Assembly (NCBI GenBank): GCA_030549335.1
Contig: CM060191.1
Coordinates: forward strand, 54,597,447 to 54,661,446
Length of the DNA stretch: 64,000 nucleotides
DNA from: Pontederia crassipes
Lineage: Eukaryota; Streptophyta; Magnoliopsida; Commelinales; Pontederiaceae
Reading direction: 5' to 3'
Part shown: piece by piece, positions 1-64,000 of the stretch
How positions within the stretch are numbered: position 1 is the first letter of the stretch
Layout of the letters: every line of letters starts with the position of its first letter
Made by a program: the position numbers and the translations under genes
The notes under the pieces: model-generated
What the model was told of the DNA's origin: nothing
What the model saw: the letters and a program-made list of their open reading frames with translations, nothing else
Databases searched by the model: none

Positions 1-1321
1 TTCAATTCAATTTTAATTTCAATTCCTTTCCATTCAATTTACAATGTTCGGAGTTATCCAATTCCATGAGGAATACTCAGTCAATTAAGGGACACCATGC
101 CACTTTCATGCAGGCCAGTGGGGGATCAATGCCACGATAAGCCTGATATAATTTAATAGGTTCGTGTATGGTCGGGGACGAGTGGTCATACACGGGACAG
201 CTGACAATCAATAGACATGGGCTCAGTAGCTTTCGGCTTTTATCTTGCTTACATAAAATGTCTATCTTTAATAAATTATCAAGTAGGTTAAATAAGACAT
301 GGACCAAAAATTAAATAAGCCAACAATACAATCATCAATAAGATCAAATATTATAATATTATAATCAGAAAAATCAATAATTAATGTAATCAATAATTCA
401 CCACAAGACAATCATTAATAATTAAAATTGCTAATCATAAGTAATCTCGATATATATATATATATTGCTGATCGAGAAATTCAAAAATGATTTTCCCTGT
501 CGGAAAAATCATAAATGAAAAAAAGGGCGTCCACTCATTTTTTTTTCTTTTCTTTCTTTCCTGGCCGCAAAGGGATTTCTCTCCCTACCTTCAATCGGTT
601 GGTTTTGCGGCCATAAACTCAATTCTTTCCTTTTTTTTCATCTCTCTCTCTCTAGTTCTCTCTCTCCATCTTATTTTGCGGCCGCAATTCGATTCCCTTG
701 ATTTTTTTAATTTCTTTTTCTCTATTCCCTTGCGACCGTAAACAAAAATCTTTTTTTACCTCTCTCCTCTTTTCCTCTTATTCTCTCTGTTTAATTTGCA
801 GCCGTAAAACTACTTCTGTATTTTTTTTCTTTTGGTGAGTATGTTACACGGCGAAAGAATTTGCGGTCGTAATAAATCTATGCAACTAAATTACACCGTA
901 AACAATGTCGCAATAGCAAACAGTATCCCCCCTACCTACCTCCACGCCTTGCTCTCTCTGAAGTCGCCGAAGACGAAGCCGAAAAACGAAGACGAAGTCA
1001 AAACGTTTGCTCCTGAAAAAATAAGTTTCGTACCCCCATTCTTATTTATAGAGTTTTAAAAATCTTTAATTTAACTCTAACTATAATATCTAATCTAACT
1101 CAATTTTTATCCTCTATTTAATCTATTTTACTAATTCAATTTTATTCCAATAATTAAATAAATAAATTCCGAAATTAATTAAATAATCCCATCACTAATC
1201 GAACTCCTATCCAATTTTTATTTTTATTTTCAGAATGATTAAATACACTAATATTAAGAACAATATTTCTCAAAATAAAATATCTATTATTAAATCATGA
1301 AAAATCAGGGTCGTTAAATCA
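1..1321 (-). repeat. 3' LTR of the gypsy element (partial)
   Basis: This stretch repeats the one at 6780-7711 and continues to a terminus reading TTAAATCA on the plus strand, that is TGATTTAA at the start of the LTR in element sense. A purine-rich tract (AAGGAGGT in element sense) lies just outside, as expected of a polypurine tract. The remainder lies left of the window. It contains a pyrimidine-rich segment (about 540-840) with recurring GCGGCCGTAA-like motifs. Confidence 0.85.
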
Positions 1322-1377
1322 GAACCTCCTTAAAAATAAATTCATCCTCGAATTTGATTAAAAGAAGTTGTATTATC

Positions 1378-2642
1378 TTATCTAAATAATTCTAGAAAAT
1401 CTTTTCTCATCTCTTCTTCCAATTCCCGGATGGCATCTTCATCTTTATGATGTGTCCAAGCCATCTTTACCATGGGTACCATTTTATTCTTCATATACTT
1501 AGTCTGATACTCCAAGATCTCTATAGGTTGCACAACATATGTCAGATCTACATTTAAATTTGGTTCCTTCATATTCACCACATTAGCATCATCATGTTTG
1601 TATTTGCACAGCATTGACACGTGGAAGACATTATGCACGTGTCCATATAATGGTGATAATGCCAACCAGCAAGCTGCATCTCCAATCAATGCCAGTACCT
1701 CGAAAGGGCTAACATACCTTGGGTTCAACTTACCCTTCTTGCTGAACCTCATTACCCCTTTCATTGGAGAAACCTTTAGCATCACTCGATCTCCAACTTT
1801 GAAAATTTGTTCTCTTCTCTTTTTGTTAGCACATGTTTTCTGTCTTGTGAATGCTGCTTTCAACCTCTCTCTAATAAGATGAACTTTTTCAGCATCTTCC
1901 ATGGTTTGCTTCATTAACTCTTCTGACAAGAATTGTCATTCTACCACCTCACTCCAACAAATGGAGGAGCAACAAGGCCTTCCATACATGACTGCAAATG
2001 GTGCCATACCTATGATGGAGTGGTAGCTATTATTGTATGCGAACTTGATCAATGGGAGGTGTGTGTTCCAACTGTCACTCTAGTCCAATGCACATGCACG
2101 GAGCATATCTTCTAGTGTTTGAATCGTTCATTCAGACTGCCCATCTGTTTGAGGATGGAACGCGGTACTGAAATTCAATTTCGTTCCAAAAGCATTCTGT
2201 ATGCTCCGCCAAAATTTGGCCATAAATCGTGGATCTCTATCCGACACAATGGAGGCTGACACTCCATGTAGTCGGATAACCTCCTTAATATGAATGTCCA
2301 TCAGGCTTTCGACAGACTTCCATTTTATGGGGATGAAGTGGACTGCTTTGCTAAACTGGTCCACCACTACTCATATTGCATCGTGGCCTTGCTGAGTTCT
2401 TGGAAGTCCGGTGATGAAATCTATAGTCACCTTCCCCATTTTCATTGTGGGATTCCAAGTTCTTGTAGTGCACCATAAGGTTTCTGATGTTTCACTTTCA
2501 CTTGTTGGCATACTAGGCATCTTGCAATGTACTCAGCCACATCCTTCTTCATATTATTCCACCAGGTCTGTTGCAAGTCCTTGAACATCTTCGTACTTCC
2601 GGGATGAATGACGAATTCTGACTTGTGGCATTCATCTAACAC
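1378..2642 (-). pseudogene. integrase region of the gypsy element
   Basis: The N-terminal part shows the His/Cys zinc-binding pattern ending in CLVC. A catalytic-core segment with 'VDQFSKAVHFIP' follows, and then the C-terminal part with 'HNVFHVSMLCKY' and a chromodomain-like end (ILEYQTKYMKNK, then a WTHHKDEDA-type motif). These match Ty3/gypsy integrase with the chromodomain of the Tekay/Del group. It is a fossil and is not translatable as one protein. Confidence 0.9.
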
Positions 2643-3044
2643 TTATCTTCTCAATGCTTCATACTCAGAGATCCACAATCATCCTTTATATCTGATTACT
2701 CCATCCGTGACCGAAAAATCTATAGGAATCTTTTTGCACAACTTGAGTAGGTGGTTGTATTCGTTATCGTTGTGCTTTGCCTATCTTCAATAGTAGCTCG
2801 GGTTGCATGCCGATGTGTGCCATAATTCGTATACCGTCGCTATTGGTCACTGGACCTGGATAATGTAGTCAATCATGTTCCAATTGGACTGACCTGGATG
2901 ATGTAGTATGTTTCAACGACTCACGCTCAGGCATACGAATAATCCTCTCCATTTTCTATTAAGTGCGTCAGCAACTGAGTTTGCCTTTCCTGGATGATAG
3001 CTGATAGTAAACTCGTAATCCTTTAGAAACTCAATCCACCTCCT

Positions 3045-4036
3045 CTAACACATATTCAAGTCTTTCTGAGAGAAAATGTATTTCAAGCTCTTATGGTCTG
3101 TGAAGATTACGAACTCCTCGCCATATAAATAGTGTCGCCAAATTTTGAGGGCGAAGACCACAACTGCTAACTCGAGATCATGCGTCGGATAATTCTTCTC
3201 ATGCTTCTTTAATTGTCTTGATGCATACGCAATGACCTTCTCATGTTGCATCAAGATGCATCCCGAACTAGTGCCGCATGCATCGCTATAAATGACATAA
3301 CCTCCTTAGTCTGATGGTATGGTCAGAATGGACGCCGTTGTCAGTCTCTTCTTTAACTCTTGGAAGCTATCTTCACACCTCTGTGATCATTCATAGTTGA
3401 TGCCTTTCTTAGTGAGGTTTGTCAGTGGCGATGCAATTTTGGAAAAGTCCTGAATGAATCTTCTATAATATCATGAAAGTCCGAGAAAGTTTTTAATCTC
3501 TGACGCATTTTTCGGTTGTGCCCAGTTGGTAACTGCTTTCACCTTTGCAGGATCTACCGATATTCCATTTTCACTGATAATATGCCCGAGGAACATAATC
3601 TCTTTTAACCAAAACTCACATTTTGAGAATTTGGCATACAATTTGTGCTCTCGTAAGGCCTGTAGCACAACTCTTAGATGTTCCTCATGTTTTCAAGGCT
3701 CGACGAGTAGATAAGGATGTCATCGACAAAAAGGATCACGAACTTGTCCAGGTATGACTTGAACACTCTATTCATTAAGTCCATAAAGGCTGCTGGAGCA
3801 TTGGTCAGCCCAAATGGCATCACCAAGAACTCGTAATGCCCGTATCTCGTTCTGAAAGCGGTCTTCGGTACATCATCATCAGTTATCCGTAATTGATGGT
3901 AGCCGCTTCTCAGGTCGATCTTCGAGAATACATTTGCTGAAGATAATTGGTCGAACATGTCATCGATTCTTGGTAGTGGATACTTGTTCTTAATTGTGAC
4001 ATTGTTTAACATCCGATAGTCTATGCATAACCTCAT
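3045..4036 (-). pseudogene. reverse transcriptase and RNase H region of the gypsy element
   Basis: The segment carries the classical Ty3/gypsy reverse transcriptase signatures: '[21 protein letters not shown]', the '[11 protein letters not shown]' block, '[12 protein letters not shown]' and the catalytic 'FVDDILIYS'. A 'FLGHIISENGI' block and an RNase H part with '[13 protein letters not shown]' follow. The order and spacing are those of a gypsy pol gene. It is broken. Confidence 0.93.
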
Positions 4037-4300
4037 ACACCCGTCCTTCTTCTTTACGAATAAGATCGGAGCGCCCTATGGAGAAACGCTCGGTCGGATG
4101 AATCTCTTATCCAGCAATTCCTGAATTTGGATCTTTAATTCCAACATCTTCGCTGGAGCCATTCGATAGGGAGCCTTCGATATGGGTGCCGTGCCAAGCA
4201 CCATGTCAATGCGGAAGTCAATCTTCCGTCGTGGTGGCAATCCTGAAATGTCGTTTGGAAAGACGTCCGAAAATTCCTACACCACTACAATGCTATCTCG

Positions 4301-4915
4301 TTATACTTCTACTCTGTCCGTCTTGATCACACTTGCCAGAAAACCCTGGCATCCTTTCTTCAGCATCTTTTGTGCCTTTAACCCTGACACCAGGATCTTG
4401 CCGCTTTCTATTGGTGTACCTCTGACAACGATTTGAGGTCCTCCTGGTGTTTCGATCAGTATCTTTTTTGCTCGACAATGTAAGTAGGCGTCGTGGTAGG
4501 ACAACCAATCCATACCCAACACCACATCATACTCTCTGATTGGAATAACGATCAGGTCTGCGGAGAAGTCCTTGCCTTCCACTTCGACCGGCACCATGGG
4601 GATGTACTTTTGGGTAACGATGGACCACAGAGGTGTGTCGATGTCAAGTGGAAAACTAGTCGCTTGTGGCTTCATGCTCAATAACGGAGCAAATTGCTCC
4701 AAAATGAATGAATGTGTAGCACCTGAATCAAAGAGAATATTAGCATGAACACCATCAGGTTTTAACGTACCTTGGATGGTGTCATTCGCACTTTGCTCAT
4801 CTGTCAGCCTCATGTTGGCCTTGCACCATTCTAGGTGGTCCATCGTTACACTGCGGAGAAGGTTTAGCATGCCTCGGCTCTTTGCATTCTCTAGTGAAGT
4901 GGCCCACCTTGCCAT
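4301..4915 (-). pseudogene. aspartic protease region of the gypsy element
   Basis: The frame contains 'ANILFDSGATHSFI', the active-site D-S-G-A motif of retrotransposon aspartic proteases, followed by the typical 'VVLGMDWLSYHDA' block. It lies between gag and reverse transcriptase as expected. Belongs to the same dead element. Confidence 0.9.
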
Positions 4916-5019
4916 AGTTCAGGCACGCTCCAGTCTTCCGATGGCATTCACCGAGATGCATCCTGTGGCAGTAGTTGCACGGTGCTCTAGGCAGTTGAGG
5001 CTCATTCCTTGCTAGATAT

Positions 5020-5811
5020 GGTCTTCCCCGATTGCAATCATCTCTGCGGCGGGGATCTCATCGAGCTTGTCTTCTATCTCTATTTCCATATTTGTTTTGA
5101 TATTGATTGGCCAGTGCTTGGCTTTGTTGCTTGTCACATATCTTATCACCATTTTCTAAATAAATAGCGAATTCTTTGGCAAATTGGAGGGTCTGGCAGT
5201 TACCCCCTTCATCCTTTCTTTGAGGTTGGGTTTCAGGCCATCAACCCAACGCTTCACTCGATCAAGTTTCGAGTGCTGTAAGGTGGAGTACTTCTCTAGG
5301 CTCAGAAACTTGGCAAGGTACTGCTTTATAGTCATAGTACCCTATTAGAGTGTCAAGTACTCTTTCTGCTTCCTGCCCCTTTCATAGGCAGGTATGTAGC
5401 GATTCTCGAACGTCTTCTTGAATTCTCCCAAGGTGATGTGGTCTGGCCGGAGAACATAGTGAGCTTGGCGGCCTTCCACCAATCTCTAGCATCTGCCGTC
5501 AGCTTTCTTGTGACATAGATCATCTTGCGGTCCTCGCCGAAATCAATCTCAAGGAATATCTGTTCTATCTCCTCAATCCACCCTTTTGCATCCTCAAAGT
5601 TACCCTCCCCGTTGAATTGAGGGGGCTGCAACTTGAGGAATCTCTTAATAGTGTCTTTACGATCATGATGAGGTGGTACACTGGGACTTGAGTACTCCGG
5701 ATGCACTAAGTGGAACTCCAGTAGTAGTGATCCCTGTCTCAATTGTTCCTCCCGGTGCCCATTAGCCTGGGCCTGATTCACTTGGAAGTCATGCACTTGT
5801 TGTCTACTCAT
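5020..5811 (-). pseudogene. gag region of the gypsy element
   Basis: The frame that starts near the right end has 'FLKLQPPQFNGEGN' followed by 'AKGWIEEIEQIF', the start of the Retrotrans_gag domain of chromoviruses, and then 'KLTADARDWW'. Remnants of a zinc-knuckle segment (C-x2-C-type spacing) are seen toward 5040-4920. The gag is broken. Confidence 0.85.
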
Positions 5812-6101
5812 TTGTTAGCTCAGAACACGTTAATTATTAGGTTGAAAACCTTGAGTCTCCTGATCGGCCCGCTGTGACCCACTCCTGGGAGCCCGTGGTA
5901 TCTGATTCGGAAATATCATCTTAAGAGGAATCTGTTCTCACACAACAATAATAATAAAATTCATAAGTGTGAGCTCAATAATCAATAGCACAATTCAATA
6001 CTTACTTGACCCTACTGGATGGCTGCATTGGTTGCTCATGATCGTTGCACATGGACTCTATTCTATCTATTAGAGATAGCTAAGAAGTGTCTCTCCTTAA
6101 A

Positions 6102-6113
6102 CTCTGATACTTT
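6102..6113 (-). other. primer-binding site of the gypsy element
   Basis: In element sense the sequence reads GTATCAGAG, matching the core of the initiator-Met tRNA primer site (TGGTATCAGAGC) used by many plant gypsy and copia elements. It lies just inside the 5' LTR. Confidence 0.7.
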
Positions 6114-6119
6114 TTATAA

Positions 6120-7711
6120 TGCCCCGAGACCCACATGACTTTCATGTGCTCGGAGTCGTCCCAGAGGTGCTACTCAATCTTCTATAAAATATTTTTTTGC
6201 GGAATAAAATCTATAAATGCGGAATATAAATCATAAATGCGGAAGACTTTCCAAAAATAATAACTAATAATCCATAATAACCAAAATGCTAAAACATCAA
6301 TAAGTTTACAATTCTAATAAGTGCGGAAATAATAAAACTAAATAACTATATCTAATGCCATGTGCAACATCTGTCTGTCACTGAACATAGCCACCTGCAG
6401 GACCATCATATATAGCTCTCTCTCACCTGCACCGATCCAGGTACAGAGAAATATCCATAAGTATAAAAATACTCAGTACGTAGGGTCTAAAAGACAACCA
6501 ACACGCTCAATAAAAAATAAGGTATAATCAATCATGAGTCAATTGAGCAGTCAATATAATGATCAATTAACAATATGACAATATATCAATATGAGCGATA
6601 TATCATGCTATGGTCAAAAGACCAATATAAATTAATAACAATTTTTCAATTAATAATTATCAATTGTCTGATCAACAAATCAATATTCAATTAATAATTT
6701 TCAATTAAATAATTAATGGTCATTGGCCAATAATAATTCGATTCAATAGGGCAATAAATTGCTAACTCAATGTCAATATATTCAAATGACCATGATTCAA
6801 TTCCATTCCATTCAATTTACAATGTTCGGAGTTATCAAATTCAATGAGGAGCGCTCAATCAATTAAGGGACACCATGTCACTTTCATGTAGGTCAGTGGG
6901 AGATCAGTGCCACGGCAAGCCCGATACAATTCAATGGATTCATGTATAGTGGAGGACAAATGGCCATACACGGGACAGCCATAGCTTTTACACTATCTGC
7001 CCCATTCAATTCAATTCAAATCAATTCAATTGGTCCCGACTTAGTGGCAATCAGTAGACGCCCAATAGCTTTCTGCTTTTGTCTTGCTTACCTAAAATGT
7101 CTATCTTTAATAAATTATCAATCAGATTAAATAAGACCTCGACCAAAAATTAAATAAGCCAATAATACAATCATCAATAAGATCAAATATTATAATAATA
7201 TAATCAGAAAAATCAATAATTCATCACAAGACAATCATTAATAATTAAAATTGTTAATCATAAGTAATCTCGATATATATATATATATTGCTGACCGAGA
7301 AATTCAAAAATAATTTTCCTTGTCGGAAAAATCATAAATGAAAGAAAAAAAGGGCGGCCACTCATTTTTTTTTCTTTTCTTTCTTTCCTGGCCGCAAAGG
7401 GATTTCTCTCTCCTACCTTCTCTCGGTTGGTTTTGCGGCCGTAAACTCAATTCTTTCCTTTTTTTCATCTTTCTCTCTCTAATTCTCTCTCCATCTTATT
7501 TTGCGGCCGCAATTCGATTCCCTTGATGTTTTTTTAATTTCTTTTTCTCTATTCCCCGGCGGCCATAAACAAAAATCTTTTTTCCTTTTATTCTCTCTGT
7601 TTAATTTGCGGCCGTAAAACTATCTTTGTATTTTTTCTTTAGGTGCGTATGTCACACGGCGAAAAAATTTGCGGCCGTAATAAATTTATGCAACTAAATT
7701 TCACCGTAAAC
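6120..7711 (-). repeat. 5' LTR of the gypsy element
   Basis: The LTR begins on the plus strand with TGCCCCGAGACC just after the primer site. From about 6780 it aligns with the left LTR, including the microsatellite (AT)n near 7275 and the GCGGCCGTAA motif series at 7390-7680. Similarity to the left LTR ends at about 7711. Confidence 0.85.
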
Positions 7712-9079
7712 AATAAACAAGATTTGTTTTATGTGATCGCGTTAAATCATAGAGGTGCAATAATCAATGGACTTTGGAGTTTTTCTTACACGCATCCAAT
7801 CCTTCAGATGGTGATATAATACATATAAATGATAAGGTGCATTTGACCTTTAATACATGTGCCTTAAATGCTAGCATTCATGTAAATGGGGTACTGACAT
7901 AGATTTTTAACTAGTTAACATCTGTTATGCTTTCTGATTCCATGTGGAATGGAGAAATAAGGGACAAAATTGCACTTAAATGCATCACATGGATGCGTTA
8001 ATACCTTTGGGCCTATTGCATTAAATAAAGGCAATGGAATCTTTAACTTCCAGAATGTGCAATTAGCCCTCACGGTAGTGCACTGTAATGAAGTGTCTAC
8101 GCGCTCACAATATTCTAGAGTATTTTAGCTATATAATTCTTGTGTCACTGTAGCATGTGATTATCTATATCGTGCTACACTATAGAATTGTTAATACAGT
8201 AACGTGTGATCATCTTTCACCATTCAATTATTTCTACTGTTATATAATATGTGTGCATCCATTTTATAATAACCATCATCCATCCATGCTGATGTCTATA
8301 ATATATCCTTGCTAAGTTATTTTGACTTGTCCTGATTATTTACCTGTCGAGTTATTATACCCGTATCATTTTATTTGATCATTTTAACACTCTTCTCAGA
8401 CCCATTATATAATGGTTTTATCTGGAATCAAACATTCTTGATCTAATTAAATCTCAAAAATAGTTATAGGATAAATAAGATAAAAAGACGAAAAATATTA
8501 AATGAGGAGCTCTTCTTATGTTTTGTTGACGACGGTCAACCAGCCAAAAGGAAGTCAAAAGATACTCCATCGATCCATATTTGGCATTGAGATACTCCGT
8601 CCTGACCAAAAGGGAGGATCAAAAGGGAGTCGAAAGATTAAAGAGGGGTTGTGTAGGCTAAGTTATTTACAAAGACGTGTACCTCTCTTTCGAATGACAG
8701 CACTCATGTTCTCGCCGTCTGACGTCTCTAGCGCGATCTGATGTTTCTCTCTCCCCTTCGACGTCCTAGTGTGCGATTTTCCTCCTCTTCACCTAGCGCC
8801 GCAATGCACCAATAAACAATACACAATCCCAACTCAACTGTTTAGATCTCGAGATATAATGACGTCGTGGCTTAGTGGGTGGTTACAAGACTCGGTCATA
8901 ACCTTTTTTTTATATTACAATGTAGTAACATCACTAAATAAATTATTTTATATTATAATAATAGATGGGCAAGGACATTGATAAGTCCGTCGAAAGCTCT
9001 TCCAATAATTAATAGACGATAGTTGCGGGTAAGTGACTGTACATATATCTAGCATCTATTTAATGAATATATATATATA
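7712..9079. other. unassigned AT-rich stretch
   Basis: No coding region or repeat family recognised. A small imperfect foldback lies near 8134-8205 (TGTAGCA and TGCTACA arms). The short open frame near 8502-8741 shows no recognisable domain. Confidence 0.4.
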
Positions 9080-10240
9080 TCTTATTATGTTTTTATAGGT
9101 TTTACCCGTCAAAACTTGTTGTATTTGTTTGCACTAAGGTAATTTGGCAGAGATATGCGGAAGCATGGCTTAAATGAAGAGATATTCGTTATGCTACGAG
9201 ATAGATGTTATTTAGGAAATTTGATGTTATAATCTTCATTTTCTTACTGACAATTTTTTATGGTTTACAATCCAAATTTTATTTATTTATTTTTAATCGT
9301 TGATGTGATAATAATTGCATGTCTTCCTTTAAAGGTTGACGTCTATTGGAACCCCGAGTACATAGAGCAAATGTGGAAGGCGTTCAATTCTAGGTGCTCG
9401 AGATGCTTGTCCTCAATGTTGTTAGATGCACGGGTTGTAGGAGAACGACCCAATTGGATTCAGAGTCAATTTGGACCGAGTTATTAGCTAAGTGGTCCAT
9501 TGAGGCGTACAAATCCAAGTGCGAAAAAGTTAAGACAAATCGAGAATCTGATCGGGGAGCATGCCTATATGTGGGTGATTGTGTATTTACGTCGATCATT
9601 GTAAGGAGACTGATAAACATTTGTAGCCTTGTAATCTCATTTAATGAATTTAATGTTCTAACTTGGGTTTTAATTGCAGGAAAAAGAGACGGGTAAAACA
9701 CCCATGGAAGATGAGATTTTTCTCAAAACTCATCAAAAGAAAAATTCTGAATGAGTTTCATCGTTTGCTCGGGAGATGCTTTCAAAACGTAGCTTTTATT
9801 AGGAATGAATTAACAAATGTCACTTTGTAAATATACAGGAGAGTTACAAAGCAAAAGAAGCCGAGCACCATTCACATGTCATCTAGGAAGGGGCGACACC
9901 ATTGACCTCTCGACAATTATGGACTGATCACATTAGAGTCAAGAAGGGGCGCATCCTCATGTCATCCACTAGTCATGCAGATATTGGATATGAGCGAAAA
10001 GAAATATCCGATTATCCAAGTCAAGATGTGCAACGAGTATTTGATAACATGTGAAAACAACGACTATCGAAAGTTCAACAAAAGTTTTGAGAAGAGATTC
10101 AACAAGAATATGATCAACGACAACAAGTATTTGAGCAGCGACAATGAAAAGAAATGTAGAAAATGATGCATCAAATGATGCATAGCCAGCACGACGATGA
10201 TGAGGACGACAACCAAGAACCCAAAACTTAGGAGAAATTG
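9080..10240 (+). pseudogene. En/Spm (CACTA) transposon protein remnant, Transposase_24-type
   Basis: Around 9450-9600 the plus strand encodes a block with 'WTELLAKWSIEAYKSKCEK' followed by 'NRESDRGACLYVGD'. This matches the 'LLAYW...F..KSEKNKKNRASDRGG..HTGGS' core of the plant Transposase_24 family (Ptta/En/Spm). Further on, near 9680-9750, 'KETGKTPMEDEIFLKTHQKK' matches the family's C-terminal 'G..P...E.F..THKKKD' block. An acidic Asp/Glu-rich tail follows at 10170-10230. Both conserved blocks are in one orientation, about 80 bases apart and in different frames. The copy has stop codons and no start codon could be assigned. The encoded protein was probably the DNA-binding accessory protein of a CACTA element rather than the catalytic TNPD-type transposase. 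Confidence 0.7.
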
Positions 10241-10325
10241 TATGAAAAATTATATTCAATTTATGAAAACAATTAATTTATTTAATCATATTTAAATTAT
10301 GAAAATTATATTCGAATTACGTAAA

Positions 10326-10676
10326 AATTTGGTTGGGCCATGAAAAAGTTTAGCCACGACTCGAGCTGTGAGAAGTTCTCACGAGTGGAGCTGTGGAAAA
10401 GTTTTGCCCTGGCTCTAGCCATAGGAACTTCCCATGGGCCCAACCATGGGAAAGTTTGCATGGTTCCAGTTGTGGAAACTTCCCACAGGCCGAGCCGTGA
10501 GAACTTTCTTACGGCTCCAACCACGGGTACTTTCGATGGATTTATCTTAGTCGTGAAAAAAATATTTACGACGAGTCATTTTATTACGGATCACTTCTGT
10601 TGAAAAATCCGTCGCAAACTTTATTTTGCACGGATTCTTTAATTTACATTTTGCAACGGTCGGATATGAATTGTTT
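10326..10676 (+). repeat. subterminal repeats and right terminus of the CACTA remnant
   Basis: About 200 bases hold imperfect direct and inverted copies of a motif like 'GGCTC.AGCCGTGAGAACTT' every 20-40 bases. After this come 'ATCCGTCGCAAA' motifs and an end reading TTTTTGTAGCG (CGCTACAAAAA on the minus strand), close to a CACTA terminal repeat. A matching left terminus was not found. Confidence 0.5.
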
Positions 10677-11402
10677 TTGTAGCGAAAGAGATCTTCGTTT
10701 AAGGTAGGTACACAAGGGACACTTCCGTGAGAAAATTATTCTGGTGCTAGATATGATTTCATAAATATAAGCAGCAGCAAAGTGTATTGAGTACGTGCTG
10801 TTAAAGCAAAGAACATAGAAATATGGTCCAATGTGTCAATTGATTCATAGTATTAGTACATATGTGATTGTTATGCATACGCGATGAGAAAATGGATTAT
10901 GCTTTGAAAGTGGTCCAATTTGGATCCACCATAACAAAAAGTTGCATGGCTATATTTGTTTATAAATTAAACATGACCTTACCCCAGGGACTTCGAAGTC
11001 AGGGGGAGTAGAAAAATGTGTGTGGGCTGATTAAATTCTTATATGATCTTAAGCAAGCTTCAAGGCTATGAAATTTAAAATTTACTAAAATTCTACTTAG
11101 TTCAAGCTTTCATCAAATTCAGTAGATAAATGATTATAGTCTCTTTACAAAATCAGTAGATAATATATTTGTGGCTCTACTTGTATATGTAAATTTTTTG
11201 GTGACAGGAAATATCTTGATGCTTATTGAACATGACAAAATTGCTTTACATGGCCATTCACTACAAGAAAATTATGGATTTCAGATGGACAACGTCCTTC
11301 GCATTTTTCTATGGAATTTTAGATGGAAAGAAAGATCCTTATGAAATATCGATCCACTGAATGTCCATCGCTTGTATCGACAAGATATCCATCGATAATA
11401 TC

Positions 11403-11830
11403 AAATGCTAGATCCGTAGGTAATTATATTTATAATAAAATATATATAATATAATATAATATAAGCTTATGATTAATATTTTAATATTAATGTTTTCGAC
11501 GTGAGGCTTTAGAATTAGTGACAAATTTATTTTCATTGGTAACACCAAAGGCTAGACCCGTCAGTAATTATATTTATAATAATATGTATATAATATAATA
11601 TAAACTTATGATTACTATTTTAATATTAATGTTTCTAACAGGTAGAACCTTCGGAATTATTGATGAATTTATTTTTGTTAGTAATACTGAAGGCTGAGTC
11701 CATCGGTAATTTGAATGAGAGAGAGGGAGGCAGGAGAAACAGAGGAAAAGTTTTAATAATAAAGTTTCTGATGGTTTTGCCCTTCGGAATTATCGACAAA
11801 TTTTCTATTTATCGATAATACTAAAGAATA
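11403..11830 (+). repeat. tandem repeat of about 143 bp, 2-3 copies
   Basis: Two full copies start near 11403 ('GCTAGATCCGTAGGTAATTA') and 11548 ('GCTAGACCCGTCAGTAATTA'). A third, interrupted copy starts near 11689 ('GCTGAGTCCATCGGTAAT') and resumes around 11770 ('CCTTCGGAATTATCGAC'). They lie inside the CACTA element and probably form part of its subterminal repeat region. Confidence 0.75.
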
Positions 11831-12103
11831 AGCTCGCCACTAACTAAAATATAAAAAAACATATTATAATAATCTCTCGATCCCCTCCCTCTCCTATGTC
11901 GCTCTCCCTATCCCTCCTCTCTCTCTCATCTCCGGCAAAAGCACAATAGTTCTGGTGACCACCTCTCTCTCCATTGAAGGCGCAACAGCTCCGGCGACCA
12001 CCTCTCTCTCTGGCGAAGATGCTCCACCCTCCCTTGCACTCTCTTCCTCTCTCACTCTCTCAGCTCCAGCTATGTCCGCTTGATGACCAGATCGGCCGCC
12101 GAC

Positions 12104-13262
12104 CACTACAAGAAACCTGCCGAATAGTGACACAAATTAGTGTCGCCATATTACGTGACTCTAAATTGATGCTAATTGCGTGGCAATAGCGCCATCATTG
12201 AGTCGATAAGAGGAGATGCTAAGTGCCTCTACTATAGCGTCCATATAGCATCACATTAGCATCACAAAAAGTAGACGCTAAGTGAGATGCCAAAGCGACG
12301 CTATTTCGGCGCTACTATCACGCACGAAAACTAATAAACACGTGGCAGATGGTAGCGCTATATTGGCGTCACAGGTCTACGATGCCAAATTGACGGAATG
12401 TAAGAGCCAATATTAGCGCTGGCTTCTTGCGTTGCATTGTCATCGCAAGCATGAGATGCTACAGTAGCATCATTGTGACCGTGATGCTAAGTCGACGCTA
12501 AGTGGACACTAATTTCATATAATGTATATATAGTATAGTCGACTCTAATTCCCAAATTCTAAAATCGAAGGAATAGTGCTTCTTCATTTTTTAAGAATTT
12601 CAAATGGCAATTGCCGGAGATCCGACCTCAGATCATCACAAAATTTGTAACTCCCATAGAACACGGCAACACAAATTTTTTAGTATTTTTTGAAGATTTT
12701 AGGAGGCCGTATGGTAAAGTTAAGAACCTAGGAAAAAAAGTCTTCCGACGGTCTTTGACGTGAGCCTGGCAGGAATTAGTCGAAACGAAAATTACAGACT
12801 CGTAGAGATCGACACGAAATGTCCACCCGCACAAGAATCGCGGCGATTGGAGGTCGGAAGAAATTCAATAAAATGGGCAAAGTTTCAGAATAGAAACGGT
12901 CGATTTTTCGTGGTCCTAGATCGGATTGCTAAGAAAAAAATAGGTGTTTCGAAGGGCTCGAGAAGGTTGGGCATTGAGAATGATCAATTTATAGTTAACA
13001 AATAACTTATAGTTTGGCTCCACTTAAGCGTCAAAATAGCGACGATATCATTTTAGTGTCACAGTAGTGCCACAATAACTTCGCAAAGCTGTGACGCTAA
13101 ATTAGCGTCTCGAATGTGCGGCGCCAATGCAACGTGATACTCTAAATTATTGTCACAATACATTGAGTCGCTAACACAAGACACTATTTGGCATACAACA
13201 TGGCGCCATATTAGCGATTCAATAGCCTCACATCATTTGCGTCGCTAACTAGCGATCCCTGT
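12104..13262. repeat. repeat-rich block with CACTA-like left end, possibly a nested element
   Basis: The block starts with CACTACAAGAAACC and is filled with short motifs of the type 'GTGACGCTAA', 'TAGCGTC', 'GTCGCTAA' and 'GGCGCCATATTAGCG' in both directions, at 12110-12520 and again at 13020-13260. An AT/GC-neutral core without a recognisable gene separates the two. The arrangement is that of the two subterminal regions of a CACTA-like element. A matching right terminus is not visible, so the right limit is approximate. Confidence 0.5.
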
Positions 13263-13359
13263 GCTCATTAAGGAATGAATCATGACCATCCGTTCTATTA
13301 ATCTGATGATTCATAATACCTCTGACGATTTCTCTCCCTCTTTTAATGCCTGCAACATC

Positions 13360-13745
13360 CTTTTTCTACTGATCCGCCACCGCCTCCCTCCAAACCTCCG
13401 ATGCCTTCTCCCTCCGACGCCTTCTCCCATGCGACGTCTTCTCCCGCCGACGCGTCAGCTACCGTCTGCCTCCGTGATGTCATCCGCCTGCCTCCCTGAC
13501 GCCGTCCGTTGCCGCCCCTAGATGTGTCTGCTGCTGCTGACTGCCTCCTTGATGCCGTCCGCTACCGCTGCCTGCCTCCCTGCACGAGACACCGCCTTCT
13601 CCCCTCCGACCCCTTCTCCCCCGCCACCGCTTGCCTCTCTGCTCGAGACATCGCTTTCTCCCCTCCGACCCCATCTCCCCTGCCACCACCGTGTCCGTCG
13701 CCATCGTGTCCATCGCCGCCTGCCTCCCTGCTCGAGACACCGCCT
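13360..13745 (+). repeat. GC-rich low-complexity repeats (CTTCTCCC / CTCGAGACACCGC units)
   Basis: Short units such as 'CCGACGCCTTCTCCC' and 'CTGCTCGAGACACCGCCTTC' recur imperfectly, and all six frames are therefore open over 100 codons. No frame has a recognisable domain, so these are not called genes. Confidence 0.7.
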
Positions 13746-14319
13746 TCTTACGACCGTTGGAACTTCCGAAGTTATGAGGGAAGGACACCTTTCAGAACTT
13801 CCAACGGTTCTATCCATCGAAAATCTTACGACGACGCTTAAGCGCCATTGTAACTCGTACCAACGAGTAATTTTTCAGGTCACAAAATCGTCAAAAAATT
13901 TTGTTCAACGAATATAGTGAGTTTTTCGACGGATAAATCCGTCGATAATTCGCAAAAATCTTGTAGTGATTTGAAGCTTAAAGATTTGGGAGAAATTAAA
14001 TTCTTTTTAGGGATGGAAATCTTGAGATTAGAAAAAGGTTTTTTCTTAACTCAAAGGGAGTATATTATGGAGCTTCTAGCATATCTTGATTTAACATGTT
14101 GAAGTCTTCTTGAACTCCATAAAATAGAATCTTCATCTCATTTCATATGAGTATGATCAGGATCTTAATAGTTCCAAGCACATCAATGATCAATTGCTAG
14201 AAGAGGTTGAGATTTTTCAGCGACTCGACTTCTCTATCTCACACATACTCGACCCGATGTTACATGTACTGTAAATCAACTCAATGAATTCGCACAAACC
14301 AAAATAGTCTCCCATGTGT

Positions 14320-14944
14320 CAAGAAATGGTGAGCTCCAATCCGTGGGATGAGTGCTGGAAGAGAGAAGGTGAAAACAGAGAAAAGGAAAGCGAGAGGGTA
14401 AAATTTTCTATTGCTATGAAAGGCGAATTACAAACTAAGTGGGGCACCTAATCACTTAGAGCTTGAACTATTCATACTAAGCAGTAACAGGCATACATAA
14501 AATAAATCGGATCAACCTGATATGACACAATAAAGACACTGTTACATCATGAAGAACACAACTCTGCAACTCAGATGTCGGAGACTCAAACGTTACTCCC
14601 ACTGCTTCTTCCTTCAACTCGATGATGTACAGTAACTAGCAGCAAACGACGTGGTGTCTTCCAACACCATGGAATACAATTCGTATAGTGCAGTATCTGA
14701 AAGGTTCTCCAAGAAAAGGAATTCTCTTTCCAGTGCATTTTGTGATTCTAATTGGACATCTTGCCCTCTTACTTGGCAGTCTATCTCAGCCTTTTGTATT
14801 AAAGTCAGCAATTCCTTAGTCTTTTGGAAGTCAAAAAAGCAACCAACATGCTCTAGATCTTTAGCAGAATTTGAGTACCGGAGCATACCTCTAATTGTTT
14901 CAAAACTAATTTGGCTTGCTCGCCTATTTGTTGAGTTGTGATTA
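14320..14944 (-). pseudogene. captured exon-like segment inside the copia fossil, gene not recognised
   Basis: Between two pieces of copia pol there is about 620 bp of unrelated sequence. On the minus strand it has an open frame (14941 to 14614) that ends in 'DTTSFAASYCTSSS' and a stop. Leu/Glu-rich helical stretches ('KTKELLTLIQKAEID', 'ALEREFLFLENLSD') make it look like the C-terminal exon of a host gene with its 3' untranslated region (14613 down to about 14320). A GT following 'QQIGEQAKLVLKQLE' in another frame (near 14892) could be a splice donor. The family was not recognised. It could be transduced by a transposon or be a retrocopy. Certainty about the gene-derived nature is moderate. 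Confidence 0.45.
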
Positions 14945-15029
14945 CCCTTACGTCAGCCTATAGACGTTTACTGTGATAAGAAGGCCGCTATTCAAATATT
15001 TGATAACCTAATGTTTCATGAACAAACTT

Positions 15030-15688
15030 CTTTCACTATATTGCCATTCAACATTACCTGACAATGCATATTGCCTTTTAGAAAGATTATCACTTGTTAA
15101 ATTATTAATAATGTACATTACCTTATTTAGTATGCATAAGTAATCTATCTCTCTGGCAATACATATTAATTACTTATTAACAAATAAATATTTATAAGTT
15201 TATGTACAATTTTTACCAATATATATACCACTAATTAAAAGAATCATGTTTACATATATAAATTATTATTAACTTCGTAAACTTAAATCACAAATATATA
15301 TTCTCACCCATAAAATTAAAATTTATAAAATAATTAATATATTTGTTAAAATATTATAATACTATATTCATAATAATTAAATAATATTTATTTGATTTAT
15401 TTTATAACTTATTTAATTAGTTTTATAATTTATTTAATGAGTTTGATAATTTATTTAAATAAAAGTATAAAGGACAAATTTGAAAAGTGAAATTAAAAAG
15501 ATTACAACATAAGTGATAATCTGAATTGTCTTCCCTCCCATAGACAATCTACATTGTCACTTCATAGACAATTAAAATTATTCATTACCTGTCATAAGTT
15601 AACAGAGTAATTTGGTGGGCACAGGTAACTTAACAAAACATTACCTAATAATCTAAAAAATTTACCTATAGAGAAACACCCCCTAAGC
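15030..15688. mobile_element. AT-rich MITE-like insertion in the copia RNase H region
   Basis: The insertion separates 'DNLMFHE' from 'KHIEVDCYF' of copia pol. Its ends have a weak inverted similarity (TTTCACTATA at left, and TTTCTCTATAGG on the other strand at right), and the interior is very AT-rich without coding potential. A target duplication was not clear, so its class is unknown. Confidence 0.5.
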
Positions 15689-15840
15689 ATATTGAAGTTG
15701 ATTGCTACTTCATCCAAGACAAGTTTTTACAAAAATTCATCAAGTTCAGATATGTTTCCATGAAGAATCAGCTGATTGATCTACTTACTAAAGCTCTTAG
15801 GCATGATAGACATCTATCCATCTGCCAACTTGTGTGGGAG

Positions 15841-16091
15841 TGTTAAGTCTTACAATTACTTAGTTGCTGGTATGACAGTTAGTTCTGTAGCTACGCGGAC
15901 ATCATATTAGTGGTGCACTATGGCACACATTGTACTGCCCATATCACATATCATTACATTAGTTAGAACATTTTTTGAATATTTGAAGAAAAAAATATTC
16001 AATTTCCCCTAAAACTTGCCCTTCTTCTCTTCTCTGCATCGTTCTTGTATCTCTCTCACTAGCATATCTTTATTGGACGATTAATGGACCA
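15841..16091 (+). repeat. copia 3' LTR (probable)
   Basis: Directly after the end of the copia pol remnant the sequence reads GTGTGGGAG (purine-rich tract) and then TGTTAAGTCTTACAATT, the usual arrangement of polypurine tract and LTR start. The following CACTA element sits at or in its right end, so its true length is uncertain. Confidence 0.6.
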
Positions 16092-18677
16092 CACTACAAC
16101 AAAAATATGCTTTAGAGACCACTATTTAGGGACCAATTATATGTTGGTTCATAAAATCTATTTATTAGGGACAAATTGATAAATGGTTCCTAGTTTTTCA
16201 AACTTTTGGGACAAAAATTTGAGTGGTCTCTACAAATGAATTTAAGGGAACCAATTTAAACATTGGTCCCAAATTAATTTAATATTAGGAACTAATAGTA
16301 GCATTGGTGCTTAGTAATCTCATTTATAGGGACCAGATGGACTGGTCCCAATAATTTTGCTTTTTTCTCATTTAATGAATTTGCTTGATAATCTCATTTA
16401 ATGTGATACCTGATTCTGCTACCATTGGCAGAACTTTCCGAGATTTTTCCAAACAAAGTTTTATTCAACTCTAGCAGAGAATCAACTACAATAAAAACTG
16501 CTCGGTGAGGAGCCTCCGGTGGTCGTCGACTCCCATGAGCTTGCCCTCCTCGATGAGATGCGCCAAGTCCACTATGGGCAGGCTCAACTCGCTCTCCTCC
16601 GATGACGCGGGCGCGTTGTCGCTGCTCCAATTCAACTGCGCCACGTTCTCTTCTATTCTCTCCAGCTTCCTCGTTATGGACCGCAGGGCGCCGCTCCTGG
16701 GATCACTGGTGACGCCATGGAGGTAAGACCTGAGCCGTCTTCTTCTGCTTCGTCCGCCCATCACGAGGGTGTACTCGTCCACGACTTCCTCCATCTCGTA
16801 CGAGGCGTCCTGCACCTGCTTCGCCGACCAAGGCCTGCCTATTGCTGCCTTTGTGCGGCTCTATGTTCTTGATGAGCTGGGAGCTGGTTCATGACCTCAA
16901 GCTCCCTCTTGATCTCGACCATCTTCCTGTGGACTCCCGCCAACGGTTTGGCGAGGGAGGGAAGGCTGCTCTCCGTGCCAAGGCCGAGGTGATGCTATGA
17001 ATCAAGCTGATGATGGCGGTGAAAGGCTAGGATGACAAATGTGTTTAGTCTTTGAGGTTAGCTTGACAGTGAAAGGCTAGGATTTTACTTTCGAGCATTT
17101 ATAGTTGACAAACTTCAATTGTAACGTGAACCCCCCAAGTGTTTGAAGTTTTGCTTATGAGAAAGACTAAATGATATGTTAAGAGGATGATATGTTTTGA
17201 TGGAGGTATGTGCACAATTCCTTGATTGAACAAAGAGCATTAACATAATCATCAACATTTCATTAGGCTGAGCTTGTTCATAAAGGGCATATATTATTCC
17301 TATTAGCAAGGGGAAGAACAGTGAATGCTGCATGCAATGATCCTATTATTCAGGTGCTTCTACTTTGGTAATTTGTATATATTTTTCTTTATCATTTTCC
17401 TTTTTCCCTTTGTGTTAGATTTGGATTTATTGAAAGAAAACAATTAAGTAAAGTGTCATTCAGCTCACAAGTATGGCTATGTTTCTTTTGCATGGACCTT
17501 TTACCATGTCCTTAATTCATACTGTGTCATGCATTTTTTTTACCAAAAAAGAAACAGGGGACATTTTACTTTTGAAGTGTTATTTTATATTTTGATTGTA
17601 TCAAATAATAAGAGTTTTTTTAAGTGACAAACTAATTTCTTCACATGTTGTTTTTCATTTCTTCTGACTTTTGCACTCACATGTTGCCAAAGTTGATTGT
17701 AGAAATCCCATAGGATTCCTGATTGTCATTTCTGATGTGATATGCATCAATTCCTTATTTATTCACTAATCATTAATTTTGTTTACTCAAGTTCCTCATT
17801 CATTAATTAATCTGTTTCAATGATTTTCTCAAGTGATCCGTGATACAATGCGACTTTAGTGAAATTTGAATGTTAAGATCTCCTAACAAATTACAAATAT
17901 TAACAAATAGGTTTAGAAAATGAGGTATGTCAACATTGTTATTGATGGTTCTGAAGCATAATTTGCTTACTTGTCTTAACATCTCTCTAATGTTTCCCTT
18001 GTTTTACAAAATTATAATTGATCCCTCTCATTTTTTTATCATTTGAATGTAGGCATTGCTCGATATGAATGGAGTGTTATTTAACTATGTCGTGATTAGC
18101 CAAAGAGTTCATTGTAGGTCGAGAGAAAAGCAACATCAGATGACATAGAAGAAAGATATTTTAAGATAAAGACTTGTGATTGATTATATGGGAAAGACAT
18201 TCTAGCTAAAAAAATTGAAGCTTAGCACTTTTTCATGTTTTTCAATGTATGATGTTTGTAATGGATCAACGAGCAATAAGATTTATATATGATTTTTTTA
18301 TAGAAAATTGTTTGTGTACACATTTAAATACTAAATAAATTTGTAGTTATAATTATTTTGGAACACTTTTGCATTCAAATATATATTGATATAGTGAAAC
18401 CTTTAGGGACCAAACTCATTGGTTCCTAAGAATATGTTATTGAAGACCAAGCTAACTAGTTCCTAAAAGTCTATTACTAGGGACCAATATGTTTGTGTCT
18501 AAAAATTTATTTTTTTCGGGACCAAAAGAAATGTTTAAGTCCCTAAAGCTTTTAAAGATCAGCTTCTAGGAACTAAGAGGGACCAAAGAGATATTGGTCT
18601 CAAGAAGAATTAGGAACAAAAATAAGTGTTTCTGGAACCAATAGTTTTAGTTCCTATAAACTCTTTTTGTTCTAGTG
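16092..18677. mobile_element. CACTA transposon carrying a host gene fragment
   Basis: The left end is CACTACAACAAAAA and the right end TTTTTGTTCTAGTG, forming a CACTA-type inverted pair. Flanking triplets are CCA and CTA, one mismatch from a 3-bp target duplication. Subterminal regions (16107-16345 and 18400-18650) hold many copies of 'GGGACCAA' and its complement, diagnostic for this superfamily. There is no transposase. The interior holds an NLR gene fragment on the minus strand and AT-rich filler (17030-18390). Confidence 0.8.
16486..17005 (-). pseudogene. captured NLR (CC-NB-LRR) disease-resistance gene fragment
   Basis: The minus strand encodes 'QDASYEMEEVVDEYTLVMGG', the EDVID-type motif of the Rx-like coiled-coil domain of plant NLR immune receptors. 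A basic segment follows, then 'RKLERIEENVAQL', and then 'EEGKLMGVDDHRRLLTEQ', which matches the linker and start of the NB-ARC domain ('LVGID..R..L'). Upstream, in another frame, 'HRKMVEIKRELEVMNQL' fits the beginning of the same coiled-coil domain. Only the N-terminal part is present, without P-loop, NB-ARC body or leucine-rich repeats. The fragment is GC-rich amid AT-rich DNA, as expected of a piece copied from a host gene into a CACTA element. It is unlikely to make a functional receptor. Confidence 0.75.
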
Positions 18678-18990
18678 CTATTCAATTTTTAATAGGTTAA
18701 GACAATTAGATAGCTGATTATTTATATTTTTCATTCAAATACCAGATTAATCAAATATTACTAGTCTTGAAAACCAATATGTCCGATATCATAACAAAAA
18801 AAAAAGCTAAATCGAGCACAATACTACCTACTATAAAAGGGATCTGCATGCATGTCATATTTAATGAATAACAGCTCACATGAGCAGTGGTCGAAAGTGA
18901 TTGAACAAGGCTGAACTTGTAGCTTTAGCTTTTATATGGCACTTTGTATTTTGAAAACTAGCTTGCTCAATGCTTTCAGTTTACAGACTC

Positions 18991-19028
<38 letters not shown>

Positions 19029-22000
19029 TACGTACTGTAAAGGACCACGGAGGAGGAACATCGTGCTTATCCTTTTTGTATTTTTAATTGTAATTACGTC
19101 ACATATTTGTGCGCTTTGTAAACTATACGTGACATTAGATATTTGAGATTGTTCTTTCGACTGTCTTCCACCATAATATAATATTAATGCATATCACGTA
19201 CACAGACCGGAGTCGCAATGGGACATGTATATAGCTAGTTATATATGGTTCGATCAACGTCCGGAAGTTTCTAGAAGTAATTATTTTTTCTTGACAAGTT
19301 AACTAACATGGTTAGGGATATATCACTGCCAAATGCTTTTGTTGTTGACCCTCCAACCTACATTTGTTCGAACATCTAACCATTTGTTTACTTTTTGCAT
19401 GCATATATATAATATGTACGTACGGATGCTTGTTAGACTTTCTTGTCAAGTTAGCAAAGTAAATAAACCTCCCTCATCAAGAATTTCTATCTTCGATCGA
19501 AAAATAAATCTATCTGCCAAGATCGATAAAAGGATAACTCAAATTCCAAAAATTTACATAGGCACACACTTGATAAAGGAAATAATCATCTCACCGCCAT
19601 ATATATATTTTTAAGGCTTGCAGTTGAGTTGAGAATTCACGACGGTACGAGTGTAAGATAGTAAAATCTTATATTAAACGATGATTGTGATGTTTACTGC
19701 TTAAATTTCGATCTTTTAATCCTAAAGTCCATATATTTTGCATACCACACCGGCCATGCAACATATATATAGTGCATGCTTACTTTTTAGTACATCAAAG
19801 AATGGATCGATTCAGTTTGAAAACCGAAAAAGATTAATTCGCTTTTGCTTTTGGAGACAATCGATAACATTTTTTTTTGTTTCCTTTTGCCTCATTATAA
19901 TATTATATTATTATGAAATTAATTAGTCCAAGCACTTTTAAATATTCCGGTCTACAAATATGCGCATGACGACAGCCGGATCCATGGAACAAAATCTCGT
20001 GAGAATCAAAGCAAATAGAGGTCCTTAATAATTTGGTATTTGGAACATCATTAAATTACTTTTAAGCAAATTTTTATGACCTCCTGGGAGGGCGAGCAAA
20101 AAAAAATTCCAAATATATTATTCGTTTATTAGTGCATGCTACACGCATAATATATTCAATCATCCTTCAGCGTGATTCCATGTGGTCTTACGAAAATTCT
20201 CACACATAATTAAAAATCTCTGACCTATTTCAAATCTCTGACCTATTTTAATCGTATGATATAGAGAGGGATTTAATGGCCCTGCTACCCGCTCACTGAA
20301 ATGGACTAAGGATGCTCCCCCTATAGCGTGGGTCGTTCGATCATTTATGGAAGGCTGATTGTTAATAATATAAAATAAATCATGTTGTTTTTTTTTTAAT
20401 GATTTAAATTTTTAAGAAAATTGGTTAGCACAGTGAATTTAATATGATATCAAAGACACGGCTTCCAGGGTCTGTGAATAATATTAGCGCCTAAGAATGA
20501 CTTCGATTAGGCGATTATGAACAACGCTTGAGAAGAGCTTTGATCGGCGCCTAATAAATCTGGCGACTACGACCAGTGTGCACTTGAGAATGACTTCGAT
20601 CAGGCGACTAGGGCATAATTAAAACTCAGAAACCTGGCTGAGATTCACTCACTCGTCGTGAAACGGGGTGGTGAAGTTGAACAGTCGACGTCGGAGAAGA
20701 TAGATAGGCCAGTGAGATCTAAATGGCGATATGCATGGCGCGACGAAGAAGGAAAGTGACCGACGACAGAGATGAAGAGGACACGAACGCCGAACCGGTC
20801 CAAAACGCACATGAAACCGGCAAAAAACGCACGTGAACTGACAGAACAAACAATCCAACTGTGCGACGCGCGATTATGTATGGGATATTGGGATGTTGAT
20901 TCTTGATCTAAAGTTTGAAATGGTAGGGAGCATCTTGCTATCCACCTTAGAGATGTAACACTATTTTTATATTGTTACTTATATACTATTTTATAATTTT
21001 TTAAACATATTACATATAAAATAATATTATAAGTATAACTAATAAAAATATTTTAAAGCACTAGTACTAATATTTGTAAAATTTATAATTTAGTTAAAAA
21101 AATTTAAAACGTAAAATAAATCGGAAAAACATGTCATCAGGAATCAACTCTCAACTAAGTCAATTTCGAGATGGCATTCAAATTTTAATGATTCGCCAAA
21201 ATTAGGATGGAAGAAACTCAATTCTGAAGTAATTTTGTTCATCCTTATGTTAGTTGCTATGATTTGATTCTGAACTAAACCGAGTTATGCCATCATATTT
21301 AATCTGTTTTTTATATTATTTTATGATGTGCACTCATTCATAATAAATTTTGGCTCCACAACCGAAGCATGCATGATATAGTAGGCTTTAATATATGATT
21401 TCATAATCCAAATTATATATGGATCAGGATCGAAATCCAATCATTTAAAAAACTCGGTTAACTCCGAGTGAAGACTAAGTTAGAGTTCTTCATTTTTTTA
21501 CCCTATTATTTAATCTTATGATACATAAAGATGCGATATATATTTTATATTATTATTCAGATATTATATTATGGCTTTTAAAATATATTTTGAATAAATG
21601 ATATTATTAGTAATAAATAATAAAAAGGATTTTATACTAATGTTTCGATATAAAAATAAATTAAATTTAAACAACGTTCCATCCGGAGTTAATTCTCGAC
21701 AGAATCATTTCGAGATTGAATTCAAATTATGAAGATGGGAAAAAATAGAGTTAGAACCCACCAGATGAAAGCAACCCAATTATCAAGTAATTTTGCTCAT
21801 CCCTATAATTATACACATTTGTAATAAACAAAATGCCCATGCAAAAGAACAGCTTGCGCTTACCTAATCTTTATACTAAGTATTTAATCATAATATAAAA
21901 AAGGAAGTTATTTTTATTTAAAATAAGTAATTTATTTTATAGCGTGTGGCTATACTTGTACCCGATACGTACTCCCACTTGTACCTTCCTTTTCCGAAAA

Positions 22001-22030
22001 AAAAAGGAGCTTAAAATATTTCGCTATGCC
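18678..22030. other. intergenic AT-rich DNA
   Basis: No gene recognised in 3.3 kb. It holds a (GA)n microsatellite at 18994-19025. A segment around 20275-20940 begins with 'GGATTTAATGGCC' and ends near 'GGGAGCATCTTGCTATCC', resembling the termini of the MULE-like element at 58249-61881. It may be a decayed relative. Confidence 0.6.
18994..19025. repeat. (GA)n microsatellite
   Basis: Sixteen uninterrupted GA units. Confidence 0.95.
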
Positions 22031-22048
22031 CAGTCTCTCACTAATCAC

Positions 22049-22056
22049 TATAAATA
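22049..22056 (+). promoter_or_regulatory. TATA box of the SAUR gene
   Basis: TATAAATA lies about 105 bases before the start codon. A (CT)n tract (22086-22118), common in plant 5' untranslated regions, lies between the two, which puts transcription start near 22080. Confidence 0.75.
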
Positions 22057-22085
22057 ACTCCTCACGCCTAACCTCCACAACCACA

Positions 22086-22118
<33 letters not shown>

Positions 22119-22153
22119 AACAAATCGTCGCCCTTGGCTCCGGCACAGCGCAG

Positions 22154-22570
22154 ATGATCCAACGGCTGTCGCGGGTAGTCGACTCCTCGTCGTCGCAATA
22201 CGAGCCGCTGCGGCGGCCCCGCAAAGACCAACGCCAGCGTCCTGCAACGAAGACGGCGGCAGCGACGGCGACGGCGACGGCAGCCGAGGGCCACGTGCCG
22301 GTCTACGTGGGGGAGGAGATGGCGCGGTTCGAGGTGCGGGCGGAGCTGCTGAACCGGCCGGCCTTCGCCGAGCTCCTCCGCCGGTCCGCCCAGGAGTACG
22401 GGTACGAGCAGCAGGGCGTCCTCCGAATCCCGTGCTCCGTCGCGCTCTTCCGCCGCGTCCTCGCCTCCACCGCCGTCGACCGCGGGGGCCGCCGCCGCTC
22501 CGGCGCTGCGGAGGAGGACGAGCTCCTGGTGTCGTCGTTCGACGGGGAATTCCTTCTATCGTCCACGTGA
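22154..22570 (+). CDS. SAUR (small auxin-up RNA) family protein, SAUR71/72-like
   Basis: This is a complete intron-less gene of 138 codons. Residues 45-104 form the SAUR domain: 'EGHVPVYVGEEMARFEVRAE', then 'LLNRPAFAELLRRSAQEYGY', then 'QQGVLRIPCSVALFRRVL'. The N-terminus 'MIQRLSRVVDSSSSQYEPLR' resembles the SAUR71/72/41 group, which begins with a basic 'LIRRLSRVADSSQY' stretch. A Thr/Ala repeat (residues 31-44) and an acidic/Gly-Arg C-terminal extension are lineage-specific. In this family the proteins inhibit PP2C.D phosphatases, keeping plasma-membrane H+-ATPases active and promoting cell expansion. That role is inferred from the family. The codons are extremely GC-rich compared with the AT-rich surroundings, as in monocot SAURs. 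The start is the first ATG after the TATA box and (CT)n leader. No neighbouring SAUR copy is seen, though SAURs often occur in clusters. Confidence 0.93.
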   Translation: MIQRLSRVVDSSSSQYEPLRRPRKDQRQRPATKTAAATATATAAEGHVPVYVGEEMARFEVRAELLNRPAFAELLRRSAQEYGYEQQGVLRIPCSVALFRRVLASTAVDRGGRRRSGAAEEDELLVSSFDGEFLLSST

Positions 22571-22850
22571 CGTGGCACTTGAGCCGCAGGAGTTTTGACG
22601 AGACGGGAGCCGAGCACTTCTTTTTTTTAGCATTCCGAAATTGCCCCTACACGTGATATTGACCGGGAAGCAGGACAGTAGTGGAATATAGCATTTTTTA
22701 TTTTCTTAGTTGTTTGGGGTTTTCTGTGAATGGATTACTATTTGGCATGATTTCACTTTACATACTAATGTAATGTAATGGACCCTCCAGTTTAATTAAG
22801 ATCTTTTACTTTATATCAAAGCTTTATAAGAAAATGTTGCATCTTATAAT
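22571..22850 (+). other. 3' flank of the SAUR gene
   Basis: The stretch is AT-rich, with TAATGTAATGTAATGG near 22765 as a possible polyadenylation context. Nothing else seen. Confidence 0.4.
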
Positions 22851-23199
22851 ATGATATATTATGGGGATTCTAAACGGAACAATAAGAAGTTTGCTTGCAA
22901 ATCAGGAGATCAACAAATTTAATTAGACATCTCCTGCTTGAAGCATTAGGTCTCTTTTCAAGTTTAAGTAGAGGAATTTCTGAGCCTTCTAATATAATTT
23001 GGAGTCCCTAGCAGTAGTTAACACTAAATTATAATTGATAATAAGTAATATGAAGTTTAACATTGAGTTTTACCGTGTTTGGACAATGTTTTAGATGAAA
23101 ATGTTGGTTCTTGGACGCTTGTTCTTTACCTGAGTAATTTTGTCCTTCAATGTCGATCACTACTTCAAGAAGGTATTTCGTGATGTAAAGCATACCAAT

Positions 23200-23579
23200 T
23201 GGGATAGTGTTCACATCTCATGCTTGAGATTTTTAAAAGGGGTCTCTAATACTTTGGTGTAGTCTTCAGAGATAAAAAAGAAGTGTGGCTATGTAATCAA
23301 ATAAGATAGTGATTAATAGTCCAACAATAGAGAGCGTACCCTAGATGACATTGGCATCATCCTATAGAGCATATGCCGACATGTTTTATACTCTTTCTTG
23401 GACCAGACGATTGTAGCATCCCGTGTTCACCCCATTTTATGCATTGTGAATTGGCAATCCCTGCGAAATGATCTAATTGTCCACATTGGAAGGACATTTT
23501 ATTCTTGAGCCTCCATTCTCCTAGATGTGTACACCCATAGAAGTCGCATGGGACTCTTCTTGAGGGTCTTTTGGACTTG
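23200..23579 (-). pseudogene. gag zinc-knuckle and protease-like remnant of the gypsy fossil
   Basis: The minus strand encodes 'FQCGQLDHFAG', a zinc-knuckle-like pattern, and further on a remnant resembling the start of an aspartic protease. It continues the gag found beyond the solo LTR. Confidence 0.6.
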
Positions 23580-23584
23580 GACTA

Positions 23585-26300
23585 TGTAACGTCCTACAAT
23601 AAAAACAAAGAAAAATGTAAATACTTTTAAAAGGAGGGGCAGTTTGGTCTTTTGTCAAAAAAATATAGTGGAAAGGTGGAGAGAGAAGACATCGTCTTCC
23701 TCTCCCCACCTCCACTGTTCACGCCGTCCACCCTGCGCATGCGAGACATCCCAGCCGTCCCTCACTTCCGGCGCTTCATTCATCGCCATCCGACCACCGT
23801 TTTCACGAGAGGTACCGATGAAAAGAGGACGACAAAACGAACATTTTGACATGAGGTTAGGCAAATATCAGTCCAACGTATGACGCAGTAAGCTTCGAAC
23901 GCGAGAAAAAGGGACATCACCGATGACCGATTTCAGCTCCGATTCGCGCTGACCTTCCTCCTAGTGAGTTGTGCATCATCCTCTGGTTGATTAGGTTCGT
24001 TTTGAAAGGTTTTGGAACATGTTTTACTCCCAGTAGGTGGCCGACATTGAGGTTTTTTGGCTGACAACATGTTTTCGACGAGCTGACGGGGGGCTCCGGC
24101 CAACCTCACCATGACGTTCTGGTAGGTGCTCATATGAGGGAGAAATGTATTAGGTTGTTGTCCATATGAAAATTGATCACATATTACTTGTAGGTTCGTT
24201 GATTTTGGTTTCCGATCGTCCTCCAATATTTCCAATGATTTGTCCTTAGGTTTGTTGGTAAAGGAAAGGGTGCATATTATATTTAATTATAGTTATGTAA
24301 ACTGATTTTAAATAATAATATTTATTATTGATGAAAAGATGATCAACAATCGTGTTCGACATTTTGACGGGTGCGTCTTTGGTTTCAAGAGCGTGGTTTG
24401 ATTATTATGGTAATGATAATTGGTGGCTAAAACTATTTATAAGATTTAAATTTCATAATCGATAAGAATTGATTATTAGGTCTAATTCAAATTATTACAT
24501 GCTTAATTGGATATGTTAGGTGGATGTCTGTTGAGGTTTGAATATGGTGCTATTAGTTGGCGATTTCTTTTCCCCTATTGATAAGCATTCTAAAAATCTA
24601 TAGTGATGATTGATTTATGAAAATTAGTTTATATGATAGTTCTAATTCATTAATTATCAACTTAGGTAAGAAATTATAAATTCTACTTCTACGCACGAAG
24701 ATGTCATTAAAGGACTATTATAAAGTAATTAATTAACTAAAAGGCAAATGATACCTAGAAGTGATAAATGTCTTACATGATAAACTTATATTTCTAAATA
24801 GGGTTTAAATGCATGTAATAGGCATTTCTCTCCTTTGAGCGGATTTGGATGGAAGGTAGTTGATTGAGGAATTCAAGGTGATGGAATTTAAACTCTTCGG
24901 AGTGATGATATTGTCTCATCCAATGTGGGACGGATTTTCGAGTTTGTTTTCTTCGTGCATAATCATACTTATTTGTGTGCTTGTGACATTTTAATATGAA
25001 GTTTTTCTTTGTGAAATTGAAGTAAATATTTGATTTTTGAAAATAAAAATGTTTATACGATGGTTTCTAATCCTTAACTTTCACTTCGAATTTGCATTCA
25101 TACATCATTTGCATTTCATATAAAAACTCGCATAAGGTAGAGTATTTTCACCTCGGAAGATTGGCCAACTCCGAGTAGACCGATTGAAGTCTGATTTGTC
25201 AACCGTACCCTGTGTCGATATAGCGAAATGAAGGGTGAAATTAGAACAATCATCCTGTGGCGATATAATGATATGTAATGAGGAAAGAAAAGAAACAAAT
25301 TCTGTGTCGATATAGTGACACGAGGAGCGGTTCAACTTGGTGATATAATGACATGAGGGATGAAATTAGAACAATCACCATGTGACGATATAGTGACACG
25401 AGAGGTGGGTGAAGAAACACTGATGATGATTCTCCAACTTACATTATATGTATGATTTCATCATGCATGTGCACACATGACATTTATTTTGTATGATCAT
25501 TATGTGAATGAGTTTCCTTTTGAAGAATAGAGGATTTTGAATATTTTTTTGAAAATAAAGATGTTGATTTCTGCAATAATTTTAATACTTGAGGTAGTCG
25601 TTTTAACTCACTGAGCTTAATCCATGTTCATATTTTTTTTTAATGTTTACAGGAAAGGAATACATATACTACATGTTTGATTGCAAATGGGTATTGATTG
25701 AAAAAGGGATAGTGTGTGAGATTCCGTAAGGAGCATATCTAGCTCAATTTTATTTTGATATTTATCATTTTTAAAAACCTGACTATTATGATTTTTATTT
25801 ATCTTGACACCACTTGGTTTTGGGTTGTGGCCCATGATTTATTGTGGATATAAATTGATTGATGAGAGCCGAGGTTCCATGATTTATGGATGAGATGATA
25901 TAGGCGAGTCCCTATCATAGAATTGGATAAGAGTTTGAGACCCTTAATGGATTTTGGAAGACATTCGATATATTTTGTTCGGGTAATAGTTTTGAGGCGA
26001 AACTCGTATGTTCATATAATTCAGAATTTTTGGACTTGAGTCTCATATTATTTGGTAATTATAAAATGTCAATGATGCACATTAAAATTTTATAAATTGC
26101 ATGTGAAGTAAAGAATATGGATAAATGTTGTATTTGACGCATGAACGAATTTACGCATACATCATGCCGAAATTTTTGCAAATTTTTAAATTTCGTTGAT
26201 TTTTCGAAATATTAGTTTTCATTGAAGATTTAAATTTGAATTTAAATTATTTTTTTCCTGTTTCACCCCTTGTGGCGGAAACGGAAAGTTGGGCGTTATA
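23585..26300 (+). repeat. solo gypsy LTR with perfect 5-bp target duplication
   Basis: The unit begins TGTAACGTCC and ends GGGCGTTATA, the palindromic ends typical of a large class of plant gypsy LTRs. It is flanked by GACTA on both sides (23580-23584 and 26301-26305). The interior is non-coding and has a repeat cluster at 25200-25400. With one LTR, a duplication and no internal region, it is a solo LTR left by recombination between two LTRs. It interrupts the gag of a minus-strand gypsy fossil. Confidence 0.9.
25205..25402 (+). repeat. tandem motif cluster 'TGTGTCGATATAGTGACACGAG'-like within the solo LTR
   Basis: Five imperfect copies of a unit with core 'TCGATATAGTGACAC' occur every 40-45 bases. 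A 'GAAATTAGAACAATCA' spacer recurs after about 125 bases, so there is also a longer period. Confidence 0.8.
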
Positions 26301-27280
26301 GACTAATTGTTGCCTCTATTGTTGTGGTTATAACGCTCTTTGTTGTTGGGGTTGTTGAGCCATTAGTTGCTGCTTTTGTTGTGCCCTTTGGTGCTATTTT
26401 TGTTCAGCCCTCTGTTGTTATTGTTGTTATCATTGTTATTGTTGGGGCATATATGATTTCTATTGAGTTGGATGGTACGATATATAATTATAGGGATATC
26501 TATGGAAGATTGCCTTCTTTTCTAGGTTGATTTTGCCCAAGCCCTTCAACATTATTCTTAGTCTTTCTTGCTTGATTCCATTTAGTCACATGTCTCTCCA
26601 TCATTGTTGCCAAATGGGTAGTAGAGCTCAACGTTTTGCAATCCTCATGCAATGTCTTGATATTCAGTCCTAGGTTAAAACACTCAATAAATTGAGTGAC
26701 GCGAGAGTCTTCACTTTGGTAGAGAGTTGAACACTTGTTTAGCCTGATGAACTTAGTCAAGTGTTTATATACTATGTTTAGAAACTCTCTTTACTTTATA
26801 TTCTGCTTGTACCATGGAAAGTGGCATTCCCTAAAGCGTCTCTTGAACTTAGCCTAGGGAGTCACATTAATTTTGAGAAATTGTAAATCTTTGATGGACT
26901 TCCACAAGTCTATTTTTTTAAAGGAGTACTTTCTTTTCTTCAACACAATTTATGAGTTCAAAGGTTAATTCACCATTTAATCATGTCAAAATCATTTGTC
27001 CCATGAAATTGGGATGTTTTGAGCTTAAAAGACTCCTAAATTGTGCTTCTTGTATAGTTGGCCTGTTGAAACCCGTTATTGAATAGTTATGTTAAGTTGT
27101 GGTGCCTCCTATTATTGATAATTGCTAGAATTATACCTATGGGATAAACTCAATTTAATCATCTGTTCACCTTGAGTGAAAATGATATATAACATGTACA
27201 ATTCAATTTAATAAGACAATATGAGGCAAATTATAACTTTACTTATTTTAGGAGTGAGAGCTGTTCATAATACTTGCATA
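26301..27280 (-). pseudogene. gag region of the gypsy fossil
   Basis: On the minus strand, 'WAKFKRRFRECHFP' followed by 'FLNIVYKHLTKFIRLNKCS' and 'TQFIECFNLGLN' match the plant Retrotrans_gag domain. A segment rich in Asn codons at about 26320-26450 is the linker before the zinc knuckle. Its complement is the hydrophobic open frame on the plus strand, which is therefore a shadow. Confidence 0.8.
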
Positions 27281-27300
27281 TGAACTTTAGGCTTTTAGAC

Positions 27301-27313
27301 TCTGATCCCAATT
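27301..27313 (-). other. primer-binding site of the gypsy fossil
   Basis: In element sense ATTGGGATCAGAG, close to the initiator-Met tRNA site TTGGTATCAGAG. It directly abuts an LTR terminus reading TGTAATATT on the plus strand (27314). Confidence 0.65.
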
Positions 27314-28286
27314 GTAATATTTCCAAAATTTATCCGGCCACATGACTATCGGACTCGTCTTGAATCGGTATTACCTACAATTATCTCTTCTTGAGCTTCC
27401 ATAGATCAATACAAATATAAACAATAATAATAAACTAATTTCATTAAGGTGCAGAAGTTACCACATGCATTATTTCTAATAATCTTCCAATTATTTTCCA
27501 TTACACTAGAGTAGCAAATAATTGTACAAGAAAATCTAATGACTCAGCCTCATGTAATTGCATCACCATGAAGATCGCTGCACACACTTTCAGGCTTTTT
27601 TAGTTAATTATTTGTGGGATTCAAATACTAGAATATGAAATATCCGTGAGCGATGAAACTCATTACGTAAGGTAATACAGATGTATAAAATAACCTAATA
27701 TGAGCAAATAAACTTTAAGCAACTATAAAATAATAAAGTATCCCTTTCTTTCCTTTTTAGCCATTCTTCTTTTGTTTGTTACACTACATTTTTTATTTAA
27801 CAATTTCATTGAACTTCTATATATGTTGCCCTAGGCGAGCTTGACTTTCTTTATTATGAATATATCATGACACTTTCATGCAAAGGATTAATGTGGATCA
27901 AGCCTAGACTAGAGGAGTACCATAGGCTCAATAATAAAATATAATTTAGGATCATAAAATATATTTAAGCAATGTTACAAGAACCCATTTTTTTAATCAT
28001 TATGTTCTATTTTGTTATGTTATCATGATAATCCCATGTTACAAATTTTATCTTTTAACCAAATTATCATTCCTATAATTCTCAATTTAAAATAATTAAT
28101 ATAGAGGTCAAAAGTTTATTACATATTAAAATAATATTAACATCAAAGTTGTAAACAAAATTTGGACTGGGTACCTTCAAATGAGAGTTTGGTTTGGACA
28201 GATCATCTAGGCCATGTCCTAAGATAACGTGGCATGTGTTCTAGAATTAATTCTATATACCTTTACCAATGAAATTTTTCGTGGTA
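27314..28286 (-). repeat. 5' LTR of the gypsy fossil (right limit approximate)
   Basis: The LTR starts next to the primer site. No second copy exists in the window to fix its far end. It is non-coding and AT-rich. Confidence 0.45.
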
Positions 28287-29859
28287 TGTAGGATTACAAG
28301 GCGCCAAGAGGGTGGGTGAATTGGTGTTAAATCGAAAATATCGATTTTAGAAAAATCATCGTGGAATGTTAAAATTGATTCGTTAATATTTAAACCAACA
28401 CAATAACAATCAAATCACATACATAATACGGTGATTTGTTGACGAGGTTCGGTCACACCTTAATCTACGTGCCTGCTCCAACTTTTTAATCTCGAGGCCA
28501 CCGGAGATTCTATTAATACGTTTCCTTCGTTTCAAATGGGGCAAGAAAGAAATTCTTTACAAGTCTTGTTTTTTCTCCGTTTCAAGAGGCAAGACACACA
28601 TATTTCACTCGTAAGCTTTCACTCATCTATTCTTCACTCAAGGGGTAAGACACAATTTCTTTTCACTCAGAAGTTAAACAACTATTATAATATCACAATA
28701 ACACTCTACAATCTCTCTTTTACGATTTGAAACCTCACACAAGAGTAAGAAAAAGAAATAAAAAAATTGCAACTTGAAACTCAAATGGACTTCACAAATG
28801 TTCTTCCTACTTTTCCTTAAAAATCTTGATTGTTCCTACACCCTTGGGTATTTTTTATAGTCTTCTTAACTCAATTTAGCCGTTGGGGCTTGTTTTCCAC
28901 ATTTTAGATCAAAATATGACAATTATAATGCATTATGCGCTCTGACCTGTCGACTGCTCTAACCCATCGATCGATCAGTGCACATAGTCATTGCAAAAAT
29001 ATGACCCCTAGTGAATTCTACACTGGCCAGTCAATCGATCGATCGATTGGTGCTGCATCATCTCGACATTTCATTGGCTTCAATCGAGCAATTTTTTTGC
29101 TGACTGATTGATCGGTGTGCCTGACCGGTCAACCAATGCTTCGACCAACATCATCTCGACATTCAGCGAACTTCAACTTGGCAATTTCTTTGTTGACCGA
29201 TGGTTTGACCGATGTGCTCGGTGCTTCGACTGCCAAATCGACCATCCTGCACTATTTTGAGCAACATTTTGCATAGTTATCCAAATGAAATTATTTTGAT
29301 TATACGAAAAGCTAACCGAATTCTCTACAATTTTGATACTCATTATTCATCCAAAATCTAGTGAGATCATAGTCAAATATTAATTAAAATTTAGTATACA
29401 AAGTTGTCCATTTCAAATAAAACATTGTAGACATTTACTCCTTTATATATAACTTTTCATATCAATATCTAAACAAGATGATATTTAATTCTTTGAAAAT
29501 CTAACAACATTATCTATAACTTTTATATTAATCTCTTAATCCAAATGCAAGTTTATCATATGAAAATATCAACTCCAAATTGTACTTTTCAAGCTTCACT
29601 TGTGTAAACATAACTTTTTATGTAGTTATCCAAATGATATGATTCTTGATTCTCTACAAAGATAAGAGAGTTACCTATAAATTTTGTATTCACCTATTAA
29701 TGTAAATCTTGTGAGAAAATAAATATTAATTGAAAGTTTAGTTCATGAAGCAATTCATTTTTATTTAAATTTTTTTGGCATTTTAAATATAACTCTAATA
29801 TTTTAAGATTTGCATCATCAAAATATAATTATATAAGGCATAAAAACTTTGTTCCAATA
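28287..29859 (-). repeat. 3' LTR of element A
   Basis: Non-coding, about 1.57 kb. It shares the 'GACGAGGTTCGG.CA.ACC' block and a cluster of 'CGATCGATCGAT' and 'GACCGGTC' motifs with the LTRs of A (right) and B. The purine tract in element sense (GAAAAGGAGGAGA) lies just to its right. Confidence 0.85.
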
Positions 29860-30334
29860 ATCTCCTCCTTTTCGAAATATGAAAAGTATATAAGTTGGGA
29901 AGGAAAAAATATTAAAATTAATTTTACTCCCTCTAAAATTAAGCTTTTGTTACAAATAGATATACACATGTCTTAACTTTAAGGTACTTTTCATATAGAG
30001 TCATATTCAGGTCCACATAATAAATCAGTGGTTATATAAATTTCTCTTATGTTCTTATCATATTTCTCATATATTTCTCACCCTTTTATTTCATGAAAAA
30101 GTAGTTTGCACATAAAGCACAGAAAAAATAATATATAACTCCTTATTTTTCATTCTCCCCCTTTTATCATATAAGTAACAATATATGCGATAGGCAAATA
30201 TAACTTCCCCTAAGTTCATGACCAACTCATAAGAGCAAAACATGAAATCAAATTGATCAAGGGATTATGAATAACACAAGTTCTAAAAAAATATATAAGG
30301 AATCAAAATAAAACTTTGAGACAATAATGATATA
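29860..30334 (-). other. internal 3' part of element A, non-coding
   Basis: Similar in text and order to 48219-48720 of unit B ('ACTTCCCCTAA', 'ATAAAACTTTGA.ACAA.AATGATAT'). No reverse transcriptase or RNase H motifs seen. Confidence 0.65.
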
Positions 30335-31595
30335 ATCTTTGGTTAAGAAAGATATTAAGATACATTACTTTGTAATTCCTAAACTAACAATTATCCTCGC
30401 TGGGTAAAAACTGATAGACCGTACAAAATCTAGCACAAACGATGAATTACTATTTTCATGTTATGATTGCTTCAACCTTAAGTCAACAATCGATTCACTA
30501 AAAATTATTAAATCCTAAAACTAACCACTCCAGATCTGGTTTGTAGTCTTATCTCAGAATATAATAATCTCAGTAAAAAGCATTAAGCATAACAATCATA
30601 ATCAAAAGAATCTGAAATAACTATATTAATTAAAATCTAACAACCGAGTTCATGCGGTTTTCTCGTAAACAATAAATATCTCTATTACATAAGTAATTAG
30701 GCATAAAAAGTATGGGTAAAGAGCATCCAAACAATAGATAGAAGACAGAATTCTTCACCTTCGATGATCTCTGGATTGCTGCAAAGTACACGCGCTCAGT
30801 TGCTCTCCAAATTCTCCCGAACAAACAACGAAAATTCTGAAATTCTTCTTCTGCAATATAGAACGGCTCCCAGGTTTCAAACACCTCCAAGAACTACCAA
30901 GCACCAAAGTCCCCCAGGTCCCCGTTTCTTTGCCTCCTAGGGCCTCTATTTATAACCTTTAGATGTCCCAAGTGTTCTAGTAGAGTTTCCATTTGATTCA
31001 AAGTCTTTTCATGTTAAAATAATTAAATTCGTAATAGACTTTGATAGGACTTTAAAATCATCCAAATCTCCTTCAAATATGAGTAAATATATTTTTTAAT
31101 CATCCCCGAAGCTTAGGATAAAGTTTGGGTTTGATCTGGACTTGAAATTCTCAAGAAAAGTCGAAGAAATCTCGAAAACAACCTTCGTAACGACTCATAA
31201 CTTGGATTTAACGGCCCTTACAATGTCCAAATCAAATTCGGACTTAAAACTGGGCTTTTTAACGGGCCGTAACGGGTTGTTCACACCTGTACTATTACAG
31301 CCATTATGGTCATATAACGACCCGTTATATTCAATACAGTCCAATACAGTCCTGATAGTCTTCACTAATTTGCACTTTTTGGCTCCGTTTTAACGCCGAT
31401 TTGAGTGTCGTTTGTTTTTGTGGATTCCTGACTCAATTCTCTTGCTTTTTATGTAATAAAAGATATAATTTGGGTAGATTTCTATTTTTATAAAATTAAA
31501 GCAAATAAGGTCATAAAATGATGCATGCTATATGAAAAGGAATCGAAATGTGATTAAATGCATAGCTAATTATATGTTATATTTTGCATGCATCA
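30335..31595 (-). repeat. 3' LTR of element C (partial)
   Basis: The copy ends GCATGCATCA on the plus strand, directly followed by a pyrimidine-rich tract (polypurine tract in element sense). It shares about 580 bp with the right LTR and carries several 'AACGGGCCGTAA'-type motifs near 31190-31330. Confidence 0.8.
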
Positions 31596-34300
31596 AACTC
31601 TCCTAAGCTTATATACTTGCTTGTCCTCAAGCAATGTTCAAAGCAAAGCTCCAACCAAAATGGTTAATCATTGTTTCCATCCTGTCACTCAAATAATCTT
31701 TTTAGCACTAAATTTTATACAACCATCGCCTAAGTGTCTCACCACTTTCCATAATAATTCGGCTTTGTGAAATTCTTAAATGAAGGACATTTTTAAACTC
31801 CTCCAAATTCAGCTCTGAATAATAAGAAAATAATTCTTGAAAATAAAAATATCAATGTTGAATACACAAGTGTAACATGAGCTTTTATTCATTTATTACT
31901 TTTATATTTCATCACTTAGAAATTGTTCATCATCATTCTTCTTTTTCTCTTCTTTTCACTTTTTATTTTTCATTGATTTGGTACTCATGTGCTTCTCCAT
32001 ATTGTATGGTCTATGTAACGCGCTTTTGACCGACGGATCCCAGAGCAATTGTCCTTAGGTTGCCAGGCAAGAATCTCCTACGGATCTAATTACCCGAATT
32101 CACCAAGGTTCCGGATAACACCTTTTTGTACCTCATCATACTTTTTGGGGCTCCACTAGCCTTCTTTTGTATATGATGATAATTTTACTTGTATTTATTA
32201 GTAAGCTCAGCTACACTTGAATGTTCAACAAGGATATAATTATTATCAAGGTAATATACATAATAATAAAAATAATATGAGCACGAACAGGACTTGTCGT
32301 CAAACATTCATAGTTTCACTAAGCAACTTTCTTCAAACCAATTATCCAACATGAAGGCGATAAATGATAAAATAATAACGCTTCAAATTTCGTTAATTAA
32401 TAGAATGTCCTTGAATAATGCTTGAAAAATAAGTAAATACTAAAACACGAGGAAATAAGATGCAATTTTGAATTATGAAAAACAACATTTATTTTGTAAT
32501 TTTTTATAATATGAAATGCAAGAAAATATGCAAATAAAACATTAAGAGAATGTATGCTTGCAATAATGCGATATAAAAAGATATGCATGACGCATGAAAT
32601 TGCAAACTCCCCCAAGCTTGAACTCAACACTATCCCCAGTGTTGAAAATCAAACTTGTAGGAATCCAAAGATATGATAATGAAAAATATAAACGTAGAAA
32701 GGAAACGAAACAACCTGATTTATCATGAGTCGATGGATGTTGAAGTTGTAAGAAGAAGCCACGAAGAATCTAGTGTCCTTGGCCGATAGAAATTTGGGCA
32801 TCTCTATTTCCTACTTTTCTTCAATTCCGAGGAGGCAATTTTGTTTTTCTTTCTTTCTTCCTTTCTTTTCTTCTTCTTTGTTTTTCTTTCTGTTTTCTTC
32901 TATGCCATTACGGGTCGTGAAGGACTTCTAACGGCCCATGAGGTAATGTTATCGGGCCTTCTAATGGATTTAACGGATTGTTATGGAGGGGTCATGACAC
33001 TTTTGTGCGATATAACGGGTCGTGATCAAGAAATCACGACCCTTGGAATAGCGACGAATATTAGGCACAGACGGTCACGAGTCATCATAGCTCACTCACG
33101 GCTAGTAGAAGTTTCTCACATGGCATAAGTTGCGATGACGTATGTGAGAAAAATTGGCTGGCAAATCTCTGAAAGAACATGGGTCGTGATATGGAAGTCA
33201 TGACCCATAAGCAATCGCCTCTTTCATAGCTGATGAATTAGTCGGCGTTGTCATGAACTTAGTATCACGGACTTGCAGAAATAAATTGATGAGAGAAAAA
33301 AATATATGGGACGTTACATGCGAGTTACTGGGCGTAATATCAAATGGCTTTGGTGTTACAGTCACATGAAAGTGTAACGGGTCGGATGGCTTTGGCATAG
33401 GGGCACACTCTAAATCTAACGGGTTGTGAATCACATGTAACAACCCATGAGATAATGAAAATTCTCATCACCCGTGAAAGATGAAGCCCCGTGAACCATG
33501 AAATTCGTCATCTTCACAGGGGTGACTAGACGAGTTGCAGCCCGTTATCAATGGTTAACGACCCGTGATGTGTATTCTAAAAGGTTTGGGAGCTACTGTG
33601 ACGCCCATGAAAATGCAATTACGACCCGTGAGATATGGTTTAATGGAATTGTAGAAATGTGCACATGATCGTGACATTATACTTACCCGTAAAGCTAAAC
33701 AAAATTTTTACCGACTCATTGATATATCCGTGATAGAATAATAATGACATGTGAAGAGTAAAAGTTCAAAATATGTGTCACTGTAAGATCCGTTACGTGA
33801 ATATTATGCCCTATGAAATAAGCATGCAAGGCAATGTGGGGCATATTACGGGTCGTGATGAAGGGCTTACGACTCGTGAAATAGTGAACTACATGGAATC
33901 ATCGCAACATAACGTCCCGTGAAAATGTAATGACGGCCTATGACGAGAAAAAAATTAAAATTTTAATAAAATTCAGTTTGTGATGTGTAGAGACCTGTTA
34001 AAAAATAAAATAAAATAAAATAAAATAAAAATGACAGAAGGAAACTAAAGAGACTAAGCAACCTAGATAATCAAACTAACTAATCTAACATGAACTAAAT
34101 TAATCTAAACTAAATTATGTGAAAGTTCTAAATTGTAAGTTTAAGGATTGAGAATGAGTAGTTCTAAGTTTACAGTCACTAGCTCGACTTTGATATGGCA
34201 TATGCTGAGACTAATAAGAAATTATCAATAAGAATAATATAGGTAGATATGGAATGAACTCACCAGGTTTAATTAATGTGATTGGGAATGTTTGTCGTGG
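31596..34300 (-). other. internal non-coding part of element C with ACGGGTCGTGA motif array
   Basis: No pol motif. From 32900 to 33960 the sequence is filled with copies of 'ACGGGTCGTGA' and its complement 'TCACGACCCGT' with variants. Before it lies a pyrimidine tract (32833-32900). A (TAAAA)n microsatellite is at 33999-34030. Confidence 0.65.
33999..34030. repeat. (TAAAA)n microsatellite
   Basis: About six units of a 5-bp AT repeat. Confidence 0.9.
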
Positions 34301-34458
34301 TGAGGCTCAGCACATGTGATGTTGGATGATGCCTCCATTTTCGATTTGATGTCATCATCTGATGATGGCGGTTCTTCATGTACAGCAACTCTTCGAAGTT
34401 GAAGCTGAGAAGTGTGTTGCTATTGAACTTGAATTGTCGAGCGGTTCTTTGGTCGCCA

Positions 34459-35401
34459 CTAGAGTGTTGTAGTTGGAGATGATCGTGTTGACGTTGGCGA
34501 ACTACTTTTCTCTATCAAAGATTTTACAGATTGCACGGAGGAGATATGCGGTGATTTGCAGCCAACTATGGGTGATATACTCTTCTCCTTCGATGGTGGC
34601 TGAATTGGAGACAACAATGTAGGAGTGACAGGAACTTTCACAGGCGGGCCCCTCCTTTGAACCTTTCCATCTTTCATGATGTACTTACTTGTCTCCTTAA
34701 CACGCCATTGAGTCGTCGTTGTCCTTGTTGAAAAATTTGCTTCTGGGTGCCATGAATATTGATAATGGCACGAGCATAAGATGACCTTCGAATTTTCTTC
34801 GATGTGCTTTGGACGTTTAGAAATTAGAGAACTCAGTTTTGCAACTTCATTCTCTAGTGCATGAAATTTTGATTCCAAAGCCTCGAACTTGAGTTCATTG
34901 TCGAATAGTTGAAGAGAATCGTCGACTTCAATTTGCTTCTGAAGTTTGGATAACTGAGACTCCAAATTCTAGATGTGTTGGTCTTGCATTGTCAACCTTC
35001 TTTCAATTGTTGTGGCAAATTGACCAATCATCTCTATGAAGTCAGAAGTTGATGATTTAAATTCAAGAATTGATGCCACATCCTCATCTGACTTCTTGTT
35101 GTGCTGCCTCATATTATGAATTTGTCTTGCCAAATTTTTGATTTGATAATTTTGTGTGGAGAGCTTCTTCAGCAGAGAATCCAATAATTCTGTGAGTGCA
35201 GCAGATGGGTCTCAAAATATATCTTCCTTTTTTTCTTGTTGAGGCTTCTTCTTTGTACATTTGTTTTGACGATGATGCCTCAAATTGAATTCCATCATGC
35301 TGGACAACAAGGATATTTTCCTCAACTTGTTGGTTTGTTGTCATTTTGTTCATCTTCGTTGAGGTGTGTAGATGTGCTCGTGATGATCCGATTGTGTACA
35401 A
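34459..35401 (-). pseudogene. gag-like coiled-coil coding region of element C
   Basis: Three minus-strand frames in succession encode helical, Glu/Lys/Leu-rich sequence: 'KKLSTQNYQIKNLARQIHNM', then 'ESQLSKLQKQIEVDDSLQLF', then 'ALENEVAKLSSLISKRP'. A Ser/Pro-rich tail ends with 'RSSPTTTL'. The position after the primer site is that of gag in Athila/Tat elements. No zinc knuckle is seen, and the assignment rests on position and coiled-coil character. Fossil, not one intact frame. Confidence 0.5.
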
Positions 35402-35509
35402 AAGATATTACTTGAAAGGTTACACAACACTAGAAGAAAAAAAATAAAGTAAAATAGAAAATAAAAATTCTCAAATAGTTTATATGAGATAGACTAAGAA
35501 TTATGAATA

Positions 35510-35531
35510 TAGTTCCCCGGCAACAGTGTCA
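35510..35531 (-). other. primer-binding site of element C (Athila/Tat type)
   Basis: The plus-strand text CCCCGGCAACAGTGTCAAA is close to the complement of the primer site used by Athila and Tat elements. It lies directly before the LTR terminus TGATGCGG. Confidence 0.75.
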
Positions 35532-35537
35532 AAAACT

Positions 35538-36513
35538 TGATGCGGTAAAATTTGTAACAAATAAATTTGCTAGCAAGTGCACTAGTCGTATCAAGTAATA
35601 AAATAGAGAGTAGAGTGTCGATCCCACGAGGAACTAGTTAAATCTAATCTATCCTAGTAATCTACTAGGAGAAGAAAAGGGTGTTGTGATATGAAAGGAG
35701 AAAATAAATTTGCAAAGAATTAAATAATAGAAAATAAAATAAATTGGTGTTGAGCCTAAGGATGATGGATGATTAAAGATAATGATTAACTAGTATGAAC
35801 AACTATGAAGATTAAATTATAACAATGATGAATAAATTTAGTTCTTAAGACGGATTAGGATTACCTAAATTAATGACCTCTACGTTGATTAAGTCAAACT
35901 ATCTTAATTCTCGCAAAACTTAAGACCACAAACGATGAGTTAATCTTCAGTTAAGAAAGATTAAGATGCATTAATTTGTAATTCCTAAACTAACACTTAT
36001 CCCCTCGCTGGGTAAAAACTAATAGACCGTACAAAATCTAGCACAAACGATGAATTACTATTTTCATGTTATGATTGCTTCAATCTTAAGTCAACAATCG
36101 ATTCGCTAAAAATTATTAAATCCTAAAACTAACCACCCCAGATCTGATTTGTAGTCTTATCTCAAAATATAATAATTTCAGTAAAAAGCATTAAGCATAA
36201 CAATCATAATCAAAAGAATATGAAATAACTATATTAATTCAAATATAACAACCGAGTTCATGCAGTTTTCTCGTAAACAATAAATATCTCTATTATAGAA
36301 TTAACTAAGCATAAAAAGTAGGGTAAAGAGCATCCAAACAATAGGTAGAAGACAGATTTCTTCGCCTTCGATGATCTCTGGATCGCTGCAAAGTACACGC
36401 GCTCAGTTGCTCTGCAAATTCTCCCGAACAAACAACGAAAATTCTGAAATTCTTTTTCTGCAATGTAGAACGGCTCCCAGGTCTCAAACACCTCCAAGCA
36501 CGACCAAGCATCC
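35538..36513 (-). repeat. 5' LTR of element C (partial)
   Basis: Starts TGATGCGGTAAAATTTG. From about 35930 it aligns with the left copy. Similarity stops next to the tandem array that follows. Confidence 0.8.
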
Positions 36514-36522
36514 AATTGTATG

Positions 36523-37118
36523 CAGTGGAAAGCTTTATAGGTTATAATTGTATGCAGTGTGTCATAATGTTAGTGGCAAATGTAATTAATGGTATTTATA
36601 GCACCTAAGAGAGAAAAATATAGAAAATTGAAAATTTTTAGAAAACAGATAAATGTGAATGGTGGCTCGAGAATCATCTTGAATGATCAGAATTATATAA
36701 ATATAAGAATTATATTTATTGAACATCATGAAGTGGAAAGGTTTATAGGTTATAATGATTGTAGTGTGTCATAATATTAGTGGCAAATGTAATTAATGGT
36801 ATTTATAGCACCTAAGAGAGAAAAATATAGAAAATTGAAAAATTTTAGAAAAAAAGATAAATGTGAATGATGGCTTGAGAATCATCTTGAATGATCAGAA
36901 TTATATGAATATAATATATATTTATTATCATGAAGTGGAAAGCTTTATATGTTATAATGGTATGCAGTGTATCATAATGTTAGTGGCAAATATAATTAAT
37001 GGTATTTATAGCACCTAAGAGAGAAAATTATAGAAAATCGAAAATATTTAGAAAACAGATAAATGTGAATGGTGGCTTGAGAATCATCTTAAATGATCAT
37101 AATTATATAAATATAAGA
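36523..37118. repeat. tandem array, about 205-bp unit, three copies
   Basis: Copies start near 36525, 36732 and 36934, each with 'GTGGAAAGCTTTATAGGTTA', 'GTGTGTCATAATGTTAGTGG', 'TAGCACCTAAGAGAGAAAA' and 'AGAATCATCTTGAATGATCA' in order. Identity between copies is about 90-95 percent by eye. There is no coding capacity. The array sits at the junction of element C and element A. Confidence 0.9.
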
Positions 37119-39600
37119 CAAGTCAAAAGAATATATTATGTATTAATTTCAAACTTTTCCATAAAATTACATTTCCAAATATTCGAAAGATATATAATTC
37201 TTATATCAAGATTTTAAAACATCAAGTGTCATCAATAAAAAATATGTGATAATTAAACTTCAACCAAACAAAATCATTCATTATTTTTCACTCATAAAAA
37301 TATGATTCTTTTATACTTCAAAATCATAGGCCATATGAGTATATTGAATAACAAATATCAAGATGCAAAATAGTACACAAATTTATATAAATTAATTATA
37401 TATACTTAATGCTAAAATCAACATATTTTGAATGTGAAGAATGATGCATGCAAACTTTAGTATTAATATAAATGCTCTTATTTTTCTAAATATGATTTCC
37501 TCATTAAATTAGTAAGATGGTCCAAAAATGTTAATTTAGCAATCATTATGCATGTGACATATTCTCATCAAACATATTTAAGCAAAATAAGTGATATAGA
37601 TACTTTCAAAATTAGATGAGCAACATATATGTTTATGTTTATATTATGATAATAAATTCTAGTTTGCAATTATGAGCTTTTATCAAATATTATCTTTATG
37701 CATATATTATGATAATAAATTGACAAATTCAAAACATAAGTATGGATCGTATCAAAATGAGTTCAATTTTTCATTTTCATATACTAGAATACTTTTACCA
37801 TAAACTTTATATGTCCTCATTTCAACTTAAAATTTCTTTTTCTTTTCATGAGACACAAACCTACAAATAAAAGATCATTTGAATTTTTGTACCCAAATTA
37901 GCTTGGGTCTAAAGTTGTTAGTCACATATTTTTTTGAAACTCATTTCATTTCACCATGATTAGATTCTTCAACTTTGCATAAAAAATAGTGATCATGAAA
38001 TTCGTATGCATAACAAATAAAATGATATTTGAAGCATGGACATGTCTAGATTTATAAAAGTAAGCATAATGGTGCTTAAAGTATTTCAGTAACTTATTAT
38101 TGTTTCTTACATATCAAATGATTTATGTGTCCATCTTAAAAATGCATAAATGATTATCAAATATTACTATATAAAATGATTTACCAAATGCGGCAGCATA
38201 TATCATTTTCTTTTGCCAAATCAAAATGACAATAATAATAAATGTGACAAGGGATTAGGATATCCATATAGTTTACTCTATTTGATATGAGAGAAAAAAT
38301 ATTTTGCAAATACATTATCACAAGTCAAAAGAAGTTATGATATTGAAATTTAAAACTCTCTCTAATTTTATTTTTCAAATTTTCAAGAAAAAAATATATC
38401 CTTGTGTTTAAATTCCATATTTATAAGTTCTTTCAATTTCAAAATTATAATATATCAAATGTCTACATAAGAGTTAGTAAGAACATAATTAAATATATTT
38501 GCTCACATTTTCAATAGTAAAGGCATAATCATTTTCAAAGTAAATAGACCCTATTATGCACACAAAAAATTACTTTTTAAAAAATAGTCTTGTGTAGAAA
38601 TTATGATAACTAGTGAACAAATTAAAAACCCAAATAATTATGACACAAATTTAAGTCCAAAATATTATCATTATTTATTCCCTATAAATATTTGAACACA
38701 TCAAGATAAATTCAAATGCTTTGAATCTTTGTTCATCAAAGTAAGTTCATTGTAATATCTTAATTTCATATACAAACCTTTATCATCAAAATGGATATTA
38801 AAATGTAACTTGCATAAGATATATTCAGTTCAAGTCACAAAATCATAAAAAAATTAGCATATCAAATGAAAATGCACATGCACAATTAATCATAGAAGGT
38901 ATCATCATTTTTGTCAACATGAAGATTTCAAAACTTTTATGCATGAGAGCTTGTGAATATTTATGATAAAAAGTTGATACATACAAGTCAAAATGCACAT
39001 TTTAAATATCAGAAAGTCACAATTCAAATCACATATGCACTAAATAAATTTAAATAATACTTTTATAAAAAAAATGTGTGCATTCACTTTACTTGAATCT
39101 TTTTTTGTAATTTCTTATGTAGCGCACCTATAAAAAAATCATTTGCATTTTGGTATTCAAACATGCTCGAATCCAACATTATTAGTTATGGTTACTTTTA
39201 GAACCCACATAATTTTCATGCCCATATTCATAGAATTTTTAATTTTGCATTCAAAGACATAGTGACCATGAACATGAACACCACAATAATGACAAGTAAT
39301 ATATGGTCTAGTGAAATTATCATGAACATATCTCAACTTTTAATAATCATATGAGAGGTATGAGAATGTTTAACACTTAAAGAGTGATCATAAGAGTATT
39401 TATTTTTCAAATAATAATCATTAGCATGATTTAGTTTAAATATCCATTTGTGTTTTGACATTTTTTCTCAAGTTCATTTCCTTTTTATAATCATTAGACT
39501 TTGTAAACATTTTAATAGGCTTTTGAACATTACTAGTATGTTTCAAAGACATAATAATTTTTATCATATGAAGGATTTTGCAAAGAAGTTATCTTTTGTA
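37119..39600 (-). other. internal part of element A, mostly non-coding
   Basis: The stretch is AT-rich. Two diverged blocks (around 37800-38030 and 39080-39320) both resemble the SIRE zinc-knuckle and 'WVPK' region of unit B (48880-49100), so part of the region is duplicated. No reverse transcriptase motif seen. Confidence 0.5.
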
Positions 39601-40380
39601 ACTCATTTTGTAATATAATCAACTTTGAGTTCTCTACCTTCAAAATTTCATAATTTTTAATTGTCAAGAGAGTGAATCAATTTCCTTTATCACAAGTTCA
39701 TTTTTAATTGCACATTTATTATTTGCTTTTCTTAAAATTTCATTTTGAACTAAACATGCATTCTTTTTATTTTGTAAATTTTCAAAATCATTTTTCATAA
39801 TATAGAAATCATTCATTAGAGTTTCATTTTGAGATAGGAAAGTATCTTTCTCCTTTTTCAAAATCTCAATTTCAATTTTCAAATTATGCAATTCATCTCT
39901 TAATAATCCATTTTTCTTCATAAGAGAAATATGCTTTTGAATAAGTCAAACAAGTTTTTCATGCATATCAAAACTGAAATCAACGTTATTATCACTATCA
40001 TCATTTTCACTTTTTGTTATGATGAATTAGAAAGTACCTCATCATTTTCATTTTTTGTCATTAAGGACAAATCTTCATTCTCGAATGTCACAAGAGAAAT
40101 CTTCATTCTCGGATGTCATGTAGAATTATCACTTTTTTCATTGTCATCTGACGTGTCCTTTTTGTTAAAATTATAAGCTTCATACCTATCTAACAAAACT
40201 TGCCAAATTTCATGAGAAATAGAGCATTTAGAAATAAGCTTCATAGCATAAGAACCTAAGGAGGAATAAAAAAATATTTTTGACATTATCATCAAACTTT
40301 TCAATCAAAATTTGAAAATCATCAATATTCAAAAAATTGAAGATCAATATAAACACCATTTATAACTTTCTTGGACTTTT
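39600..40380 (-). pseudogene. gag remnants of element A (coiled coil and UBN2-like)
   Basis: 39664-39921 encodes a long heptad-rich helix ('ELHNLKIEIEILKKEKDTFL'). 40116-40304 encodes 'KCSISHEIWQVLLDRYEAY', matching the 'C.TAKEIWD.L...YEG' core of copia gag (UBN2 family). The order is that of SIRE-lineage gag on the minus strand. Broken. Confidence 0.65.
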
Positions 40381-41019
40381 TGTCACAACCACAAATTAAA
40401 CTTTAGTTTAATCCGGAGTTCGCGACTCATTACGGACGATCAAATAAAATCGAAAAGGATCGCAGAAATGTGATGTAAATATTTTTTTTAAAATAAAAAG
40501 AAATGAAAATATATCATTAAATAAATTACACAATTTTATAATGATGATTTCAGAGCAACATGATTTCCTTAAGTTTTACATTTCACAAAATGATTTTGTC
40601 ATCTTATAAGTTACAAAATAACACATGTGTAATAAACATAACAAACTCTCTCGACATTCTAACAAAATGACATGAGAGTAACAACTCTCCCTCATTACCT
40701 TTACATCAAAAGAGTGAAACCCTGCCAAGATTATGAACTCCCACGATCCAAGAAGCTATACTAATATGAAAAATATTAGAAACAACATTATGAGCAAAAT
40801 AGCTCAGTAAATTGATAACTCATAATCTATGTGTTACCTTCTAATAAATTCGAAGAAACATGCAAATACATGCAATAATTATAATATCATTATTAGTATT
40901 TTCATATATTTTAAAATACTATATACAATTTTGTAATCGAAATCTTCGCACTTCAATTGAAATCCATACCATACGTATGCAAATGCAACACTCTCATATG
41001 AATACACGGATCATCAACT

Positions 41020-41320
41020 CGCTAGTGGTCGGTAGGTGGACTCTAGAGGTGGCTCTCATCGTGATCAGCGATGTAGTACTTAGCTCCATTCTACCTCATC
41101 CCTTTTGGAGAACATATCATATAGCGATAGGTGGACTCTAGAGACGGATTCTAGAGGTGGCTCCCATCGCGACTCCTCGCGATGTAGCACTTAACTCTGC
41201 ATGTCACTTAGCTCCAACATATCTCATCACATTACTGGGGAACAGAATGATGGATTGGTCTCTAGAGGTGGCTCCCATCGTAATCAGCGATGTAGCACTT
41301 AACGTCAACCATCATATATG
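41020..41320. repeat. repeated unit 'TCTAGAGGTGGCTCCCATCG..ATCAGCGATGTAGCACTTA'
   Basis: Three imperfect copies near 41040, 41150 and 41265, separated by about 110 bases, inside the probable LTR. Confidence 0.8.
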
Positions 41321-41334
41321 CAGATGCAGACAAA

Positions 41335-41515
41335 TGCATATGCATGATTCATCATATAATACTTTCATATCACATATCAAATAATGAATCATATGCAGAT
41401 GCATGATTCATCATATAACACTTTCATATCATATATCAAATAATGAATCATATGCAGATGCATGATTCATCATATAACGCTTTCAAATCAAATATCAAAT
41501 AATGAATCATATTTT
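41335..41515. repeat. 61-bp tandem repeat, three copies
   Basis: Each unit reads 'GCATGATTCATCATATAAC' followed by 'CTTTCATATCA.ATATCAAAT' and 'AATGAATCATATGCAGA'. Copies are nearly identical. Confidence 0.9.
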
Positions 41516-43588
41516 GTAACTCAAATATGAGAAGATGAACCATGTCAAACACTGATTCAAACGGAATATGATTGCATTTATAAAATCAATCCTTAACATA
41601 TCACATATGCTTTTCAATTGTACCACTAAATGTTCAATCATTTCAACACAAATTTCATATTAACTTATCAAAATATGCATTCAATACATATAACAATTTA
41701 TGTCACACCGAATTCAAAAGTGATGAATACATAGAGTAGGAGAAACCAACTTACCTGACATAAGCTATCACACATGTTGTTCCCCATTTCTTTTTCTTAT
41801 CATTCATCTAACCCTATAGCAATGATATATCATATTACTCTTAGGACATATATGTCAATATAATGTATACAACTGTACTGATATAATGATTATACGACAT
41901 TTATAGTTCAAGTAGTTCAATTCGTCAAAACTTATTATCTTATATTTTGGCTAGTGCACCAAGTTCCGAAAATCATAACTCTTAATACAAATGATAAAAT
42001 CACATTATTCCAATTTCACTTAGCACCAGATTATAGAAATCTCAATTAGTCAATGTTTCATATTTTATTTTATTAGTCTTGGTTCTCATGAAAATTAGCA
42101 TTCACTTAAGTTTTATGTTGAGTGAGGTTCAACTGAGAATTTATTACTTTCATTAGACACAATCTTTCCAGGAGATTCCAATTGTACATAAAGGCTGACA
42201 TCAGTATCATGTTGACCATAAATTATCAAACCATTACAACATGTTTGATTTAATACCTAATTTACACAATCACCTGGCAGTTTCCGAAGACAGAGTGATA
42301 GTACCCTAAAGATGAACACAAAACTTTCTCTTCAGATATCCAATAAATCTGATTCCAAAAATCAACAAAACTAAACTCTATAATGTACAATATATATTAA
42401 TTTTAAATTTTTATTCATCATAATTTATCTACAGCAATTTTATGGACACAGACTGTTTGTTCATACTTTTATAAACTGAGATGTGTCATTTATTGTATCC
42501 ATAACTTTCTTTGCCCATATGTTTTTGAGGTGGTTCAAATTGGACTAGAGCCTTTATTCATATAAGTTGCTGGCACATAAAATTTATAATTTATCTATAT
42601 GTACAGAATTTATGACATAATTATTAATTAGGCCTAGTTATTCTGCTTGGACAGCAAGGCATATGTTAACTATTTAACACACAACTTTCTAAATACATAG
42701 GATTTCAAAATAATTCTTTCTTCTCTTATAAGTGGACATCTAAAGGATCGTTTTATGAAGATTTCATAATTTTATCATCATTATCATGTGAAGCATAAGA
42801 TAAGTATTCAGCTATAAAACTTGGAAGAAGAAAAGTTTTTCCCTAAGTAGTTTCCATATCTCTAATCAGCTAGTTTAATTTCCTTTTAATTCAATCAATA
42901 TGACCACCATTATGAATTTCAGAAGTTTAAAATAACGCAAAACTATAGATGCTGTAATTCAGTCCCACCTCATACATACCATATTAGTGTTCCTTTTCTC
43001 TTTCTTTTACTTCTGTCGATTCGGCCAACACCCAAGGAGACTTAAACCCTTTTCTTTCTATCCCTTAAACGTTTCTTCCTATTTCCTCTTTTGGCCAACA
43101 AAAAAACGAAAAGAAAGGGATTACTTTCCTTTCATTTTCGATCATTAAAGGTAGGTCTTCATCCTCCAATTTCCTTCTGGTAGAATCACGGTGGATTTGA
43201 GGCAAGCAGGTGCTCAGGCCGAAATATATGGACATGCTATGTATGTGTTTATGTATGTATATATGTAATAAGGTTGCTAAGTCGGTGGAACTAAAAGATA
43301 AGGCTGCTGTTTTTTTCTTTCTAATTAAAAATTAAGCAAATCATGGAGAGGCAAGCCCATATATAAGTCGGTTAGATGAGATAACATTAGCTAATGAGAT
43401 AATTAAATAAATTAGCTAATGACTAACTATGTTAGTTAGCTTAGTCTTAATATATATTTAATCAATCCAATAATTTAGAAATAAAAAATAAGGACACAAT
43501 TAACTTAATTTCACCTCCAGATAAATAAGTAACTAAATTTTAATTCTTGATTAAATTAATTGCCTAAATTGGTTATTATAATATTACA

Positions 43589-43846
43589 GTGGAATTAAAA
43601 ATATATTAAAAGATTAATCAAGTTCATTCATTCATAATTATTTAATTAACTAAAAAAATATTATAATATTACACTTCAAAATCATCCATGTATCAACAAT
43701 AGGACATATATAAGCTTTGATTTTAATTCTCTAAGAAGAAAAAGAATAATCTTTAAAATTTGATGGGTCGAAAATGAAATGACCTTCTTTAAAAAATAAT
43801 GTCATGCTTTAAAAAATTATTAAATCTTTAAAATAAGAACAATATA
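43589..43846 (-). other. leader of element A between LTR insertion and primer site
   Basis: AT-rich, non-coding, consistent with the untranslated leader upstream of gag. Confidence 0.4.
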
Positions 43847-43860
43847 GCTCTGATACCAAT
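43847..43860 (-). other. primer-binding site of element A
   Basis: Element sense ATTGGTATCAGAGC, a perfect match to the initiator-Met tRNA primer site, abutting the LTR terminus. Confidence 0.9.
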
Positions 43861-44660
43861 TGTAGGATCACAAGACATCAAGAGAGGGTGAATTGGTGTT
43901 AAAATAAAATATCAATTTTAGAAAAATCATCGCAGAAGCTTAAAATCGGTTCTGTAATATTTAAACCAACACAATAACAATCAAATCACATGCATAATAG
44001 AGAAAGAAGAAGAGGGAGAGAGAAAGATAAATGCAAGATGAATGATGGTTTGTTGACGAGGTTCGGCCATACCTTGGTCAACGTCTCCGTTTCAACTTCT
44101 CGACCTCAAGACCATCAGAGATTTCACTAACACGCTTCATTCATTCCAAATTGGGCAAGGAAGAAATCCTTTATAACTCTTGCATTTTCTCCGTTTTAAT
44201 AGATAAGACATACCTCTTTCATATGTCTTTTCTTCATTCAAGAGGTAAGACACAAGCTCTTTTCACTCAGAAGTTAAACAACTATTACAATATCACAAGA
44301 ACACTCTACAATATTTTTTTTACAATATGGAACCTCACACAAGAGTAAGAGAGAAAAATAAAATATTTGCAACTTGGAGTTCAAATGAACTTCACAAATA
44401 TTCTTCTCATTTTTTCTTATAAAGTCTTAATCATTCCTACACCTTTAGTCCTCTTTTATATCATTCCTAACTCTATTTAGCCGTTGGAGCTTGTTTCTTA
44501 CTTTTCAGACCGAAATATGATTGTTATAGTCTATTCTACATTTTGATCAGTCGACTATTGTGCCCTACTAGTCGACTGGTCCACATAGTGGTTGGAAAAT
44601 ATGATCATTGGTGAATTTTGCATTGGCCAGTCGACTGACTTGCTTCGACCGGCATCATAT
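43861..44660 (-). repeat. 5' LTR of element A, first part
   Basis: Aligns with the left half of the LTR at 28287-29859 and stops where unit B begins. It continues at 51036-51797. Confidence 0.85.
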
Positions 44661-45840
44661 TGTAGGATCTCAAAGGATACCAAGAGGGGGTGAATTGGTG
44701 TTTAACCGAAAATATCGATTTCACGAAATTCGTCGCGGAAGCACAAAATTGATTCTTAAAACCTTCGCAATTCAGATTATAAACGCAATATTAAAGGGAG
44801 AGAGAGTGAGAGAAATCAAACACAAATAGATGCGGTGGTTGTTGATGAAGTTCGGCCACACCTTGGCCTACGTCCCCGCTCCGACTTTTTGAACTCGAGA
44901 CAACCGGAGATTCCACTACCACTTCCTTTGTTCCAAATGGGGCAAGGAAGAAAGCCCTTTACACAACCACATTTTCTCCGCTTCGAGAGGCAAGGCAACC
45001 TCTCCTTTTTGGAAGCTAATCTATTTCTCTCGCTCAAGAGGTAAGATTTAGAACCTCTTTTACACAAGAGCTCTCTCTATTTTTCTGAACAAAATATTTC
45101 TCTCTCTTTACAATGCTAGGCTCACAAGAGTGGAAGAGAGAAAGAAGAGCACAACTAAAATGATAACTTCAAGGAAAAGATCTTCTTTTGATTTCTTGAA
45201 GTATTGCTTCAATGCTTAGATTGGTTACTTTTGCTTCTGGCCTTGGGACTCCTTTTATAGGCTTTGGTATGTGGAAAATTCGTCCAGAATTAATTTCACA
45301 TTTTTTTTCTCAAAATATAGCCGTTACTGTTCTTTTCAGTAATGGACCGGTCGACTGCATTTATATATGGGCCAGTCGACCGGTCTATATGACCGTTGGC
45401 TCATTTTCTTCATTTGCCGTAGCTGATCGGTCGACTGCATTAATGAATCGGTCAGCTGATCTATATGACCATTGCGCTCATTTCTGCAGCTTCAGCACTT
45501 GGTCGATCGACCGGACTGTCGACCGATGTCTCGATCGGTACAATCTCGCAATTTTGATTTCTAGCCGTTGAGCTGATCGGTCGACCGGTGCTTCGATCGA
45601 ACTGTCGATCGGTATAGTCTCGACGTGAATTTGGCAGCTCATGTATTGATCGGTCGATCAGTATCCCAGATCGATCGACTGGACTATCTCGGCCGGCCTT
45701 CATAGCTTCGACCAGCCTTCATAGCTTCGACCGGCAAGTTACCTCCCTGCATTATTTTGAGCATAACTTTCTACACAGTTATCCAAATTAGATGATATTA
45801 GAGTTTATGGAAAGCTAATAGAATTCTTTACAAGAACTTT

Positions 45841-48049
45841 CCTTCATACTATCGGTCAATGTGAGTGTGAGTATGAGTCGAGCCAAAGGTGCCAGGTTTC
45901 AAGTCTTGAATTAGATCTTACTGGTCTCATATCCGCTGCTCGAGTGAAAGTGGGGGCTCGAACTGCCCTCAGAAGCGTCGAAGAAGCAAACAAAGATGAC
46001 AAACCCAACTTTTGTTGCAGAAATGTCTGCGATCGAGTAAATAGCTCTACGAACGAATGGATCGGATCGAATTGGAAAATGGAAAGATTTGTTTGTCGAG
46101 AAACGTAAAATGATATGGAGATCATATTCATTTTGTGTTTTGTCTAATTGTACCGTTTCCTCGTGTATTCCGATCTGAAGTTTTTGTGTATGTGTTTCCG
46201 GGTACTCCTATCGACCTCTCCAGACACAATATCTTGAGAGAACCAGACACTTCATCCCGAGTCCTATCGAACCTAGAAAGATGGACTGACCAGTGAGAAC
46301 TCCCCTAAGGGGCAAGCTTCACTAATATCCCAGGAATGAGGAATGAAAGAACTTCTACTATCTACTCACTCTTGCCACTAAGAGGGGATGACCTGTCTCG
46401 AATACGATGGGATTTCACACTTGGCAAATCTTTCACTCTACCTCCTTTGACTAAGACTGTAGAATGTTCCTGCGAATTATGACCTTCGCCTCTTTCAATA
46501 GCAGGTGATTGCGAGTTCATCATCACGGTGATCATGGAGATGTTGTTGCAATACGGTTTATGTATGAATGCTAACTATGGCAAGTTCAGTCTATTGTGGA
46601 GCTCCGAAAACCGAACCCCCTCACACTTCCCTTTCCTTTACTCAATTGCCAGGACGTCGACTAACCGCTGTCCCATCGGAGGAATGAATTGGCCGCCTTT
46701 CTCTCCGGCATGTTCAACGTCGAATTGAAACCCGAAGGCGGATTGGGACAAGCGATAATAAAATAGATCTGCCTTCCTTCTCCTTTCAGGGCCCATCCGA
46801 AAGAGAATCTAGTACCTCTTGGTCGTGAATATCTGAATAGGACGAATCGGCCTACGTGGATATCTTTTCAGTGCCCATATTGAGTATTGAGACGAGCGAA
46901 AAAATGGAAAGTAGTGAGAAAACGACGCGCTCCGGCTTTCGAGCGTTCCCTAGAGCGTGGAGGCTTTCGAGCCGCGCTCTGGCTTTCGAGCGCTCCTCTC
47001 CTGCGCATTCTTTCTTGGAGTACGGGACTTTCCAATAGAGAGTTGCTGGAAAAGGACAGTGCGGCTTTGCCTCGGGGAGCGAAAGGTTATACCTTAGTAA
47101 GCGAACAGCGGTTTTTCTATGTAGGTATTTCTGACTCTCTTAACGTCGAGAGCGGCGAGCGAAATGGGAGCAGCTTAAACCGTGAAAACGGGGTTGTGGG
47201 AGAGCAATACGAGCGTCGTGTCAAAAAGTTGCATGAGAAGATTCATCCCATTTTGGCGAGAGGGAGGCAGTGAATCACCTGGGCTACGGATTTTTCGGTT
47301 GGTTGATACTCGTCATTCGGAAAAAAAGATCCATCTGTCTAGATATCATCATATACATCTAGAAAGTCGTATGCTTTGGAAGAAGCTTGTACAGTTTGAT
47401 ATGAGTTACTACTCCTTGATCACTTACAGCGACCCAAACATTCAATTGCATTTTCCAATTGAAATGGAAAATAACTACCGAAATAGCATTGTACATCCAC
47501 TGGAAAATGGTCCCCCTACGGAGAGAGACCAACGGCATTCAAGTTAACATTAGCCTTAACAGAAATTGATTGAATAGACCCAAGATCCATTAAAGCTCGA
47601 AGGTTTCATTTCAAACATCTATAAGTGTAGACAAGAAGCTAAGAGCGCTGGTGATGAGGCTATGAGTTGGACTTATAAGATTCAAATGAACTCGTTATAT
47701 GGTAGATTTTTCATAGCACTCTCCCTTACCCAGACCTGAATCCATATCTGACTTGACAGCTCCCATCTATCTCTAACTAAAGCATAGGAAAGAAAAGCTA
47801 ATTTGATATTGAAAATCAGATTTTTGAGATTGAAAATGCTAGTTCTTTTGAGAATGAACTAGAAAGTTTTTTTTTTTCTATTTCTAGTTATTTGCATTCA
47901 ACAATTAGCAAGCCGCTCTTTCACTTTTTTTTTCTCTCAGGCTTTCCGCGTAGAGTATCATAATAACCGTCGAATGCCACTAGACAGAATTTCTCAATAT
48001 GAGAGAGCCATTCCAAGTAGTATAGATCCCGAATTACTCAAATCCTGAC
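45841..48049. other. mitochondria-like DNA (NUMT-like) inserted in an LTR
   Basis: The base composition (about 45 percent GC, even) and lack of similarity to the LTR mark a 2.2-kb foreign block. It contains a family-B DNA polymerase motif like those of plant mitochondrial plasmids, and several long open frames without recognised function (for example 46887-47273 and 47182-47547). Its edges are abrupt and lie inside otherwise continuous LTR sequence, with no duplication obvious, as in end-joining capture of organelle DNA. The mitochondrial origin is an inference from style and the polymerase piece. Confidence 0.6.
47588..47735 (+). pseudogene. fragment of organellar/plasmid family-B DNA polymerase (dpo-like)
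   Basis: The plus strand reads 'EGFISNIYKCRQEAKSAGDE' and then 'AMSWTYKIQMNSLYGRF'. This is the motif-B region (K-x6-YG) of protein-primed family-B DNA polymerases, as in linear mitochondrial plasmids of plants and fungi ('YKI.MNSLYGRFG'). The exonuclease and remaining polymerase motifs are absent from the window. It is a short relic within the organelle-like block. Confidence 0.65.
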
Positions 48050-48218
48050 GTTCCATATTCATCCAAAACTAATAAGATCAGTGCCAATTATTTAATCAAA
48101 GTGTAGTGCATAAAGTTATCTCTTTTTCTTTAAACTTTTTCAGCATTTTATCTTTAATCATTCGAGGTTTGTATCATCAAAATATAATTTTATATGTCAT
48201 TAAAACTTAAATCCAACA

Positions 48219-49216
48219 ATATCCCTCTTTTTTATGAAGACAAACCGAGAAATATGAAAAATATATAAATTGCGAAAAAGTTGTAAAATTCTTATAAAAA
48301 TAATTTTACTCCCCCTAACACATAGTTTTCCTTACAATGGTAGTTATTCACATGAATATTAATTGTAAGGTACTCTTCATATAAAGTGATATTCATATCA
48401 TATTTCTCCTATACTTCTCCCCCTTTTGTTTCATCAAAAAGAATAATTTATATATATGAAGCATATAAGAAACCATATGTAGCTCCCCCTTAATTAATTT
48501 TTCAAAAAACTAATTTATTCTTCCTCTTTTGTCATATAATAGACATGTAGAGTATTGCAACATAAAGATTTGAAAATATAACTTCCCCTAAATTTATAAA
48601 TATTTTATAATCGTAAAACGAAGACAATTTGATGAACTTCAAAAATATATTTATGAATCAAAATATGACATAAAACTTTGATACAACAATGATATCCATG
48701 ATATGTCAAAATAAAGTTTTAAAGTTTTAACATGTTCCCCATATCATTATGACCAATTTTCTTTTGTTCCTCTCTTTTCTTTCAAAGAAATAGTCATTTT
48801 GAAATTTTTTGAATGAAATTAAAAGAATAGGCCTAATCAATTAAGAAATATAAGAATGCAACCAATGATACTTTTACTATAACCTTTGTGCCTACACATT
48901 TTTAATTCCACTTGTCCTTTATATGTGAGGCACACCTGCAAAAATGATTATGTAACCTTTGGTACCCAAATTTCTTTGGGTCCTATTTTGTTAGATGTTC
49001 CTTTCGGAACCCAAATCATGCCATTTTGTAAAGATTTTCTTACTTTGCATTGATATGCAGAATGACCATTAAATACACATGTAAAACATGTAATATGTGA
49101 TTTTCTATCATATGTATGATTAGATTTTCAATAAGAGTTTTCATGTCCAAAGTGTTTTTTAGGATTATTTTTTGTTACATGAGAAATAGCTATATTTTTC
49201 AAAGAGGAATTTTCCT
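48219..49216 (-). other. internal part of unit B beside the polypurine tract
   Basis: The stretch is AT-rich. Near 48900-49060 the minus strand has a 'WVPK'-type motif and a Cys-spaced block that in SIRE elements follow the gag coiled coil. No reverse transcriptase motif seen. Confidence 0.55.
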
Positions 49217-49759
49217 TCATTTCTTTTTTCTAAAGAGCTTTACAATTTCACATGCATGTGTAATTTTCAAAGTTTCAATTTCATTTTTTAGAGTTTCATT
49301 TTTAATTTTTAATTTTTCAAACTCATTTTTCATAATATGAAGATCATTCGTCAAGTTTTCATTATGAATTAGACATGCATCTCTTTCCTTTTTCAAAATA
49401 TCAAAGTCATCTTTTATAATATGAAAGTTATTCATCAATTTTTTATTCTTCTTTTTAAGAATAAGATATTTTTCAATTAAGAAGGAGAATTCCTTATGCA
49501 CGTCAAAATTGATATTATCATCCTCATTATCATTATCACTATTAGCACTAGAGCAATAAGAAAAGTTGGAGGATACCCCATCATTATGTGCCATTAAGCA
49601 TAGATATGCATCCTCACTGGACGAATTTGATGATTCATTTGATTCATCTTCACTTGAATCTTCATGCCTTTTCTTCTTTCTTCTATGAGATGTCTCTTCT
49701 TTGTGATTTTTATATGACCTTCGGGTAGGCTTCACATTCTTTTCTTTCTTTTTCACCAA
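49217..49759 (-). pseudogene. SIRE-lineage gag C-terminal region of unit B
   Basis: The frame of 180 codons has a basic Lys/Arg-rich start, a Ser/Asp/Glu-rich acidic stretch ('HEDSSEDESNESSNSSSEDA'), 'LCLMAHNDG', and then a long Leu/Ile/Asn coiled coil ('LILKKKNKKLMNNFHIIKDD', 'LKNEIETLKITHACEIV'). This acidic block, 'CLMA' and coil order is characteristic of SIRE/Maximus copia gag downstream of the zinc knuckle. It is a remnant in a dead element. Confidence 0.75.
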
Positions 49760-49792
49760 TTTGAGATACTTATCGAGTTTTCTTGTGTAGAT

Positions 49793-51035
49793 TGTTAGAT
49801 CTAAGTTTTAATGACATATAAAATTATATTTTGTGTAGATTAAAGTTAAAATGCTGAAAAAATTTAAAGAAAAATGGATAACTTTATGCACTACTCTTTG
49901 ATTAAATAATTGGCACTGATCTTATCAGTTTTGGATGAATGTTGAACTCAAAGTTGTAGAGAATTCTGTTAGCTTTCCATAGACTCCAAGAACATCTAAT
50001 TTGGATAATTATGCTAAAAGTTATGCTCAAAATAGTGCAGGGCGGTCAACCTACCGGTCGAAGATATGAAGGTCGGTCGAGACAATTTGGTCGATCGATC
50101 GACAATACCGGTCGACAGATCAATGCATAAATTGCTTAAATTAAAACTGCGAGACTATATCGGACGAGACATCGATCGACAGTCCGGTCGACCGAACAAG
50201 TGTTGAAGCTGCAGAAATGAGTGCAACGGTCATATAGACCGGTCGATCGGTTCATTAATGCGGTCGACCGATCAGCTGCGGCAAATGAGGAAAATGAGCC
50301 AACGGTCATATAGACCGATCGACCGGCCCATAAATGCGGTCAATCGGTCCATTACTGAAATGAATAGTAATGGCTATATTTTAAGGAGAAAATTGTGAAA
50401 TTAATTCTGGACGAATTTTTCACATACCAGAGCCTATAAAAGGAGTGCCAAGGTCAGAAGCAAGAGTACATATCCAAGCATTGAAGCAATACTTCAAGAA
50501 ATCAAAAGAAGATATTTTCTTTGAAGTTATTATTTTAGTTGTGCTCTTCTTTCTCTCTTCCGCTCTTGTGAGCCTAGCATTGTAAAGAGAGAGAAATATT
50601 TTGTTCAGAAAAATAGAGAGAGCTCCTGTGTAAAAGAAGTTCTAAATCTTACCAATTGAGCAAGAGAAATAGATTAGCTTCCAAGGAGAGGATGCCTTAC
50701 CTCTCGAAGCGGAGAAAATGTGATTGTGTAAAGAGCTTTCTTCTTTGCCCCATTTGGAACAAAGGAAGTGCTAGTGGAATCTCCGACAGTCTCGAGGTCG
50801 AGAAGTCGGAGTGGGAACGTAGGTCAAGGTGTGGCCGAACCTCGTCAATAACAACCGCATCTATTTGTGTTTGATTTCTCTCACTCACTCTCTCTCTAAT
50901 ATTGCGTTTATAATCTGAATTGCAAATGTTTTAAGAATCGGTTTTGTGCTTCCGCGACGAATTTCGTGAAATCGATATTTTCGGTTAAACACCAATTCAC
51001 CCCCCCCCCCTCTTGGTGCCCTTTGGGATCCTACA
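49793..51035 (+). repeat. right LTR of unit B (plus orientation)
   Basis: It starts TGTTAGATC and ends GGGATCCTACA. Its complement matches 44661-45840 and 48050-48218. It contains a run of 13 C (around 51000-51010) and many 'GGTCGACCG'-like palindromes at 50040-50345. Confidence 0.85.
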
Positions 51036-51797
51036 CTCAACATTCTACGAACTTCAATTGGGCGATTTCTGTGCTGACCGGTCGACCATGCTTCAACCGC
51101 TAGATCGACCATCGTGTATTATTTAGAGCATAATTTTTTGCACAGTTATTCAAATGATATTATTTTTTATTTTATGAAAAGTTAACTGAATTCTCATCAT
51201 TCATCCAAACTCTAATGAGAGCATATTCAAATATTAATTCAAAGTTCAGTATACAAAGTTGTCCATTTCAAATAAAATATTTTAGACCTTTATTCTTTTA
51301 TACATAGTTTTTCATACTAGTATCCAATGAGATGATATTTAATTTTATGAAAAGTTAACAATATTATCTATAATTTTTATATTAATCTTTTGATCCAAAT
51401 TTCATGATTGAATACTCAAATATTAAGCGCAAGTTTAGCACATGAAAATATCAACTTCAAATTTAATTTTTCAAACTTCACTTGTTTAAACATAACCTTT
51501 TATGTGGTTGTCCAAATGAGGTTCTTGATTGTCTACAAAGATAAGAAAATTATCTATAACTTTTATATTCACCTATTAATTTAAATCTTGTGGGAACGTA
51601 AACAAATATGAATCGAAAGTTAGTTCATGAAGCAACTCATTTCTATTTAAAATTTTTTGACATTTTAAAGACCGGTCATGAAGCAACTCATTATATTCAC
51701 CTTTTATGTTGAAGTTAGTTCATGAAGCAACTCTAATCATTCGAAAATTGTATCATCAAAATATAATTATATAGGGCTTAAAAACTTTTCTCCAACA
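51036..51797 (-). repeat. 5' LTR of element A, second part
   Basis: Continues the LTR of element A after unit B and ends CTCCAACA, matching 29100-29859 in order. Confidence 0.8.
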
Positions 51798-52236
51798 AGG
51801 TCCAAGGTGAAATGGGTTAGGTTCGCTAGCTTCAAACTTCAATTCTCTCAATAAGAAAATTCGGACTAGATGTAAAATTAAACTCGGGCTAGGTCGTCGA
51901 AGCGAATGTCTGTGACCAAACCCGAGTTGAGAGGTAAAAGTTCGGACTAGGTTCCCTCTAAAATCTAGTTAAATTTGGAGTTTGCCATGCCAAACACAAT
52001 TATTAAAGAACTCGAGTTGGACTTTTTCAGTGTGGGCCAGGCTTGGACTTGCCACTCTAGTGCCATTTTTTGAAAATTATATAAATAGAAAATTATCATA
52101 TGTTAACTATTTTTTGAAATAAAAATTTCACAAAATTGCTAAGGAATAATAGGAGATCATAATATGTGTTTAATAATTCTTTAACTTAATTATTCTATTA
52201 TAATTAAATCATATCCAAAATAAAATTTGATATTTG
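51798..52236. other. unassigned AT-rich spacer
   Basis: No coding region or repeat recognised. Two short segments ('TTCGGACTAG') recur near 51860 and 51940. Confidence 0.5.
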
Positions 52237-52957
52237 GGGTTTTTCCACTGAACTATGAATTTTTTCCACGTCTACCAATGACTTTCAAATATTCTGCGGA
52301 CCTCTTCTGAATTATGCCATTTTCTTCACTTAGGTCCATCTGTCAATGTTTGTTAACTTTTTCATTATTTTTCCCACTTAGGTCCATTTGTCAATGTCTA
52401 TTAACTTTTCCATCCATCAGTCCAGAACGCCGATGAGGACGACGAGTCCCTGTCCTCCGCTCGAATTGTGGACGCGGATGAGGGCTGTGGGAACTTGGAA
52501 TCAACGTAACGGAAGAGCGACCCAGGAGTGGCGACGACGATGTCTCCGTTGCAGCGGAGGAATGGCACAACAGGACTCTCGAAGGGGACGAGCTGGACGG
52601 GGACGTTCTTGTAGAGGAGGGCGACACTGATGTGGGATGCAATGGGGCACGAGTGGCTTGGCCGACGACGGGGAGGGTGGCGTTGCTCCCTCCCGACCTC
52701 GCCCCCCACCCCCCTCCGGACAATAAATTTTTTATATATTTACTATTATGTATTATTTTAAGCACACTTATTTGAACTTCACGAGGGTATTTTAGTTTTT
52801 TCATAATTCAAAAAATGAAAAATAATGGAAAAGTTAACCAACATTGATGGATGGACCTAAGTGAAAAAAATGGCTTAGGGGAGGTCTGCGGAATATTTGT
52901 AAGTCGTTGATAGATGCGAAAAGAGTTTATAGTTCAAGGTGGTTAGAGGAAAAACCC
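52237..52957. mobile_element. Pack-MULE-like element with long inverted ends
   Basis: The ends are GGGTTTTTCC and its complement GGAAAAACCC. About 150 bp at each end are inverted copies: 'ACTTAGGTCCATC', 'CAAATATTC.GC.GACCTC' and 'GAACTATGAA'/'GAACTATAAA' blocks occur in the same order on opposite strands. Mutator-like elements have such long ends. A 9-bp target duplication is not clear. The centre is a GC-rich captured fragment. Confidence 0.65.
52401..52709 (-). pseudogene. captured GST N-terminal-like gene fragment
   Basis: In one minus-strand frame, 'SHISVALLYKNVPVQLVPFE' is followed by 'VVPFLRCNGDIVVATPGSLF' and 'RYVDSKFP'. The pattern resembles the thioredoxin-like N-terminal domain of glutathione S-transferases ('R..L.EK.VPY..V...VPVL...G..I.ES..I..Y.D..FP'). 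The usual N-terminal strand with the active-site Ser/Cys is missing. GC content is far above the neighbourhood, as for a host exon picked up by a MULE. Probably non-functional. Confidence 0.5.
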
Positions 52958-53650
52958 TTAAATTTTTACACGGACTCCTTACCGGATCACGGTTGGACCG
53001 GTCTAATCGAGTTCGACTGAATTGAACCAAATTTTATTAAAATAATATTATTTATAATAATTATAAATATATAATATAAGTTATATGATATAGTATATGA
53101 ATATCGTACTAATAACCTATTAATAACATTAAAAATTAATATAACATAATTTTTATTTATTAAAAGTTTTAATAATGATTAACATATAAATATAAATTGA
53201 TTATTAATAATTTAATATCTATTATTTATTGATGACAGATGCTATATTAGTAAATTTTCTCTTAATTTTTTTTCTTTTTTTCTTTTTTTGTTTAACACTT
53301 TCCTTTTTATTTTCTTTATTTATGCTCTTTGATAATTTTTAATTTTAATGTTATTCAATTTTAAATACTTACCTTTTTTATTTCAATTCTTATTTAATTC
53401 TAAACACCCCATATTCCCTCCTTTTTTTTATTTTTCTTATATTCTTTCTTTTTTCCTTTTTTTACTTTCCTATTTTTGTTATTTTTTTTAATTTGCATTG
53501 AACCGAATTGAACCGGTTTAATTAATCGATTCTACTGATTTTTTTCCAATTCAATTCCAAAATTGATTTTAATATCAAAACAAACCGAATTACCAGTCGG
53601 TTCGCAATTGAATTGACCAGTCCGATTCGATTTTGATAACATTACTCATT
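52958..53650. repeat. AT-rich block with GAACCGAATTGAACCGG-type ends
   Basis: 'ACCGGTCTAATCGAGTTCGA' near 53000 and 'GAACCGAATTGAACCGGTTT' near 53500 lie around a very AT-rich centre, as in many plant MITEs of unknown family. Terminal repeats could not be matched exactly. Confidence 0.35.
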
Positions 53651-54224
53651 TACTCCATGGTTGTCCGACCCGGCCTGGCCCGAACGGTCGGACCGGTGTT
53701 CGGGGCCTAAAACGGTCCACGGGTCAATCAAAACTCGAGGACTGGTTTGACCCGCTTTGACCCGGGTTCAACCGATCGATCCGGCGGGTTTAACCGATCG
53801 GCTGGGTCAATTGTTGAAATAAAAAATGAAACATAAATAAAATTATTAAAACATTTATACATATTATATATATTTCATGAAATTTATATTTTAATGTCCT
53901 CTTGTCACATATATAATTTTTTCACTATTTTTTATTTATAATTACATCACAAGAATTTTTTATTTATGTTGATGACTTAATTTATGTTAATTTATTATAT
54001 TATTTAATCTGAATTTATTTTATTTTAATTTATTATATTATATTTTATATTTTTGTTAAATAAGATATCATATATTAATAGGATTATAACAATCTCTTTA
54101 ACTTAGTTTATTCTTTTATTAATTTATATTATCCGGTCCGACCATCCGATTCGACCTGGTCCAACCGGTCCGATCTGACCCCGTTGATCAATTCGGATCG
54201 ACGGCCAGATCGGATCTTATAACA
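53651..54224. repeat. MITE-like repeat with GGTCGGACCGG-rich ends
   Basis: Both ends are GC-rich with 'GGTCCGACC', 'CCGATCGATCCGGCGGG', 'CCAACCGGTCCGA' and similar inverted words, and the middle is AT-rich. Flanks 'TAACATTACTCATTTACT' and 'TAACATTGATTTACT' are similar and may be an expanded target duplication. Confidence 0.45.
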
Positions 54225-54336
54225 TTGATTTACTCTTGATGACTTTTTTGGTGATCTGCTCGGGTTCCGAAGAAATTAAAAAAGATGGTCTAGACTATAG
54301 AAGTCGTAACGTTGGGAGAAAATTCAGGTTTTTAAT

Positions 54337-54428
54337 AAGAGGTGGGAAGAGGATTTAATTTAGAGAAAAATCCAATTATGATTATATTAATGAATTAAAT
54401 ATTAATCCTCTTCTAATCCACCTCTAAA
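54337..54428. repeat. short foldback
   Basis: AAGAGGTGGGAAGAGGATTTAA is followed about 65 bases later by its near complement ATTAATCCTCTTCTAATCCACCTCT, so the segment can form a hairpin. Possibly a decayed MITE. Confidence 0.6.
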
Positions 54429-54792
54429 TGATATATTTAATTTTTATTAAATATCCTAAATTTTTATCTTATTTTTTATTTCTTTTTTTATATTCAAACT
54501 CTTATCCTTTCTCACTTTTTCTTTTCCCTTTCTAACTTTAATTTTATTTTATTTTAAAATAAAATTGAAATGAATTAAATAAATCATATTATTAGTTGTC
54601 TATTTCAATAATTGTGAAAAAAGTTGTTTATTATTGTTACACCAGTGACATTGAATAAGGTAACTACAGCAGCACTTTGTCTTGCTTCAGAAACACAACT
54701 CACTCATCCATTGATCATTATGAATAAAGTTTTTCTGTTATGAATAAAAATAAATCAGACACACATGAATCAAGTTGCCCATAATATTTTAA

Positions 54793-55090
54793 GGGTGCTT
54801 CTATTGCCACTCTTAAAATCACTATTGCCGCTCTAAATATTTTTTTTTGGACAATTTTACCTTTCAGACTTTCATTTTTTCATTTGCCTTTCTTATGTTA
54901 TTTTTTTGACGTCGACTTCTCATCATATTTTTCCTTTTTTTTCATACTCGATGTCACTTAAATTATTTTAATATTTTTTATCTCCTTTTTCGATGGAATC
55001 ATTTGTAGATAAAGAAAAAATAAGAAAAAAAATAAAATTGTAACAAATAAATATTTGAAGTGGCAATAATAATTTTAGGAGTGAACACCC
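54793..55090. mobile_element. hAT-type MITE with perfect 8-bp target duplication
   Basis: Ends GGGTGCTTCTATTGCC and (complement of the right end) GGGTGTTCACTCC form imperfect inverted repeats. The element of 298 bp is flanked by TATTTTAA on both sides (54785-54792 and 55091-55098). An 8-bp duplication is the mark of hAT elements. Non-coding. Confidence 0.85.
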
Positions 55091-55099
55091 TATTTTAAA

Positions 55100-55547
55100 T
55101 GCGGCCTTAGAACTCAGACCAAATTACAATCACATAATTATTCAATCCATCTCCCCCACCGTTTTCACATCCACTGGGCCTCGGCTATGTACTGAAGAAC
55201 GAACATCAATGAACAGGAACGAAGAAGAGAGCACAGAATGTGAGAATAAAAATACACCAATTACATCGTTTCATATAAGAATGCTGCATTTCGCGTCATT
55301 TCTTTAGAAAGAGCATTTATTACACGAGAGAATTCTGAAAGCGGAACAAAACGAATGTGTAGCAGAACAAAACATTCTGCAATGAATATACCAAAACGCG
55401 AAATCCCCCTCATCTCTACATAAAACAAAACAAAAAACATCTGGACGAGTAAATGTCGTGAATCACTTCAGAATCAAGTAGATCCTGCGCCATCCCCACC
55501 GTGTCTTATTCCTTAACGCGTATGGAGCAGAACTTTTGCCGCCCTGT
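55100..55547 (-). other. 3' untranslated/flanking region of the membrane-protein gene
   Basis: Moderate GC, no open frame of interest. It lies directly downstream of the stop codon on the minus strand and likely holds the 3' untranslated region. Confidence 0.4.
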
Positions 55548-56168
55548 TTAATTGCAGAGCACGAACCTCGTGAGGCCCAAGATCCCACAGGCGAATACAA
55601 GCAGCAGCATTGTGGCGAGGTCCCTGGGAGACCACTTCCGCACCTCGAGCGGCCCTTTGGCGTCCACCCGCAGGCTCTTGGCCCGCCGCAGTGCGTCCAC
55701 CTCCTTCAGCAGGTCGAACTCCGTCCCTTTCCGTTTGAGCTCCTCCACGCACTTGGACATGAGCATCCCGTCCTCCTTCTCCCGCTCCAGCAGCCGCTCC
55801 ACTGCCGTTTCCGTATCGGTCTTGTACCTGATGGCCCACACGATGGCGACAGAGCTGAGGAAGGAGCAGAGGCACGGGATCCAAGCGCGGCGGCAGGTGT
55901 TATGGCCGTCAGCGCTGGAGTCGGACGTGGAGAAGAGTATGAGAATGGCGACGGCGTGGAGGGCGAAGAAGGAGCAGTAGAGGACGGCGACCTCCTTCCG
56001 TACGGCGTCGAGGCGGGACTCGCGGAGGGCGACGCGGCGGGTGATGAGGTCCTCCTCCTTGAGCCATTGCTTGAGGAGGAGCCTGTGGGTGGCGCTCTCG
56101 GCGATCTGGTGGAGCGGGTGGCGGGGCTTCTGAGGATCCCTCGACGACGGATCGGCTGCGTCGGCCAT
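55548..56168 (-). CDS. plant membrane protein, three transmembrane spans, unknown function
   Basis: This is an intron-less gene of 206 codons. The start chosen is the ATG in GCCATGGCC context ('MADAADPSSR'). An upstream in-frame ATG exists 32 codons earlier, but that leader codes for low-complexity sequence and the upstream start context is weaker. A helical cytosolic-type start ('HQIAESATHRLLLKQWLKEE', residues 20-39) with a basic amphipathic helix to about residue 58 precedes hydrophobic span 1 (61-80) and span 2 (95-113). A charged coiled-coil-like stretch (117-165, 'TETAVERLLEREKEDG', 'KCVEELKRKGTEFDLLKEVD') and span 3 (184-203) follow, and the chain ends in 'FVLCN'. It resembles a conserved plant-specific family without known function, though this is from memory of its style and not from a search. 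Codons are strongly GC-biased, and the intact frame suggests a live gene. Confidence 0.88.
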   Translation of the reverse strand: MADAADPSSRDPQKPRHPLHQIAESATHRLLLKQWLKEEDLITRRVALRESRLDAVRKEVAVLYCSFFALHAVAILILFSTSDSSADGHNTCRRAWIPCLCSFLSSVAIVWAIRYKTDTETAVERLLEREKEDGMLMSKCVEELKRKGTEFDLLKEVDALRRAKSLRVDAKGPLEVRKWSPRDLATMLLLVFACGILGLTRFVLCN

Positions 56169-56257
56169 GGCGAGGTCTTCTTTCGGATGGATCTGCTGAG
56201 AGTTTTGAGTACGAAGCGAAAGATAAAAAGGGGAGAAAGGGGAACTGAACTTTGGAG

Positions 56258-56352
56258 ATCGCAACGGTCGAATTCAATGGCACAATTTCGTTTATTTAAA
56301 ACGGACCCTTTGGAACAATGAGGCCGGGAATACACTCATACTACAACGGTCG
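56258..56352 (-). promoter_or_regulatory. promoter region with two AACGG motifs
   Basis: Upstream of the membrane-protein gene are 'GCAACGGTCG' (56261-56270) and 'ACAACGGTCG' (56343-56352), both with the AACGG core bound by plant three-repeat MYB factors in M-phase (MSA-like) promoters. A TTTAAATAAA stretch between them is TATA-like in the minus orientation. The functional link is inference. Confidence 0.4.
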
Positions 56353-56860
56353 ACTCGTTTTTGTAAACTAGATAAAGGTTGTGGTTAAGTTGCAGATAAA
56401 AAAAAAAGTTTTAGCGTACATATATTAAACTCTAATGGGATTAGAAAATGCAAAACAATTGAGCGAGAATCTGATGAAAAAAATATACATGTAGAACTCA
56501 TCAAATTGATTTAGGTATTTTTATAACCTGACGACGTGGACGTTTATCATTTGATTTTTTCTGACAAAAAATTTCGTGTTCATTTTCTAAATGCACAGAT
56601 GCAAATGTTAGCTTATTTAGCGCTTTCCTTGAAAAAATGAAGGGGAAAAAAGTAAAACAAAAGCCATTATTTGTGCTTGCTACAGCAAAAAACTGAGATG
56701 GAGAAAATTAGGATTTCCTCAATATTGCAAAGTGACGCCTGGAAAGAGCAGGCACACACAGCAGCAATGGCGGCGAGATTCATGTCCACAAGGAAGGTCG
56801 GTCCATTAACCCCCAATTTAATGGAGTCAAATTAGGGCATCAGATTAGACGCAGGCAGCC
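56353..56860. other. intergenic region between the membrane-protein gene and the exon candidate
   Basis: No gene recognised. A short open stretch 'MAARFMSTRK' begins at 56767 in the plus direction but does not continue far. Confidence 0.4.
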
Positions 56861-56861
56861 A

Positions 56862-56981
56862 TGGCGATCGCGTCGAGGATTGGGCCTCATACACCAGCAG
56901 AGCGTGGCCAAGAAGGACGGGATGATCGCCGAGCTCTGGGAAAAGCTCTGACAGACATATTGGAAGAGGAAGAAAGAAAGG
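56862..56981 (+). CDS. possible first exon of an unrecognised gene
   Basis: An ATG in good context (GCCATGG) starts 'MAIASRIGPHTPAERGQEGR', continues with an acidic 'LGKALTDILEEEERK' and meets GTGAGC, a plausible splice donor. GC content is higher than in the flanks. No family is recognised and no following exon could be assigned in the AT-rich DNA to its right. It could equally be part of a non-coding transcript or a relic. Confidence 0.3.
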
Positions 56982-58062
56982 TGAGCCTCTCGCCATTTCA
57001 GATTGCTTCTTTTCCCCTCCTTCGATGTGTGCGTTGTTTTGATTTAGTTCTGCTCGTATGTAGGTTTACTGATCACACTTGTTAATTCGGAGAAACATTG
57101 ATTCTTCTGTAGATGAATCTGGACAAAAAATAAAAGAAATGAAAAACTTGATTTTGTAGCGCAGATTAACTAGGAGGAAATTAACTCGACATTAATTACA
57201 GAGGATGTGTTCTCTTTCTTTCACGGAACATGCATCTTGTTGTTTATTGAGGCTCCTTATTATTGTCATTCACGTGAATTGCAATTATTATTAAGTTATT
57301 ATTTTAAATATTATATACATTACCGTTATTTTCATTTAAAAATATATGAAATATTTATATTATATTTACTTAATTTATTAATTTATTTGAGTTTTTAGTT
57401 GGATTATATAATATTTAACTTAATATTAGTTATAAAAAATATTTTAGTAAAAATTATATAGTGTTATTTAAATTGTTGAAAAAATTATTTGTAGTAAATA
57501 AGATAATGCACATTACTAATAATTTAATATGTGATAATTTTTTTATTAAACAATATAAATTATTAAGTAATGTGAAAAAATAATACAGTAAATGTCGCTC
57601 GTTGAATAATGCAACGGGAATGCTTTTTTAGCGAGAGTAAAAGCAAGCAGCATCATCCTTCAAATTTTTATGGACAAATGCCTATAGGTGCATTATAGTG
57701 CATTTTACTCTAGTCTCAAGGACTCCAATCATAATAGTTGGGATCACAATGTAGAACAATGTTTTGGCCCCATCTTGGGATCTCAAAAGTAATGATGTTA
57801 TTAGCGTTACCTTCCAAAAGACAACGATCAATCCATGTAGAAAGAAAAATGGGCATGGTAAACAAGATTGAATTCTGACCATTGTTGACTGGAATTGTAA
57901 GAACATTCCTTGATGGTTAATCATGGAGGTATATTTCTAATATTATCTTAGAAAATATGGTGAAGATCCCTTTAAAAAAAAAAAGATAAATAAAAATACG
58001 GACAAGATGACATTTTTTGGGCCCTAATGGAGAATGGAACTTCTACCTTTTCTTTTCTGTTG
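56982..58062. other. AT-rich intergenic or intronic DNA
   Basis: No coding region recognised. If the exon candidate is real this is its intron. Confidence 0.45.
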
Positions 58063-58259
58063 CAAAGGAACAAGGCCGGCCCAAGGCCCAGGCCCTAAGA
58101 CACAAGCAGTGGCTTGAGACCCCATAATATTAAGCCCCATGTTTTATTTATATAATAAATATTATATTAATTTATTAATTCAAATAAGCATAAGTATGTT
58201 TATTTTAATAAATGTTATTTTATTTCTCGTTCATTATCCTATAATATGGGATTTAATGG

Positions 58260-58289
58260 CCATGCTCCCTAGTCATTTAGGGAGCATGG
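58260..58289. repeat. perfect hairpin in left terminal repeat
   Basis: Arms CCATGCTCCCTA and TAGGGAGCATGG flank the loop GTCATT. Confidence 0.95.
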
Positions 58290-58439
58290 TGCTGCCTATC
58301 TTCTTAGCCGCTCGATCTGAATTGGAGGACAGATTTATATATGCGCGGTTCAGACTCCTTTATGGTTCATAATGATCCGATTTGATGCTGGTTCAAACAC
58401 TCGCTGCCGATTCAAATTAGGGAAGCACTTATATGCCCT

Positions 58440-58920
58440 TTTTTCTCTCTCCTCACCTGGCTGTGCCCTAGCAGAAGCGATCATAGCGATCTCCTCGCCA
58501 CCGAGCGCCGGAAGCCACCGATCTCCTCTGCTGGGACGCGATCACGTCGATTTCCTCACCAGACGCGACTGATCTCCTCCATCGGGATGAGACTCAACCG
58601 ATCTCCTTTTGTTCTCGTCGACCTCCAGAAGTCGCCGGAGAAGATGACCTCGCTTGTTGCCTCGAAATCGGCAGCGCCTTTCTCCCCAGACGAGACTGAT
58701 CTCCTCCGTCAGGACGCGATCTCAACCGATCTCCTCGCGTTCTCGTCACGAAGTCACTGGATAAGACGATCTCGAAACCGGCCGCGACCTCCTCGTCGGA
58801 CATCCTCACCTACCGCCCACGGTCTTCATCCTCCCTCCCAGACGATTTGTCGAACGCATTCTCGTGGACCTCCCAACATCGCATCCTGCCTTGCCATCGG
58901 CTGAGACCTCCTCTTTATGT
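58440..58920. repeat. GC-rich subterminal repeats of the MULE-like element
   Basis: 'CGATCTCCTC' and 'ACTGATCTCCTCC' units recur every 25-90 bases. All frames are open by composition, and none has a known domain. Confidence 0.65.
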
Positions 58921-59771
58921 TGTCCTCCCTCACGAAGTCCAACTGCCTCACTTCTGAAATCCGATCATTAATGTCGAAGGTGATCTCCATCTGATTATCT
59001 GTTAGTTTACATTAGAACTTTGGTGATTTCTATCTGATTATCTCTTATCTGTCCGTATTACATCACATGTATTAGAAATGTGTTACATTAGTGAGATGAA
59101 TCATGAAACAAACAAAGCCTCAAGAACAATTTACAGGTCAAGAAAGGCCATAAGAGGTTACTAACAAACAAGGCAAACCTTTTATGGCTAGCTCTGGTTT
59201 TGGTTGACCGTCGTCGCTAGTCCCTGAACGGAGAACTAGCTATGAAATGAAAGAAAAACAACATGGCATTGCTTCAGTTCAAAGGAATTGATTCATGGCG
59301 CCATTAAATGTAAGCTTAGAGGTTCTGATTTATCTTCCTAGTCATACTAATTTGTCTTTCTTTACTTAGAAATCAATGTACTCAGAGGATGCTTCAATAA
59401 GTTATAACTGGAAGCAGCAAAGCGGGAAGCTTCATCAAGGTTATTTTTTGTGTCTGCTCCTCAGTATTTTTTGTGTCTCAGTATATGGTTCTCCAAATTT
59501 TGTATCTTAAAATGATTGCTGCACATTTCTCTATGTAGCAAAGAAGTTGCGAACCTATTTTATCATAATTCTTGTTCTCTTATGATGCAGCAAGAAGAAG
59601 CATGAAATTATTTCAAATGGATGGATCTTTCTTTCGAACCAAGATCCACACAAGTAATAAATGGATTGTTGCGAAGAATTGATGTATGGAAGTTGGAAAT
59701 GAAGTTGACGAGGAAATTAGAGTGAATAGGAATGGAATGAAATTGTGTTGTAATTTTTTTAATAATTGTTA

Positions 59772-59835
59772 TAGATCCATGTAGACGACCCCACCTAGTG
59801 GAATAAGGCTTTGTTGTTATTGTTGTTGTTATTGG
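59772..59835 (+). mobile_element. SINE/RTE-type 3' tail
   Basis: The text 'GATCCATGTAGACGACCCCA' followed by 'CTAGTGGAATAAGGCTTTG' and (TTG)n is the well-known 3' end shared by plant Au SINEs and RTE LINEs. A tRNA-like head or LINE reading frame is not evident upstream, so only the tail is called. Confidence 0.75.
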
Positions 59836-61154
59836 ACTTATGTCTATCATTTTTATATGACATCTCTTTGTGATATTATGTTGTTATAACACTTATGTGT
59901 CATACTGTTAACAATGACTGTAATAAACTATCTTTGTCATCTATCTCAATTAACAATGCACTTATTAGAACTTTTGAATTTTGGGGTTGACGCTTTTGCT
60001 GTATATGAACTTCATTCGATAAGAAATCTACAGAGCTTCAGTTTCATTGATTGGTTATTTCAGCTATGGCGAATACAAAAATATACCTCCGACGAAATCA
60101 GTTAACATTGATTGGTCTTCTGTAATGCTTGTGCATCATTTCTCTTGATATACCTTTGTCAGAATATTTTCTGTATATCATGATATACCTTTGCACACTA
60201 TATAAAGCAAGGGCCAAATATACTTGCAAGTTAGAAACGGTGATCTGAACAAGAAATAACTGTGAACAAGAAATAATTGATCGATGATTTTTGGTTTGAG
60301 ATGAGGCAAAAAGCAAGGATTGGCTTCCATTTTGGTGTGATGTTTCATAATGGAGAGGAGAGTTATGGTTGCCTGCAGTTGTTTAGTGATAAATTAAGGT
60401 TGTGCGACTGTAAGCTAAATGAAGGAACAACCCCGTCTTGCTGCATGCCTATGTTAACTATCTCCTTAAATGGTTGAAGACATTAATCCAATAAGCTCAG
60501 CATAATAAGATCTCAACTCTCTAACGGTCTAACCAAGAGATACAGAAGAGTGCATAATACAATATGACATAAATGTTTGAGATCTCAACTCTCTACCTCC
60601 TTTGTTAGAGATCTCAATTGTGTAACAAAGAGATAAGAGTTACAGCATAAGAGATCTTTAGATACATAAGAGTGTATGACGCACAACCCATTTAACACAT
60701 GATTAACACAGTACGATAGAAAAAAAGCTAAAGTTTCACTCCATACATTATTAACACATGGTTACTCCATTGCAACCAAAAAAAGCTGAAGTTTGGATCA
60801 CACTTCCTAGTAAGCAACATGCCTTAACTTGAGAAACTCAAGCTGAAGTTTCACTCCACAGGATAGTTCGCAAGTCGCAAATAAAATGACTAGTAATCTA
60901 CATATCTTTCAGCTTCGAGAAGGGACGATTCATCCTTCAGCATTCATGTGTCCTAATCCTGTCCTAATCCACTACTGTAATTGTCGCTAGTTCCGTCCTT
61001 CAGACTTCTCCATGGACTCTGGAGCTGTAAAAAGAATTAGCACAACAAAAAATGATAACAGTAAGAAAGTCGTAACAACTCAAAATGATCTGAACTTTGA
61101 CTTGAACAAAAGAAATTGCCCTTGCGAGGTAGTATTACAGTACTAGGCATTCAA

Positions 61155-61660
61155 ACAGTATGTCTGGCGAGCACGGATGTGTGGCGAGCAGCGGACCGGT
61201 CTCGGCCGGTGTCGAGGTCGTCCGGTGTCGAGGCAGAAGTGAGGTCGTCCGGGAGCAAAGAGGACGACGGCGGGTCGGTGAGCAATGCGGTCCAGCGAGG
61301 AGGTCGCGGGCAGCGGTGAGGAGGTCGTCTGACGAGGAGACCGCTGGCGATGCCGAGGTTGCAGCAGCCGGTACGTGGTTTGGCGATCTCGTCGGCGAAG
61401 GGAGGATGGATTTGGAATTTTTTTACAGCAAGCTGGCGATCAAGGATGTTTGGCGAGCAAGGATGTTTGGCGAGCAACGAACCAGTCTCGGCGGGTGTCG
61501 GGGCAGAAACGAAGTCGTCCGGGAGCGAAGAGGACGACGTCGGACTGGCAACCTAGTGACCTCATCGACAAAGGGAGATGGATTTCCTGCGAGGGGAGGA
61601 TTTCGGTGAAGGGAGGATGGATCTTGTCGGCTAGGGCACGATTCTCGTGTCGACGATAAG
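61155..61660 (+). repeat. internal duplication of a GC-rich unit in the MULE-like element
   Basis: 'TGGCGAGCA.CGGA..GGTCTC' to 'GAGGACGACG' near 61165-61275 recurs at 61452-61545, and 'GCGATC.CGTCGGCGAAGGGAG' words recur as well. Open frames here are by-products of these repeats. Confidence 0.75.
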
Positions 61661-61840
61661 AGAGAAAATTTCATGCGAGGAGAGAGAAAAATAGGACATA
61701 TAAGTGCTCCCAAAATTTGAACCGATAGAGTGATTAAAACTAACATCAAACCGGACGATTTGTACTGTAAGCGGGGTCTGAACCGCGCATCCACAATCTG
61801 CCCTCCAGTTGAAATCCAGTGGCTGAGAAGATAGGCAGCA

Positions 61841-61870
61841 CCATGCTCCCTAAATGACTAGGGAGCATGG
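61841..61870. repeat. perfect hairpin in right terminal repeat
   Basis: Same 12-bp arms as at the left end, with the complementary loop AATGAC. Confidence 0.95.
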
Positions 61871-62406
61871 CCATTAAATCCATAAGGAAATCACAATTAA
61901 GAACTATTCACTATATTTCTTTTCTTTCTCTAATTTACTAATTCTTCCAATAAATTTAAGACAACAATATCTTAACTAATCTTATTCATAATCATATAAT
62001 GATTTTTTTAAAAAAAATTGCATTGATCTTGAAAATATTTACAGTATTATGATAATTACAATGTTCATATTTTAATTTATTTTATGATTATGAGAGAAAC
62101 GAACAAATAAAAAAGTATCCTTACGAATACGATGGATTGTAAAATGGTATTTGAAATTTGTCAAATGCATGTATTAGATAATGTTGACAGTCTCCATAAT
62201 TGCTATTTTAAACTAATAAAATTTTATCTAACACCAATGTTGATTCAAGAAAATAAACCAATTATTTTATCAATTAAGAATGATGAAACATTAAATATTT
62301 GTTTGTATTTAAAAATGGAGAAATAAATTTTAGATACAATATAAAATATAAATCTTATGTAATATTTTTTGCTTTAGGCCTGTCTTTAGCCGGCCCTGCA
62401 AAGGAA

Positions 62407-62982
62407 GAATCCCAGTAACAAGAAAGCTAAATGCAAATTTAAAGAGATATAATAAATGCCACCAGAGAAAATCAAAGGAAATTCTGGGTTCACAATTAGA
62501 GTTGTGTGTTACTACGCAGCATTATGTCTTTAAACCTCTACCTTAGTTGACAAAGTTAGCAGTTCGATTAGCGGTAAGCGATTTGACTAGAGGATAAGAA
62601 TTTGATTAGAGGATAGTGATTAGTTATTAGCGGATAGCAGATGACGGTGTTTATAAATTTGATAAAAATTATTTGGTAAATATAATTGTTAAACTAGTGT
62701 ATACTTGTATAACGACAAAAATAGACATAAGAATATAATTTAGATTTATTCTTATAAGCATCGTATCCATAATAATTAATTTAAAATATTTTATTTTGAA
62801 TAATTTTTTTTAATACAAATTATAGATTATTTTAAAATATAATTTTTTTTATTTTAAGTAAGATTAAAAATGTGATATATTAAATAAAAAATAATATATG
62901 ATGTTTAAAAAATTTAACAAAGTTTTATATTAAAACAAATTAAGGTATAATATGAATAAATACAAAATCGCTATACTCTTCT

Positions 62983-63035
<53 letters not shown>

Positions 63036-64000
63036 AGTAGGAGTAGCTTACGGGGTTTTATCCTAAAATTTCTAAATGTTATTTTAAAAAATATATTTAC
63101 CGAAAAATCATAGTAGTGTTTTAATTCGACCAAAATGCTAATAGCTATCCTAATTTTTGTGCTTGCCAAACAGTGCCTGTGTGACAATAAGAATATGAGG
63201 GAATATAAGTTGGATGGTATTTTCTTTATTACTCGACCGACTCAACTCTTTATCACGCTTGGCTGGCATACCCAAATAATGGAATGCAAACTCGTTGTGG
63301 AAGTTATTTGTGATGCGCATTGCTCTGAGATTCTAGAGAAGAAAAGAGGATTAAAACCTGATACAAGTATATAACTCGTTGCTGATTGCTAGGTGTGTAT
63401 AGCTATGCGCGATGCGATCATTTGGCAACTAGACTGATTGTTTCAGAATTGATTCCATCCCTGTTACTTATGTCATGCCACTTCCATCTCCAAAGTTTTA
63501 TCCACCATTTCTTCAAAGTTTTTAAGGCCAACTGGTGCAACCAAATTCCAGACCTTTGACATGTTTTTTTTTTTGTTTCTTTTTTTGCCAGTTTGAAACA
63601 TTCAAGTGACAACTATTGCAGTCTCTATGCCAGGATAAATTATATGTAAGTTCAGCATAATTCCAGTGGTAAACTATTGTTTTCAAAGCCTTTTGCTGAG
63701 GACACCGTTATCATTGAAATATTCTTTTTTAGTTGATAGCACCTAGTCGTATCCTTCCTCCCAAAAATTTTCTCGTTAGCTGTGATTTAAAATTTATTTA
63801 AGAGCAACAACACGCCCGTTGTAGGCATAGGGACCTATTTTGACTCAATTAATGTTAACGTCCTTGTCTCATCAACATATTGTTTATTTGAATTCTTAAC
63901 TCGTATGAATTTCAAATGCATAAAGAATAACTATGAGAGTTCATTTATTTGGTCGTTAACTTTGAGTCATTATAATAGTTGACATATATAACTTTTAGCT
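62407..64000. other. unassigned AT-rich DNA
   Basis: No gene recognised. 62560-63180 may be a MITE-like repeat, with 'TTAGCGGTAAGCG'/'GCTATTAGC' words at its ends, and contains a (TA)n tract. The rest has short open frames without domains. Confidence 0.5.
62986..63032. repeat. (TA)n microsatellite
   Basis: About 23 uninterrupted TA units. Confidence 0.95.

Follow-up and report, generated by a model that had tools for sequence, protein, structure and literature searches.

A decayed organellar insertion of unusually varied content inside a plant nuclear LTR

When an LTR reads continuously in one copy and is split in another, the intervening DNA raises the question of where it came from and how and when it entered. 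We addressed this question for a locus within a 64,000-nucleotide stretch of Pontederia crassipes DNA (the window), in which ~2.2 kb (45839-48049) separates two arms of an LTR, copy B, whose text is continuous in an inverted copy, copy A (49793-51035); BLASTN and alignment confirmed this interruption, which the initial annotation had proposed. An auxin-responsive protein domain (Pfam E 3.5e-25; presumably of the SAUR type) at 22229-22465 on the plus strand indicates that the window is plant nuclear DNA, and one and the same LTR flanks the block on both sides. The features of the interrupted LTR are:

44661..45838, minus strand: LTR copy B, arm left of the insert, 88.8% identical to copy A over 44661-45600
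45839..48049, no strand assigned: organellar insert with no counterpart in LTR copy A, edges accurate to within a few bases
48050..48218, minus strand: LTR copy B, arm right of the insert, 86.0% identical to copy A
49793..51035, plus strand: LTR copy A, without interruption and in the opposite orientation to copy B (BLASTN and alignment)

BLASTN of the window against itself paired copy A with the opposite strand of 44661-45600 (88.8% over 950 columns), 45708-45833 (85.0%) and 48050-48220 (86.0% over 171 columns), and elsewhere the window gave no match to any of 45834-48049 at E ≤ 0.01. As a whole, the interrupted copy B occupies 44661-48218 on the minus strand, running from the LTR start TGTTGG at 48218, which adjoins the purine-rich AAAAAAGAGGG, to an LTR end of ...CCTACA at 44661. 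Copies A and B face in opposite directions and so are not the LTR pair of a single element. Joined and aligned to copy A, the arms of copy B are 88.8% identical over 1,236 sites (K2P 0.124), a distance that at substitution rates of 7e-9 to 1.3e-8 per site per year places the divergence of the copies at 4.8-8.8 million years ago; this divergence time gives no date for the insert. Descriptions of the LTR as young and of the insertion as one of the latest events in the window found no support in copies that are 11% diverged, inverted and not partners, and the only order that emerges is that the insert postdates LTR copy B. Between the two copies, within 48219-51035, copy A abuts apparent retroelement internal sequence in inverted orientation relative to copy B. 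A segment that crosses the inner edge of copy B (48086-48395) recurs at 29721-30009 with 70% identity, for which reason we regard copy B as probably a 3' LTR and not a solo LTR.

Inspection of the junctions showed that the intact text AACTTT-GA-GTTC reads AACTTT / GTTCC around the insert, with ~2 bp of LTR text lost. Exact words of 4-11 bp shared between the 30-base stretches around both edges comprise five of 4 bp, among them TTCC (45839 and 48051), and one of 5 bp, TTCAT (45843 and 48058); none of them forms a clean target-site duplication beside the break. Three inverted-repeat pairs of at least 12 bp lie within the block, none of which joins its two ends. Given that there is neither a clean duplication nor an end-to-end inverted repeat of at least 12 bp, the junctions are more in keeping with end joining at a double-strand break than with transposition, although a short, degraded target-site duplication may be present at the break. 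Some transposons carry captured sequence, and a Helitron or similar element loaded with organellar DNA could have produced the sharp edges, with TTCC or TTCAT as the remains of a short duplication; insertion of a Helitron in fact leaves no duplication at all. That neither word sits cleanly beside the break, that no inverted repeat of at least 12 bp connects the ends, that a six-frame Pfam scan of the block found no transposase family at E < 1 and that the window holds no second copy of the block together make insertion by such an element hardly credible.

The same Pfam scan, at E < 1, returned five families from the block, all of them organelle-encoded or organellar/viral: Ycf2 (E 6.3e-9), DNA_pol_B_2 (3.4e-8), Ycf15 (7.6e-8), PsaA_PsaB (1e-4) and Ribosom_S12_S23 (0.0012). 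The first three exceed the curated Pfam cut-off, and all five pass E ≤ 0.01, the threshold used for a control of 18 frame translations from three stretches (~15 kb out of the 62 kb outside the block), which contained no organellar family and only two families of any kind, the auxin-responsive protein and a sub-threshold DUF4770. The pieces located in the block are:

46019..46090, minus strand: chloroplast ycf2 piece
46395..46490, minus strand: mitochondrial-type rps12 piece
46764..46844, minus strand: chloroplast ycf15 piece
47398..47499, minus strand: chloroplast psaA piece
47590..47709, plus strand: family-B DNA polymerase piece around motif B
47971..48045, plus strand: possible piece of the 3' end of mitochondrial atp1 (RMPLDRISQYERAIPSSIDPELLKS)

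With psaA, ycf2, ycf15 and a mitochondrial-type rps12 all present, we are highly confident that the block has an organellar origin of some kind. The initial annotation had already read it as nuclear-captured organellar DNA, and the rps12 and family-B polymerase pieces uphold that reading, but the three chloroplast pieces had been missed; their presence means either that the mitochondrial source held chloroplast scraps or that the insert is mixed. Over the window no Rfam family reached its gathering threshold, and two sub-threshold candidates in the block, a group II intron (20.4 bits against 40) and SCARNA7 (18.5 against 65), were taken as chance. ARAGORN found no tRNA. Of PDB searches with two plus frames of the block, one gave no match and the other five weak ones (best E 0.15), which we disregarded.

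Of the chloroplast pieces, ycf2 tested alone matches Pfam Ycf2 at 3.5e-10, Ycf2 is the only PDB match of its minus frame (1.9e-7), and 23 of 24 interior residues are as in Ycf2 chain 8xku_D, after 9 of the 33 aligned residues, at the edges, were dropped. For the psaA piece, PsaA is the best of 88 matched PDB sequences, 60 of them listed (1.7e-11); the piece alone passes the Pfam cut-off (25.7 bits against 23.3; E 4.3e-6), and 28 of 34 interior residues are as in chain 6l35_A, 2 of the 36 aligned residues, at the edges, having been dropped. The ycf15 piece carries an in-frame stop at 46809-46811. NCBIfam models also recognise psaA (E 5.3e-14) and, in the rps12 piece, rpsL (E 3e-12), both under their whole-protein cut-offs, as fragments must be.

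The rps12 piece resembles the mitochondrial form of the protein most closely. Taken alone and in frame, its best PDB match is uS12m chain 6xyw_Bk (45.8 bits, E 8.2e-12), followed by uS12m chain 9evt_K (43.1 bits, E 7e-11), both of which we take to be from plants; among the 60 listed of 79 matches, the best other S12 reaches 42.7 bits and chloroplast S12 38.8 bits (E 1.9e-9). When the entire minus frame is used, uS12m is again the best of 80 matches, 60 of them listed (2.6e-9), with the next only 1.3 bits behind. Seven of 32 interior residues differ from 6xyw_Bk, and three of these seven are explained by exactly a C in place of T (codons at 46475, 46412 and 46406; chain residues 74, 95 and 97), giving serine for leucine, serine for phenylalanine and arginine for cysteine, respectively. 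All three T-to-C-type differences are thus what codons with an unedited C would yield. Residue 97 corresponds to rps12 site 289, which we believe to be an editing site; a literature search returned no paper naming it as edited. The block already carries T at residue 90, presumably a further mitochondrial editing site (269). The second base of residue 95 is site 284, described as a C-to-U editing site in the mitochondria of maize and Arabidopsis (PMC7727260). Residue 74 corresponds to site 221, which cannot tell the organelles apart, since editing of chloroplast rps12 is reported there in Phalaenopsis, an orchid, and in Amborella (PMC5602750). Overall, the piece has the look of mitochondrial DNA from the genome, rather than of a copied-back edited transcript or chloroplast rps12.

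Differences other than those at editing positions bear on how the block has aged. After edge residues were dropped (4 of 36 for rps12, and as above for psaA and ycf2), 11 interior differences were counted (rps12 4, psaA 6, ycf2 1), as compared with 10, 8 and 8 differences, editing positions included, over all aligned residues. Six of the 11 can have arisen in a single step only by G>A or C>T, and one more may have; since the references are from other species and the polarity is inferred, this pattern is only suggestive of C>T/G>A decay. Organelle clusters of mosaic make-up, decay biased towards C>T and a location alongside transposable elements have all been described in one review (PMC7037861). 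Decay also bears on whether organellar reads were simply joined into a nuclear contig during assembly. Psa and ycf pieces altered to this degree (6 of 34 interior psaA residues changed, the stop in ycf15) are unlike contaminating reads, with the proviso that the references come from other species, and both flanks resume at the same LTR position with only those ~2 bp missing; we therefore consider an assembly artefact highly unlikely.

The polymerase motif claimed for the block is real: TYKIQMNSLYGRF, which we take to be motif B, lies in frame at 47671-47709, and a stretch of ~40 codons matches DNA_pol_B_2, a family described as 'organellar and viral', above chance (E 7.1e-9 when searched alone). 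Other matches are weak, namely NCBIfam DNA polymerase II (5.4e-5, far under cut-off), a PHROG phage polymerase (best 1.5e-4) and, in the PDB, DNA polymerase II (E 0.21) and 1xhx, titled 'DNA polymerase' (E 0.52). Beyond these ~40 codons, the six-frame Pfam scan (E < 1) detected no polymerase sequence in the block. A search of a viral collection yielded 25 stretches that fit the pattern of the piece, none of which was confirmed. As DNA_pol_B_2 covers both organellar and viral enzymes, the attribution to a linear mitochondrial plasmid comes from the accompanying pieces, not from the match alone. Of the marks of such a plasmid, the block has an organellar-viral family-B polymerase, as a motif-B piece only, and has neither an end-to-end inverted repeat of at least 12 bp nor a full polymerase gene; with no such repeat and only ~40 codons, it is a plasmid relic at most. 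Polymerases of this kind have been described within mitochondrial genomes: DNA polymerase ORFs are reported in over 50 angiosperm mitogenome accessions (PMC8905907), and dpo and rpo in Lactuca mtDNA are described as similar to the genes of integrated linear plasmids (PMC8350775).

The piece at the right end of the block, RMPLDRISQYERAIPSSIDPELLKS, is possibly from the 3' end of atp1, and all tests made of it were negative. It has no match in the PDB or NCBIfam, and Pfam offered only a weak, unrelated YncO (E 0.13); its score against bacterial AtpA was reached by 599 of 2000 shuffles. Scans of viral and genome contigs with DNA patterns of the atp1-like and rps12 pieces recovered no plant contig and one bacterial contig: the atp1-like pattern matched nothing in either collection, and the rps12 pattern matched no viral contig and a single genome contig, which is titled as a Rickettsia MAG, is not plant mitochondrial and, from its rpsL, rpsG and fusA-like ORFs (identified by eye), is bacterial.

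The block has a GC content of 43.2% over 45845-48045 as compared to 35.0% for the rest of the window. Equal or higher values occur in 98 segments that do not overlap the block, among 1,236 of that length, such that composition alone proves nothing. The five database-supported pieces and the candidate atp1-like piece make up 568 bp, each being only 77-123 bp long, and the 1,636 bp of spacer between them, in six stretches, has a GC content of 44.5%; for comparison, 45.07% is given for the Eruca mitogenome (PMC4144905). That this spacer is mitochondrial is proposed only from its GC content, which ranges from 34.4% to 48.4% by stretch. The CpG observed/expected ratio does not discriminate (0.94 in the block, 0.88 in the rest of the window). 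The window's highest CpG ratios, up to 1.49, are found in an AT-rich region at 52251-55150.

How mitochondrial, chloroplast and plasmid-like sequence came to lie within one block can be read in several ways. Since the spacer has mitogenome-like GC and the chloroplast pieces are short, we lean towards arrival as one mitochondrial tract that brought chloroplast and plasmid relics with it and was end-joined at a break. A double-strand break inside LTR copy B would have been repaired by nuclear end joining, with a tract of plant organellar DNA as filler. The source would most likely be a mitochondrial genome that already held psaA, ycf2 and ycf15 as chloroplast relics, together with a linear-plasmid-type DNA polymerase relic near its own rps12, and the block would now be dead sequence without any function. 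One described chloroplast-to-mitochondrion cluster, psaA-psaB, is called eudicot-specific (PMC8905907), a weak hint against a monocot origin if the psaA piece came that way.

A real but lesser possibility is that the block is a numin, in which fragments of mitochondrial, chloroplast and plasmid DNA arrived separately and were first joined at capture, so that their order exists only in the nucleus. Along the block, chloroplast pieces do alternate with mitochondrial and polymerase pieces, and both a certain mitochondrial fragment (rps12) and certain plastid fragments (psaA, ycf2) are present, as judged by protein similarity and not by the BLASTN criterion of PMC6215612. That source describes mixed mitochondrial-chloroplast insertions as common in plants, with 1,782 in nine genomes, where numins account for 2-10% of organellar insertions; it also finds joins between mitochondrial and plastid DNA under-represented relative to random (PMC6215612). 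In the block itself, pieces of only 77-123 bp set within mitochondrial-like spacer speak against assembly at capture. So does the state of the chloroplast pieces: psaA is usually very conserved, and here 6 of its 34 interior residues are changed as compared with 1 of 24 in ycf2, which, on small numbers and with edges dropped, hints at different ages. An improbable reading is that the plasmid relic was a third partner alongside the fragments from the two organelles, taken up by the nucleus straight from a free linear mitochondrial plasmid; were this so, plasmid DNA would be able to leave mitochondria independently of the main genome.

Compared with known systems, the block is a genuine insertion of organellar DNA, now decayed, into an LTR of a plant nuclear chromosome, an ordinary type of event with unusually varied content. 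Like numts, it is nuclear, has no clean target-site duplication and includes a gene piece of mitochondrial type that keeps C at editing positions; unlike them, it carries chloroplast and polymerase pieces. It shares with numins the presence of both organelles within 2.2 kb of one nuclear site (PMC6215612), but its short pieces stand in spacer of 44.5% GC and their joins could predate capture. Chloroplast DNA inside plant mitochondrial genomes (MTPTs) likewise comprises short relics, psaA included, and would explain the mixture, but the block sits in the nucleus. With the dpo polymerase of linear mitochondrial plasmids (Pfam DNA_pol_B_2) it has in common a motif-B stretch of ~40 residues, but this is no more than a fragment of the polymerase.

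The insertion records a further round of DNA transfer from organelle to nucleus, one that postdates the LTR it splits. If the order of its pieces occurs in a mitochondrial genome, the block would preserve, as a fossil, the chloroplast and plasmid DNA which that genome had imported; if the order is absent from the mitochondrial genome, it would instead be a compact end-joining mosaic of three sources. Elsewhere, the window contains other repeats: a direct repeat of ~580 bp (30327-30907 and 35935-36515; 93% identical, 5.6 kb apart) may be an LTR pair, and a tandem-like array of ~200-bp units that are 90-94% identical lies at 36520-37118.
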